Source: a virus. Taken from it: a DNA stretch of 52,558 nucleotides. Location of the stretch: IMG/VR virus record IMGVR_UViG_3300020351_000002, positions 1 through 52,558 of that record; one strand, 5' to 3'. Both the position numbers and the translations under genes were made by a program. The notes below the pieces were generated by a model. The model was given only the letters and a program-made list of their open reading frames with translations, was not told where the DNA came from and did no database searches. Below, in pieces: positions 1 to 52,558 of this stretch (the first letter of the stretch is position 1; every line of letters begins with the position of its first letter).

Positions 1-42
1 CCAAACTCCCCTGCATCCGTACCATTAGGACACCCCCACGGC

Positions 43-64
43 TTTCAACCTTTAAACGTTGAAA
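43..64. repeat. Early palindrome, copy 1
   Basis: First member of a 22-bp palindrome family: half-site TTTCAAYYTTT followed by its inverse. Here the left arm is the consensus TTTCAACCTTT and the right arm has one changed base. It lies 21 bp upstream of the -35 box of the first promoter. Confidence 0.85.
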
Positions 65-69
65 CATTC

Positions 70-90
70 TTTCAACTTTAAGACTTGACA
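70..90. repeat. Degenerate early palindrome overlapping a -35 box
   Basis: A 21-bp imperfect copy of the early palindrome. The left arm reads TTTCAACTTT; the right arm is degenerate and its last six bases are the TTGACA -35 box of the promoter at 85-114. A protein binding here would be expected to block or assist RNA polymerase. That role is inferred. Confidence 0.6.
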
Positions 91-114
91 GATAGAAATT
101 GCTCGGGATATAAA
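85..114 (+). promoter_or_regulatory. Early sigma70-type promoter
   Basis: TTGACA at 85-90 and TATAAA at 109-114 are separated by 18 bp, close to the bacterial housekeeping consensus. It reads into the gene starting at 164 and probably starts the early plus-strand block. The -35 box sits inside a degenerate copy of the early palindrome. Confidence 0.75.
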
Positions 115-163
115 GGGTTTAACTTAAACAGGCCGAGGGGCCACCACAAAAGGAGCACAGGCA

Positions 164-1159
164 ATGGCACGTAAGAGTAAAAAGACTACCAGCAAGGCGC
201 GTACTTCATCGATTACCAGCAAGCCAAAGAATAAGACAAAGCAGATTAGGGCTACGGGCGTTCGCGGCGATGCTATCGCGAAGGGACAGGACCACGGGAC
301 GGCGATCACGGAGTTTCAGGCGATTGTGAACGGCGCTACCGCTGGCTTTCTATCTCAGGAAAGATTTGCGGACTCCGGACTGCGATCCATTGATATGAGC
401 TACGGCGCTGGATTGACTGGCAAGGGTACAGGCTTCAAGACCTTGACTACGAGGGAGGATAATCAGCCCTTGCACGTAGCAAGTTACACGATCTCCAGTG
501 TGCGCCATGATGACGGCAATTATCAGGCCACAGGAAGGCACCATTTGGCAGGGATCTGCTCAGACACTGGTAGCCCTACCGCGCAAGCAATCGCAGCCAG
601 TCTCCAGGCTTCAGTCTCAATGCGCTCTAGCATGAAGAGAGCCCGCGACCATGTTGCGAAGCTTGAGCGGCAAGGGAAGGTCAAGGCCACCAACAATGAA
701 GACCGTGAACAGGCTATCAGGGCGCGTGGTTCGTTCGTGCCTAACTCTGCTTTTGGCAAGGGTCTTATCCCTAGTTATGGGGCTGTCATGCTTGAACCAG
801 GACCAAAGCGCACCACAGGCAGCAACACCGTCTCCTATCCCCTGCCTACACTGAGCAAGGAGGGGCTCGAATACTTCGCAGACGCTATCAAGGCAGGTGA
901 CGCGATCATGCGACCTATTCAGCCCTGTTACGCGCCAAATAAAAAGCAAGCGCCAAAGACTGCTAGCAAGGCAATGCTTGCCCTGGGTCTGGACTGCGAA
1001 GGAGCGCGCCTTAGAGAGTTCCGCGCATCTATCGGCCTTGAAGGCAAGGGCTCAGCTACTAAGCACGCTCGACAGTGTCTAGCAGCGCTCGTAACGGCTG
1101 GACTGCTAGCACCCGACATGATCGGGGAAGTAGCAGCAGCTAGCGCGAAAGCCTCCTAG
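164..1159 (+). CDS. First early protein, unknown function, Lys-rich N-terminus
   Basis: 331 residues, ATG start with an AAAGGAG-like ribosome binding site at about 148-155. I do not recognise the family. The first 35 residues are rich in Lys, Ser and Thr and look disordered and basic, which would suit nucleic-acid contact. The rest is soluble with no membrane segment. Residues around 130-165 and the C-terminal third are Ala-rich and probably helical. It is the first gene behind the strongest promoter seen in the window, so it is likely made immediately after infection. The 3' end is unusually rich in the tetranucleotide CTAG. Confidence 0.85.
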   Translation: MARKSKKTTSKARTSSITSKPKNKTKQIRATGVRGDAIAKGQDHGTAITEFQAIVNGATAGFLSQERFADSGLRSIDMSYGAGLTGKGTGFKTLTTREDNQPLHVASYTISSVRHDDGNYQATGRHHLAGICSDTGSPTAQAIAASLQASVSMRSSMKRARDHVAKLERQGKVKATNNEDREQAIRARGSFVPNSAFGKGLIPSYGAVMLEPGPKRTTGSNTVSYPLPTLSKEGLEYFADAIKAGDAIMRPIQPCYAPNKKQAPKTASKAMLALGLDCEGARLREFRASIGLEGKGSATKHARQCLAALVTAGLLAPDMIGEVAAASAKAS

Positions 1160-1190
1160 CAGGGGAGCGTCCTAGCAGGCTGCGCGCTCC
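1154..1190 (+). terminator. Inverted and direct repeats after the first gene, possible terminator
   Basis: TCCTAGCAGG occurs twice (1154-1163 and 1170-1179). GGAGCG at 1164-1169 can pair with CGCTCC at 1185-1190. The stem overlaps the end of the first gene but is not followed by a run of T, so termination is only a guess. Confidence 0.3.
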
Positions 1191-1205
1191 TTGCGCGTGG
1201 CCTTG

Positions 1206-1254
1206 CTAGGTGCTGTTCAGTGCTCTGTCTTACAGGGTAGTGATTAGCACCTAG
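1206..1254. repeat. Long inverted repeat with internal hairpin
   Basis: CTAGGTGCT at 1206-1214 is exactly inverted at 1246-1254. Inside the loop, CTGT and ACAG (1225-1228 and 1232-1235) can form a second small stem. It sits in the 148-bp non-coding gap between the first and second genes. The function is unknown. Confidence 0.55.
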
Positions 1255-1266
1255 TCAATCGTCAAT

Positions 1267-1288
1267 CTTCAATCTTTAAAGGTTGAAA
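1267..1288. repeat. Early palindrome, copy 2
   Basis: Left arm CTTCAATCTTT, right arm AAAGGTTGAAA. It lies immediately upstream of the ribosome binding site AAAGGAG (1294-1300) of the gene at 1308. Confidence 0.85.
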
Positions 1289-1307
1289 CATTCAAAGGAG
1301 TGAAGAC

Positions 1308-1523
1308 ATGGAAGTAGCAATAAGCAACCTGAGCAGGGCAACGACTACCTATATAGCGTCCTGCGAGGAAGATTGCAGGGACAAGACGGACCTAGCCGTA
1401 TACCGGCTGTGCGTAGAGCATGACGACACCGTTGTGATGGGCCGATGTATCGGAACACCTATGCGAATCGTTGAAGACATGCGAGACACTGAGCGCAAGC
1501 GAATAGCCGAGATGGGGGGATGA
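1308..1523 (+). CDS. Small early protein, unknown
   Basis: 71 residues, ATG start with AAAGGAG seven bases upstream and an early palindrome just before that. Soluble and acidic, with three Cys residues in the first half and one later. No family recognised. The stop codon is followed after one base by the ATG of the next gene, so the two are translated as a pair. Confidence 0.75.
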   Translation: MEVAISNLSRATTTYIASCEEDCRDKTDLAVYRLCVEHDDTVVMGRCIGTPMRIVEDMRDTERKRIAEMGG

Positions 1524-1524
1524 C

Positions 1525-1884
1525 ATGACCGAGGACAACGACAGATACATAGTCACCATATACGGAGACGGGGATTGCATTACGCGATTCGCTAAGTACG
1601 GCAGGCAAGGGCACATCGAAGCCATTGAGTCGGTGGATTGGGAGGTACATAACAAGCATGCAAGGCGTGCGACCGTAGAGCGAGAGCTACCAGGGGGCGA
1701 GCTAAAGATGGTCTACGAGCGGGAGCAGGACACCTATGAGGTGACCGGGGTAGACCGATCCGGCAGGCGATTTAAGCAAGCATATAAAAGCAAGTTTTTC
1801 GCTATGGGAGTCAACCTATGGCGAGGCAGCGTATGGCATGTGCGAGACGGGAAGCGAAAGCTGATCAAGCGAGTAACCAACTAA
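1525..1884 (+). CDS. Early protein, unknown
   Basis: 119 residues. The ATG lies one base after the stop of the preceding gene, which marks an operon. Charged and soluble; the middle has alternating beta-type segments and the C-terminus is basic (ending in a Lys/Arg-rich stretch). I do not recognise a family. The early palindrome at 1890-1911 follows within six bases of the stop. Confidence 0.75.
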   Translation: MTEDNDRYIVTIYGDGDCITRFAKYGRQGHIEAIESVDWEVHNKHARRATVERELPGGELKMVYEREQDTYEVTGVDRSGRRFKQAYKSKFFAMGVNLWRGSVWHVRDGKRKLIKRVTN

Positions 1885-1889
1885 CAACC

Positions 1890-1911
1890 TTTCAACCTTT
1901 AAAAGTTGAAA
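1890..1911. repeat. Early palindrome, copy 3
   Basis: Left arm TTTCAACCTTT, right arm AAAAGTTGAAA, one mismatch between arms. The ribosome binding site AAAGGAGG (1915-1922) of the next gene follows directly. Confidence 0.85.
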
Positions 1912-1929
1912 GCCAAAGGAGGAGAGAAA

Positions 1930-2172
1930 ATGGAAGGCTTACCAGTTTGGATCGTGGCCTATGGCGAAGCATATCAAGGGTACACGGTCGCCCCAGAAAT
2001 ACCTGCTCGCACTAGTTACATAGCGCAACAGATAGCAGCGCGAGAGTATGCAGAGGAAAGTCTTATATGGGGAGATGAAGTTATGACGCGGGAAGATCGC
2101 GAGGATGGATCGGTAATGTGGTCAAAGGGCTGTGATCGCGTCTACCTGCTTCCCTTGCGAGTGGAGATCTAA
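1930..2172 (+). CDS. Small early protein, unknown
   Basis: 80 residues. The ATG at 1930 is chosen because AAAGGAGG ends eight bases upstream; an in-frame TTG at 1906 lies inside the palindrome and is rejected. Soluble and acidic, beginning with a hydrophobic strand (PVWIVAYGEAYQGY) and containing several Trp and Tyr. Such early proteins in other phages often inhibit host proteins, but nothing here identifies a target. Confidence 0.75.
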   Translation: MEGLPVWIVAYGEAYQGYTVAPEIPARTSYIAQQIAAREYAEESLIWGDEVMTREDREDGSVMWSKGCDRVYLLPLRVEI

Positions 2173-2174
2173 AG

Positions 2175-2196
2175 TTTCAACTTTTAAAAGTTGAAA
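2175..2196. repeat. Early palindrome, copy 4 (perfect)
   Basis: Perfect 22-bp palindrome with half-site TTTCAACTTTT. Relative to the commoner CC form, both arms carry the T/A variant, so symmetry is kept. Confidence 0.9.
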
Positions 2197-2219
2197 GCTG
2201 GCAGGGAAGGGGAAATCCA

Positions 2220-2402
2220 ATGCCAATTTGGAATGAAGAGAGGCTAGATCCTGGCATCGATCTACGCCGCCAAAATGCGACGATTAGAGCACGGCTAAGC
2301 CGACAACGGATTACAGATCCACAGCCGATATGTGAAGCAAACGAGTCACCGCGAATCAACACGGTGATCGATTCTCAATCTTTAAAAGTTGAAAGGGAGT
2401 AG
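2220..2402 (+). CDS. Very small early protein, unknown
   Basis: 60 residues, ATG preceded by AAGGGGAAA. It follows a perfect early palindrome, as the other early genes do. The product is charged (many Arg, Asp, Asn) and has no recognisable domain. The last ten codons run through the next palindrome (2373-2394) and the stop TAG lies just upstream of the next ATG. The position and spacing support it; the composition is less convincing than its neighbours. Confidence 0.5.
   Translation: MPIWNEERLDPGIDLRRQNATIRARLSRQRITDPQPICEANESPRINTVIDSQSLKVERE
2373..2394. repeat. Early palindrome, copy 5
   Basis: Left arm TCTCAATCTTT, right arm AAAAGTTGAAA. This copy lies inside the 3' end of the preceding small gene and 12 bp upstream of the next ATG. 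Confidence 0.8.
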
Positions 2403-2406
2403 AAAA

Positions 2407-2808
2407 ATGACACGCACGAAAAGGATAAAGGTCGTCAGAGATATGGCCCAGCGCATCCGATATGTCTGCGACACGCAAAGCATCTATCGTTTTCGCGACA
2501 TCGAAAGCACCATCAGGAAGCAAGAGCGCCAACACCGCAAGGGCTACGGGGCCAGTGGATACCGGGAGCCAGTCGCCGTCGCCGTCGATTACTTCATTGT
2601 TCGCTGCTTTGCCGACGCATTCCGGGTGGTGCGAGATACCGAAACGGCGCGGGATGTGCTGGATAATCTCGGTGTTCGTCTTGATTACCTGATGGCGATC
2701 TCCGTGGTCGCTCAATATGAAGCCGAGATCACCTCCTCTGTCCACGTTGGCGACCTAATGGAAGCCGCAGACACCCTCGACTATTCAGACGACATCGCGC
2801 GCAGATAG
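2407..2808 (+). CDS. Early protein, unknown, basic N-terminus
   Basis: 133 residues, ATG at 2407 with GGGAG at 2395-2399. The first 55 residues are strongly basic, the second half acidic and probably helical. Charge asymmetry of this kind is common in small nucleic-acid-associated phage proteins, but no domain is recognised. An upstream in-frame TTG inside the palindrome is not used as the start because the ribosome binding site fits the ATG. Confidence 0.75.
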   Translation: MTRTKRIKVVRDMAQRIRYVCDTQSIYRFRDIESTIRKQERQHRKGYGASGYREPVAVAVDYFIVRCFADAFRVVRDTETARDVLDNLGVRLDYLMAISVVAQYEAEITSSVHVGDLMEAADTLDYSDDIARR

Positions 2809-2819
2809 CGGCGATGAAC

Positions 2820-2841
2820 TCTCAACCTTTAAAGATTGAAA
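2820..2841. repeat. Early palindrome, copy 6
   Basis: Left arm TCTCAACCTTT, right arm AAAGATTGAAA. It abuts the AAGGAG ribosome binding site of the gene at 2854. Confidence 0.85.
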
Positions 2842-2853
2842 AGGAGCAACGGC

Positions 2854-3081
2854 ATGACTGAAGCACAACTCACCTCAATTAAGAGGCTCGTCTCTACTTA
2901 CAACTCAACCTTAGAGCACACCAGTGTCCTGCATGACATAGACGGTACCGGGATTATGGGCCTACCACCTGGATGGATCCTTGTGAACGTGTGCCGAACC
3001 GAGGTTGGCAAGCAGCCACACCAATGCAATTCGATAATCGTACAGGCTGGCATCGCTCCCGATGGCAGCGTCTCAACCTAA
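2854..3081 (+). CDS. Small early protein, unknown
   Basis: 75 residues, ATG at 2854 with AAGGAG at 2841-2846. The N-terminal third is helical (TEAQLTSIKRLVSTYNSTLE); the remainder looks like beta strands with two Cys. No family recognised. The reading frame closes at TAA and a damaged palindrome and gene fragment follow. Confidence 0.7.
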   Translation: MTEAQLTSIKRLVSTYNSTLEHTSVLHDIDGTGIMGLPPGWILVNVCRTEVGKQPHQCNSIIVQAGIAPDGSVST

Positions 3082-3087
3082 CAATAA

Positions 3088-3246
3088 TTCTCAACCTTTA
3101 AAAAGTCGGGCCTGTCAGTCTCTCACGAGGCGGGCGGCACGGTTCGTATATTCACGCCAAAGATGTCTAAGTTTGATGTCGTTGCCGGATGGAGCGACTG
3201 CAAGGGCGGGCGATTCGTTGTCAGGGAGACAACGAAGTCCGCGTAA
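3088..3246 (+). pseudogene. Truncated early gene fragment
   Basis: An open frame from 3088 to the TAA at 3244-3246 encodes a protein-like tail (GLSVSHEAGGTVRIFTPKMS and onward), but has no ATG near its beginning and no ribosome binding site. The only ATG is internal at 3163 with poor upstream context. Together with the damaged palindrome just before it, this suggests a deletion that removed the right half of the palindrome, the ribosome binding site and the 5' end of a former early gene. A short protein started at 3163 (27 residues) cannot be excluded. Confidence 0.45.
3089..3110. repeat. Early palindrome with decayed right arm
   Basis: The left arm TCTCAACCTTT and the centre AAA are intact, but the right arm is replaced by sequence that does not match. 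The usual ribosome binding site and ATG that follow the other copies are missing here. Confidence 0.65.
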
Positions 3247-3279
3247 CTGCCCAGCGATGGGCAATGGAAGGAGAGAGAG

Positions 3280-3489
3280 ATGACCATTAGTCAAGTTGAT
3301 CGAAGCACTGTGAAGATGCTCCTTGATGAGGCGGAGGAGGCTCTGGGCCGAATCGCCATGAGGCACGGCATCGTCGTGTCTAGGAAGCACTGCACATACT
3401 CCAAGACCGAGGTCCCCGTGGCTTTCAAGTTCGTCATCCCTGAGAGGGCCGAGGACGGAACGGCTATCGACCCGATTGAAAAGGAGTGA
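3280..3489 (+). CDS. Small conserved-looking phage protein, unknown
   Basis: 69 residues, ATG with GGAAGGAG upstream. An N-terminal helix (residues 5-28, VDRSTVKMLLDEAEEALGRI) is followed by a His-Gly turn and a beta segment. The layout 'helix, A-x-x-H-G, then beta' is familiar from small proteins of unknown role in many lytic phages. The family assignment is an impression from pattern and not a proven match. The stop is four bases before the next ATG. Confidence 0.75.
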   Translation: MTISQVDRSTVKMLLDEAEEALGRIAMRHGIVVSRKHCTYSKTEVPVAFKFVIPERAEDGTAIDPIEKE

Positions 3490-3493
3490 AGGC

Positions 3494-3784
3494 ATGACTG
3501 GATACGCATGGGTGATCACAAGGGACCGTATTGATGGCGGCATGGAAAATGGAACGGTCGGATCATGGAAAGCGGCGCTAAGTGCTGCCGAGATCCGTTC
3601 GAGCGAAGGCGGTGAGCGGTTCTCGATGTACGACGACGACGGGAACTGTTGCTACGAGGGGATCTTTGTAGGCGACGACGATGCCACCGGGTTCGAGCCT
3701 CTCAAAGACTTCGGGATACCGAACGCGGGGTGCACAGAAATACGCTACCGCAACCCGAACACCGGGAAGATGGAGCGTCTCTAA
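3494..3784 (+). CDS. Small conserved phage protein, unknown
   Basis: 96 residues, ATG at 3494 with AAGGAG at 3481-3486 overlapping the end of the previous gene. It opens with YAWVITRDRI and later has FSMYDDDGNCCYEGIFVGDD and DFGIPNAGCTEIRY. These motifs occur in a widespread small protein of phages and actinobacteria whose function is unknown. The fold is probably mostly beta. It forms an operon with the gene at 3280. Confidence 0.8.
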   Translation: MTGYAWVITRDRIDGGMENGTVGSWKAALSAAEIRSSEGGERFSMYDDDGNCCYEGIFVGDDDATGFEPLKDFGIPNAGCTEIRYRNPNTGKMERL

Positions 3785-3785
3785 A

Positions 3786-3807
3786 ACTCAACCTTTAAAG
3801 ATTGAAA
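3786..3807. repeat. Early palindrome, copy 8
   Basis: Left arm ACTCAACCTTT, right arm AAAGATTGAAA; seven bases upstream of the next ATG. Confidence 0.85.
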
Positions 3808-3814
3808 AGAAGAC

Positions 3815-4129
3815 ATGAATAACGAACACAAGCCTAAGCCACGGCGCTCGCCGTGGAGAATCCATCGCCTTGAAAAAGGCTTTGAGATCTTTTGGAGAGA
3901 CGACGGCGATGGGGTCGAGTCTTACACTTACGTCGCAACAGCCCGCCAACACAGCAACGCCAGACGCATAGCCGCTGCGCCTGAAATGCTGGCTGTATTG
4001 GTGGCGGCGCGGGCAAGCATCTCCGACGCCCTGAGCCCAGACCCGTCGACAGACTGGAGAGACAGCCTAACCGACGCACTAGACGCAATTAACGCAACCA
4101 TTAACGACGCAACCAAGGAGGAAGCATGA
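3815..4129 (+). CDS. Small phage protein with an 'ANARRIAAAPEML'-type motif
   Basis: 104 residues, ATG at 3815 with the purine-rich AAAAGAAG just upstream. Residues about 48-62 (NARRIAAAPEMLAVLVAA) match a motif found in many early proteins of temperate and lytic phages, usually written NAxxIAAAPDLL; its function is unknown. The N-terminus is basic (KPKPRRSPWR). The stop overlaps the next start as ATGA. Confidence 0.75.
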   Translation: MNNEHKPKPRRSPWRIHRLEKGFEIFWRDDGDGVESYTYVATARQHSNARRIAAAPEMLAVLVAARASISDALSPDPSTDWRDSLTDALDAINATINDATKEEA

Positions 4130-4623
4130 ACTTCGCAACATACCTACCCATACCACCAGACCTTCTAGAGCTTCCCAAAGCCACGGCGATTCGTGGCTGG
4201 ATAGGGCTAGACCACCGACTGCTAGATGGCACACGGATCAGACCGAGAATTAGGACAGCCGTGAACGCTATCGCATGGGCGCAGGCTGGGGGCACGGCCC
4301 CTATGGTTGTCCAGGAAGGCTACGTCACACGCAAGGAAGGCGAGACGACTCACACAGCAGAAGAGTTTGTGGAGCAATACCGTCGATCACGCGAAGAGAT
4401 AGACATTCTGATCTACGAGGTACGAACTGCCGCGGGAGCAAGTATAGGCATACCCGTAGCAAAGGACGCAGCCGACAGCGAAGAGGGCAGGATAGAGCTT
4501 GTCATGTCGATGATTGACAAAAACCTGCTCATTGAACTGGGATTAACGATCACTCTCCTCAGAGAGGAGCGCGGCCCGCGATACAGGGCAAAAAACTTTC
4601 AATCTTTAAAGGTTGAAAGCTAA
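4126..4623 (+). CDS. Early protein, unknown
   Basis: 165 residues, ATG overlapping the preceding stop with AAGGAGGAA upstream, so translation is coupled. Soluble, helical in the second half, no motif recognised. The last nine codons read through the palindrome at 4597-4618, so the element also encodes part of this C-terminus. Confidence 0.8.
   Translation: MNFATYLPIPPDLLELPKATAIRGWIGLDHRLLDGTRIRPRIRTAVNAIAWAQAGGTAPMVVQEGYVTRKEGETTHTAEEFVEQYRRSREEIDILIYEVRTAAGASIGIPVAKDAADSEEGRIELVMSMIDKNLLIELGLTITLLREERGPRYRAKNFQSLKVES
4597..4618. repeat. Early palindrome, copy 9
   Basis: Left arm TTTCAATCTTT, right arm AAAGGTTGAAA, one mismatch. It lies within the 3' end of the preceding gene and 27 bp upstream of a possible -35 box. 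Confidence 0.85.
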
Positions 4624-4644
4624 AAGCACCTTGCACATGTCAGG

Positions 4645-4678
4645 TTGACAGCCTGCAATCTATAGAGTAAGGTATACA
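4645..4678 (+). promoter_or_regulatory. Possible promoter ahead of the GP88-like gene
   Basis: TTGACA at 4645-4650 is a perfect -35 box. The best-spaced -10 (4668-4673, TAAGGT, 17 bp) is poor; a better -10 (TATACA, 4673-4678) needs a 22-bp spacer. The promoter is therefore likely but its exact form is unsure. It lies directly after an early palindrome. Confidence 0.4.
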
Positions 4679-4702
4679 CTCAACGTCAAGGAAGGGGTTC
4701 CA

Positions 4703-5542
4703 ATGACACCAATAACAAACAAGGGCGTTCGCTCTGTAATTGTCTGGCTCGGTTTTGATCCAGACAGTGACGATTTAATAGACAGCCTCCGATACACCAA
4801 GAGCGGAAGGCTCAGGCGGCTGTTTGGCAAGAACTTCAAGTGTGAGATGGGGGAATTGCAGGCTGTACTGACTGCGGTATTACACCTGTCGCCATGGAAA
4901 GAGGCTGGCTTCAATACCTGCGCCTTTGCTGGGGCATGTGCCGAGGTCTGCATCAAGACGACCGGACAGTGCGTGACAAACACGGCGCTTCGCTCTCGCA
5001 TCTGTAAGACGCTCTACTTCTTTCTATTCCGAGAGGAGTTTCTCGATCAGTTGCGGATGGAGATTCGCCAGCACATTTACATGGCGAAGATCAAGGGCAT
5101 GCGAGCAGCTATCAGGCTGAACGCTACGAGCGACATTCTATGGGAGCGCACGGGGATCATCGATGAGTTCCCAGAGGTGCAGTTTTACGACTACACGAAG
5201 ATCCCTTTAGAGAAGCGCAACCCACCACCTAACTACCACCTGACGTTCAGCCTAAGCGAGGACCCGAAGTCTATGGGTAGGGCCTTGTCGTATCTGGAGG
5301 CGGGACACAACGCCGCGATGGTAGTGCAGACGCTTGACGGGATGAAGAGGGGCGACGCCAAGAGGGCATCCCAAAGTCTTGTGGAGGCTGGCTCATGGAA
5401 CGGATACCCAACCTTCTCTGGTGATAACAACGACATCAGGTTTTGGGATCCACCGGGAAGCTGGATTGTCCTGTACGCCAAGGGACCGGCGACAAAGGAC
5501 ACCTCTGGGTTTGTTCAACGCCTACCAATTATCAACCTTTAA
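4703..5542 (+). CDS. GP88-like phage protein with cysteine cluster
   Basis: 279 residues, ATG with AAGGAAGGGG upstream. A cysteine cluster (C73, C79, C83, C90, C101) sits after the motif HLSPWKEAGFNTC. This arrangement, followed by a helical FFLFREEFLDQL segment and an F-x-D-Y-T-K motif, resembles the 'gene product 88' family (PF17338-type) of phages, which has no established function. The cluster could hold a metal or iron-sulfur centre. The stop codon TAA comes from the centre of the next palindrome. The family call rests on motif memory. Confidence 0.6.
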   Translation: MTPITNKGVRSVIVWLGFDPDSDDLIDSLRYTKSGRLRRLFGKNFKCEMGELQAVLTAVLHLSPWKEAGFNTCAFAGACAEVCIKTTGQCVTNTALRSRICKTLYFFLFREEFLDQLRMEIRQHIYMAKIKGMRAAIRLNATSDILWERTGIIDEFPEVQFYDYTKIPLEKRNPPPNYHLTFSLSEDPKSMGRALSYLEAGHNAAMVVQTLDGMKRGDAKRASQSLVEAGSWNGYPTFSGDNNDIRFWDPPGSWIVLYAKGPATKDTSGFVQRLPIINL

Positions 5543-5551
5543 AGATTGAAA
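5530..5551. repeat. Early palindrome, copy 10
   Basis: Left arm TATCAACCTTT, right arm AAAGATTGAAA. Its central TTTAAA supplies the stop codon of the preceding gene, and AGAAGGAGG of the next gene follows. Confidence 0.85.
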
Positions 5552-5566
5552 CCAGAAGGAGGAAGC

Positions 5567-5740
5567 ATGAGTGAAGACGAATACATTTACATAAGCGTAA
5601 AGCTCTACCTCAAGGCAGGGCAAACGATGGAGTCTGTCCAAGAGATCGTGCAGGAAATGGACTACTCGTTTGCTCACAAGGAGTTGGTTGAGCATGAAAT
5701 CATAGAGATAACGGACACATCCATAGAGGGGGAAGTATGA
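5567..5740 (+). CDS. Very small conserved-looking phage protein
   Basis: 57 residues, ATG at 5567 with AGAAGGAGGAA ending five bases upstream. A beta strand (YIYISVKLYL) is followed by a helix and the ending HKELVEHEIIEI. The pattern 'VxLYLKxGxTxExVxEIVQEMDYSF' recalls short proteins seen across lytic podoviruses, function unknown. The stop overlaps the next ATG (ATGA). Confidence 0.75.
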   Translation: MSEDEYIYISVKLYLKAGQTMESVQEIVQEMDYSFAHKELVEHEIIEITDTSIEGEV

Positions 5741-6015
5741 GCAACATAAGGAGAATGTTCGAACTTTCCACCGTGCATGTTCCGGGGCCCGATCCCGACT
5801 GGGGCGACCTGAAGGTCAAGGACCATGAGTATGGGTGGGTCGTCTGGGTCTACGACCCCGACGACAACCTGTCGCCTGAATGGATGAAGCCGATCATGAA
5901 GTTGGCCTACAGCAAGAACTGCGCCCTCATCTTGTTCGACTCTGACGCTGGCGAGTGGGAGGACACCGAACTGCACAGCCTAACGCAGTTCCAAGATCTC
6001 TGGGAGGAAGTATGA
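5737..6015 (+). CDS. Small acidic protein, unknown
   Basis: 92 residues, start overlapping the previous stop. Acidic and Trp-rich (YGWVVWVYDPDDN). No family recognised. It is the second gene of a tightly coupled three-gene operon 5567-6272 and its own stop again overlaps the next ATG. Confidence 0.75.
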   Translation: MSNIRRMFELSTVHVPGPDPDWGDLKVKDHEYGWVVWVYDPDDNLSPEWMKPIMKLAYSKNCALILFDSDAGEWEDTELHSLTQFQDLWEEV

Positions 6016-6272
6016 GCAATCTATCCCCTGACTGGGGGAACTACTACGGCACCTGCATGGACTGCGGAGGGAGGTACCACGCTAGTGGTACGGAGCATTG
6101 CAACTGCGAAGAGTGTGAGAGATGTGAGGGAATCACAGCACCTGACGACCTGGACGAAGGGACCTGTCTTGGGTGCTGGGAAATGGGAGATGTGTGCTGC
6201 CCTGTCTGCAAGGAGTGGACGTTTAAAGAGCACCTTGAAGATGGGGCTTGCCCCGACTGTGTAACCCATTAA
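6012..6272 (+). CDS. Cysteine-rich zinc-ribbon-like protein
   Basis: 86 residues, ATG at 6012 overlapping the previous stop. At least five CxxC-type pairs are visible: CMDC, CEEC with ERC, CLGC, CCPVC and CPDC. That is enough ligands for two or three zinc sites, as in rubredoxin-like or zinc-ribbon proteins. The remainder is acidic, which argues against simple DNA binding and for protein contact. Third gene of the 5567-6272 operon. An in-frame start farther upstream would overlap the preceding gene deeply and is rejected. Confidence 0.75.
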   Translation: MSNLSPDWGNYYGTCMDCGGRYHASGTEHCNCEECERCEGITAPDDLDEGTCLGCWEMGDVCCPVCKEWTFKEHLEDGACPDCVTH

Positions 6273-6277
6273 CAGAC

Positions 6278-6299
6278 CTTCAACCTTTAGAGATTGAAG
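6278..6299. repeat. Early palindrome, copy 11 (slightly degenerate)
   Basis: Left arm CTTCAACCTTT, right arm AGAGATTGAAG; a base at the centre is changed. The outermost pair is C-G in place of T-A, so symmetry at that position is retained. Confidence 0.75.
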
Positions 6300-6320
6300 G
6301 CGTAGAAAGGAGAGGAAGGC

Positions 6321-6647
6321 ATGGCCGCTGTGGACAATGAATATATAAGCGCTCGAATTGCCGAGATAAGCGTCAGAGAGAAGGTCTCTGGCCTTAAAAA
6401 AACTATTGAAAGAGAAACCAAAAGAATAGAGGAGGCTGCACAGGTCGTTGATATGCAAATACAACAGCTATTAGAGGATATGAAGGGGGGCGACCCTTGT
6501 TCCGCTAACAGCTGGGGAGAGCCAGGTTTTAGGGCAATGCGTCAGGAACTAGACAGGCTTTATGGAAAAGTAAACTTTTACTCCGGGATGATGATGTCCC
6601 TAAGTCTGGTGAGCAACCACATAGACGTTCATTGGAAGGGGTTTTGA
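6321..6647 (+). CDS. Coiled-coil early protein, unknown
   Basis: 108 residues, ATG with GGAGAGG upstream. Residues 8-55 form a charged heptad-like helix (KKTIERETKRIEEAAQVV and around), and a second helix follows at 70-95. Likely an oligomer. No family recognised. Next gene begins one base after the stop. Confidence 0.75.
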   Translation: MAAVDNEYISARIAEISVREKVSGLKKTIERETKRIEEAAQVVDMQIQQLLEDMKGGDPCSANSWGEPGFRAMRQELDRLYGKVNFYSGMMMSLSLVSNHIDVHWKGF

Positions 6648-6648
6648 T

Positions 6649-13576: not shown

Positions 13577-13951
13577 CTAATCAAGGATTCTCATAGTAAC
13601 GGTTCCAGAGGGAGTGGCAGTGCCACCCTCTCCACCCTGCGTAACAGCTACGACAGTAATTCCTGCAGAAATCGTAATCCCAACGTCAAAGGTGTATTGA
13701 ATCTTCTTTGAACCTGGGCACATTAGGATCATGGTCGGAGTGGTTGTGCCAACAGTGACCGCCCCAGCAGTGTCGTACATCTTGAAGTAAGTGGTAGCGG
13801 TGTTGAGAGTGTTGTCCACCTCAACCGCATACAGGGTGCCCGCACCGGAAGAAGCAAGCTCCGCATCAGCAACCCCGTCCTTGAAGGGCTGCGTTACAAC
13901 GTGAACAGCGGTTCCTACCGCTGAAGGGATATTTGACTGAACTACGGCCAT
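13577..13951 (-). CDS. Virion decoration/appendage-type protein (paralogue B)
   Basis: 124 residues, ATG with GAGG upstream on the minus strand. Same beta-rich pattern as its downstream neighbour (GTLYAVEVDNTLNTATTYFK, then PTMILMCPGSKKIQYTF). Probably a surface-exposed virion or fibre-associated protein. Only three bases separate it from the lipoprotein gene upstream. Confidence 0.7.
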   Translation of the reverse strand: MAVVQSNIPSAVGTAVHVVTQPFKDGVADAELASSGAGTLYAVEVDNTLNTATTYFKMYDTAGAVTVGTTTPTMILMCPGSKKIQYTFDVGITISAGITVVAVTQGGEGGTATPSGTVTMRILD

Positions 13952-13953
13952 GT

Positions 13954-14487
13954 CTACCTCGTACCTATAAGCGCCGCCGCCAGGAAAACAGACATAACAC
14001 CAGCGCCGACACCAGCGCTAACGATACCGACTTCTACCTGACGACGGCGAGCCATTTGAAGAAGCTTTGCAATTTCTTCGCTCTCTTTTTGATGCCTCTC
14101 AGCTGCCCGCACAGAGTAATCGCGCCACAACCCAAGTTGTTTCCTTACCAGCGGATACCTGTCCCTCGCCTCCCTGGCAGTCACCCACCAGCCAGGAGCC
14201 AAAACAATGTGCCTGCACTTGCTCTTTCGATAGCGATCCACCGCAGGATGAGTGTCTTGGGGGAGAATAACTTCTACACCACCGTCAATATCGCCCCATG
14301 CCCCCTCGAACCATTTGCCCGTAGAAGGCTCCAGCGTGTATCTGGGGCAGTCGAAGTCCTCAAGGGTGGGGAAGGTAAGCTCAGGCGCTTCAATGGGCTG
14401 AGGAGCCGCCACAGGCTCTTTGCGGACATACTGCAAAGGAGAGCACCCGGCACAGAGCATGGACAAGAGGACAATGAGGCGGATCAC
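13954..14487 (-). CDS. Lipoprotein with C-terminal membrane segment, possible spanin
   Basis: 177 residues. Signal sequence MIRLIVLLSMLCAGC has a lipobox (LCAG|C15), so the mature protein would be lipidated, as outer-membrane spanins are. Unusually, a hydrophobic Gly/Ala segment near residues 150-174 could be a second membrane anchor. The middle is soluble with two further Cys. Position in a cassette of membrane proteins next to an endolysin supports a lysis role, but classical outer spanins are shorter and lack the C-terminal segment. Confidence 0.65.
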   Translation of the reverse strand: MIRLIVLLSMLCAGCSPLQYVRKEPVAAPQPIEAPELTFPTLEDFDCPRYTLEPSTGKWFEGAWGDIDGGVEVILPQDTHPAVDRYRKSKCRHIVLAPGWWVTAREARDRYPLVRKQLGLWRDYSVRAAERHQKESEEIAKLLQMARRRQVEVGIVSAGVGAGVMSVFLAAALIGTR

Positions 14488-14837
14488 GACTTAAGCCTTT
14501 CTCTCTTTCGCATCTTCAGGCTTTCCTGCTCGCCGGAAGCTTCGCTGTGGATGGCCTTTTCTGCGGCAACCTCCACTTCAAGACTCTTCTCTGTTTCTTT
14601 GCGGTCTTCCTTGGCGGCAGTCCTGCCAGATTTAATCTCTTTAGTTGAACTGAATACCTTTGAGGCCCGGTCCCGCTCCTTCTGGGCTACCGCCATGGCA
14701 ACTATCGCAGCAAGGACAGCCGCAATGGCTCCGCCTGCCGCTGCCAGCTTTCCGCGTATCGCTGGAAACTTCACTGCGGCAACGCCAAGAGCAACCAAGG
14801 CTAGCGCTAAGACTGCAACCATGAGGCCCACTTCCAT
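14484..14837 (-). CDS. Small protein with two membrane segments, lysis cassette
   Basis: 117 residues from ATG 14837 (a GTG one codon earlier is possible). Residues 5-22 and 33-51 are Ala/Val/Leu-rich membrane segments; the remaining 65 residues are a charged, probably helical tail (ERDRASKVFSSTKEIK and on). A two-helix hairpin plus cytoplasmic tail is compatible with a holin or inner-membrane spanin component. Start and stop overlap both neighbours. Confidence 0.65.
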   Translation of the reverse strand: MEVGLMVAVLALALVALGVAAVKFPAIRGKLAAAGGAIAAVLAAIVAMAVAQKERDRASKVFSSTKEIKSGRTAAKEDRKETEKSLEVEVAAEKAIHSEASGEQESLKMRKRERLKS

Positions 14838-15205
14838 CACTTCTTTCCACTAACGGAAGCGCCGGAGATAATCTTTTTAAGCCGGTCGGGAAGGGCTTTT
14901 GAAACAGCGACATAAATACCTGGTGCCATGGAGCCTGCAATGCAGCCAAGGATAGGTCCCCAGCTAGTCTCAAACCAAGACGGCCATAGGGGCATGCAGC
15001 CCAGCGCGCCGCCGACAACAACACAAAGAGACCTGGTTAACCAGCGTAAAAAGTCTTCCTGGGCGCGAGAAAGCTTGCCGTCGTCGTCAATGTACTTCGC
15101 GATCATCCGAATCAGGGGCTTAACAACCTGCCCAATGACCGCGTATGTGGCAAGGGATATTCCGGCTGACCGAATCGCCAGTTCCATGTAGTCAGAGGTG
15201 GTCAT
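14837..15205 (-). CDS. Membrane protein, holin-like
   Basis: 122 residues from ATG 15205, chosen because GGAGAG lies nine bases upstream; an ATG at 15223 is in frame but would use the ribosome binding site as coding. Hydrophobic segments at about 12-30, 62-78 and 83-103 (CVVVGGALGCMPLWPSWF between them). Small size, multiple membrane helices and a basic C-terminus are consistent with a holin, and the endolysin is three genes upstream. Function is inferred from context. Confidence 0.6.
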   Translation of the reverse strand: MTTSDYMELAIRSAGISLATYAVIGQVVKPLIRMIAKYIDDDGKLSRAQEDFLRWLTRSLCVVVGGALGCMPLWPSWFETSWGPILGCIAGSMAPGIYVAVSKALPDRLKKIISGASVSGKK

Positions 15206-15630
15206 CTTTTTCTCTCCAGCCATTCAATTCGTTGCTCAAGCAACCGAACATCTGCTTTTATTTCGCCAATCACCCTCATGTGATCCATGCTTGTTGGAGG
15301 AGTCTTCATGTCAGACTCTATTTCTGCGATGGTTTCGTTAAGCCGGTCAATGCGGTCTTTAACAACATCCAGATCTGACTCGGCAGCAAGAGCATCTAGA
15401 TCACTCTGTGCTTCCTGCAACGATCGAACGTCGCCTCGTAAGTCGTAATAAGCGCCAGCCAAAGCTAGTGCCTGGGTGAGTAGAAATACGCTTAGACCAA
15501 CCGCTGCCTTTAGGGGGATCTTTTGCTCGACAAGACCCCGCTCCTGAGAGCTGTCCAGGGCCTGCTCCACCGCATCCTTGACCGTCGCAATCGTCTTCGT
15601 AGTGCTCCACTTTGGATCGTTTTGATTCAC
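15202..15630 (-). CDS. Single-pass membrane protein with coiled coil, possible inner spanin
   Basis: 142 residues from GTG 15630, overlapping the preceding small gene as GTGA. A soluble N-terminus is followed by one membrane helix (about residues 42-63) and a long heptad-type coiled coil (residues 67-142). Inner-membrane spanins have this kind of periplasmic coiled coil, although their membrane helix normally lies at the very N-terminus. A virion-associated membrane protein is the alternative. Confidence 0.6.
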   Translation of the reverse strand: MNQNDPKWSTTKTIATVKDAVEQALDSSQERGLVEQKIPLKAAVGLSVFLLTQALALAGAYYDLRGDVRSLQEAQSDLDALAAESDLDVVKDRIDRLNETIAEIESDMKTPPTSMDHMRVIGEIKADVRLLEQRIEWLERKR

Positions 15631-15785
15631 TCACCAGAGCCCTCCGCAGAGTCATCGTCGTCACTACTGTCATCGTCATCAACAACAACCGGCTGGACCT
15701 TAACGTCTTGCCAATGGATAAACGCCATAGAGGAAAGAACGGCGAGGATCCCAATAAGAGCTAACAACTCTTGCTTATCACGCAT
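15627..15785 (-). CDS. Tiny membrane protein with acidic tail
   Basis: 52 residues: MRDKQELLALIGILAVLSSM begins the protein and gives one membrane helix (about 7-23). The C-terminal 18 residues are mostly Asp and Ser. It overlaps the endolysin stop by eight bases and the next gene by four, so it is clearly inside the operon. A small lysis regulator (antiholin-like) or pinholin-like protein is possible. Confidence 0.6.
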   Translation of the reverse strand: MRDKQELLALIGILAVLSSMAFIHWQDVKVQPVVVDDDDSSDDDDSAEGSGE

Positions 15786-16185
15786 CGTCAATCACCAGCT
15801 CAAAATGGGGGGCGTCGAAGAAGCTTTCTGTGAATCGCATGTCGCCGTTCCAGTCAGCGCCAAGCCTCAGCTTGATGCCCATCTGATTGGCAATTCCCTT
15901 GATGTAGTAAGCGCAAGCGATGAATCGCTCCCGGTCCTGCCAGTCGATTGGATAAGGGGCAACATCAACGGCAAGGCTGGGCTTGTGGTTGTGCTTAGAC
16001 ATCTTGCCAGGAGAGCCGTCCAGCTTGCTCTTGCCCTGGCGAAACAACTCTGCCTGCCGCTCAACACTACGGTGCCCCTCCAACACCGTAATGTCGATGT
16101 GCTTAATAACCTCAAGCATCAACCTTCTAAGGTCTGAGTGGCAACCCTCAAGGCGGTCAAGCGATGTCTTGCTGAACCTGGGCAT
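15778..16185 (-). CDS. Endolysin, M15 family L-Ala-D-Glu/D-Ala-D-Ala peptidase
   Basis: 135 residues, typical length for a single-domain M15 endolysin. Zinc and catalytic motifs are present: GHRSVERQAELFRQGKSK, then SKHN with H65, AVDVAP with D74, and DAPHFEL with H127. It would cleave peptide cross-bridges or stems of peptidoglycan. There is no signal peptide, so it needs a holin, and suitable membrane proteins flank it on both sides. Three bases separate it from the next gene upstream. Confidence 0.9.
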   Translation of the reverse strand: MPRFSKTSLDRLEGCHSDLRRLMLEVIKHIDITVLEGHRSVERQAELFRQGKSKLDGSPGKMSKHNHKPSLAVDVAPYPIDWQDRERFIACAYYIKGIANQMGIKLRLGADWNGDMRFTESFFDAPHFELVIDDA

Positions 16186-16187
16186 TA

Positions 16188-16385
16188 CTACCTCGCAGGA
16201 ATAATCACTCGACCGTCAGGGTCGTGCTCATGTGTCGCGATGTTCTGCCCCATACAGTCAATCTTTGCCTCAATACCCTTAAGCATAAAAAACACCTTAC
16301 CCGCCCATGCAACGGCCCCGGCGAACCCGAAAAGTAACCCGGTCACAATTGGCCAAGCCTCTGAAAGGATATGGAGGAAGTTCAT
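16188..16385 (-). CDS. Small membrane protein, lysis cassette
   Basis: 65 residues, ATG overlapping the preceding stop (TGATG). One strong hydrophobic segment, about residues 12-34 (PIVTGLLFGFAGAVAWAG), then a short amphipathic helix and a soluble tail with a His pair. Lies directly upstream of the endolysin gene, so a holin or antiholin role is plausible. Confidence 0.6.
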   Translation of the reverse strand: MNFLHILSEAWPIVTGLLFGFAGAVAWAGKVFFMLKGIEAKIDCMGQNIATHEHDPDGRVIIPAR

Positions 16386-17521
16386 CAGGAAAGGGACCCA
16401 AACAGCTTAATGTTTTCAAACATCAGATTTTGCGAGTAAGTAGAGAAGCAGGCGTAGAGGTTGCCGTTGGTCGCGATGTCGATCTGGCTGGCGAAGGTGT
16501 GAACATCTGTCGAGCTTGACCAGTCGTCGTCGCTGTATTGCAATTTAACCGTGTTGCTGCTCCATGAAATACGCACCGAGCGATCAGCCGCGACCAGTGG
16601 CGCTGAGCCAAGGTTGCCGCCGCTGGAGTGAGAGAACACCGCGTCGGGACTGTTAACCCAATCGCCAGCAGCCAGAGATGTTCCGCCGTGATTGTAAAAG
16701 GCCCAGCGCTGGCAGTTGCGCGTGTCGTTGGCGTTCAGCAGATTGTCCAGCCCCGCAGCGGTGAAGTCGCTCTTGTAACAAAGTCCAGCCATTTGGAAGC
16801 CGCCAGTATCTGAGTTGGTGAACTCAAGATACCCGCTCGATCCGCTGGTGATCTCCTTGTCAATCCTGGCATAGCCACCATTACCTCCAGACCAACCATT
16901 CCATGCCAGCGTCTGATACAGCCCGGTCTTGCCGGAGACTGTACCGAACGCCATATGCGCGGTACCCGACGATCCGTCGTATGCGTAGATGTCGGCGAAG
17001 TCGCTAATGCTGGTTGGCGTGAACAGAAGCTCGGTGATTGTGGCCGTTGCGGTCAGCGTGCCGAGGTTGCTTCCCGTGTGACTGTAAGCCGTTATCGTCA
17101 TCGACTTAGCTGAGCCGTCAACATACTTCGGCTGAATCGCAACCTCGATACCCCGGCTGCCTGAAGAGAGAGTACCTTTAAACGCTATATATAGATAATC
17201 GCTATCGTTGGTTAGCGCGTCAAAGCTCTGCTGATTGTCGAGGTCTTCGCCTTCCACCTGAACAAGATCGAACGCAGCGGTGTCGCCCGTGCAGTGCAAG
17301 CGAACAAACCCAGCGGTGCCGGTGGCGTCCGCGTAGCTGATAATGAACGCATCAGGAGTGGTCGATCCGCCCCAGTTGCCCGTGCCGCTGGTCGCCCCAC
17401 CACCCTTCCAGGCAGGAGCGTCCACGGTGCCGATGTCAGAAGATGTCGGCAGGTAAACAGTGCTCTTCTTGAGGATAACCTCAGAGCTAGTGATAGAGGG
17501 ATGAGAACGCTTTACACCCAT
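16385..17521 (-). CDS. Virion appendage protein, possible receptor-binding
   Basis: 378 residues, rich in Gly, Ser, Thr and Asp, nearly all predicted beta; typical of phage fibre or spike heads. Segments such as RISWSSNTVKLQYSDDDWSS suggest a jelly-roll/lectin-like fold, but the family is not recognised. Its base composition looks less like the neighbouring genes (more balanced codons), which would fit recent exchange of a receptor-binding module. It stands next to a LamG-like gene and the lysis cassette. Confidence 0.6.
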   Translation of the reverse strand: MGVKRSHPSITSSEVILKKSTVYLPTSSDIGTVDAPAWKGGGATSGTGNWGGSTTPDAFIISYADATGTAGFVRLHCTGDTAAFDLVQVEGEDLDNQQSFDALTNDSDYLYIAFKGTLSSGSRGIEVAIQPKYVDGSAKSMTITAYSHTGSNLGTLTATATITELLFTPTSISDFADIYAYDGSSGTAHMAFGTVSGKTGLYQTLAWNGWSGGNGGYARIDKEITSGSSGYLEFTNSDTGGFQMAGLCYKSDFTAAGLDNLLNANDTRNCQRWAFYNHGGTSLAAGDWVNSPDAVFSHSSGGNLGSAPLVAADRSVRISWSSNTVKLQYSDDDWSSSTDVHTFASQIDIATNGNLYACFSTYSQNLMFENIKLFGSLS

Positions 17522-17524
17522 GTC

Positions 17525-17815
17525 TTACTCCGAACCAATTTCAGGACAATCAAACCAGCCGTCCCCCTCCAGAGACGACGCAGACACCAAGGCAACCCTC
17601 TCCTCCTCCGTAATGTAGGAAAAAGCGCTAGCCATCTTCTCAGTAGAAGGGTTCCATATGTCGCAAATAAGTAACGCCCACTCGCCCCTAGCGGGATGCT
17701 TAAGCGGTTGTGCGTACTTAACCGTAGCCGTTTCTGGACTTGGATAACCAAGCTTTGAAGAAAGCTCTGACTCCCTGCTGCTAGCGGCTTCCTCTGAGTC
17801 AAACAGTAAGTACAT
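17525..17815 (-). CDS. Small acidic protein, unknown
   Basis: 96 residues from ATG 17815, overlapping the stop of the lectin-like gene (TGATG). Mixed helix and strand, with a Trp-rich middle (RGEWALLICDIWNPSTEK). It may be a chaperone or assembly factor for the adjacent appendage protein, since such small genes often follow fibre genes, but there is no sequence proof. Confidence 0.65.
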   Translation of the reverse strand: MYLLFDSEEAASSRESELSSKLGYPSPETATVKYAQPLKHPARGEWALLICDIWNPSTEKMASAFSYITEEERVALVSASSLEGDGWFDCPEIGSE

Positions 17816-18618
17816 CAAATACCGTACCTATCCATGAGATAGCCCTCCAAGGCCCCGCGTTCTCCGTTCGCAAGAGCCCCGTTGAACACAAGCACCTCGG
17901 AAATCTTGCCATCCCAATACGCGGTAGAGGTTCCTGAGCCAGTTCCATGGCCAACCGCAAGGGTTGTCGCTTGAGACTGAACACTTCCAGCAGAAGAAAC
18001 GGTGGTCCCAGAAGCTCCGTTCACATGAATGGTCAGGTCACCGCCATCGTTGACCATGATCCAAACAAGAGAAGCTCCCTGGGCCCCAGCAGCAGCCGCC
18101 TTGGCCGTCTTATGGGCCGAGCCATTATAGAAGCCGCCGCCTGGACCGCCGCCAGCCTGTGAGAGCATGGTCTGGTTGAAGTACCCGCCGCCGCCACTAG
18201 GAGCGCCCAGCACCGCGCGGCCTGTGTTGTGAGCGGTTGATCCGCCCCAAGTCCAGCCACGACAAACAACCGCAGTTGTCCAACTGTTGGCAGAAGTGAC
18301 AGACCCAAAAAAGCTTGGCCCAGTCATCACATCGTCAGTGCCGTCAAAACTCAGTTCTGGGTACTCATTTAAACCATCCTCAACCCATGTTGGCTGAAGC
18401 GAAGCAGTGCCCTGGGTTAGGTTGTTCCCGTTCCCACTTTGGTCGGCCCAGCCAGAAACAGTGCTCCCATTAAGAGTAATGCCAACATCTGCCCTGCACC
18501 AAATCAGGCATGACGTAGCCATGAATCGGGGGTCAAACCCCTTTGGGGGGTGGCCTACCCTTGGCGTCCCGCTAGGATTTATCTGTCCCTGCGGAGGGGT
18601 TCTCCGAAAAACCGCCAT
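17815..18618 (-). CDS. LamG/concanavalin-like lectin appendage protein
   Basis: 267 residues. After about 35 N-terminal residues, the sequence has the layout of phage and bacterial laminin-G-like domains: CLIWCRADVGITLNG, WADQSGNGNNLTQ, PELSFDGTDDVM, a Gly-rich middle, then WDGKISEVLVFNGAL and the closing LEGYLMDRYGI. Such domains bind surface sugars. It is probably on the tail or a fibre. ATG with stop-start overlap to both neighbours. Confidence 0.8.
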   Translation of the reverse strand: MAVFRRTPPQGQINPSGTPRVGHPPKGFDPRFMATSCLIWCRADVGITLNGSTVSGWADQSGNGNNLTQGTASLQPTWVEDGLNEYPELSFDGTDDVMTGPSFFGSVTSANSWTTAVVCRGWTWGGSTAHNTGRAVLGAPSGGGGYFNQTMLSQAGGGPGGGFYNGSAHKTAKAAAAGAQGASLVWIMVNDGGDLTIHVNGASGTTVSSAGSVQSQATTLAVGHGTGSGTSTAYWDGKISEVLVFNGALANGERGALEGYLMDRYGI

Positions 18619-19037
18619 TAAACAATGGCCTTCACCAGCGGAGTGACGTTTACGTTGGGGTTTGTTACTCCAACCGGCTCAATCGTAATGAATGGCTGCT
18701 CAAAAAACGGATACTCGATTTCAAACATGTCGCTCTGTGTCTGAGGCACAGCGCTAAACACATACTGAGCTTCGTACAGCTCTTCGCCAAGGTCGGCTGA
18801 TGTCTGACTCGTCTGACTGTTCTTGTAAATACGAACAATAATGGTGTCAGCAGCCGAGCCGGTGTTGGCCAAGAGGACAACTCTGAATCCCACAATCGCG
18901 CCGCGAGCAAGCGGTTGCCCGTTAACCGTAAGCCCCTGGGTAGAGAGTGAGCCAGAAAGAGGAAACTGATTGCCAGCAGCCAGGCCTCCACTAGCGTCTA
19001 AGCTGATCCTGTCTGCCGGGGTATAGATGTCTGGCAT
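18618..19037 (-). CDS. Virion-associated beta protein
   Basis: 139 residues from ATG 19037 with AGGAGAAG upstream; a longer frame to 19091 is rejected because it would include a strong hairpin and the ribosome binding site. Beta-rich (GAIVGFRVVLLANTGSAADT), no cysteine, no membrane segment. Resembles a decoration or fibre-base protein. It is translated just after the hairpin at 19049-19089. Confidence 0.65.
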   Translation of the reverse strand: MPDIYTPADRISLDASGGLAAGNQFPLSGSLSTQGLTVNGQPLARGAIVGFRVVLLANTGSAADTIIVRIYKNSQTSQTSADLGEELYEAQYVFSAVPQTQSDMFEIEYPFFEQPFITIEPVGVTNPNVNVTPLVKAIV

Positions 19038-19048
19038 TAGCTTCTCCT

Positions 19049-19089
19049 GCCCCCCTCCAAGCTGTAGATCAGTGGCACAGCCGGGGGGC
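19049..19089 (-). other. Leader hairpin before a virion gene
   Basis: On the minus strand GCCCCCC (19089-19083) pairs with GGGGGGC (19055-19049), and inside it GCTGT/ACAGC form a second stem. It abuts the AGGAGAAG ribosome binding site of the gene ending at 18618. It may slow translation or protect the transcript. Confidence 0.5.
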
Positions 19090-19114
19090 ATATGGGTTTA
19101 TATTCGCAACCGTA

Positions 19115-19381
19115 TCACTCGTCTTCTTCTGCTTCAACAGCTGTTATAGGAACTGCTGGGCTGGAGAACTGAGGGTTAAGCCTTCTTATCTGTCTGACAG
19201 AACCTCTTACCCTGTTTTGGATGTAGTCCAAGCAGTACTGCTCTAGCTTCCAAGCCATGTAGTTTCTGTTCTGCTCAAAGTCTATTGTCTCTGGCTTCCA
19301 TCCCAAGGCAAAGGCACCAGCCCTCTCCAAAGCGGTGGCCTCCTGATCCGACATCCCAGCGTCTAAATGGCTAGCGGTCAT
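19115..19381 (-). CDS. Small protein resembling the giant virion protein's C-terminus
   Basis: 88 residues. The segment GAFALGWKPETIDFEQNRNY matches AAFGLGWKNTTIDMEAMQNY near the end of the 2574-residue protein encoded just upstream, with the same spacing before it. The remaining C-terminus is different and acidic. This looks like a duplicated or detached copy of that C-terminal domain. It could compete with or assist the giant protein in assembly. ATG 19381 has a weak ribosome binding site. Confidence 0.7.
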   Translation of the reverse strand: MTASHLDAGMSDQEATALERAGAFALGWKPETIDFEQNRNYMAWKLEQYCLDYIQNRVRGSVRQIRRLNPQFSSPAVPITAVEAEEDE

Positions 19382-19430
19382 TCGTTTTCTTACACTGCGA
19401 AATTATCACTCACGATTGCTCTAATCAAAC

Positions 19431-22400
19431 CTACTCGTTAAAGCCCTCTTGAAGCTCATCAAAGGCACGCCTTCGTTGCTCCGTCCAATTCGGCCTCATC
19501 TTGTTGTCTTTACTTATCACATCGTTAATCAGGCGTATCTCAGACTTCATTTCGTCAGCCAACTCGATGGCTGCGTAGTTCTGCATTGCCTCCATATCTA
19601 TGGTCGTGTTCTTCCAACCAAGGCCAAACGCTGCAGCTTTCTCAGGCCACGTAGCCCGCACGGTTGGGTCACCGGCATCCATAGCGTATGTGTTGAACGT
19701 GTCGGTGCTGATCTCGGAGTAGATCCTCATAGCCCGATTACCAGGAAACCTTTGGGCCAGGTAGAAAAGCACTGGGTTTTTAGACTTGTAAACCCCCCTT
19801 GTCAGCCCAGTCGGCACCCCGTTTTTCCAAATCGTCTTGTCAACCACTTCGTCTTCGGTGGGAACCCCCATTGCCCACTGATAAAGAGGTGGTGTGTCAA
19901 CAAGCTGCCTTACATTGGTAAGCTCTCTCCACCCCCTGTCGTAGTAAAAGCTTGTTCCTGCCACCCACTCCACAGCGGTGAGTGGCATCGGGTTAAGCCT
20001 CCCCGCAAGGCCAGCAATCGGAGCCGGAAGGGTCTTCGTCTTCTTGGAGAGAAGCTCAACCATCGGTTCCCAGGGAAGTCCAGAGAGAGCGACAAGCCTA
20101 GACTGGTGGTGTCTGGCAAGAATCCTGTACTTCCAAGGGTCTGGAAGGGAAGCGTATTCTCTTTCCGTAAACTGCTGCTTATACACCCCATCCACAAAGC
20201 TCATTATCGAATTGGCCGCCCTTGGGTTCCTCCTAAGCCAGTCGAGTTGGTACTTAAAGTTGCCAGCCTCCCAGGTGTAAAAGAAGAAGACCCTCCGCAA
20301 AACACGTTTTTCAAGTGGGGTTAGGTCGGAGTAGTCACGAAGGGATGCGTTGACACGGGAAAGGGCAACCGAAGCGTCGTCCCCCTTTTTCATGGCAGCA
20401 ACGCCAAGAGAGAGTCTTGCCTGGGCCTCAACAGAGGTGTTGAACATCCCCATCATCTTCAGGTAGTCAGGCATCGTCACGCCGCCAAGGACGGCACCGA
20501 TTGCAGCCCCAGGAGCGCCAGCAACAGACCCAACCGCCGCGCCAATTGCAGCACCAGAGGTCCTGTGGCCAATCGCAGATACTGTCCTGGGTAGGTCTGC
20601 ATGGGAATCCTTCATGGACATCCCTATGAACTTCTCCCACACAGACCCGCCAGCAACCTCCTTGGCTCCGTTCCACCTCTTCCCAAGGCCAACGCCAACA
20701 GCAGTTCCGGCAAACATTCCTGGCGCTGGGCCAAGCCCAAGAGCGGAGGTGATGGCTCCGCCAGCAAACGACCCCGCCGTTGCTGCACCGCTACGAATAA
20801 ACAAGTCTCTAGCGGTTGGGATGGCGTCAAGCGCTGCAAGGCCAGCCTGCTCGTTCATAAAGTCTGTCGAGAGGGGGGCCTCAAAGAAGCCCCGGTCTCG
20901 GAAGAACTGTCGCCACTCCCCCCTCGTCATCACCTTGTCGCCAATCTTCACAGGCACATCAAGGCCAAAGGCAGCGTCACCCTTTCTGAAAGACCCCCAG
21001 ATCATCGCAGCCTGCATCTGGGTAACCGGGTTCAGGGCAGCCCAGCCTAGCTCTTGAGAGGTGGAGACAACATTGGACAGCCAGTTCCTTCCGATGTGGG
21101 CAAAGGCGAGGATGGTTGACTGCGCCTTCATCCACGAGTGCACACCGTCGTAAAGGTCCCCAAACAAAGCCCTGACCCCTTGTTGGGCAACGGGGTCGTT
21201 GTTCCACCTAACATATTCTCCAACCGCCTTGGGGATGTACTTGTCTCGGCCCCTCAATGCGTGCAAGACGTCGTCATCGACAACAACACCCTCCTTCTCA
21301 AGGATGTCTTTGATCTCATCTACCGGCACACCATCAACCATGTTCTGACGAATGATGTCCTCATAGTCCCTTAGCTTTTGCGGGAGCCTCTTTCTAAGGA
21401 CCCCCTCTAGCTCGCTAACCTTGTCGAGTCGCTCAAAGCCAGCCTCATCAGCAGCGGTAGCGGAGCGGAACTCCCTGCCAGCCGGGAAAATATCAAGGAC
21501 GTCTTCGAGAAAGGCGACGTCGGACACAGTCTTGCTGCCCATGTCGTTGTACCTGGTCATAATCACAAACGGGTCTGTCTCGAAAAAGTTGTGTAGCTCG
21601 TTAAAGCCACCCTCTGCCATAACGTCGTCGACTATGTTCTCGTAGTTGACACCCTTCCTTTCAAAGAAGGTACGCATTGTGCTCGCGCTCTTACTCTTTT
21701 GCTTTGCAACCTGCTGCGCCTCCTTGCCAAACACCCCAGAGCTGGCCCGGTCCTTAACGACTGATTCAGCAAACTCCTTCCTGCTGGCCTTATTGATCTC
21801 CCGCATAAGGCCATCCAGCTTCCTTTCGTGCTTGAAGAACTCAGCAGATCCACCAAGGCGTTGACTTGCCCACAAAGGAACCTTGCTTCCCTGGAAGGCG
21901 GCGACCTTTGCTGCAGAGTATCTGTCCGCCATGTGCTTCACATAAGCGCCGATATTGACGCGAGACAGGAAGGCGTTTCTGTCCATCTCCGCGAAAAGGC
22001 CTGCAGCCTTGAGGTCGTCAAACCACTTGTCGAAGAATTGGCGCATGATGCTGGCTGCGCCTACGATCCTCTCAACCGAAGCGTCGTCACCCAGCACTCG
22101 AATCTGCTCGTCTATATTTGCAATAGACTTCTTCGCCTTCGTTGTCTTCTTGCCAGCAGCCTCCAGCCTATCAACAGAGGCAACAAGACGAGCCCTTTGA
22201 GCCTTGAGGTCGGTTACCAGGTTCTTCTTGCCAGCCTTCAGGTTATACAGGTCTGGGTTTTTAACCATTCTGGCGACACGGGCCTGCTCATCTGGGGTCA
22301 TATGGCCAATGGCCTTGGCTATCTCGGCCTTCTTTAGGGCCTCCAGTCTGTTCCAAAACTTGGCTGCAGACTCAGCCAAGGCGTTGACGCTTGAGTCAAT

Positions 22401-25400
22401 CGTTTGAGTGAGGGACTTCCTTTGTTGCTCCGGGGTTCGGAGATCGTAATCAAGATCGTCAAGGGTCTTAGAAAGGTTGGCTAGCTCTGCATCTATGTTG
22501 TCTAGCTTCTCATACAGACCCCTCCTTGTGATGGCCGGTCCTGGTAGGCCGCTCAGCGCAGACCGTGTCTTGGGAATGCTTAAGGCCTGTGCGAGGGGGG
22601 TTGTCCCGACAAGCTCAGACGCCCTGGCCTCGCGGGAAGACAGGGCGCTGTTTAGCTCCGTCTCCAGCTTCCTTCTCATAGCCCGCTTCTTCGCCTGGCT
22701 TGGCTCCCTGGAGATCGCTAGTCGCATTTCTGCCACGCGGGCGGATAGTGCTGGATCCGAAAGCTCCTTTAGAAGCCTGTTCACTTCTTTAGTTGGAAGA
22801 CTGGCAACCTCTGGCTTTGGCCCACGGAGGTTGGTGTTTAGAGCGTCAATTGCGCGGTCAAGTCTCCCCCTTTGGAGGTGGGTCATTTTCTCCATCGGGG
22901 CTATCGAGATTGTGGCAGCCGCTCTTCTGGCATCACCGCGAGCGCGGATGACGGTCGCTTCCCCTTCGATCAAAGCCTGGATGTCCAGCATCCTGTTCTT
23001 GTAAAGCTGTCTCGTTGCCTCAAGGGTGTGGCGGGCTTTGCTGCCAATTGGAACAACAAGATCTTTGTCCGCCACCGCCTTCTCGACCCTTGAGATTGCC
23101 CTTCGCAGGGACGCAAGAAAGCTTGAGGACCTTACCTTCGCGAGGTCAGCCTGGGCTGATCTGATGTTGCGCTGCGCCTTCTTAAACTGCGTCGACTTAA
23201 GTGGGTCTACCCCCTCATCAACTAGCCGCTGCCTAAGAAGTGCCAAATCATCGCTAGCAGCCCTAAGCTTGGACTGAGCCTCTCTTACTTTTCGGAGGCC
23301 CTTCTTCAGGTCTGCCCTGACCCTGCCAATCACCTCAATCGGGTAGTCAAGCAAGACATCAACAGGAACCCTCTTGCCAGCCTTTACAGCAGCCTGCACT
23401 TCGGCAAGGTGCATCTCAGGACTTAGGGTGCTGTCGTCCTTACGAACCTTCCACTGAGGAAGGTCTGTTGCTGCCGTCGTTCGCAGCTTCTCTGGAGCGC
23501 CGAGAGCGGCAGCCTCGTCTGGCCTGAACAGGCGCTCCTCAAACGTCCTTCCTGGGATTGACGGGAGGAACTCCTCTGCCTCTCTAAGAACATCTCCCAC
23601 AAAGCCAGAGATCGGCTGGCTGGGCGTAGGATCTCCAGACTTAAGAGCAAGCCTTTCCTCGATCAACGACAGGGCGCTTTGAATGCGCTGAATCTCTGGC
23701 TGAAACCCGTCAGCCATTCTGGCAACATCAAGCTCTGTGTCCACAGCGATCTTGCCGCCAACCTTTGCGTCATACGAAGCAGTGAACAGGGCAAGTCGAT
23801 CCTTGAGGAGCTTGAGGTTTTGCAGTCGCTCTATTGAGGTAGGAGAACCAGCCCTGACCGCAGCCCTCTGCGCCTCAAGAGACTTAATCTCGTCCGTTGA
23901 AGCCAGGTGGTCCAGAACCGTCCTCTCCAAAGAGTTCAACAGGTCTTTATCAATGACAGGAATGGCGGCAACAGGGCTGTCTGGTCGCGGGGTAGAAAGC
24001 TCGCGAAGAGTGCGAATTGCCTCAAGCACCCCCTCCGCATCTGCCTTCTCAAGCCTGAAGGACGTCGACACCTTTCCCGGCTCAGCCTCAGCAGCCCTGT
24101 ATGGGAGGGTTATCGTGTCCACAACCTTCTCAAGCTTCCTAAGAGAGACTGAGGCCATAAACTCAGCAAGGGCCTTGTCAGACTGCTTTACGCTGTCCCA
24201 CCCCATCTCAGCAAAATGAGAAAGAAAGCTAAGCTCTGTCGGGTCGTCTGTAATCTTTAGAATCTGAAGCTTTGCCTTCGGTAGCCGCTCCCTCAAGTGC
24301 GAAGCAACGCGAGCCCGGTTCCTGAAGGCGTCACCAACCAACCTCCATGTCGCTGGGTGTTCAAGGTGGGCCTTCGGAAGAACCTGTCGGTCCAACCCAT
24401 ACCTAGCGAGAAAGCCTGTCCCTTCTGCTAACTCGGTGTAAATCTGCGGCTTCGCACCAAACCCAACCCTTGGGGTAAACAGAAGTCCGCCCAATGCCCT
24501 TCTTACAGGATCCATCCACGGGACAGCCCTGGCCATGGCGTAGCCAAGGGTGAAGTAGAGGGGCTCAATGTTGTTAACCAAAGACTCTCCCCTGATAGCC
24601 CTGCTCGCCTTGAGAGAGTCCTTCGTGAAGCCCTTGGGGATAGGGGGGAGGATGTCGTCTATGGCCGCCCCAAAACTCTTTCCACCGCGCCCAGCAAGGT
24701 AGGCCTTAGAGGTGGCCCATTCCACAGCACGCTCAGTTAGGGATCGCCTCACGCCAGGGACGATGGATGTGTTTGGAGTGTGCAGAGCTTTTAACTCGGT
24801 TTTTGCACGAGCCACCAGGTCATCCCACTTCGGTTGGCCCTTCAAGCCCCTCTTCAAGAGCTTTTCAAGCACCCCATCCCCTGGGCGCATGGCAGCAACA
24901 CGAGCAGCCTCCCCAAGCTCTCCGTCCGTCGCCCACCTGTAGATGCGAGCCACATCTGGAGGCTTGGTTACATGCGTCACCTTGCCAGAATTATCAACAT
25001 CAACCCTGACCAGGACTTCCCCCTTCTCTTCGGCGGACTTGAGACCCTTGACCCACTCGCCCTCAAAGTAGTTCGCTGGAAGCTTTTCACCCTTAACCCC
25101 GGATTCAAGCCGAAGCTTGTTCACCTCATCCATGGGGATTCTTGTAAGCCTTGAAAGCTCCTCGACGGCAAAGTCTCCAAGAATCCTGACTTCCCCTTTA
25201 AGCGCAGTTGTGGTTGCCTTCAGGAAGTCCTTAACAGCAAGCAGCTTCGACTGTTCTTCAAGGAGTTTCCTGGAATTGCTGTGGCTAAAGATGAAGTTTT
25301 TTAGCTTTGACCTAACGGATGGTACCCCCGTTATCCCAGCACCCTTCTTTGGGGCAGCGCTAAGCAGAGTGTCGTTTGCTTCATCGAATGCGTTAAGCAG

Positions 25401-27155
25401 ACTGGACCGAAGCTCCCTTAGGCTATTGATCTGGGATCCGACCCTCTCTATCTCCTCTGGAATGGTCTCTCCAGAGATCCTGCTCGCCCTCGGCTTGTCG
25501 CCAATGGTGAGTTCATCAACCCTGGCGTGGTGCCTAGAGATCGCCTGATCGACTCGACTAATCTGTTTGTTTATGTCCGAAAGAGGGGCAACCGCATCTA
25601 CCCCGTGGGTTGCAGCCTGATGTGCTGTGATTTTCAACCTGGCCTGATCAGTAAGGCGCTTCGTATGGCGAGTCGCAACCTCAACGCCACGAGCGCTAAG
25701 GTCTAACCCGGTTCCCATTATCCTCGCAGCAGCACCTGCCTTAGGGACAGCCACAGCGCCCTTGCTTAGCGAACCGAGTGCGTTGATTGGGTCTAGCGAA
25801 ATGGCACCACCAAGAGCATAGGCGAGGTGGCCACCAACACTGCCCTCCTCAATGGCCTCCTGCTTAGCCCTCTCAAGCTCTTCGGCGGAAACGCCACCCC
25901 ACCACTTGTTAGCCTCAATAGCTGAACCACCAAGAAGGCCGGTAAGGCCGCCAATAAGGGCTCCCTGTGGGGTTTTTGTTAGGACCGCACCACCAAGCGC
26001 TCCCATACCAACGCCGGTAAGGATTGGGTGGTCATACATTTCGTACCCTGCAGCCGTTAGCTTTTCAGCAATGTCGTGCTCAACCTCTTCAGCGCCAGTG
26101 TCCATGCTTTCAAGCAAGCTCTTTGCATACGCCTGCTCAGAAACGCCTTCAGGGCGAACTCCTCCCGTTGTGGCTATATACAAGGCTGTGTTTGTTAGCT
26201 GCTTGGCGAAATCTTCAAGGGCACCCTTGTCTCCAGCATAGTTCTGCTGGAGCAGAGAGAGCGCCTCTGGAAGTGTTGGATTCTTAAACTTACCTGGGCT
26301 GGCTGCCTTTGCTATTTCCCACCGCCTCAGGTCCATCGCGGTGTTCGTTATGGCGGCAAGAGGCCTCCTTGTGTAGGCATCAAGTACGTCAAAAAACTTC
26401 CACCACCCTTCAGGCTTTGTGTACCCCTCCTTCGTGTACCCAAGCTTGCCAGCGAGTCTTGGGTTCCAGCGACGTATGAAGTCGCCAAGAACCTGGGCCT
26501 TCCTAATCGGATCCCGAGTGCTGTTGTACCGTATGTAGGTCATGTGCCAAAGCCTGGAGGCCTGATCCCGGCTCATCTTCTCTACTTCCTCTGGGTCTCC
26601 CTTCAGCTTGTCTCTAAGGGCTGGGGGTATGTGCTCCCCAATAGCAGCCGCTGGGCCTGTCAGGTCTCCCCTGGTAACAGCTTTGCCCACTGTGTCGAAG
26701 TCATGCCCAGCCAATATGGCCTCTGGCGGATCCTCTGGAAGAGTGTCTGGAACAGAGTAGATTGTTTGCTTTGCACCAGGACCATCAATAGAAATGGTTG
26801 GGCGACCAGAGACAATAAACCCTGGAATGTCCTCAAAAAAGACGTCGTCAGGAAGTCGCTCTGGTGGCATTTCAGCAACACCGTACTTGCCATAGCCAGA
26901 TAAAAGCTCTTCGCTGTACGGAGTGTCGAGTACGTCCTCAGGGACTACGTCTGGCTGCGCGTCTTCGAGCCTTTTTGCCCGCAACTCAGCCAAGAGTTGC
27001 TTGCTGCCAGGCAACAAACCATCTTCTTTAAGCCCAACGTCAACCTTGTTTACGGAGGAAGTGGTGGGCACAGGTGTGGGGGTTACGTCCGGGGCACTAG
27101 CAGCCCTGCTTGCCCGCAACTCAGAGAGAAGGTCATCGACGGTCCCGGCAGGCAT
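19431..27155 (-). CDS. Giant internal/ejection-type virion protein
   Basis: 2574 residues in one uninterrupted frame. The N-terminus has two related repeats (VDDLLSELRASR, KQLLAELRAKR). Two Gly/Ala-rich, membrane-active-looking regions lie near residues 375-420 and 2130-2230 (SGAAIGAAVGSVAGAPGAA). The middle (about 1000-1650) is long helices and coiled coils. The C-terminal third has LTPLEKRVLRRVFFFYTWE and WLRRNPRAANS, typical of giant internal virion or 'large polyvalent' proteins of phages. Such proteins are packed in the head and ejected with DNA. No RNA polymerase or transglycosylase motif was found. Confidence 0.75.
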   Translation of the reverse strand: MPAGTVDDLLSELRASRAASAPDVTPTPVPTTSSVNKVDVGLKEDGLLPGSKQLLAELRAKRLEDAQPDVVPEDVLDTPYSEELLSGYGKYGVAEMPPERLPDDVFFEDIPGFIVSGRPTISIDGPGAKQTIYSVPDTLPEDPPEAILAGHDFDTVGKAVTRGDLTGPAAAIGEHIPPALRDKLKGDPEEVEKMSRDQASRLWHMTYIRYNSTRDPIRKAQVLGDFIRRWNPRLAGKLGYTKEGYTKPEGWWKFFDVLDAYTRRPLAAITNTAMDLRRWEIAKAASPGKFKNPTLPEALSLLQQNYAGDKGALEDFAKQLTNTALYIATTGGVRPEGVSEQAYAKSLLESMDTGAEEVEHDIAEKLTAAGYEMYDHPILTGVGMGALGGAVLTKTPQGALIGGLTGLLGGSAIEANKWWGGVSAEELERAKQEAIEEGSVGGHLAYALGGAISLDPINALGSLSKGAVAVPKAGAAARIMGTGLDLSARGVEVATRHTKRLTDQARLKITAHQAATHGVDAVAPLSDINKQISRVDQAISRHHARVDELTIGDKPRASRISGETIPEEIERVGSQINSLRELRSSLLNAFDEANDTLLSAAPKKGAGITGVPSVRSKLKNFIFSHSNSRKLLEEQSKLLAVKDFLKATTTALKGEVRILGDFAVEELSRLTRIPMDEVNKLRLESGVKGEKLPANYFEGEWVKGLKSAEEKGEVLVRVDVDNSGKVTHVTKPPDVARIYRWATDGELGEAARVAAMRPGDGVLEKLLKRGLKGQPKWDDLVARAKTELKALHTPNTSIVPGVRRSLTERAVEWATSKAYLAGRGGKSFGAAIDDILPPIPKGFTKDSLKASRAIRGESLVNNIEPLYFTLGYAMARAVPWMDPVRRALGGLLFTPRVGFGAKPQIYTELAEGTGFLARYGLDRQVLPKAHLEHPATWRLVGDAFRNRARVASHLRERLPKAKLQILKITDDPTELSFLSHFAEMGWDSVKQSDKALAEFMASVSLRKLEKVVDTITLPYRAAEAEPGKVSTSFRLEKADAEGVLEAIRTLRELSTPRPDSPVAAIPVIDKDLLNSLERTVLDHLASTDEIKSLEAQRAAVRAGSPTSIERLQNLKLLKDRLALFTASYDAKVGGKIAVDTELDVARMADGFQPEIQRIQSALSLIEERLALKSGDPTPSQPISGFVGDVLREAEEFLPSIPGRTFEERLFRPDEAAALGAPEKLRTTAATDLPQWKVRKDDSTLSPEMHLAEVQAAVKAGKRVPVDVLLDYPIEVIGRVRADLKKGLRKVREAQSKLRAASDDLALLRQRLVDEGVDPLKSTQFKKAQRNIRSAQADLAKVRSSSFLASLRRAISRVEKAVADKDLVVPIGSKARHTLEATRQLYKNRMLDIQALIEGEATVIRARGDARRAAATISIAPMEKMTHLQRGRLDRAIDALNTNLRGPKPEVASLPTKEVNRLLKELSDPALSARVAEMRLAISREPSQAKKRAMRRKLETELNSALSSREARASELVGTTPLAQALSIPKTRSALSGLPGPAITRRGLYEKLDNIDAELANLSKTLDDLDYDLRTPEQQRKSLTQTIDSSVNALAESAAKFWNRLEALKKAEIAKAIGHMTPDEQARVARMVKNPDLYNLKAGKKNLVTDLKAQRARLVASVDRLEAAGKKTTKAKKSIANIDEQIRVLGDDASVERIVGAASIMRQFFDKWFDDLKAAGLFAEMDRNAFLSRVNIGAYVKHMADRYSAAKVAAFQGSKVPLWASQRLGGSAEFFKHERKLDGLMREINKASRKEFAESVVKDRASSGVFGKEAQQVAKQKSKSASTMRTFFERKGVNYENIVDDVMAEGGFNELHNFFETDPFVIMTRYNDMGSKTVSDVAFLEDVLDIFPAGREFRSATAADEAGFERLDKVSELEGVLRKRLPQKLRDYEDIIRQNMVDGVPVDEIKDILEKEGVVVDDDVLHALRGRDKYIPKAVGEYVRWNNDPVAQQGVRALFGDLYDGVHSWMKAQSTILAFAHIGRNWLSNVVSTSQELGWAALNPVTQMQAAMIWGSFRKGDAAFGLDVPVKIGDKVMTRGEWRQFFRDRGFFEAPLSTDFMNEQAGLAALDAIPTARDLFIRSGAATAGSFAGGAITSALGLGPAPGMFAGTAVGVGLGKRWNGAKEVAGGSVWEKFIGMSMKDSHADLPRTVSAIGHRTSGAAIGAAVGSVAGAPGAAIGAVLGGVTMPDYLKMMGMFNTSVEAQARLSLGVAAMKKGDDASVALSRVNASLRDYSDLTPLEKRVLRRVFFFYTWEAGNFKYQLDWLRRNPRAANSIMSFVDGVYKQQFTEREYASLPDPWKYRILARHHQSRLVALSGLPWEPMVELLSKKTKTLPAPIAGLAGRLNPMPLTAVEWVAGTSFYYDRGWRELTNVRQLVDTPPLYQWAMGVPTEDEVVDKTIWKNGVPTGLTRGVYKSKNPVLFYLAQRFPGNRAMRIYSEISTDTFNTYAMDAGDPTVRATWPEKAAAFGLGWKNTTIDMEAMQNYAAIELADEMKSEIRLINDVISKDNKMRPNWTEQRRRAFDELQEGFNE

Positions 27156-27158
27156 GGG

Positions 27159-29708
27159 CTACTCCGCAGCCAGGACTCTTGCCGCTTCCTGGAGTTCCTT
27201 GACGGTAAATGTGCGCTTGGATCCAGGGCTCTCAAAAACCTTCTTAGACGGAATCCACCTAAGTTTAAGCTGGCCTACCACAGCCTGTTCACTTGGAGAA
27301 AGGGTTGGGGCATTCGTGCCAGCGCCATTGACCCCAATTACACTGTTGCCGCGTTCTGTCCACAGAGCCCTCCTCGCCGCAGCCTCGTTGTACTGGCTCC
27401 TAAGCGAGTTCAAAAGTGCTTGAGCCTTCTGGTGCCTGGCCTCTGTCCCAGGCAGGAGATAATCGCCAGCATTCACTTCCCTCAAACTTGGCAGAACCCA
27501 GAGGTCTTCTGTGGGGTCGACTCTACTTGTCAGTTCAGACCCCTCCTCGCTCTTGGCAAGGGCGGTGCCAAGGCCGCCCTGCATCTCACCAGCCGTTATG
27601 CTCTTCTGAATGTTAAGGGCCTGGGCGCGGAGGGTCTCCATGTCGGTGTTCGCCTCTTGTGCCAGAGAGAACAGTTGGTTTGCCTTCATGTTGCCAAAGC
27701 CAGGGCCACCCGATTCAGACCCCTCCTTGCTCCTGCGCTCTTTCTCCCTAGCGATAAACCGATCCCGCTCCTTCTCGCCCATGCTGACGTACTTCGCAAG
27801 GAGCTTTTGAGCATCCTCTGGGTAGTCCACCCATAGGGTGCCAAGGCTGTCAGAGGCGAAGTCGAGGAACTCTGGGTCAGCCTCCCTAATGCTCCCAGCT
27901 AGAAGACCCCTGGTCATTGACGAAAAGCGTCGTTGCTGAGCGAGCGCCTGGGCACTCGCTGCGTCCTGAGCATCCTTAACCCTACCCCTGGTGATCTCAG
28001 TGCGCTTTGCAGAAACGCCACCAGCAAAGTCCTGGTAGTCGGAGACAAGCTTGTTGAGCCTTCGGATCTCAGACGGATACGGTTCCCGCCCAATCATCTG
28101 GGCAATCAAGTCTGTGCCACCAGGTCGACCACTCCTAGCCATGTCCACGGCATACGAAACAGTCTGAATTGACGGCATAAAGGTAGACGGCTTTCCGAAC
28201 TCCTCAAACGGGTTCTTCAATGAATACCCAGCCTTGCTCCTCTGCAACTTCCTGATAGAGCGCCTAAGGTCTCCCGCCTTAACCTGCGACTTGCCAAGCC
28301 TCTCATTAAGCTCTGCCAGCGCTCCAGTTCCAGCCTGACCGCCAGTGTCGTCAACCGGACCACCCTTGCTAAGTATGGGCGTGGCAGACTCAGGGAGCCA
28401 GTAGGTGACCTCGCCCTTGTTCACGCCAGAGCCCTTAACCTGCTTCTTCCCACCAAGGGCAACAATCTCGTCCTCAGAAAACCCCTTAAGGTCATCGGCT
28501 CGCCACAGCCTAGTGCGGCCAGCGATACCAGCGTCCTCTGGGGCAGTCCTTGGGTCCTTCGATACGGGACCACCTGTTGCGGGATCGTACACAGCAGCCT
28601 GCTCGTTAAACGGCGTCGAAGACACCCCAGGAATGACATCACTACCAAGCGGACCAGTGCGAAGCTGACCGTCTTCACTCCAATAGGGTCTCCCTGGCCC
28701 TGCGGCGAGCTTAGAATAAGCCGCACGATCCTGCTGAAGGGCCTGCCACTCTGGCTCGCTAATATCCTTCGGCCTGCCAGGAGCAAGGGCTCGACGGCGC
28801 TTAAACTCCTCTATTGCCCGCATCAACTTTGAGTTCGGGTCTCCACTACTCGAATAAGCAGTGGACTCTGGGTCAAATCCTGGCTTGGTGAGAGCACCCA
28901 GTGCATAAACTAACTGCGAAGGATCAACACCTCGCTCTCTAGCGAACTGGTCTATCTCCTCTGCGGTCACATCGCCAAGCCAAGCTCCCTGGGGTCGAGG
29001 CTCTGCTTCTGGAAGGCGAGCCAGCCTCGCCCGAGAAAGCTCGTCCCCTATGGGTCTTTGGCGGCTAGCGATGCTCTTAGGATCAGCGGGCAGCCTGTCT
29101 ATGCCCGGAGGAGAACCCTGAAGCAACTCCGCTATATTGGACAGGCGCTGCTTTGTTAGAGCCTCCTTGTTTCGCTGCTCCTCGGCAGCAACTATTGCGT
29201 CACCAACCAAAGCACGAGGCGCTGGCGTCGGGGCAAGGGCTGCCCTCTGATCTCGCAACTGATCGTGAAGCCTGAACTGTTCAGCCTGCTCCTTGGCGAG
29301 CAGCCTCCTGGTAGCATCAATCTCCTCGCTCTCGGCAACAACAGCCTTAGCAGCCTCGTCTTCCAATGCGCGAATAGCATCAAGGTTGGTTGCTGGATCA
29401 ACCGAAAACCCCTGGCCACCAGAAGAGCGGCGACGACCACTACGGGCACCGCCAGCCCCATAAAGGCCGCTTCCATCAACACCACCAAACGCCGCCGCAA
29501 GATAGTTCGCAGCCTTTTCTGCGTCAGCCTTCTCTATGGCAGCCTTCTGCATGTCAAGCTGCTCATCCCTAAGGCGAATGCCTTGAAGCATTGCGGCCCT
29601 TCGGATGTTCCTATCTCTGCCCTCTGCAAAAGCACCAAGGGCGGAGGCCTCCCCCATCAACCTCAGGGCAGACTCATAATCACCAGCACCAGGAAGAATT
29701 ACAGCCAT
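27159..29708 (-). CDS. Internal virion protein, 849 residues
   Basis: 849 residues, Ala/Arg/Glu-rich, with long amphipathic helices in the first 200 residues and again at 560-680. Between them is a low-complexity, Gly/Pro-rich region. No enzyme motif. Its size, composition and place between the giant protein and two smaller Ala-rich proteins match the internal-core or ejection proteins of podoviruses. A role in the DNA-ejection conduit is inferred from context alone. Confidence 0.65.
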   Translation of the reverse strand: MAVILPGAGDYESALRLMGEASALGAFAEGRDRNIRRAAMLQGIRLRDEQLDMQKAAIEKADAEKAANYLAAAFGGVDGSGLYGAGGARSGRRRSSGGQGFSVDPATNLDAIRALEDEAAKAVVAESEEIDATRRLLAKEQAEQFRLHDQLRDQRAALAPTPAPRALVGDAIVAAEEQRNKEALTKQRLSNIAELLQGSPPGIDRLPADPKSIASRQRPIGDELSRARLARLPEAEPRPQGAWLGDVTAEEIDQFARERGVDPSQLVYALGALTKPGFDPESTAYSSSGDPNSKLMRAIEEFKRRRALAPGRPKDISEPEWQALQQDRAAYSKLAAGPGRPYWSEDGQLRTGPLGSDVIPGVSSTPFNEQAAVYDPATGGPVSKDPRTAPEDAGIAGRTRLWRADDLKGFSEDEIVALGGKKQVKGSGVNKGEVTYWLPESATPILSKGGPVDDTGGQAGTGALAELNERLGKSQVKAGDLRRSIRKLQRSKAGYSLKNPFEEFGKPSTFMPSIQTVSYAVDMARSGRPGGTDLIAQMIGREPYPSEIRRLNKLVSDYQDFAGGVSAKRTEITRGRVKDAQDAASAQALAQQRRFSSMTRGLLAGSIREADPEFLDFASDSLGTLWVDYPEDAQKLLAKYVSMGEKERDRFIAREKERRSKEGSESGGPGFGNMKANQLFSLAQEANTDMETLRAQALNIQKSITAGEMQGGLGTALAKSEEGSELTSRVDPTEDLWVLPSLREVNAGDYLLPGTEARHQKAQALLNSLRSQYNEAAARRALWTERGNSVIGVNGAGTNAPTLSPSEQAVVGQLKLRWIPSKKVFESPGSKRTFTVKELQEAARVLAAE

Positions 29709-29710
29709 TT

Positions 29711-30418
29711 TTATCCGCCAAAAATATCTTCTTCTTCATCGAAGAGGTTGAATCGCCGCCTTTTAGCGCCCCCAAAAGCACCGCCAGGTCTCAATTCAAA
29801 GCCCTTGTAGCTGGTCGGAGAGGAGAGCATAGATTTGTACGTCGATGGGGTTGCCATGGCCTTGGCACCGGCAAGCCCAATATCCGAAAGAGCTTTCTTG
29901 TCAGCCGCAGTCATGGCGGTGTCCCCAATAGCCTTCCCAACCCCAGAACCAAGGCCACCAACCAGCATGCCAGCCCCCGTCAGGGGCTGTAACCCTGTAA
30001 TGGTCCCAGCGGCACTCAGCATTGTTCCAAACGCGCCAGCCAGGGTAGATAGGGCGTCGGCGGCCTCGGTCTTTTTCCTGGCCTTGTCTTCAATTGGCTT
30101 CATCTGCTCTCGCTGCCACGCATCAACAAGAAGCTGCTTACCGGGCCCCTCAAGGGCTTGTATGGCTTGTCTGTCTATATTGGCAGACCGCTCCTCAAGG
30201 CCCCTTGCAGCGCCAGCCGTCAGAGCACCCTCAATGTCCCCCTTGGTAGAACCACCGGACGGGTCCATCCTACTCATAAAGCGGTCAGCCTCAAGTTTGC
30301 TAGCCGCCTTCGAGGCGTCAGAAACACGACCCTTCTTTCTCTCGGCGCGCTCAATAATGCCTGTATCACGCCTTCTCAGAAGACGAGCAAGATCCCTCTC
30401 TGAACTAGATATAGCCAC
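29711..30418 (-). CDS. Small internal virion protein, membrane-active segment
   Basis: 235 residues. A helical charged N-terminal half is followed by a hydrophobic Gly/Ala stretch at about 123-165 (AGTITGLQPLTGAGMLVGGL), then an acidic ending (FDEEEDIFGG). This pattern, helix plus Gly/Ala insertion segment, is common in podovirus ejection proteins such as T7 gp14-like ones. Sequence similarity itself is not evident. Confidence 0.6.
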   Translation of the reverse strand: MAISSSERDLARLLRRRDTGIIERAERKKGRVSDASKAASKLEADRFMSRMDPSGGSTKGDIEGALTAGAARGLEERSANIDRQAIQALEGPGKQLLVDAWQREQMKPIEDKARKKTEAADALSTLAGAFGTMLSAAGTITGLQPLTGAGMLVGGLGSGVGKAIGDTAMTAADKKALSDIGLAGAKAMATPSTYKSMLSSPTSYKGFELRPGGAFGGAKRRRFNLFDEEEDIFGG

Positions 30419-30429
30419 GAGAACCTCCT

Positions 30430-31146
30430 CTATGAAATGTCGCTCTTAAGGGTGTCTCCATAGCTAAACTGCCTGCTAAGGGGGGCCCCCGCATAAATTG
30501 GACGGTCTGAAGAAAAGTCATAATCAAGCCAATGCCGATTACTCACATCAAGCTCTGGGGCTGGGACGCCAATGCCTGCACCAAGGTCCACTGGGCTCCC
30601 CAGGCTTACATCGGAAAGAGTGTCTAGGTAAGACATTTGTCTTCCCATCTGACTGCCAAGCTCGCGGCCCCTTGCTCGAAGGCCTTCCTGATGCTTCTTA
30701 GCCGCCTCTGCCAAACCAGTTGCAGCCTCAGTCCCTATCCCAAAGGCGGTTCCAAGCTCTCTGGCGATTGCCTGCTTGGCCTTCGCCTGGGCGAGCTTTG
30801 TTGCTTCCTCCGCCCTAGACGCATCCCTAAACCTCTTTAGGGCAGCCTCACCCATCTCTCTGCGCTGAGCTATATCAGCCCTTTGAGCAGCCTCAGCAGC
30901 GCCAGAAGCAAGTCTTCCCTGAAGCTCTCCAAACCTTCGAACATCCGCGCCCCGAAGACCTGTTTGGGAAACAGGAAGCCTCTGCCTGGAGGCGCGAGAA
31001 AGCGGAGCCCTTTCGGAGGCAAGCATTGCTGCCCTGCGCCTAGCAAACTCAGGGGTGTAAAACTCAATAGGAAGTGGGTTAACCAGATCTTCCGCCTCTG
31101 AGGCTAATAGCTGAGCGATGCTCATGTCTGACGGGTTGATTGCCAT
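30430..31146 (-). CDS. Small internal virion protein, helical
   Basis: 238 residues, Ala/Arg/Glu-rich with a continuous helix through about 70-170 and a structured aromatic C-terminus. Its composition is like the two proteins encoded downstream, so it is grouped with them as an internal or ejection-type protein. No motif is recognised. Confidence 0.6.
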   Translation of the reverse strand: MAINPSDMSIAQLLASEAEDLVNPLPIEFYTPEFARRRAAMLASERAPLSRASRQRLPVSQTGLRGADVRRFGELQGRLASGAAEAAQRADIAQRREMGEAALKRFRDASRAEEATKLAQAKAKQAIARELGTAFGIGTEAATGLAEAAKKHQEGLRARGRELGSQMGRQMSYLDTLSDVSLGSPVDLGAGIGVPAPELDVSNRHWLDYDFSSDRPIYAGAPLSRQFSYGDTLKSDIS

Positions 31147-31155
31147 TGTCCTACC

Positions 31156-32025
31156 TTAAATCACAAACGCTCTTGCGGAAATGTACCTGCTTGTGCTCTT
31201 TGCATGAACAAGAAACAGCCTGTTGTTGTGGTCGGTGTTGGAAAGTACCTTGTTCGCAAACGCTCCTCCGCCCCCAGAGGTTGTGTCAGCAGCCACAATT
31301 GATGAGCGCATCTTTAGAAAAACGTCATACGCGGCACCGTTTGTATCCACCCCAGAAAGAGTGGTTTCTCCGTTTAGATGAATCGTCATCCCGCGACGAC
31401 GGGCATTGGTTCCCTCGAAGTACTGAACGTCCTCGCTCCCATAGGCCTGGGCGGGAGGAGCAAGGGCTGCGGCATTGTGGGCCTCAAGACGGACCCTCTT
31501 CCTTAGTGAAGAAACAAGAGATGGAAAGCTTCCCGGCTGACAAACATAAAGTTCAAAATTGGCCTCAAGGTCAATAGACCTCAGTCCAAAATAGGTCGCC
31601 GTCGCTGGAGAAGTGACGATGTCATAATTGTAGTTTGAGATCTTAATGGCGTCGAACTGAACAGTGGTGTCAATCTTTACAAGGGCGTCTCTGTTAATCG
31701 TCATACGAAGGCAACAACCATCAACCGTATACTCGTTCTCATACTCCCCAAGGCTGTAAAGAGTTGGCTTCGAAGACCCCCCTCTTCCCATAACAACAAA
31801 CGTGGCTGGCTCGTCCTCTATCAACTGCTCTTGGACAAACGGAACCGTAAGGGCGTCGTGGTGAACACTTCTGTTGGTGATAAAGCGTTTGTCAGAAACG
31901 TCCCAGTTCGTGTCGTCAATATTGTTCATGGAAACGGCAAGGGCATCGAACTCATCACTAACAACAGAAGCGGTGAGGGGCTGGCCGTTCGCGATTAGTG
32001 GGCTGGGGCCGTTGTACCTGGACAT
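31156..32025 (-). CDS. Virion appendage protein, trio member 1
   Basis: 289 residues, beta-rich. The N-terminal 60 residues contain LTASVVSDEFDALAVSMNNI, then a FITNRSV motif, a layout repeated in the next two genes upstream. The module is probably an attachment domain to a shared particle site, with different distal domains. Start overlaps the stop of the next gene upstream by one base. Confidence 0.65.
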   Translation of the reverse strand: MSRYNGPSPLIANGQPLTASVVSDEFDALAVSMNNIDDTNWDVSDKRFITNRSVHHDALTVPFVQEQLIEDEPATFVVMGRGGSSKPTLYSLGEYENEYTVDGCCLRMTINRDALVKIDTTVQFDAIKISNYNYDIVTSPATATYFGLRSIDLEANFELYVCQPGSFPSLVSSLRKRVRLEAHNAAALAPPAQAYGSEDVQYFEGTNARRRGMTIHLNGETTLSGVDTNGAAYDVFLKMRSSIVAADTTSGGGGAFANKVLSNTDHNNRLFLVHAKSTSRYISARAFVI

Positions 32026-32687
32026 TATCGCACCACATACAAGGAGTGGATCAGGCCACCGACCTTAGGAGCGCCGCCACCAATGGTTCCATCGTAAAAC
32101 TCTTGAAGCTTGAAGGTGATGTACGTCGCGCCCCCTGGGGATACTGCCCCGAACAAAACCATTGTCGCCTCCTCTGGAGGGGCGGATGTAGATCCGGCCT
32201 GGGCCTTGCGCTCTGTCTCCATTCCTGGGATCTCCTCCCAGCCAGAGGTTAGGTCTGTCTTGTACAGAAGCTTGAAGTTGTAGTTGATGTCTACAGTGGC
32301 GGCGGTCCAGACAGAGGGGCTCATGGCAGTGTCATCCCTAAAGGAAATCTCTGCCCAGACAAACACGGGCAGGGCATGCTCTCCACTGTAGTGGTTAACA
32401 AGTTGCTGCGGAGGAGTCTCTGCCCCGGCAACGTCTGAGTAAGGAGCAGCGCTCATCGCAACATTTCCAAAAGACGCAGCCCGCGTATCCTTCAGCCTAG
32501 CTATTCCAGCAGACCAACCATGCGCCCCAATAGACCTGTTTGTGAAATGACGAGTTGTTAAGGCTGCGCCCTCAAAGGCCTCGTCAGGAATAGAATTACA
32601 CCTATCCCCAATCGCAGAGAAGTTTTCAGAGACCTCTGTCGCGGAAAGGGTGTCTGAAGAAGATATACGATGCTTTAGGCCAGCCAT
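32025..32687 (-). CDS. Virion appendage protein, trio member 2
   Basis: 220 residues. N-terminal module ATEVSENFSAIGDRCNSI followed by HFTNRSIG matches trio member 1 in order and spacing. The rest is beta-rich with a DINYNFKLLYKTDLTSGWEE segment. Likely a tail-side or fibre-like component. No enzymatic motif. Confidence 0.65.
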   Translation of the reverse strand: MAGLKHRISSSDTLSATEVSENFSAIGDRCNSIPDEAFEGAALTTRHFTNRSIGAHGWSAGIARLKDTRAASFGNVAMSAAPYSDVAGAETPPQQLVNHYSGEHALPVFVWAEISFRDDTAMSPSVWTAATVDINYNFKLLYKTDLTSGWEEIPGMETERKAQAGSTSAPPEEATMVLFGAVSPGGATYITFKLQEFYDGTIGGGAPKVGGLIHSLYVVR

Positions 32688-33373
32688 TATCTACAAAACC
32701 CAAACATACAAATAGAAGTGTTTTTAATCCTTGCCCCAGAATCTACCTGGCCAGACCTATCCCTGACCTGAATGCGAATAGTATGCGACCCAGCACTTAG
32801 CTGCTTTCTGACATCAACGTAAAAGGGGAGATCTGCGTCCTGAACCCGACTAGAAACGGTCTCCTTGATGCCCATCGAAGAGCCATTGTTGTGAAGCCGT
32901 ACATCAAACATTCTTGTGGCAGCGCTAAATGACGACCCCGAACGATATATCTGGCCAGTCCCAATTACAGTTATTTCTGTAGCCACATTAAGACTAAACG
33001 ACAAAGACAGGTCTTCGTAGTTATTACTGGCAGAGACGAACTCCCAGAAATAACCCTCTGGCCTTAACTCAGTAGAGCCAGAAGACTGGGACGATGGAGG
33101 GGCCAGTTCGTGGTAGTAACCACTTACCTGAGAGACGAGGTGCATCCTGCCAACACCAAGTCCTCCGTGGGACGGCGTTCCCAACACGCTTGTGGAAACA
33201 GTGTTGTCGTTGACAGGACTAGCAATTCTTTGCCAACTAACTGAGTCGTCAGAAACATTGTTTTGATCGATGTCGTTGTAAACCACGCCCATGGCGCGGT
33301 TAAACTCGCGCATCATTGCGTCGGCATCAGCCGTAACGCTCATCGCAGGGGGCTCTTTCGGCACATACTTCAT
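32687..33373 (-). CDS. Virion appendage protein, trio member 3
   Basis: 228 residues. The N-terminus (ADAMMREFNRAMGVVYNDID) is a more divergent form of the module in the two preceding proteins. The distal part is a beta domain ending in HTIRIQVRDRSGQVDSG, as found in Ig-like or jelly-roll heads. It overlaps the small gene upstream by four bases. Confidence 0.6.
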   Translation of the reverse strand: MKYVPKEPPAMSVTADADAMMREFNRAMGVVYNDIDQNNVSDDSVSWQRIASPVNDNTVSTSVLGTPSHGGLGVGRMHLVSQVSGYYHELAPPSSQSSGSTELRPEGYFWEFVSASNNYEDLSLSFSLNVATEITVIGTGQIYRSGSSFSAATRMFDVRLHNNGSSMGIKETVSSRVQDADLPFYVDVRKQLSAGSHTIRIQVRDRSGQVDSGARIKNTSICMFGFCR

Positions 33374-33573
33374 GGCCCAACCTCCGCCTCTATCGCCATT
33401 GCTGCCCTGCGAACAGCGACAGGGTTGTCCAAGCTCTTAAGCCTTGGAGCGCCGATCTTACCCAAAGTAATGTTCGCGGCCCTCAGAAGGTCTTGTCGAG
33501 CAAGAAGCCCAGGAACCCCAACATCAAGCTCTTCAACGGCTACGGCAAGCCTGTCAATAATGCGGTCAATCAC
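33370..33573 (-). CDS. Very small helical protein after the nozzle gene
   Basis: 67 residues from GTG 33573, which overlaps the nozzle gene's stop by eight bases. The product is helical (DRIIDRLAVAVEELDVG) and contains LLARQDLLRAANITLGKI. A longer frame would lie inside the nozzle gene and is rejected. Possibly an assembly cofactor. Confidence 0.5.
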   Translation of the reverse strand: MIDRIIDRLAVAVEELDVGVPGLLARQDLLRAANITLGKIGAPRLKSLDNPVAVRRAAMAIEAEVGP

Positions 33574-35845
33574 GGGGGGCCGTCCCCTCTGCCCTCTCCC
33601 CGTAATCATCGCCAACAAGCTGCCAGCCAACAAGCCTAAATGGAGAAGGCGCGTCCTCGTCAAAGGTTCCCGCAGCCTTAGACGCCCCACCACCAATAAG
33701 CGTTTTATTGTTTAAAACACCGGCCCTAAATGTAAAGCGAATGGCCTTCGCATTAATGTCCTGAGCACCGCCTCCAGAGCCCACCTCTGCAAGATCTACG
33801 AACTTACTAACAAGCCTTCTTTCATCCCACAGCCCCGTGCCCCAAGTCCCACTACCCCAGTAGGTTGTGTCTTCATCTTTAAGCATCAGAACCGTAGAAC
33901 CTGCTGCAACACGGTTGTCCCAGTCGGTGTACCAATCAACTGTTAGCTGGATGTTGCCAGTCTGAACAAAGTACAAAAGGAGCTTGTAAAAACGCTTGTC
34001 GCTGTGGGGGTTGTCCAATTCGATCCACTCTGTGGAAAAGCTGCCGAGAAACCCCCTACCGTCTCTCGTATATGCCGTATCCCACATCAAAAGATCTGGC
34101 TCCCCCCAGTTGTTAACAGAACCAACGATAACCTCATCCTTAAGCATCGTTGCCGCTGTTACCTTCCGGTCTTTGATGACCGTAAACGCACCAGTGTCTG
34201 CATGGATTGCCCACACCTGGTTGTTTTCAACCCCTGGGTTCCCATTAACCGAGATGTAAACACGATTGTTCTGCCTGTCCGCGAACACGGTAGCCGCGTC
34301 CCTAGTGTGCTTGGGAAGCAACTGGACAGCGTCGTCAAGAGCAGAAGAAATCCTCTTGAAGCTAGAGCCGTCAAACAAATGAAAGCCAACGTCAGACATA
34401 AAGTATGTGTTGTTGTCAAAGCTGACCACGGTACGGTCACTAACCGCACCAAAAGTGGACTGAAGAGGAGTGAGCACAGGATCCTCAGCCTTGTCGTGGG
34501 TCAAGAGGTAAGCGCTTCTACGCTTAAAAACTATCGCATAGTCTTGAGCCACACCCCAGGCGGTAATCTCGTCCCCATCAGCCGTGTTTACCTCAATGAA
34601 GTTCGACACAGAAACCGCTTCCGGGAAGTTAACCTTTGAATACTTAAGAACAGACCCGCCTCCCAAATAGTACACCCTGCCCCTAAACGGGAACGCCCAC
34701 CTCGCTGGCGGAGGGGGGTTGTTCTCACCAGCAACAGGGGCTAGATGAACAGCGCTTTCCCCAATCTTTCTAACGTCGAAGTGAGACGTAGCCGCAGGAC
34801 CAAGCTTCCTGGGAAGAGCGGTTGGGGGAGCAGAACCCTCAGACCGATACAAAGACCTATACGCAATGTCTACCTGCTTAGGAGCGCTTCCAAGCCCCAA
34901 GAAGGAAACAAGCCTTCTAGCTTTAAGCTGAACGTCTCTAAAGGTCCCGTAAATCCTGTTCGAATTGACCACAAGGCCTTCATCCCGCGCCGCACGCGCC
35001 GCCTCTGGAGAGACCATTCCCTCTTCATGTGTTGGATCAATACCAACCCCAAGAAGCTCTGTGAGAATCAATTCATTAGAGACCGGGGACAGGTTGGACT
35101 CTTGTCCGTATTGATTGGTGTAGGTCTGATAGTAGGTGATCTTCCTGACAGCCGCGTCTACATCATTAAACGAATGATCTTCCCAGAAATCCCCATTAAG
35201 GGTTGGCTTAAGACTCTCTATCGTGCCGCCATTGTCTATCGGCCCACCATTGTCCCCATTACCAAGAACCAAAACAGCTGTAACCGGAGAGGGTGCCTCC
35301 CTAATGCCTACTGGAGAGGTAATCCTGCCATCCCACTTAACCGGCTCCATGCCCTCAACAAGAATGATCACAAACGGACCAACATCTACAAAGCGAGGGT
35401 AGTACCTTGGCTGAGGATCCCCATAGGCCACTTGATAAGAGTGAACAACACGAATCTTGTTGTGCTCAAGAACGGCAATGTTGATCTCTCCAGGAGAGTT
35501 CCCTGGGGCCGCAATGCCTGGGGCCGGGGTGTAGTAGGCAATCATCAACTCAGTGGTTCCCGCCGAGTTGAAAGTGCCAAGGGTAAGGATTCTACTATCC
35601 TTGCCATCAGCCACCCCAGGAAGGGGAGACAAAACCTTTGCAAACGGGCTCCTCCTAAGCCCATTCTTGTTTGGCTCCCACAAAACAAAGCGACTCATGC
35701 CGCCAATCTTCACAACCTCTCCCCGCAACGAGAAGACAACCCCATCTATGTCTGTTGCAGACCCCTTGGACTGCCAGATACGAGTGTCTATCCCCTTTAC
35801 GTTAGAGGGCTGGAAAGACTTAACCTTGCCGCGAGACCTAGACAT
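33566..35845 (-). CDS. Tail nozzle / tail-tubular-protein-B-like protein
   Basis: 759 residues, strongly beta with repeated propeller-type blades (for example GRVYYLGGGSVLKYSK, then FMSDVGFHLFDGSSFKRIS). Such large beta-propeller-containing proteins form the nozzle of the short tail in T7-like (gp12) and the hub in P22-like phages. The gene lies between the adaptor and the fibre-like genes, as expected. The N-terminal IDTRIWQS-type opening matches nozzle proteins in style. Direct homology cannot be shown here. Confidence 0.75.
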   Translation of the reverse strand: MSRSRGKVKSFQPSNVKGIDTRIWQSKGSATDIDGVVFSLRGEVVKIGGMSRFVLWEPNKNGLRRSPFAKVLSPLPGVADGKDSRILTLGTFNSAGTTELMIAYYTPAPGIAAPGNSPGEINIAVLEHNKIRVVHSYQVAYGDPQPRYYPRFVDVGPFVIILVEGMEPVKWDGRITSPVGIREAPSPVTAVLVLGNGDNGGPIDNGGTIESLKPTLNGDFWEDHSFNDVDAAVRKITYYQTYTNQYGQESNLSPVSNELILTELLGVGIDPTHEEGMVSPEAARAARDEGLVVNSNRIYGTFRDVQLKARRLVSFLGLGSAPKQVDIAYRSLYRSEGSAPPTALPRKLGPAATSHFDVRKIGESAVHLAPVAGENNPPPPARWAFPFRGRVYYLGGGSVLKYSKVNFPEAVSVSNFIEVNTADGDEITAWGVAQDYAIVFKRRSAYLLTHDKAEDPVLTPLQSTFGAVSDRTVVSFDNNTYFMSDVGFHLFDGSSFKRISSALDDAVQLLPKHTRDAATVFADRQNNRVYISVNGNPGVENNQVWAIHADTGAFTVIKDRKVTAATMLKDEVIVGSVNNWGEPDLLMWDTAYTRDGRGFLGSFSTEWIELDNPHSDKRFYKLLLYFVQTGNIQLTVDWYTDWDNRVAAGSTVLMLKDEDTTYWGSGTWGTGLWDERRLVSKFVDLAEVGSGGGAQDINAKAIRFTFRAGVLNNKTLIGGGASKAAGTFDEDAPSPFRLVGWQLVGDDYGERAEGTAPRD

Positions 35846-35848
35846 TGG

Positions 35849-37084
35849 CTAACTCCCCAGAGCGCCGTACCACCAGGTCCTTTTGCCGCGAAGTCTTCTT
35901 GAACCTCTTCCAATAAGCACCCTGTCTTGAAAGCTCAGGCTGTCCGAAGAAATCATTCTTTGAATGCCAGCCTCAAACTTGGCTGTGGCCGAAGAAGCCC
36001 TTCTCTGCTCGTCTTCAGCTGTCAGCATGAGGGCCTCTGCCCCATCCAAGAGGACGCTGGAGAAGGTTGCGTCAAATAACGGCCTATCGTTGTCGTCGTC
36101 TAGAGAAGACGCCTCCATCTGATAAACCATCTGAATCTGATAGTGGGAGTTTGGTGCTGGGTAAAGGGTGAGGAACATTGAAGACCCACTGCTAGGCCCG
36201 CGAGCGCCAAGATATTCATCAGGCTCTGTGTCGGTTACAGCCATTGGAGTTGAGATGGACTCGCTCTGCATGTCGGAAAGCAGAAACGGGATCGACCCAC
36301 CAGCGGTGCTCCTGTAAAGGCGAAGGAGAAGGTCCTTCCTTGCGGAAATTGCGGGAAGGGTAACTCCGTCATGGGTTGAAGACAGGGTCACCGATGTGGA
36401 GTCACTAAGGGCAGATTCAGCGCCTGTCTGCTTGTCAACAAAGGTATACCAATACTTGTACACAGACCCAGGGGTAAGTCCTGCAACCCCAACAGATGCT
36501 GGGGTTAAGGTGCCAATTGGGGTGCGCGGCCTAAAAATAGGCTCCTTTTCCATCGCTGAATACTTTGTTGGCTGCCCAAAGGTACCCTTATCTCTGTGGT
36601 TCATCGAGGCGGGCTTGATAGCCTCAAGACTGTTGGGGAAAGAGTTTGTTCCGGTGAAAAGGACCGCCTCTACCACTGTCTGAGCGCCAAGGGGGAGAGC
36701 TATTTCATCGTAAACAATGGTGCCGGTTAGACCGGCGGCAGTTGTTCCGATGAATGGGCGATCAAGAACGCCATTCGTGCCCGTCGAATCCAGGTCTACA
36801 ACCCGGTAGAAAGACCCACCCACAACAATGCGCTTGCCAAGAACGGTTGCTGGGGGAGACGCGGCCTTCCACTCAATAGCCCTGCTCCCGCTAGACAGCG
36901 TAATACCGGACGTAGAGACAGACGCATAGGTGTTGGCCGTAAACTCTCTCCTAAGCCAACCCCACTTTCGCCTAGAGCATATGTCTAGATACGACTGGTT
37001 GATGCGCCTGTTTAGCTTTGCGTCGCTGGCGGAATAGTCCTCCCGCCGCTCTTGGAGAGCCGTTCTGAGTTCCTTGAGGTTCAC
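35849..37084 (-). CDS. Head-tail adaptor with inserted Ig-like domain
   Basis: 411 residues. The N-terminus is helical and ends in INQSYLDICSRRKWGWLRRE, the pattern of podovirus adaptor (gp11/gp4-like) proteins; the C-terminal helices (about 340-385) complete the adaptor. A beta region at about 200-290 (SVYKYWYTFVDKQTGAESAL) looks like an inserted Ig or fibronectin-type domain, which accounts for the larger-than-usual size. It would join portal and nozzle. Confidence 0.7.
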   Translation of the reverse strand: MNLKELRTALQERREDYSASDAKLNRRINQSYLDICSRRKWGWLRREFTANTYASVSTSGITLSSGSRAIEWKAASPPATVLGKRIVVGGSFYRVVDLDSTGTNGVLDRPFIGTTAAGLTGTIVYDEIALPLGAQTVVEAVLFTGTNSFPNSLEAIKPASMNHRDKGTFGQPTKYSAMEKEPIFRPRTPIGTLTPASVGVAGLTPGSVYKYWYTFVDKQTGAESALSDSTSVTLSSTHDGVTLPAISARKDLLLRLYRSTAGGSIPFLLSDMQSESISTPMAVTDTEPDEYLGARGPSSGSSMFLTLYPAPNSHYQIQMVYQMEASSLDDDNDRPLFDATFSSVLLDGAEALMLTAEDEQRRASSATAKFEAGIQRMISSDSLSFQDRVLIGRGSRRLRGKRTWWYGALGS

Positions 37085-37121
37085 GAACGACCCTCCAAAG
37101 AGTAGGTGGGCGGGGGACTAA

Positions 37122-37559
37122 CTATGCCTTGCGGCGAAGCCGGAGGAGAACCATCCCTGACGGGAAAGCGGCTGACGCCGCAGCCTCCGAGAGATCGAGG
37201 ACGAGGACATCGCCCGCATTCACCACCTGATTCTGGTCAATGCCCAATGCGGTGCTTGTGAAAGCGGCAATGCCTCCAGAAGAAACGCTAGAGCTGTTCA
37301 GAGTTGGGGTTCCCGCGCCTGTTGCGTTAGCAATGTCCATGTCCCAGGTCGCTCCAGCGGCGGCGGTGGTATCAAAAACAATCGCGGCGCTCTCAATATA
37401 AACATCTGCGTCCATCGGGGTGTAGATGGCAATCGTCGCGCTGTCGTCGCCGCCTGAATTGGCGATTGACTCAAAGCGACAAACGACATCTTCCATAACC
37501 GAATAGCCGTAGGGAGCGTACTCCTTTGCTACTCGACTAACGTGTGTGGCTACAGCCAT
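37122..37559 (-). CDS. Head decoration-type protein
   Basis: 145 residues, beta-rich, no cysteine beyond one, with the pattern ATIAIYTPMDADVYIESAAI. Similar small beta proteins lie next to capsid genes as head decoration or tail-completion proteins. It is separated from the next gene by a strong hairpin (37575-37610). A basic C-terminal RLRRKA ends the protein. Confidence 0.65.
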   Translation of the reverse strand: MAVATHVSRVAKEYAPYGYSVMEDVVCRFESIANSGGDDSATIAIYTPMDADVYIESAAIVFDTTAAAGATWDMDIANATGAGTPTLNSSSVSSGGIAAFTSTALGIDQNQVVNAGDVLVLDLSEAAASAAFPSGMVLLRLRRKA

Positions 37560-37574
37560 TTCAATTCTCCTAGC

Positions 37575-37610
37575 TGTGTAAAGCGAGGGGCCGAAGCCCC
37601 CCGCTACACA
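37575..37610 (-). other. Strong UUCG hairpin between two virion genes
   Basis: On the minus strand the core stem GGGGC closed by TTCG and GCCCC is flanked by AGCG/CGCT and TGTGT/ACACA stems. UUCG is the most stable RNA tetraloop. No T tract follows, so it is probably a processing or mRNA-stabilising element, or an inefficient terminator, in the late transcript. Confidence 0.7.
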
Positions 37611-37619
37611 CGTTAGTGG

Positions 37620-38138
37620 TTAGGGAAGCCCATTAAACCAGCAACGAATACGCTGGCGCGTGTTTGTTGCCGGGTTAGGGGTGGTAACACTAGCTCCCAA
37701 AATGACAGCATGAGCGCGACTCATCTGCTGAAGGCCAGCTGCGCCAGCCGTAGAGCCAGGCGCAGCCGATGCAGCGATTGTACAACGAGCACCAAGCGTC
37801 CCAGCATTCGTCACGTTGGACACTTCGTCCCGCGAGTAAGTAACTCCGCCACCAGTATTTACGTCAAGAGAGACATCCGTAACACCAAGGATGCGGATAA
37901 TCATCTCCTCGTCGTCAGGGATCTCGTGCCCACTAGGAGCCTGCACGACGCCCATCGGCGCGTACTGACCGATTGTAGAGGCCTGCACATCAGGAATGAC
38001 TGCGTTAAACCCATCAGCCGCATCTGCATTAAGCAATGCAACCTGAACAACGTCGCCGTGCTGAAGGGAAAGCCCCGTGGTGTTCTTAACACCGATGTCC
38101 AGCGTAAGAGCTGAACCACCAAACATAAATCCAGACAT
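37620..38138 (-). CDS. Capsid decoration-like protein
   Basis: 172 residues, beta-barrel-like and low in charge, with a repeated strand pattern including LQHGDVVQVALLNADAADG and EMIIRILGVTDVSLDVN. It lies just downstream of the major capsid gene. That is the usual place of the trimeric or head-stabilising decoration protein in HK97-like phages. Assignment rests on context and composition. Confidence 0.65.
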   Translation of the reverse strand: MSGFMFGGSALTLDIGVKNTTGLSLQHGDVVQVALLNADAADGFNAVIPDVQASTIGQYAPMGVVQAPSGHEIPDDEEMIIRILGVTDVSLDVNTGGGVTYSRDEVSNVTNAGTLGARCTIAASAAPGSTAGAAGLQQMSRAHAVILGASVTTPNPATNTRQRIRCWFNGLP

Positions 38139-38159
38139 TTCAGTATCTCCTCTCTCAGC

Positions 38160-39254
38160 TTAAAAGACGGGGGTGCCGCCAGCGAAGTTAACGAGACCCT
38201 GTCGCTGAAGCGAAGAGCACACAAACATGCTGGTGAAATAAGTATGACTGATGATCACATCGCTGTTGGGCGGCGTAAGGAAGTCAGTCTGGCGGAAATC
38301 GTCCGAAGACAGGATGGCAAGCTGCAGGCCAATGCCCGTTCCCTTGCCCTTAACCAGCGGGTTCTTTCCTGGAACATCCCAGTACTCAGGCTTCAGGTTG
38401 AAGTCGGTGACTCCGCGTCGGCCAGAGGTGGTCAGGAAGTAGGTCTTGCCGCTTCCAGAAAGCTCGTCGTCAGGAACAACCGGAGTGCCATTGAAGAGCA
38501 GGTTCTCGAAGCCCTGGTTCCACATTGCCACATCGCGCTCTTCCTGGTTAGGAGCAACCAGTCGCTTGAAGAAGCGATACACGGTGGGGTCAGTCAGGAT
38601 GATGTCAGGATGGGTGCCCTTCTTGGAGCAGTCCATGTAGACCTCTTCCCAAACATCCAAGCCATCAGTGCCAAAGGCAGTGATCTGCCCAAACCGATTC
38701 TGCCAAACAGCCGGGTAAGAAGACTTTTCGATCCCACCAACTGGTCCCGTCTGTGTGCCAAAGTTGGCTGCGTCAAGCATCGAGTCAAGGCCGTTAAGCT
38801 CAAGCGTATTAGCGGATGTTGCTGACTCCGCACCACCATCTGCGTACATCTGGCGGGCAAGGTCGTTGACCATGCTGATCTTGGCAATCGCCATCTTCGA
38901 CTGAAGAAGGTTCACAATCTGATACTTGCCACGATTCTGTGCAAGCTCAGTGTTGTCGATCACCATCGAGGCACGCTGCTTGTACCATGTCGGGTAACGA
39001 GCCTTGTCGGGACCCTCCTCAGGAGTGGTCGCAAACGTGGCATACGTGCCGATGGCACCCACGTTTGAAGACTCTGAGAGAACGATGGGAACACGACACT
39101 CGGTGCCGCCTTCATAGATAACTGAGCCCTGGCGATACATGTGCCAGAGGAGGGGGTTAGATTGGATGATCTCCATCGCCACCGTAGACCGCTCAGCGGC
39201 TGCGGTGGTCGAATAGACTCGATCAAATGCAATATTTGCTGTGACAGCAGGCAT
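38160..39254 (-). CDS. Major capsid protein, HK97 fold
   Basis: 364 residues, within the normal range for a mature HK97-type capsid protein without a protease-cleaved delta domain. Features: an N-terminal arm, the long E-loop/spine region with (WYKQRASMVIDNTELAQNRG), then a P-domain helix and A-domain including DIILTDPTVYRFFKRL. It is preceded by a scaffold gene and followed by decoration genes. Strong context makes the assignment confident, although no protease gene is evident. Confidence 0.85.
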   Translation of the reverse strand: MPAVTANIAFDRVYSTTAAAERSTVAMEIIQSNPLLWHMYRQGSVIYEGGTECRVPIVLSESSNVGAIGTYATFATTPEEGPDKARYPTWYKQRASMVIDNTELAQNRGKYQIVNLLQSKMAIAKISMVNDLARQMYADGGAESATSANTLELNGLDSMLDAANFGTQTGPVGGIEKSSYPAVWQNRFGQITAFGTDGLDVWEEVYMDCSKKGTHPDIILTDPTVYRFFKRLVAPNQEERDVAMWNQGFENLLFNGTPVVPDDELSGSGKTYFLTTSGRRGVTDFNLKPEYWDVPGKNPLVKGKGTGIGLQLAILSSDDFRQTDFLTPPNSDVIISHTYFTSMFVCSSLQRQGLVNFAGGTPVF

Positions 39255-39269
39255 TTTCTATTCCTTAAG

Positions 39270-40076
39270 CTAGAAGCCGTCTGGGTTCATGCCAGCTTCC
39301 TTGAGGGCTCTGGTAGCAGCCTCCAACATGCTTTCTTTGCGATGTTGAACAACCGTACCACTCCTCGCAGAAACAGGCGCGGCCTGTCTACGCTTCTTAG
39401 TTTTTTGCTTCGTGACAACCGCCTTCAACTCTGCCTGTGCAACACGGGCAGCTAGACGAATGGCGGCACTTGGGTTGGCTTGCGCCAACTCGCTGAGCTG
39501 TGGGTCGTTGTCGATGACCTGTCCAGCAAGTGGGGCAAGTTTTTGGTGATCAAGACCAGGGTTTTCTGCCGCAAAAGATCGATAGGCAGAAGTAACCCTC
39601 TCTCGATGTGCAACTGGTTGCATCTCTTCGGCAAGCCTGCCTACTCCAGTTGATTCCAAGGCCTTTTTAACCTCCTGTTGAACGTAGTAAGAAATAACGT
39701 CCTCAGGGCTTGCTCCATTCGCCATGTCAGGCGGGGGATCCTCGACCTGCTCAGGCTTAGGTGGGTCCTCCTGACCAGCCCTAGACATCAAGGCTGCATT
39801 TGCAGCATCGATAGAATCGAAGTATTTCTTTTCAAGATCAGACAGGCGCTGCATTCGTTTAGTGAATGCCCCCTGCATGCTCTTGTAGGTAGACTTCAAC
39901 TCCTCCGGGAGTTCTTCAGGGTTTCCATTCCAAAAGGCATCTTCATCGTGGCTATCAGACTCGCTTGCAAGTTGCTCGTCGTCACCACCAACATCGGCTA
40001 CCTCTTCTCCGGTTTCTTCAGAGTTGTCCTCGTATGGGATCTCTTCGGAATTATCGGCGGGCGTCTCTGCTGTCAT
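39270..40076 (-). CDS. Scaffolding protein
   Basis: 268 residues. The first 60 are acidic and disordered; helices follow with LPEELKSTYKSMQGAFTKRM, a motif common in phage scaffolds, then more helices and a basic C-terminal tail (VTKQKTKKRRQA) that would contact the capsid. It lies directly upstream of the capsid gene, as usual. GGAGGA precedes ATG 40076 on the minus strand. Confidence 0.85.
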   Translation of the reverse strand: MTAETPADNSEEIPYEDNSEETGEEVADVGGDDEQLASESDSHDEDAFWNGNPEELPEELKSTYKSMQGAFTKRMQRLSDLEKKYFDSIDAANAALMSRAGQEDPPKPEQVEDPPPDMANGASPEDVISYYVQQEVKKALESTGVGRLAEEMQPVAHRERVTSAYRSFAAENPGLDHQKLAPLAGQVIDNDPQLSELAQANPSAAIRLAARVAQAELKAVVTKQKTKKRRQAAPVSARSGTVVQHRKESMLEAATRALKEAGMNPDGF

Positions 40077-40150
40077 GGCTCCTCCAAACGCTTAAATGCG
40101 TGTGGATATTAGGAGTTCAACTACTAACTTTTGTCAAGTACCATCGAACA
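40077..40150. promoter_or_regulatory. Divergent region between scaffold and portal genes
   Basis: 74 bp separate the divergent starts. On the minus strand TTGACA (40134-40129) is followed by TAATAT at a 20-bp spacing, so a minus-strand late promoter is possible though the spacing is long. For the portal side no good -10 or ribosome binding site is apparent. Confidence 0.3.
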
Positions 40151-42121
40151 ATGTCAGACGAAAACATCACAATCGAATTGTCTAAAGAAGAAACCTCTGA
40201 GTGGTCCCGCCGCATCATGGAGTCTGAAAAGCTCCTTGAGGACAACCACCTGCCATATTGGAGAGCCATTCAAAGGTCGTATTCTGCGGAAACGGATGAG
40301 GAAGTCCTTGGTGCTGGAGGGCTCGAATATGAAGACGAGCAAAGGATCCAATTCAACTTCCTGTTGTCCAACGCAAACACAATCATACCTGGAGTCATAT
40401 CGGCTAACCCGCATATCTATGTGAAGCCAAGAAGGCCGGGTGACAAAGAGTCTGCCAGGATTGCAGAAAGCGCTCTCAACTACATTTGGAGGGAGATTGG
40501 GGGCAACAAAACCACCAGGTCTGTTGTTCTAGACACCCTTTTGTTTGGGCTTGGGGTGGCCAAGATTGGATACGATTCAAGTGACTCGTTTTATATTGAA
40601 GAAGATTATGACTCTGGCCCTGAAAAAGACGAGCCGGGAGATGAAGATCCGCTTACCGGGGTTCAAAGACGACAGCTACGAAGGCTCCTTGCGGCTGAAG
40701 AGCTTGTGCTTGACGAGGGGCCACAAGACAACCCAACGGTGACAAGGGTTGCGCCGTGGGACCTAATCATCCCCCCCGGATACGCAGATCTAAAACAGTG
40801 TCCCTGGGTCTGCGAACGAATGGTTGTTCGACTTGATGACCTCAAAAGAGACGAGAGGTTCTCTCTGCCACCAGACATTGAAGCAGATTCTTGGCTTAGC
40901 GAGGCCGTTCCACAGTCACTAAGCGGAGAAACCCCATCTAACAACATAGAACACCCCGAAATGCCTCCTGACTACATCGTCCTTTACGAGATTCGTTATT
41001 GGAGGCAAACAGACAACGGCCTGCGCCGATATGTGATGTGGATGACCAGGGCTTCTGGACTTGGCACAGAGTCACCAACCATCGTTCGCCACATACAAGA
41101 CCCGCTAGAAATGCGTGGATACCCATACGAGGTGATGCGCTTTGTCGATGTTCCGAACAACTTCTACAGCACAAGGGTTTCTGACCTTGCGGCAATTAAA
41201 GACATCTCTGACCGACTCAACGACGAGTGGGCCTACATCCTTAGGCACCACCGGCTGTCTTCAAGGAGGAAGTTTGTTACAGCCCCTGGAGCCCTAGAAA
41301 GCGGTCAGCTTGCTGGCCTTCTTGAGTCTGACGAGGACATGGACGTTGCTGAGTTACCGGCCAGTGTCGCCCGCATCCAAGACGCAATCATGCTGCTCCC
41401 AGAGGCCCCTCCACCCAGCACAACCCCGATGGTCATCCAGGGACTGGCCAAGCTCATGTACGAAATATCTGGAATTGATGTGTTCCAGCGAGGAGGCTCT
41501 AGTCGAAAGGGGACCACCGCCACTGAGGTGGCCATTGCATCAGCGGCTACTCGCGGTCGAGTTGGCATGCGCCTAGAGGCCACAGAGAACTTTGTTTCCT
41601 CAATCTCCAGAAAGATCCTGGCGATCATTCGTCAATACTGGGACGAGATCAGGTACATGAGGATTGATGGAGAAAACGGAGACGACGAGTTCATATCCTT
41701 CACCTCCTCCGACATCCAGGGCTTTTACGATGTAACCGTGCAAGCCGGATCTACCGTTCCCACAGACCCTGCAGAAGAACAACGAGCCTTTATGGGCCTA
41801 CTACAAACCATTCAGGGGGTGTCAGCAACACTGGCCCCTCTCGTGCAGGCAGGAGCGATGCCTCCAGACTCAATCCAGAACTTTATGGACAAGGCCTTTA
41901 CCGTGTGGAGACAGGACAAGCGTGCCCTTGCTGGACCGCTATCTCAGCTGCAAGGGGCAGCAATGGGAGCAGCGTCACCGCAAAGCGCTCCACAGGAGCC
42001 GCAAGAACAAGGGGTACAGGACATCGGAATGGGGGCAGACGGTCAGGCCCTGGCAGGGACTGGCCCCAGGGAGGTTGCACCCGGTAGCCCAGACGCCATA
42101 ATCAACAGATTCCAAACTTAA
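40151..42121 (+). CDS. Portal protein
   Basis: 656 residues from ATG 40151; the upstream frame continues but would run through the scaffold gene on the other strand and is rejected. Features of podovirus portals: FNFLLSNANTIIPGVISANP at about 68-87, PWDLIIPPG, then FVDVPNNFYSTRVSDLA and a wing/stem region. A long Ala/Gln/Gly-rich C-terminus follows. No Shine-Dalgarno sequence is seen within 15 bases upstream, unusual for this window. It is on the opposite strand from scaffold, capsid and terminase. Confidence 0.85.
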   Translation: MSDENITIELSKEETSEWSRRIMESEKLLEDNHLPYWRAIQRSYSAETDEEVLGAGGLEYEDEQRIQFNFLLSNANTIIPGVISANPHIYVKPRRPGDKESARIAESALNYIWREIGGNKTTRSVVLDTLLFGLGVAKIGYDSSDSFYIEEDYDSGPEKDEPGDEDPLTGVQRRQLRRLLAAEELVLDEGPQDNPTVTRVAPWDLIIPPGYADLKQCPWVCERMVVRLDDLKRDERFSLPPDIEADSWLSEAVPQSLSGETPSNNIEHPEMPPDYIVLYEIRYWRQTDNGLRRYVMWMTRASGLGTESPTIVRHIQDPLEMRGYPYEVMRFVDVPNNFYSTRVSDLAAIKDISDRLNDEWAYILRHHRLSSRRKFVTAPGALESGQLAGLLESDEDMDVAELPASVARIQDAIMLLPEAPPPSTTPMVIQGLAKLMYEISGIDVFQRGGSSRKGTTATEVAIASAATRGRVGMRLEATENFVSSISRKILAIIRQYWDEIRYMRIDGENGDDEFISFTSSDIQGFYDVTVQAGSTVPTDPAEEQRAFMGLLQTIQGVSATLAPLVQAGAMPPDSIQNFMDKAFTVWRQDKRALAGPLSQLQGAAMGAASPQSAPQEPQEQGVQDIGMGADGQALAGTGPREVAPGSPDAIINRFQT

Positions 42122-42131
42122 GGGAGATGAG

Positions 42132-42671
42132 ATGAGAATCTACAACATGCGGTGCACCCACGATCTCTGCGGAAGGGCCTTTGACTGGCACACGAAGTGG
42201 GGCTTGTATGAGGCCAGCAAAAGAGACAACTTCAAGGATGTCCGCTGTTGGCACTGCGGTCGCCTTGGAGCTACCAGAGCCTGGAATCACGCTGTTCCAG
42301 ACCTGACGGTAAAAGGAACCTGGGGGAAGAACGCCAGCCCTGAGCTTCGTGGAAAAGACTACTACGGGAAGGGCGAGTACCAGTCCCAGGTGGCCTTGTC
42401 TGGATCAAAGGTTGTTGACAGTGGTCAAGACCGTGGGGTGCGAACACCAGTAGACCAGACCAGAGAGTCGGTAAGAGACGCTGCTAGAGAAAAGATCACA
42501 AGCCTTCTTATCGAGCGCGGAGAGATGCGCCTGAAGGACATTGTCAAAGAAAGCGGACTTAAGGATCACATCGTTCACGACGTTATCTACAAAGACCCAG
42601 GCAGAATCCACAAGGTTGGAAGAGGAACCTACGGCCTTACTGGCGTCTCCTCCCAGACAAGCGCCTCTTGA
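42132..42671 (+). CDS. Zinc-finger plus winged-helix protein
   Basis: 179 residues, ATG with GGGAGATGAG upstream. N-terminal cysteines C8, C13, C39 and C42 make a likely zinc site. A basic, flexible linker follows. C-terminal residues about 113-172 fit a winged helix-turn-helix: EKITSLLIERGEMRLKDIVK, KESGLKDHIVHDVI, and a wing HKVGRGTYGLT. It is a candidate late regulator or DNA-packaging accessory. Its end overlaps the convergent terminase gene by 35 bp. Confidence 0.7.
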   Translation: MRIYNMRCTHDLCGRAFDWHTKWGLYEASKRDNFKDVRCWHCGRLGATRAWNHAVPDLTVKGTWGKNASPELRGKDYYGKGEYQSQVALSGSKVVDSGQDRGVRTPVDQTRESVRDAAREKITSLLIERGEMRLKDIVKESGLKDHIVHDVIYKDPGRIHKVGRGTYGLTGVSSQTSAS

Positions 42672-44574
42672 GCCTCGCTGCACTAGACTCGTAGTCGCTC
42701 CAGTCATCCTCACTCCACTGACGATGATCCATGGCCTTGCCCATGTCGATTTGGGTTGAGTTGATCCTGGTCATCCCGCCTGGGGTGTAATGAGAAACCG
42801 CAGTGGCAATCATTGCGGCAATACAAGCATCATCATTCTTGCCAGGGGGAGCCCCCATCTTGGCCTGAAGAGAGTCTATGCCGTCCTTGCTATAAAGAAC
42901 GGTCCTTGTGTAGGCCTCCATCTCATCAAGGACCTGCTTTGACCTAATCTTGACATAATCCTCCTTGAGGGCCCTCTGCATAAGGCCAACCATTGCCGGT
43001 TTCGTCTTCCTTGTCGTGTCCCAACCAAGCATCACCGTAGGACCACCAATGGCGTCTGTTGTTACGCGCCTATAAAGATTCCAGTATCGAGACCTTTCCA
43101 ACAAAGCAATGAGGCCAGCGCCCAACCCGGTAACCTCTGGTGCCAAAATAGCGTTGTTGTAATACATAGCCACTAGCAGGCAAATGGGTGCCAGCTCATC
43201 CAGCTCTATCTTTCCCCGCCACTCAGCAACCTGCTCCAGGGTGGCCAGGTCACAGACATAAATGTGGTCCCAGTCCCTACTCCCAGCGCCCTTACTAACA
43301 TCTGCGCCAACAACATACTTGTCTCCAGAAACAGGCTTTTTCCAAATAGACATTCTTCCCTGGCCCGGAGACACTTCAACAACCTCTGGCTTGTAAGTGG
43401 AATAAATGCGCTCTCTACCACTTGGGTAGTTGGATACATCTTCAATCTCGTACCAACCGTGTTCTGGAGCAACATTCCCATCCGGCTTAACCGCCCCGGC
43501 AAACGGCAGGCATAGCTCGCACCAACACCCATGCTTTGTCTTTTGCCTCTGCATGGCGTTCTTCTCGAAAACGGGAGACCCGGAGGCGCTAAAAGCCTCT
43601 TCATCCGTACTTGGATATTCCTGGTGAAACCTTTCTACAGAGCCACCACACTTTGTCGAAATGGTTGCCCTTCTCCAGGAAAGGTTCTCAAGGGTTATCC
43701 ACTCGCCAAACTTCTCAAGAAGAGTCCTCTCTTCCCCGTCTAAGGAAGCGACAAACTCATCCTCTGCAACAAGAAGAGGCTTTGAATAACCCTCAACCAA
43801 AAACCAAGGGGTGAAATATGCATACCAATCAGAATCAGCATCTCCTGGGTACTTATTCTTCAACTCCATCCATGGATAAGGCTCGTCCTGCCAAACCTTT
43901 GCGCTCAAATACATCGTATGGTGGAAGTCGCCAGACCCATTGCAAGTAGACTCTGAATAAGCAAATGTTCCTGGGCCATCAGGCATTGATTGCAGCGTTG
44001 CCAGGAAATACCGCTCTGGCTGCTTGTAGAAGGCGACCTCTGAGAAGTGCGCTAGCCGAGCGGTTGTTCCACGAGCGTCCTCTGCGCTCTTTGCTGTCAT
44101 CACCGTAAGCCTGCTTCTAAGCCCAGCCGGTCCAGCCGGGGCCCTGAAGTCTAGCTCAGCCCTGTTGTTGTACTTAGTTAGGGGCTGAAGGCGCTCTGGC
44201 AGATTGTCATAAAACAGTTTGGCCTTTGTAAAGATGCTGTGAACAGAATGGTCTGCATGTGCAGCTATGAGGGCTACCTCGTCTCTCTTCGTGATGCACC
44301 TATGGAACATCCAGCCCTGAATATGTGTGCTACAGCCAGCCTGTCTTGCCTTGGCCTCCCAAACTCTGATGGGGACGTTAGCTTCCTCCATCTCATCAAG
44401 CATCTTCTGTCGAAGTAGCTGGCTTGTATTCAGTTCAAACGGAAGAAGCTCGCCGCTCTTAGTCTGTATGAAGAGGTGCTCCCCGGCAAAGGAAGTAAAG
44501 TCATCGTAGGAGCCTGAAGTCAGATCAATCTCTGCGACCTCTGCAAATGTTTGCTGCTGTTGTCTTCTTGCCAT
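42637..44574 (-). CDS. Terminase large subunit
   Basis: 645 residues. ATPase: Walker A-type KARQAGCST (75-83), Walker B LAHFSE (174-179) with E179. Nuclease: D425 in VVGADVSKG, E480 in PEVTGLGAG, D581/D582 in KNDDACIAAM. The RQxGxST form of Walker A is normal in terminases. It packages DNA at the portal. Unusually the portal gene is on the other strand, so the two are not in one transcript. Start overlaps the upstream gene by 50 bp. Confidence 0.9.
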   Translation of the reverse strand: MARRQQQQTFAEVAEIDLTSGSYDDFTSFAGEHLFIQTKSGELLPFELNTSQLLRQKMLDEMEEANVPIRVWEAKARQAGCSTHIQGWMFHRCITKRDEVALIAAHADHSVHSIFTKAKLFYDNLPERLQPLTKYNNRAELDFRAPAGPAGLRSRLTVMTAKSAEDARGTTARLAHFSEVAFYKQPERYFLATLQSMPDGPGTFAYSESTCNGSGDFHHTMYLSAKVWQDEPYPWMELKNKYPGDADSDWYAYFTPWFLVEGYSKPLLVAEDEFVASLDGEERTLLEKFGEWITLENLSWRRATISTKCGGSVERFHQEYPSTDEEAFSASGSPVFEKNAMQRQKTKHGCWCELCLPFAGAVKPDGNVAPEHGWYEIEDVSNYPSGRERIYSTYKPEVVEVSPGQGRMSIWKKPVSGDKYVVGADVSKGAGSRDWDHIYVCDLATLEQVAEWRGKIELDELAPICLLVAMYYNNAILAPEVTGLGAGLIALLERSRYWNLYRRVTTDAIGGPTVMLGWDTTRKTKPAMVGLMQRALKEDYVKIRSKQVLDEMEAYTRTVLYSKDGIDSLQAKMGAPPGKNDDACIAAMIATAVSHYTPGGMTRINSTQIDMGKAMDHRQWSEDDWSDYESSAARLKRRLSGRRRQ

Positions 44575-45163
44575 TCTTTCTTGCCTCCATCCTCCACCTT
44601 GGAAGGTCTCCCTTAAGCATTTTTATACTTTTCTCGTGAATCATTCTGCAGTGGTAACGGGTGCCTGCCTTCTTCCCCATGTAGACAGAGTATGCGCCGT
44701 CCACCTCCCTGACCCGATCAAAAAACTTGTGCGCCTGTATCCTGCCGACACCCATCATCTTCGCCGCAGGGCGACAGCCGTGGTACCCCTCTGCTGTGGC
44801 TAGCTTGAACGCCTTGTTTGGATCGGACTCACCGAAGAAGACCTTTGCCCCAGGTGGAATAGGTGGGCCAATTGTGTAGATCCCATCCGCAGCAAGCCAT
44901 CTGTAAAGCCTGTCTTGTCGGTGGTACCGCTGCCGAAGCTCCCACTCATAGCGCTCGTAGTCGTTAGCGAACTCCGGTATCTGTCTCGGAGCGGCGATAG
45001 CGCTTCTTTTTGTTGTATCGCTTGACTGCTTCGATGTGCTTTTTCCGGCCCTCTTCGGTCTTTTGCCATTTAGAAGCCGATTCAGCGCAGCATCTTTTGC
45101 ACCAGGAGTTGAGGCCATCACGCCTGCGCCTAGCAATGCCGAACTCTTCAAGCCCATGGACAT
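44525..45163 (-). CDS. Possible small terminase subunit or DNA-binding protein
   Basis: 212 residues from ATG 45163 (GGAAGGG five bases upstream; ATG 45157, ATG 45118 and TTG 45175 are alternatives). The first 65 residues look disordered and basic; the rest is helical, with a basic AAKMMGVGRIQAHKFFDRV segment that could be a helix-turn-helix. Directly upstream of and overlapping the large terminase gene, which is where small subunits lie. It shares about 200 bp with the neighbouring zinc-finger gene in another frame. Confidence 0.5.
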   Translation of the reverse strand: MSMGLKSSALLGAGVMASTPGAKDAALNRLLNGKRPKRAGKSTSKQSSDTTKRSAIAAPRQIPEFANDYERYEWELRQRYHRQDRLYRWLAADGIYTIGPPIPPGAKVFFGESDPNKAFKLATAEGYHGCRPAAKMMGVGRIQAHKFFDRVREVDGAYSVYMGKKAGTRYHCRMIHEKSIKMLKGDLPRWRMEARKNGKKTTAANICRGRRD

Positions 45164-45371
45164 GATCCCTTCCAAGGCGCTTGCACCTTGAACAAGACTT
45201 GCTCGTAATGCCTGGGTCTACGAACGGCGCACGAAGAGAGTCTTTTTTTGACAAGATGGAAACACATTCTTTACACCTTGCCTTTCTTCCATCTGAAGCC
45301 CTCTTGTCTTTATGGAAAAGGACTAGGGGAAGTACTTTTCGGCACCGAGTACAGGCCTTTCTAGAGGCCAC
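44964..45371 (-). CDS. Double zinc-finger protein, HNH-like
   Basis: 135 residues from GTG 45371 with AGAAGTA upstream. Two similar cysteine modules are present: CTRCRKVLPLVLFHKDKRAS with CKEC, and CSRCKRLGRDHVHGLEEFGI with CKRC. The form 'CxxC, F, DG, W/R-C-K-x-C' is common in small phage zinc proteins and HNH-type nucleases, but no clear HNH catalytic His-Asn-His is seen. The basic tail (EAVKRYNKKKRYRRSE) suits DNA contact. Confidence 0.7.
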   Translation of the reverse strand: MASRKACTRCRKVLPLVLFHKDKRASDGRKARCKECVSILSKKDSLRAPFVDPGITSKSCSRCKRLGRDHVHGLEEFGIARRRRDGLNSWCKRCCAESASKWQKTEEGRKKHIEAVKRYNKKKRYRRSETDTGVR

Positions 45372-45679
45372 TACTTCTTCCTATACAAGCCGTCTGGACA
45401 AACCCTAAGCAAGCTTTTTTGATGCCGAGTAAGCCTATACCATTGACCCTGAGTAACACCTGGCTCTGGGGTGGCAGGGGCCTCCTCCTTAAGGTCCTCC
45501 AAGACCTGGTCTTCGGCATTGGTTTTGAGTTCGTCAATCGCGCTGCCAATCGCAGAGATCAAAGAGCTTCTATGCTTGCCATCGATTTCGGCCTTAAGCA
45601 CTGCCTCAAGCCCACTAAGGTCAAGCTCAGACAATCGAGACCTTGCCGCCTTTACAGTAAGTTCACTAGGATTAAACAT
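45371..45679 (-). CDS. Small HeH/LEM-like head-region protein
   Basis: 102 residues from ATG 45679 with GGAGA upstream. Residues 5-50 have the pattern ELTVKAARSRLSELDLSGLE followed by KHRSSLISAIGSAIDEL, which resembles the short helical domain of phage capsid-region proteins. The C-terminus contains WYRLTRHQKSLLRVC. A role in packaging or assembly is likely given its neighbours, but no function is known. Confidence 0.65.
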   Translation of the reverse strand: MFNPSELTVKAARSRLSELDLSGLEAVLKAEIDGKHRSSLISAIGSAIDELKTNAEDQVLEDLKEEAPATPEPGVTQGQWYRLTRHQKSLLRVCPDGLYRKK

Positions 45680-45740
45680 TATGAATCTCCAATGGTTCTT
45701 CCGACACAGTAAACCAACCCAATAGGGGGAGCAAACACAG

Positions 45741-45890
45741 ATGCCCGTCAAGAAGTGTAAGAGCAGCAGAAGGTCTGGACGAAAATATGGTTCTAGCGGT
45801 AAGTGCTATACGGGATCAGGGGCAAAGAAGAAGGCCTCGCGACAAGGCCGAGCTATCAAGGCGTCTCAATCGAAAAGAAAGAAATACTGA
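45741..45890 (+). CDS. Tiny highly basic protein
   Basis: 49 residues, ATG with AGGGGGAG ten bases upstream. Nearly half Lys, Arg or Ser (KKCKSSRRSGRKYGSSGKCY). It contains the motif 'SGKCYTGSGAKKKA..QGRAI' typical of small phage proteins near the packaging genes. It is probably nucleic-acid binding and perhaps virion-packaged. The stop TGA overlaps the next ATG (TGATG). Confidence 0.75.
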   Translation: MPVKKCKSSRRSGRKYGSSGKCYTGSGAKKKASRQGRAIKASQSKRKKY

Positions 45891-46141
45891 TGAAAGACAA
45901 GAAGCACCTATCTGATGTTGTTGAGAGAGCCATGAAGGATGAGTCCCATGGCCCCTCTCCTTGGGCTCAGCAGAGCGGGGTAAAGATTGTGATCAACCTG
46001 GGTGGACCCCCTCCCATGCGACACCACGCACCCATGAAGCACAACCCTAAAAAGCTTGAACACAAGAAGCCCATGAAGATGAAGAAGCGTAAGCCCGGTG
46101 TCTCTGGGCCTATGGAGAGCGCCCTTAAGGAGATGTACTAG
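45890..46141 (+). CDS. Small His/Met/Lys-rich protein
   Basis: 83 residues, ATG overlapping the previous stop. The N-terminal part is helical, then a run of Pro, Met, His and Lys (MRHHAPMKHNPKK, KKPMKMKKRKPG) is very basic and could bind nucleic acid or metal. It is followed two bases later by the next gene. Function unknown. Confidence 0.7.
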   Translation: MKDKKHLSDVVERAMKDESHGPSPWAQQSGVKIVINLGGPPPMRHHAPMKHNPKKLEHKKPMKMKKRKPGVSGPMESALKEMY

Positions 46142-46143
46142 CC

Positions 46144-47061
46144 ATGCCCGGTGGGTACGACGTAACTTCTAGAATGCCCTCTGGAATGGTTGGGGAGGCA
46201 CTTCGTCGCCTTGGCAACGCAATGCCCTCCATGGGGAGGAGTGAAGTCGTTCCACCAGAGGGAGCTACTCTTCTTGAGCCGAGAGAGGATGACATCTCTG
46301 GGATACTTTTAGAGGCGGCTAAGCAGGGGGCACTGGGAAGCTCTTTAGCTCAAACAGCGGTTAACGCTCCTCGCCTTGTCCCCTTAAGGGCGGAAGAGCG
46401 GGCGGCGACCAGCCTGGCAGACGCCTGGAGAGAAGGAATACGAAGCGGCACCCTGCTTCCAAGCGAAGCCGCGCCCAGCCCCTATGACTACGGCCCCCCT
46501 AGCCCAGAGTTTCTAGAGAGGGCTGCTTATAGAAGGAGAATGGGTGAGAACTTCTCGGATGCGGCTCGAATCCAAAGAGGCTTTGGCGAAGCAATGTCCT
46601 CTCCAGTCAGTCCAGAGTGGAACTATATCGTTTCCGATGGGTACCGAACGCCCAGCGCAAGTCAGGCTGTCAGGGAGGTTCTGTGGGACGAAACCATCGG
46701 AGAGGGCCGCAGAGCGCGGGGGCTAGAAAGGGGCAAGGCTCTTCTAGAAAAGGCTAGGGCGGTAATGGCTCAAGAGGGTGCGGCAAAGGCTGCTATGAAG
46801 GCTGGGATCAAGGGACTTGGTCGCGGAGCTATCGTAGGTGCTGCACAGGGGGCGGCTGTGGCTCCTGCGGCAGCGTACCTTGGGCACGAGGCAGGCAGGC
46901 CAAGGTCTGGCGGCTACTTCACCCCACCAGAGGGGATAAGGGAGCGCTATCAAGACATACTGTCTACGGACGAGGCCGATCTTATCTCTGAAGCCATAGA
47001 GCGCCGAAAGATGAGAGAGCGGGCACTCCTTGAGGCTGATGCCATCGGGATGGCCGAATAG
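46144..47061 (+). CDS. Ala-rich virion-associated protein
   Basis: 305 residues. Long Ala/Arg/Glu-rich helices with a Gly/Ala hydrophobic stretch around 221-245 (GRGAIVGAAQGAAVAPAAAY) like those in the internal virion proteins of the opposite strand. It is probably packaged in the particle or attached to the membrane during ejection. No motif identifies it. Confidence 0.6.
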   Translation: MPGGYDVTSRMPSGMVGEALRRLGNAMPSMGRSEVVPPEGATLLEPREDDISGILLEAAKQGALGSSLAQTAVNAPRLVPLRAEERAATSLADAWREGIRSGTLLPSEAAPSPYDYGPPSPEFLERAAYRRRMGENFSDAARIQRGFGEAMSSPVSPEWNYIVSDGYRTPSASQAVREVLWDETIGEGRRARGLERGKALLEKARAVMAQEGAAKAAMKAGIKGLGRGAIVGAAQGAAVAPAAAYLGHEAGRPRSGGYFTPPEGIRERYQDILSTDEADLISEAIERRKMRERALLEADAIGMAE

Positions 47062-47076
47062 CTAGCCCGTGTATCT

Positions 47077-47745
47077 GTGAGTGCGTGCGAGGTAAAAAGC
47101 GGAAACTACGCAATCCTGCTTGAGGGCAGCAATGTCCGCGTAGACCAAAAGACTCACTCAATAAAAGACTGTCTTATAGACACCGGGTCGGTGATAAGGA
47201 TCTACAGCAGGACGCCAACTGAGCAGGAAGCAGACCTCCTAGACCCAGGTAGGCCTGCGCCAGTGGAGACAAAAGAGATGCCAGAAGAAACCAAAGAGCT
47301 TGTAGAGACCGAGGAACCTCCAGCTGAGGAGGAAGTTTCAGAGCAAATCCTCGTCCCAAGCGAAATCGAGCAGGCGGTCGTAACAGCAAATGAATTGAGC
47401 GGTGACTACGGACCCATCCTGGCTGTGGTCATGGCTGGCATCGCTGTCATGGGCGGAAAGAAGGCCTGGAGCTTCTACAGCCAGAAGGCAGAGCAGCGGC
47501 ACGAGATGGAAATGAAGAAGCTGGAGATGGAGCAGAAATCCAGCAACAGCGACGGGCAGTCTCCACCGGCATGTCAGGCGGTTCACGCCAAGCTAGAGGC
47601 AGAGGTCTCAGCAATGCAGAAGAAGGTGGGGCTTATGGAGAAGAGGCTTCTCGTCATGGATGACTTCGACCCAGAGGACCTTGAGCGCAAGGTGAAGAAG
47701 CTCACCAAGTCTGTGAAGTCGATTAGGGAAGAGTTGGAAGAGTGA
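47077..47745 (+). CDS. Membrane-anchored coiled-coil protein
   Basis: 222 residues from GTG 47077; the ribosome binding site is poor. Sixty N-terminal residues are beta-like, then a long Glu/Pro/Thr-rich linker, one membrane segment (about 111-128, GPILAVVMAGIAVMG) and a C-terminal coiled coil (about 138-222) rich in Lys and Glu. Such a layout suits a component that spans a membrane during ejection or lysis. No family recognised. Confidence 0.6.
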   Translation: MSACEVKSGNYAILLEGSNVRVDQKTHSIKDCLIDTGSVIRIYSRTPTEQEADLLDPGRPAPVETKEMPEETKELVETEEPPAEEEVSEQILVPSEIEQAVVTANELSGDYGPILAVVMAGIAVMGGKKAWSFYSQKAEQRHEMEMKKLEMEQKSSNSDGQSPPACQAVHAKLEAEVSAMQKKVGLMEKRLLVMDDFDPEDLERKVKKLTKSVKSIREELEE

Positions 47746-48098
47746 GGCCCCTGGCCCTAGCCGCCCTACTCCTTGTCTTTGCTGAGCCTGTTCGCGCCGA
47801 ATGCGTAATACCGCCCGGTCCCCCGTGCCTTCCATTTGACGACCCTCGCTGGGAGGACCCGTCTTGCACGGTCTCTGTCGGCTCTTGCTGGTACGTCCTT
47901 ACCGAGACCGTTAACGAGCCTCTGATAACAAGGGCAACAGTGAGAATAACCCCTATTTGCGGCGATCCAGAGTCTGGCCCAGCCCTAAGAGAGGCTGCTT
48001 TTAAGGTCTTGTCTGGCCTAGACGCTTATGAGATCGAAGTTTCAATGACTACAGAGTATTGCTCTGATACCGGCTACGCTGACATAAAGATCGGCTAA
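47742..48098 (+). CDS. Small secreted cysteine-rich protein
   Basis: 118 residues from GTG 47742 overlapping the previous stop. A signal peptide is clear: MRPLALAALLLVFAEPVRA, likely cleaved before ECV. The mature part has six cysteines (disulfide-bonded if exported) and mostly beta segments (SCWYVLTETVNEPL). A periplasmic or surface role is indicated, for example in superinfection exclusion. Exact role unknown. Confidence 0.65.
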   Translation: MRPLALAALLLVFAEPVRAECVIPPGPPCLPFDDPRWEDPSCTVSVGSCWYVLTETVNEPLITRATVRITPICGDPESGPALREAAFKVLSGLDAYEIEVSMTTEYCSDTGYADIKIG

Positions 48099-48592
48099 CT
48101 AAGGGTTCTTCTCGCATACTCAGCAATAAGCACCGCATCTGCCAGCCCATCGTGCGGCGTCGTTCTTTTCCCAGGGGTTAAGTCCATATCGGGGAAGAGA
48201 CACCTTACAAGCTCAACGGCATCCACCTTGCCCTGATCCCTCTCTTTTGCAGACCGCTTTGGGAGAGATAGAGAGCGCTTCCACTGCTGAGGAGTTGGAA
48301 CTACATACCTAATCCCAAGGGCAACCAATAAGGCGTCTAACCTCCCCCAATTAACCCCACAAGTAAGTGTGGATGTTGCTGACTGCCCTGGCCTTGTAGA
48401 GGCCCTCTCTAGGGCCGCGCAGGCCCCAGGGCTTTTTACCTCTAGTAGCCATGAGAGTATGCAAGAGGTGTCTAGCGGACCTTTTGACCCGTTAGTCCTT
48501 GGCATAATCATTTGACCAATCACAGAGCCTGTGTGGTCAATCGCCACAAGTCCCCCAGAAAGTCCTGGGTCAATGCCTATGAACACGCTCAT
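48095..48592 (-). CDS. RuvC-like Holliday junction resolvase
   Basis: 165 residues from ATG 48592 (TGATG overlap; a TTG one codon upstream is possible). RNase H-fold nuclease with the RuvC motifs: IGIDPGLSGG with D8, ALERASTRPG with E62, and HDGLADAVLIAEY with D148 and D152. Length matches phage RuvC-type enzymes. It would cut recombination intermediates and branched DNA before packaging. It ends the replication operon and overlaps by four bases the convergent gene at 48098. Confidence 0.85.
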   Translation of the reverse strand: MSVFIGIDPGLSGGLVAIDHTGSVIGQMIMPRTNGSKGPLDTSCILSWLLEVKSPGACAALERASTRPGQSATSTLTCGVNWGRLDALLVALGIRYVVPTPQQWKRSLSLPKRSAKERDQGKVDAVELVRCLFPDMDLTPGKRTTPHDGLADAVLIAEYARRTLS

Positions 48593-48993
48593 CAAAACAC
48601 CTCCAACCTAAACGGATAGCCCATAACCCTTTCATGCTCTTTGAGGAAGTAGGTCGATGAGGACCTAAGCCTCTCCTCTTTAGAAAGAGATGTGTAAAGC
48701 CTTTCGAACAAGGGGGTGTTTAGGTCTTCTGTGGAAAGCCCCGCTTCTGAAGCCCTTTTCCCCCACTTTGAAAACAGGTCCATCCACCCCCTGTGTGCGG
48801 CACGAATGGAAAGCCATGCCGAAACAAGCTTCACCCCACCGCCTTTCCCTTTCCTGGCCTGAAGCCTGGCACTCGCGTAAAGCCTATCCGCCCACATAGA
48901 CCACTCTTCTTCGGACAGCGTGTATGCCTCAGACCTTCTTGGTGCCCCTCTTCTGTATGAAAGGATCGCGATAAGATCGTCCCTTGTGTCCAT
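48592..48993 (-). CDS. Unknown protein in the replication operon
   Basis: 133 residues, helical and basic in the second half (RLQARKGKGGGVKLV, KEERLRSSSTYFLKEHERVM). No motif. It overlaps both the helicase and resolvase genes by one base or a few. A helicase partner or primase-accessory role is possible by position. Confidence 0.65.
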   Translation of the reverse strand: MDTRDDLIAILSYRRGAPRRSEAYTLSEEEWSMWADRLYASARLQARKGKGGGVKLVSAWLSIRAAHRGWMDLFSKWGKRASEAGLSTEDLNTPLFERLYTSLSKEERLRSSSTYFLKEHERVMGYPFRLEVF

Positions 48994-50273
48994 TACCTAG
49001 CCCCTTCAAACCAGCCTCGCCCAGGCTCCCATTTACACATAGCTGTTCCCATGGGGCCATTTCTCTGGGCCCTGACAATCACCTCTGCGTCGGATGCAGG
49101 GTCGTGGTCTTCATTGTAAACAACGTGCCTATAGACAAAGACCACCGCATCGGCGTCTTGCTCAATCTGTCCTGAGTCTCTCAGGTCAGAGAGTATTGGC
49201 CGCTTGTTCTCCCTGAACTCGCAGCTTCTGTTTAGCTGAGCGACCACGAATATAGGTATATCAAGCTCCATGGAGAGCCTCTTAAAGGCGCTGGATGCTT
49301 CTGCCACTTGTCGCTCTCTGCTTGTAGACTGGGGCAGCTTGAGCAGCTGGAGGTAGTCAACGGCTGCAGCGCATATGCCGAGCCTCTTCTTTTGCACACG
49401 AATAGACATTAGTGCAGCGCCAAGACTCTTTGGCTTGTCATCGAAATAGGTCTGTACCCCCTCCCACTTGCTCAGGATGTCTCCAGAGACCCTGCTTACA
49501 TCCTCTGCCGTGTTTCCCAGTCGAGCATCTGAGGATGCTATTCGCTCTCCTATCTGCATCTCGTTCATTTCTGCAGAGACGAACAGGGTTGGCTTCTCCT
49601 GAAGCCTTGAGATGCTGCTGAGCAGGGAGATCATCAAATGGGTCTTCCCCATTTTCGGCCTACCACCCACAACAATCATCTGCCCAGGGCGTATCTGAAG
49701 GATTCTGTCCAGAGACGGCATTCCGGTTTGCACTAGCGTGTTGCTTCGCAGACCTAGTCTCTGTGCCTCAAGGTCTTCCAGGTAATCCTTGGTTATGTCA
49801 TGCGCTGTTCTCGGCTCAGAGCGGCCCTCAGGAGTCCATGTTGTGGCACTAGATATGGAAGACGACAGCTTGAGTATTTCCGAAAACGGAAGCCTGTCCT
49901 CCTCACAGGCGAGGATGTTTCTACAGCTATCAACAATGTACTGTCTCCTGGCCTCCTGGATAACAGAGGAGACATAGGTTTCTATGTTGTTCCTATTGGC
50001 GTTCGCCGCGTCTACGGTCTTGATGTAATACTCAAGATCTTCCCACAGGCTAAACGGCTTGGAGGAGCCAACATTTCCCTCCATTCGATCATAGATAGTG
50101 GCCCTGTCGGGGCCGATCCCAGCCTTCCTCTCTCTTACAAACAAAGCCCATGTGATTCTGTTGTGTGGGTCTGCAAAATGATCCTTCTTAAGTCCCAGGC
50201 TTTCCGCCTCATCAACGCAAACAGGGTGCCTAAGACAGACCGAAAGAATCGCCCTCTCTGACTCACGAATCAT
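48993..50273 (-). CDS. DnaB-like replicative helicase
   Basis: 426 residues from ATG 50273; a GTG directly before it is possible and a longer frame would lie in the methyltransferase gene. An N-terminal DnaB-type domain (about 1-130) is followed by the RecA-like core: Walker A GGRPKMGKTH (203-212), VDYLQLL with D306, and VVAQLNRS near 343-350, the latter typical of DnaB. It overlaps the methyltransferase gene by 11 bp. No primase or polymerase gene was recognised nearby. Confidence 0.85.
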   Translation of the reverse strand: MIRESERAILSVCLRHPVCVDEAESLGLKKDHFADPHNRITWALFVRERKAGIGPDRATIYDRMEGNVGSSKPFSLWEDLEYYIKTVDAANANRNNIETYVSSVIQEARRQYIVDSCRNILACEEDRLPFSEILKLSSSISSATTWTPEGRSEPRTAHDITKDYLEDLEAQRLGLRSNTLVQTGMPSLDRILQIRPGQMIVVGGRPKMGKTHLMISLLSSISRLQEKPTLFVSAEMNEMQIGERIASSDARLGNTAEDVSRVSGDILSKWEGVQTYFDDKPKSLGAALMSIRVQKKRLGICAAAVDYLQLLKLPQSTSRERQVAEASSAFKRLSMELDIPIFVVAQLNRSCEFRENKRPILSDLRDSGQIEQDADAVVFVYRHVVYNEDHDPASDAEVIVRAQRNGPMGTAMCKWEPGRGWFEGAR

Positions 50274-50793
50274 CACTGCCCCCCCTTTGAACAAGAGAGA
50301 CGGACGGCGAACCGTTGTGCCAGGGGTAAAAGGTGACAATCGCCGCCCCCTTTGGACAGGGGCCTGTGTGACCGTCGTCACGAATAAAGTGCAGCCTTCC
50401 CGTGATCAACTGAACCGAACCAGCCTTCCACACCCAGTCTCGCCACCACCTCGTATCCGTAGACGCAGGAAGTAAGCAACAAACAACAAGACGGTGCTTC
50501 CTAGACTGCTCGTAAGCCCTCCTAACAAACTTGCCCACATCCTTGCCCCAAGGCGGATTCATCCACACAGCCATGTTAGGCAGGTAACCGTCCATAAAAT
50601 CGGTCCACTCAACAGAAAGGGCGTCGTCATCCTCCCCTATCCACATATCAACCTTGGCGTTGCGCCCACTGGCACAAACATCAAGTTGAAATGCAAACCT
50701 CATGTCAAGATCGTCAAAAAGCCACTCAGGAGTAGACCACTCAACACTTCTACTGCTGAACAACTGCTGCTTGTTCCAAGGAGACGGGCTCAT
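50263..50793 (-). CDS. Phage DNA N6-adenine methyltransferase (Dam-type)
   Basis: 176 residues, ATG 50793 overlapping the preceding stop. Contains EWSTPEWLFDDLD, then QLDVCAS and WMNPPWGKDV with the NPPW catalytic motif (79-82). This order is that of the phage-type DNA adenine methyltransferase family (PF05869). It probably methylates adenine in phage DNA, either for protection or for regulation. It lies next to the helicase gene. Confidence 0.85.
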   Translation of the reverse strand: MSPSPWNKQQLFSSRSVEWSTPEWLFDDLDMRFAFQLDVCASGRNAKVDMWIGEDDDALSVEWTDFMDGYLPNMAVWMNPPWGKDVGKFVRRAYEQSRKHRLVVCCLLPASTDTRWWRDWVWKAGSVQLITGRLHFIRDDGHTGPCPKGAAIVTFYPWHNGSPSVSLVQRGGSDDS

Positions 50794-51230
50794 GGTGCCT
50801 CCCCGCGAACCTTGATCACCTCTTCAGCGGAAGAAGGAGGCATCACACCGAAATACTGGCAAAAGGAAGATATAGAGTCCTTCGTTAAACCACCCCGCCT
50901 CGCACACCACCTGTCCAACAGGTAGTCAGGACTCTTGTTGTTCTTACGCAACCACCGAGCAGCCTCCAAAAGAACTACCTGACCACCACCGCTATCAAAG
51001 CTCTCCTGAGAACGAGACCACCAGTTCCTCAGAAAAGCACGAATGTCCTTCTTCGACCTAGAGGGACGCTCCGCCTCCCACAACAAAGCCTTGCGAGCCT
51101 CGTTAACCAGATTCACATCAGGAAAAGCAAGCACCGCCTTGCTACACCAACCCATCAAACTATCGGTCTTCCCAAGACGACCAGGAAAGGCCTCTATTAA
51201 AAAATCATGCAGCTCCGTATCCCTGAACAC
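50790..51230 (-). CDS. Possible helicase loader or replication accessory
   Basis: 146 residues from GTG 51230 (GGAGG lies five bases upstream; GTG 51242 would add four residues but lacks a good site). Residues about 40-75, with ARKALLWEAERPSRSKKDIR followed by FLRNWWSRSQE, resemble the C-terminal helix of phage replisome-organiser or DnaC-like loaders. It lies two genes upstream of the DnaB-like gene. Motif-level similarity only. Confidence 0.45.
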   Translation of the reverse strand: MFRDTELHDFLIEAFPGRLGKTDSLMGWCSKAVLAFPDVNLVNEARKALLWEAERPSRSKKDIRAFLRNWWSRSQESFDSGGGQVVLLEAARWLRKNNKSPDYLLDRWCARRGGLTKDSISSFCQYFGVMPPSSAEEVIKVRGEAP

Positions 51231-51423
51231 AAACGCCTCCACACACCCAAAAGGGCAACAGAAATAACAACAGCGTCATTGACGCCCCTACAAACACCCG
51301 CCGTCAAGCCACCCAGCCCCAGCCTCCCCAGGGAGCTACCCTGAGGAGGACTGTTGAGGGGCGTTGGCTCTAGAGGAGAGCGAACTGAAAAAATCCTAAT
51401 CCAGTCCCGCCATCACAGTCAAG

Positions 51424-51723
51424 CTACAATTCGTCACTTTCTACAAACACAGGAGTACCCTCCCCAAGCCAGCTCCCAGAGATGTTGAAGTAAAACCAGT
51501 CCTGAGCGTCCTCAGCCCCACAACCCAACCACTCCATGATGGCCGCAACACAAAGGCCCGACTCGTACACCGCAACCTCAACCCCACCAACACGGTCCCA
51601 ATGGTCCGCAGGAGTCCGCGTCGTGCCCACCACGGCCTTATCGAAGTGCTCGCGGGGCTCCACAAGCAAAGCCTCGTCAGAAAGCCTCTCCGCCCACTCT
51701 GGGGACTCCAAAACATCTCCCAT
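51424..51723 (-). CDS. Small conserved phage protein
   Basis: 99 residues from ATG 51723 with a strong AGGAGG five bases upstream; a GTG two codons earlier falls in that site. Motif VAVYESGLCVAAIMEWLGCG followed by DWFYFNISGSWLGEGTPVF matches a small protein common in lytic phages; its function is unknown. It may be the first gene of the minus-strand replication operon. Confidence 0.75.
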   Translation of the reverse strand: MGDVLESPEWAERLSDEALLVEPREHFDKAVVGTTRTPADHWDRVGGVEVAVYESGLCVAAIMEWLGCGAEDAQDWFYFNISGSWLGEGTPVFVESDEL

Positions 51724-51743
51724 ATTCACCTCCTATAACCCGG

Positions 51744-51772
51744 TTGACAGATCTTAAATACACAGCTACCCT
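51744..51772 (+). promoter_or_regulatory. Possible plus-strand promoter facing the repeat array
   Basis: TTGACA at 51744-51749 with TACCCT at 51767-51772, 17 bp apart. The -35 is perfect; the -10 is weak. It would transcribe the 8-bp repeat array, and no plus-strand gene follows, so any product would be a non-coding or antisense RNA. Confidence 0.3.
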
Positions 51773-51832
51773 ATCCGTAGGTAAGCAGGAAGGGATTAAC
51801 TAAGTATACTTAGTACTCTAGGTACCTACTAG

Positions 51833-51859
51833 ACATAGAACATAGAAACAACGTTTCTA
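51833..51859. repeat. Array spacer 1 with inverted repeat
   Basis: First 27-bp spacer, containing CATAGAAC and the arms AGAAAC and GTTTCT around a three-base loop. Near-identical to the spacer at 51932-51958, with 99 bp between their starts. Confidence 0.8.
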
Positions 51860-51931
51860 CTAACTAGGTACTTAGTTACCTAGTTATCTAGATACTTAGT
51901 TACCTAGGTACCTAGTTACCTAGTTACTTAG

Positions 51932-51958
51932 GCATAGAACAAAGAAACAAAGTTTCTT
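51932..51958. repeat. Array spacer 2 with inverted repeat
   Basis: Second 27-bp spacer, differing from spacer 1 at four positions. CATAGAAC and the arms AGAAAC and GTTTCT are kept. Confidence 0.8.
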
Positions 51959-51986
51959 CTACTTAGCCTACTAGCCTACTAGCCTA

Positions 51987-52187
51987 CTAGGCCTCAGCTG
52001 TACCCTCTTCTCCAACCAGGCAGACATAGTCCAGGGCTTCTGCCTCTACCACCCCGTCCAGGACACCCTCCGGGTCCCGCCTAACCGCGTCTATGAGCCT
52101 ATTAAAAGCATCCTCGGCGTCATTCCCAAACATAACCGCCGTCAAAATAAACCTATATCCCTTGATGCCCTTTTCTGAACCCCTCAT
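51987..52187 (-). CDS. Small protein, unknown
   Basis: 66 residues from ATG 52187, with GGAGG nine bases upstream; ATG 52193 would place the site too close. Likely helical, acidic (AEDAFNRLIDAVRRDPEGVL), no motif. It overlaps the upstream gene by 35 bp and its stop TAG is in the last octamer of the repeat array. Confidence 0.6.
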   Translation of the reverse strand: MRGSEKGIKGYRFILTAVMFGNDAEDAFNRLIDAVRRDPEGVLDGVVEAEALDYVCLVGEEGTAEA

Positions 52188-52365
52188 CTGCATAAGCCTC
52201 CACCAGGAAATCCCTTTCCCTTCGGAGTCTACAGATTTCAGCGTCACGCTCATCAAGAAGGTCAAACAGCGCGGGGATAAGGCCTAGTGCTTCCAGGGGA
52301 GCCTTGCCCTCCCAGCGCCTCATCAGTTCATCTCTAAACGACCTGAGTCCAAGCTTCAAAGACAT
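52153..52365 (-). CDS. Small helical protein, unknown
   Basis: 70 residues from ATG 52365 with GGAGG six bases upstream. Two helices including DERDAEICRLRRERDFLVEA. It is the most upstream minus-strand gene and leads an operon with the gene at 52187. Nothing identifies it. Confidence 0.65.
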   Translation of the reverse strand: MSLKLGLRSFRDELMRRWEGKAPLEALGLIPALFDLLDERDAEICRLRRERDFLVEAYADEGFRKGHQGI

Positions 52366-52558
52366 AGATAACCTCCATGCCTTGGCAGCATAACACATGA
52401 CATAATCAATGCTAGCCAAACCCGCTAGCGCGCTGTCTTATGTGAAGGGCGTACATGGCCTGTATGTTGAGAGACATGCGTAGTTGATATAAATATATAT
52501 AGCTCCTCGAAGGGGGGGTGGGGGGTGGGTTAGGCGTTCGCACACCCCCATTTCAACG
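52366..52558. other. Divergent leader at the window end, no gene seen
   Basis: No convincing gene. It holds GCTAGC twice (52411-52416 and 52424-52429), an AT-rich stretch with TATA runs (52488-52502), and a guanine-rich run (52512-52529). The final eight bases TTTCAACG match a half-site of the early palindrome. If the sequence is circular or adjacent, this joins the start of the window into one divergent control region. Confidence 0.6.
52512..52534 (+). other. Guanine-rich run, possible G-quadruplex
   Basis: Seven G, T, six G, T, three G, then TTAGG. The tracts allow a four-stranded G structure in the plus strand. It lies between an AT-rich stretch and the window end. Confidence 0.4.

Follow-up and report, generated by a model that had tools for sequence, protein, structure and literature searches.

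A conserved intergenic array of TAG octamers and hairpin spacers as a candidate replication origin core in an uncultivated phage group

Introduction

The replication origin of phage lambda consists of O iterons beside an A+T-rich opening region and is subject to transcriptional activation (PMC5043065, PMC3985674). Short repeats are also known from other systems, such as the parS sites of pSM19035, in which 7 to 10 contiguous copies of a 7-bp unit lie near promoters (PMC9499535), and the DnaA-trios, which are repeated TAG trinucleotides in the unwinding region of bacterial oriC (PMC8287927). Here we describe an array of octamers ending in TAG in a virus genome, the IMG/VR virus record of 52,558 bases that was analysed as a whole and is called the window below.

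The array resembles the lambda origin in several respects: its repeats are tandem and stand beside orf150 and a DnaB gene, as those of lambda stand by its helicase-loading genes; the array itself is easily melted DNA, comparable to the A+T-rich region of lambda; and a promoter-like site, P+, is placed relative to the preceding gene as is the antisense promoter pO/oop (PMC5043065, PMC3985674). However, the iterons of lambda are inverted repeats of 19 bp that lie within the O gene, whereas the units here are of 8 bp and intergenic, hairpin spacers interrupt the array, and no O homologue was found among the scanned window proteins. The mechanism considered below is lambda-like, but the defining geometry of lambda is lacking, and the array is therefore not counted as a lambda-type member. 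Unlike the repeats of iteron plasmid origins, for which a phasing rule is described (PMC5043065), the 8-bp units are out of helix phase. With nine contiguous units, the array exceeds the minimum of at least four contiguous 7-8 bp units given for sites of the parS kind (PMC9499535), but the unit of pSM19035 is WATCACW and no hairpin spacers are described there. In DnaA-trios the trinucleotide recurs every 3 nt beside DnaA boxes, whereas TAG recurs here every 7-8 nt. The operators of the Trp repressor have a CTAG-N4-CTAG geometry, which is also found in the array. Our literature search on CTAG/iteron and CTAG/Trp-operator phage origins returned nothing relevant and, as far as we found, the layout of the array is not described for any known phage origin in the literature searched.

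Genome context of the array

Three contigs, L041, L042 and L043, bridge the end of the window (52558) and its start (1) via 244 bases absent from the window, indicating that the genome is circular or permuted, with a size of about 52.8 kb. Matches to a P22/SU10-type portal and to the SU10 adaptor among the window proteins suggest a podovirus-like phage, and DNA comparison with isolated phages revealed no related isolate. Similar direct repeats of 26-47 bp were observed near gene starts in the early region (2821-2863, 3787-3812 and 5532-5576).

In the window and its relatives, orf88 and orf92 are followed by the array, two promoter-like sites, the leader, orf150, an optional Dam gene, DnaB, orf133 and RuvC (Table 1). 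The array had been predicted to sit upstream of the DnaB, methyltransferase and RuvC genes; this position is correct, with orf101, two promoter-like sites, a leader and orf150 intervening. Homologues of orf101 occur in unrelated contigs, and none was found in the diverged DnaB relatives. A dependence of the array on the Dam methyltransferase was considered and rejected, because many array-bearing relatives give no Dam match (L008, L010, L015, L016, L023, L026 and L027, all with an array).

Table 1. Positions of the array, its parts and the surrounding genes in the window
Feature	Coordinates	Strand	Remarks
Terminase-like gene	42637-44574		about 7 kb from the array
RuvC-like Holliday junction resolvase	48095..48595	-	
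orf133	48592..48993	-	conserved; replication operon
DnaB-like replicative helicase	48993..50381	-	
Dam-type N6-adenine methyltransferase	50263..50793	-	
orf150	50790..51242	-	candidate helicase loader/initiator; 150 aa
Structured leader	51312..51361	-	13-bp hairpin, invariant UAGCU loop; between P- and orf150
P-	51393..51422	-	TTGACTGTGATGGCG...; divergent promoter-like site of the replication operon
orf101	51424..51729	-	accessory gene between P+ and P-
P+	51744..51772	+	TTGACA-N17-TACCCT; sigma70-like; reads into the array
CTAG/TAG octamer array with two hairpin spacers	51797..51990		candidate origin core/unwinding element
First repeat block	51806..51832		ATACTTAG TACTCTAG ... CCTACTAG; phase partly off
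Spacer 1	51833..51859		27 bp; hairpin AGAAAC-AAC-GTTTCT at 51844-51858
Central block	51860..51931		nine octamers, exact 8-bp spacing; seven in L042 and L043
Spacer 2	51932..51958		27 bp; hairpin AGAAAC-AAA-GTTTCT at 51943-51957
Third block	51959..51990		CTACTTAG (CCTACTAG)x3; one copy fewer in L043
orf92	51987..52265	-	conserved; 92 aa; stop codon in the last octamer

Structure of the octamer array

The original prediction described octamers ending in TAG arranged in three blocks, and this was borne out by TRF and by shuffles. TRF found a period of 8 with 8.5 copies at 51864-51931 (score 87) and a second match, 3.9 copies of CTACTAGC, at 51959-51990; in the first block the phase is broken by a step of 11 bp (51814 to 51825). 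Nine TAG lie exactly 8 bp apart, compared with a longest run of six in 5000 local Markov shuffles, and the period-8 identity was 50/64, whereas 60 Markov shuffles of the whole window did not exceed 33/64. In the array, CTAG occurs 11 times per 175 bp, and in the same 60 shuffles at most six times; given the array's own base composition, however, 11 CTAG were also attained in 66 of 5000 local shuffles, so that the 8-bp spacing is the stronger signal. The predicted eleven CTAG in about 175 bp were confirmed, but the tetranucleotide is not otherwise rare, being only mildly depleted in the whole window (146 observed, 194 expected).

The array has a GC content of 35%, and nearest-neighbour energies identified it as the least stable duplex of the window at both 70 bp and 120 bp; by the 70-bp measure, the array was the least stable DNA also in four of seven other contigs tested. 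It had been called non-coding, and it is indeed intergenic, but the TAG of its last octamer doubles as the stop codon of orf92, meaning that it abuts coding DNA. Separately, a second CTAG cluster (1079-1254, the stretch with the inverted repeat being noted at 1156-1256) just past the first early gene contains one long inverted repeat (CTAGGTGCTGTTCAGTGCTCTGT / ACAGGGTAGTGATTAGCACCTAG) and no 8-bp repeats.

Spacer hairpins

The two 27-bp spacers are identical at 23 of 27 positions and recur at an exact 99 bp from start to start, as predicted, and the predicted inverted repeat is present in both as AGAAAC-NNN-GTTTCT. In one sub-group of the relatives, the arrays carry an inverted repeat that is typically GTAGAAAC-GTT-GTTTCT, with variants, and the hairpin core is absent from the other sub-group (L019/L053, L023/L056, L026/L054, L027/L057 and L051). 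In an alignment of nine copies the 6-bp stem was paired in 100%, and two of the six pairs were altered on both sides, one from A-U to G-C and the other from A-U to G-C or C-G. The pairing, the number of doubly changed cells and the covariation score were each attained in none of 500 shuffles. The L007 genome has two hairpins with different stems, suggesting that the structure may be favoured over a fixed binding sequence. G-U pairs, which would indicate the RNA strand, were not found in the stem in any of the nine copies. One further hairpin match, in L072, stands without an array and looks like a chance match.

Promoter-like sites and leader hairpin

A site of the form TTGACN-N17-TANNNT pointing toward the array was found in 12 of 14 regions (window included), compared with 0.05 expected from shuffles. 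On the other strand, a divergent TTGACTGTGNNGGCG site, starting at 51422 in the window, leads into the replication operon. The leader between this site and orf150 contains a hairpin with compensatory change in 12 of its 13 pairs, and no shuffle attained any of the five measures applied to it; its sense strand is rich in G-U pairs, which points to an RNA structure. Searches with a covariance model located it at most once per genome at a strong score, ahead of the replication operon and in those relatives in which the divergent promoter is retained, and detected no copy in L046/G005 or L071. It is possibly a protein-binding or translational control site.

Conservation and variation among relatives

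We found a CTAG/TAG array after orf92 and before orf150-DnaB-RuvC in about 14 diverged IMG/VR relatives. The site is CTAG/TAG-rich in relatives whose DnaB is 65-77% identical, the position being kept in those DnaB relatives whose contigs reach there, except L046. In each retrieved contig with an array, no other TAG/CTA cluster is as strong; the 8-bp spacing is seen in L007, L008 and L016 and is less regular in others. A tRNA-like sequence was noticed by eye between orf92 and the array in L010 (about 1455-1530) and L013.

Three genomes more than 99.7% identical to the window were compared over stretches of 1.7-3.6 kb. The array of L041 is identical to that of the window; L042 lacks 16 bp, corresponding to two octamers of the central block; and L043 lacks 24 bp, namely those 16 bp and one CCTACTAG. 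Every gap column, together with two to three of the five to six substitutions, falls inside the 194-bp array, and the gaps are whole octamers; the array therefore changes by whole units with the phase kept. Absence from close relatives and expansion with no conserved phase had been named beforehand as signs against a function; instead, the array was present in all three near-identical contigs, and changes in copy number leave the 8-bp phase intact.

Two diverged contigs depart from this arrangement. In L046/G005, the orf150-DnaB-RuvC genes (54-73% identity) are located behind early genes with no array upstream; the L046 contig is partial and ends before the place where L071 has its array. L071, which by its early genes (46-70% identity) belongs to the same phage group, has its array and hairpin flanked by genes of 227 aa and 142 aa. 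These two contigs show that the array and the replication genes can be separated. The 227-aa protein beside the displaced array (L071:8082-8765, minus strand) gave no Pfam match and has a C-terminal end that, by eye, appears sliding-clamp-like. The early intergenic DNA of the window, G001 and G009 contains smaller CTAG stretches with inverted repeats. At 16840-16930 of L088 (G009) and 8790-8860 of L079 (28790-28860 of G001), likewise in early intergenic DNA, short repeats of the CTAG/TAG kind adjoin hairpins that are unrelated.

The orf150 domain and phage initiators

The orf150 protein had no family match of its own, and no relative was found in bacterial genomes or in isolated phages. Fold searches with the whole protein and with its C-terminal domain gave nothing significant, lambda P appearing only at E 3-5, and a profile search against solved structures gave no meaningful match. 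By an alignment scan, however, the first approximately 80 residues correspond to the C-terminal part of proteins of about 290 aa in L060, L063 and L065; L062 contains a stretch matching the domain, and in L066 a primase-DnaB-like protein comes after a protein with the orf150 domain. In its N-terminal part (residues 1-162), the L060 protein matches the PHROG "replication initiation protein" (E 3.9e-27), a type of domain that orf150 lacks.

In L060 and L065, a 7-bp repeat, TACTAGT or TACCAGT, is present seven times in the DNA of the linker, a result attained in none of 300 shuffles. Since a unit of 7 bp is not a multiple of three, an origin as protein repeats is unlikely and the repeats look selected as DNA; in L060 they are adjoined by 11-bp GGTCAACCAAT repeats. 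Linker repeats in L062 and L063 were not above chance by the shuffle test. The repeats of the window and those of L060/L065 appear alike in setting and TAG content, both being short TAG-containing tandem repeats that adjoin an orf150 domain, although in these initiator genes (PHROG 16167-type) the unit is 7 bp and lies inside the gene, whereas in the window family it is 8 bp and intergenic. The repeats of L060 and L065 may themselves be an origin. The known phage initiator genes of JBD44, F10, Mx8 and IFTN1 contain other short repeats and no CTAG arrays.

Discussion

On sequence evidence, we give a probability of about 0.52 to the reading that the array is the core of the phage replication origin; its most likely role is to mark the place at which the viral DNA opens for copying to start. 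The original prediction had left the choice among an origin, a partition or packaging site and an operator array; an origin-like module is now favoured on account of the position by a loader-like gene and DnaB, the lowest duplex stability and the TAG repeats in distant initiator genes, while packaging and partition gained no support. An origin module explains the position, the melting, the phase-keeping variation, the promoter and the link to initiators in one account. Counter to it are the replication genes of L046/G005 without an upstream array and the L071 array with no P+ next to it. Also on this side are the smaller CTAG clusters with hairpins in other intergenic regions, the 7-8 bp units out of helix phase, the lack of a significant fold match for orf150 and the chance-level linker repeats of L062 and L063. 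As array and replication genes are separable in these two contigs, the origin is regarded as likely only. GC skew was rejected as independent evidence because it tracks gene strand, and the skew at fourfold sites does not locate an origin on its own.

If the array is an origin, the TAG octamers, with their many TpA steps and as the most easily melted DNA of the genome, would form a combined initiator-binding and unwinding element; the spacer hairpins, folding in single-stranded DNA or RNA, may help to mark the helicase-loading site; the helicase-loader-like orf150 product would hand over DnaB; and transcription from P+ through the array may help to open it, as at the lambda origin. We infer the firing of replication from the array, its binding protein and the roles of hairpin and transcript.

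The main rival, which we regard as doubtful, is an operator or roadblock array, in which a phage or host repressor on the octamers downstream of P+ and near P- would control early transcription of the replication operon, either as tandem 7-8 bp ribbon-helix-helix (RHH) repressor sites or as elongation-blocking stoperators. The array does begin just downstream of a conserved promoter-like site, with P- divergent, and one RHH protein is known whose contiguous 7-bp sites overlap promoters (pSM19035 parS, PMC9499535); moreover, the replication genes of L046 lie in an early operon, where the array, the leader hairpin and P+ are jointly missing. However, no RHH or TrpR-like protein was found in the Pfam-scanned subset of window proteins, although a host protein could bind, and neither the covariation of the hairpin nor the extreme instability of the duplex follows from an operator alone. 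The array and hairpin of L071, which have no P+ alongside, argue against an operator and also against an unlikely further explanation, in which the P+ transcript of array and hairpins, antisense to the end of orf92, would be a noncoding RNA, either regulatory, like lambda oop, or replication-priming. Such an RNA would be consistent with the conservation of P+ in most regions, with the hairpin covariation, with the folding of the array RNA, which on either strand was better than that of any of 200 shuffles (z -3.5 and -3.9), and with the RNA-dependent origins of mycobacterial prophages (PMC7157519), but the stem has no G-U pairs, no terminator-like site was found on the P+ strand, and an Rfam search gave no match for the array RNA, as was also the case for the leader hairpin.

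The other two explanations are even less probable. Short repeats in tandem have a centromere-like form (PMC9499535), and the array might be bound by a segregation protein or by terminase; this is very improbable, as no partition gene was found among the scanned proteins (and no ParA in the Pfam-scanned subset), the terminase-like gene is remote, and the array tracks the replication genes. Least probable of all, by a little, is a neutral, slippage-prone microsatellite without function, which would account for the variation in unit number between near-identical genomes but not for an array kept at the same site where DnaB is only 65-77% identical, nor for the covarying hairpin and the conserved promoter-like site.

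Returning to the origin reading, the distant relatives seem to pair repeats and loader in one gene, whereas the window family has them in separate pieces. A speculative extension, which we hold only tentatively and would not expect to be correct in full, is that the locus represents a new origin class, in which melted TAG repeats of 7-8 nt and covarying hairpins would constitute a strand-marking platform read by a stand-alone orf150, and which would have evolved by separation of loader domain and array from a classical initiator gene. The array is a candidate for the start of replication in a group of uncultivated phages whose orf150 family has no match in isolated phages. If the origin reading is true, the locus would be a test case for how short repeats out of helix phase, hairpins and transcription jointly open DNA, and it would allow origins to be predicted in phages from metagenomes.
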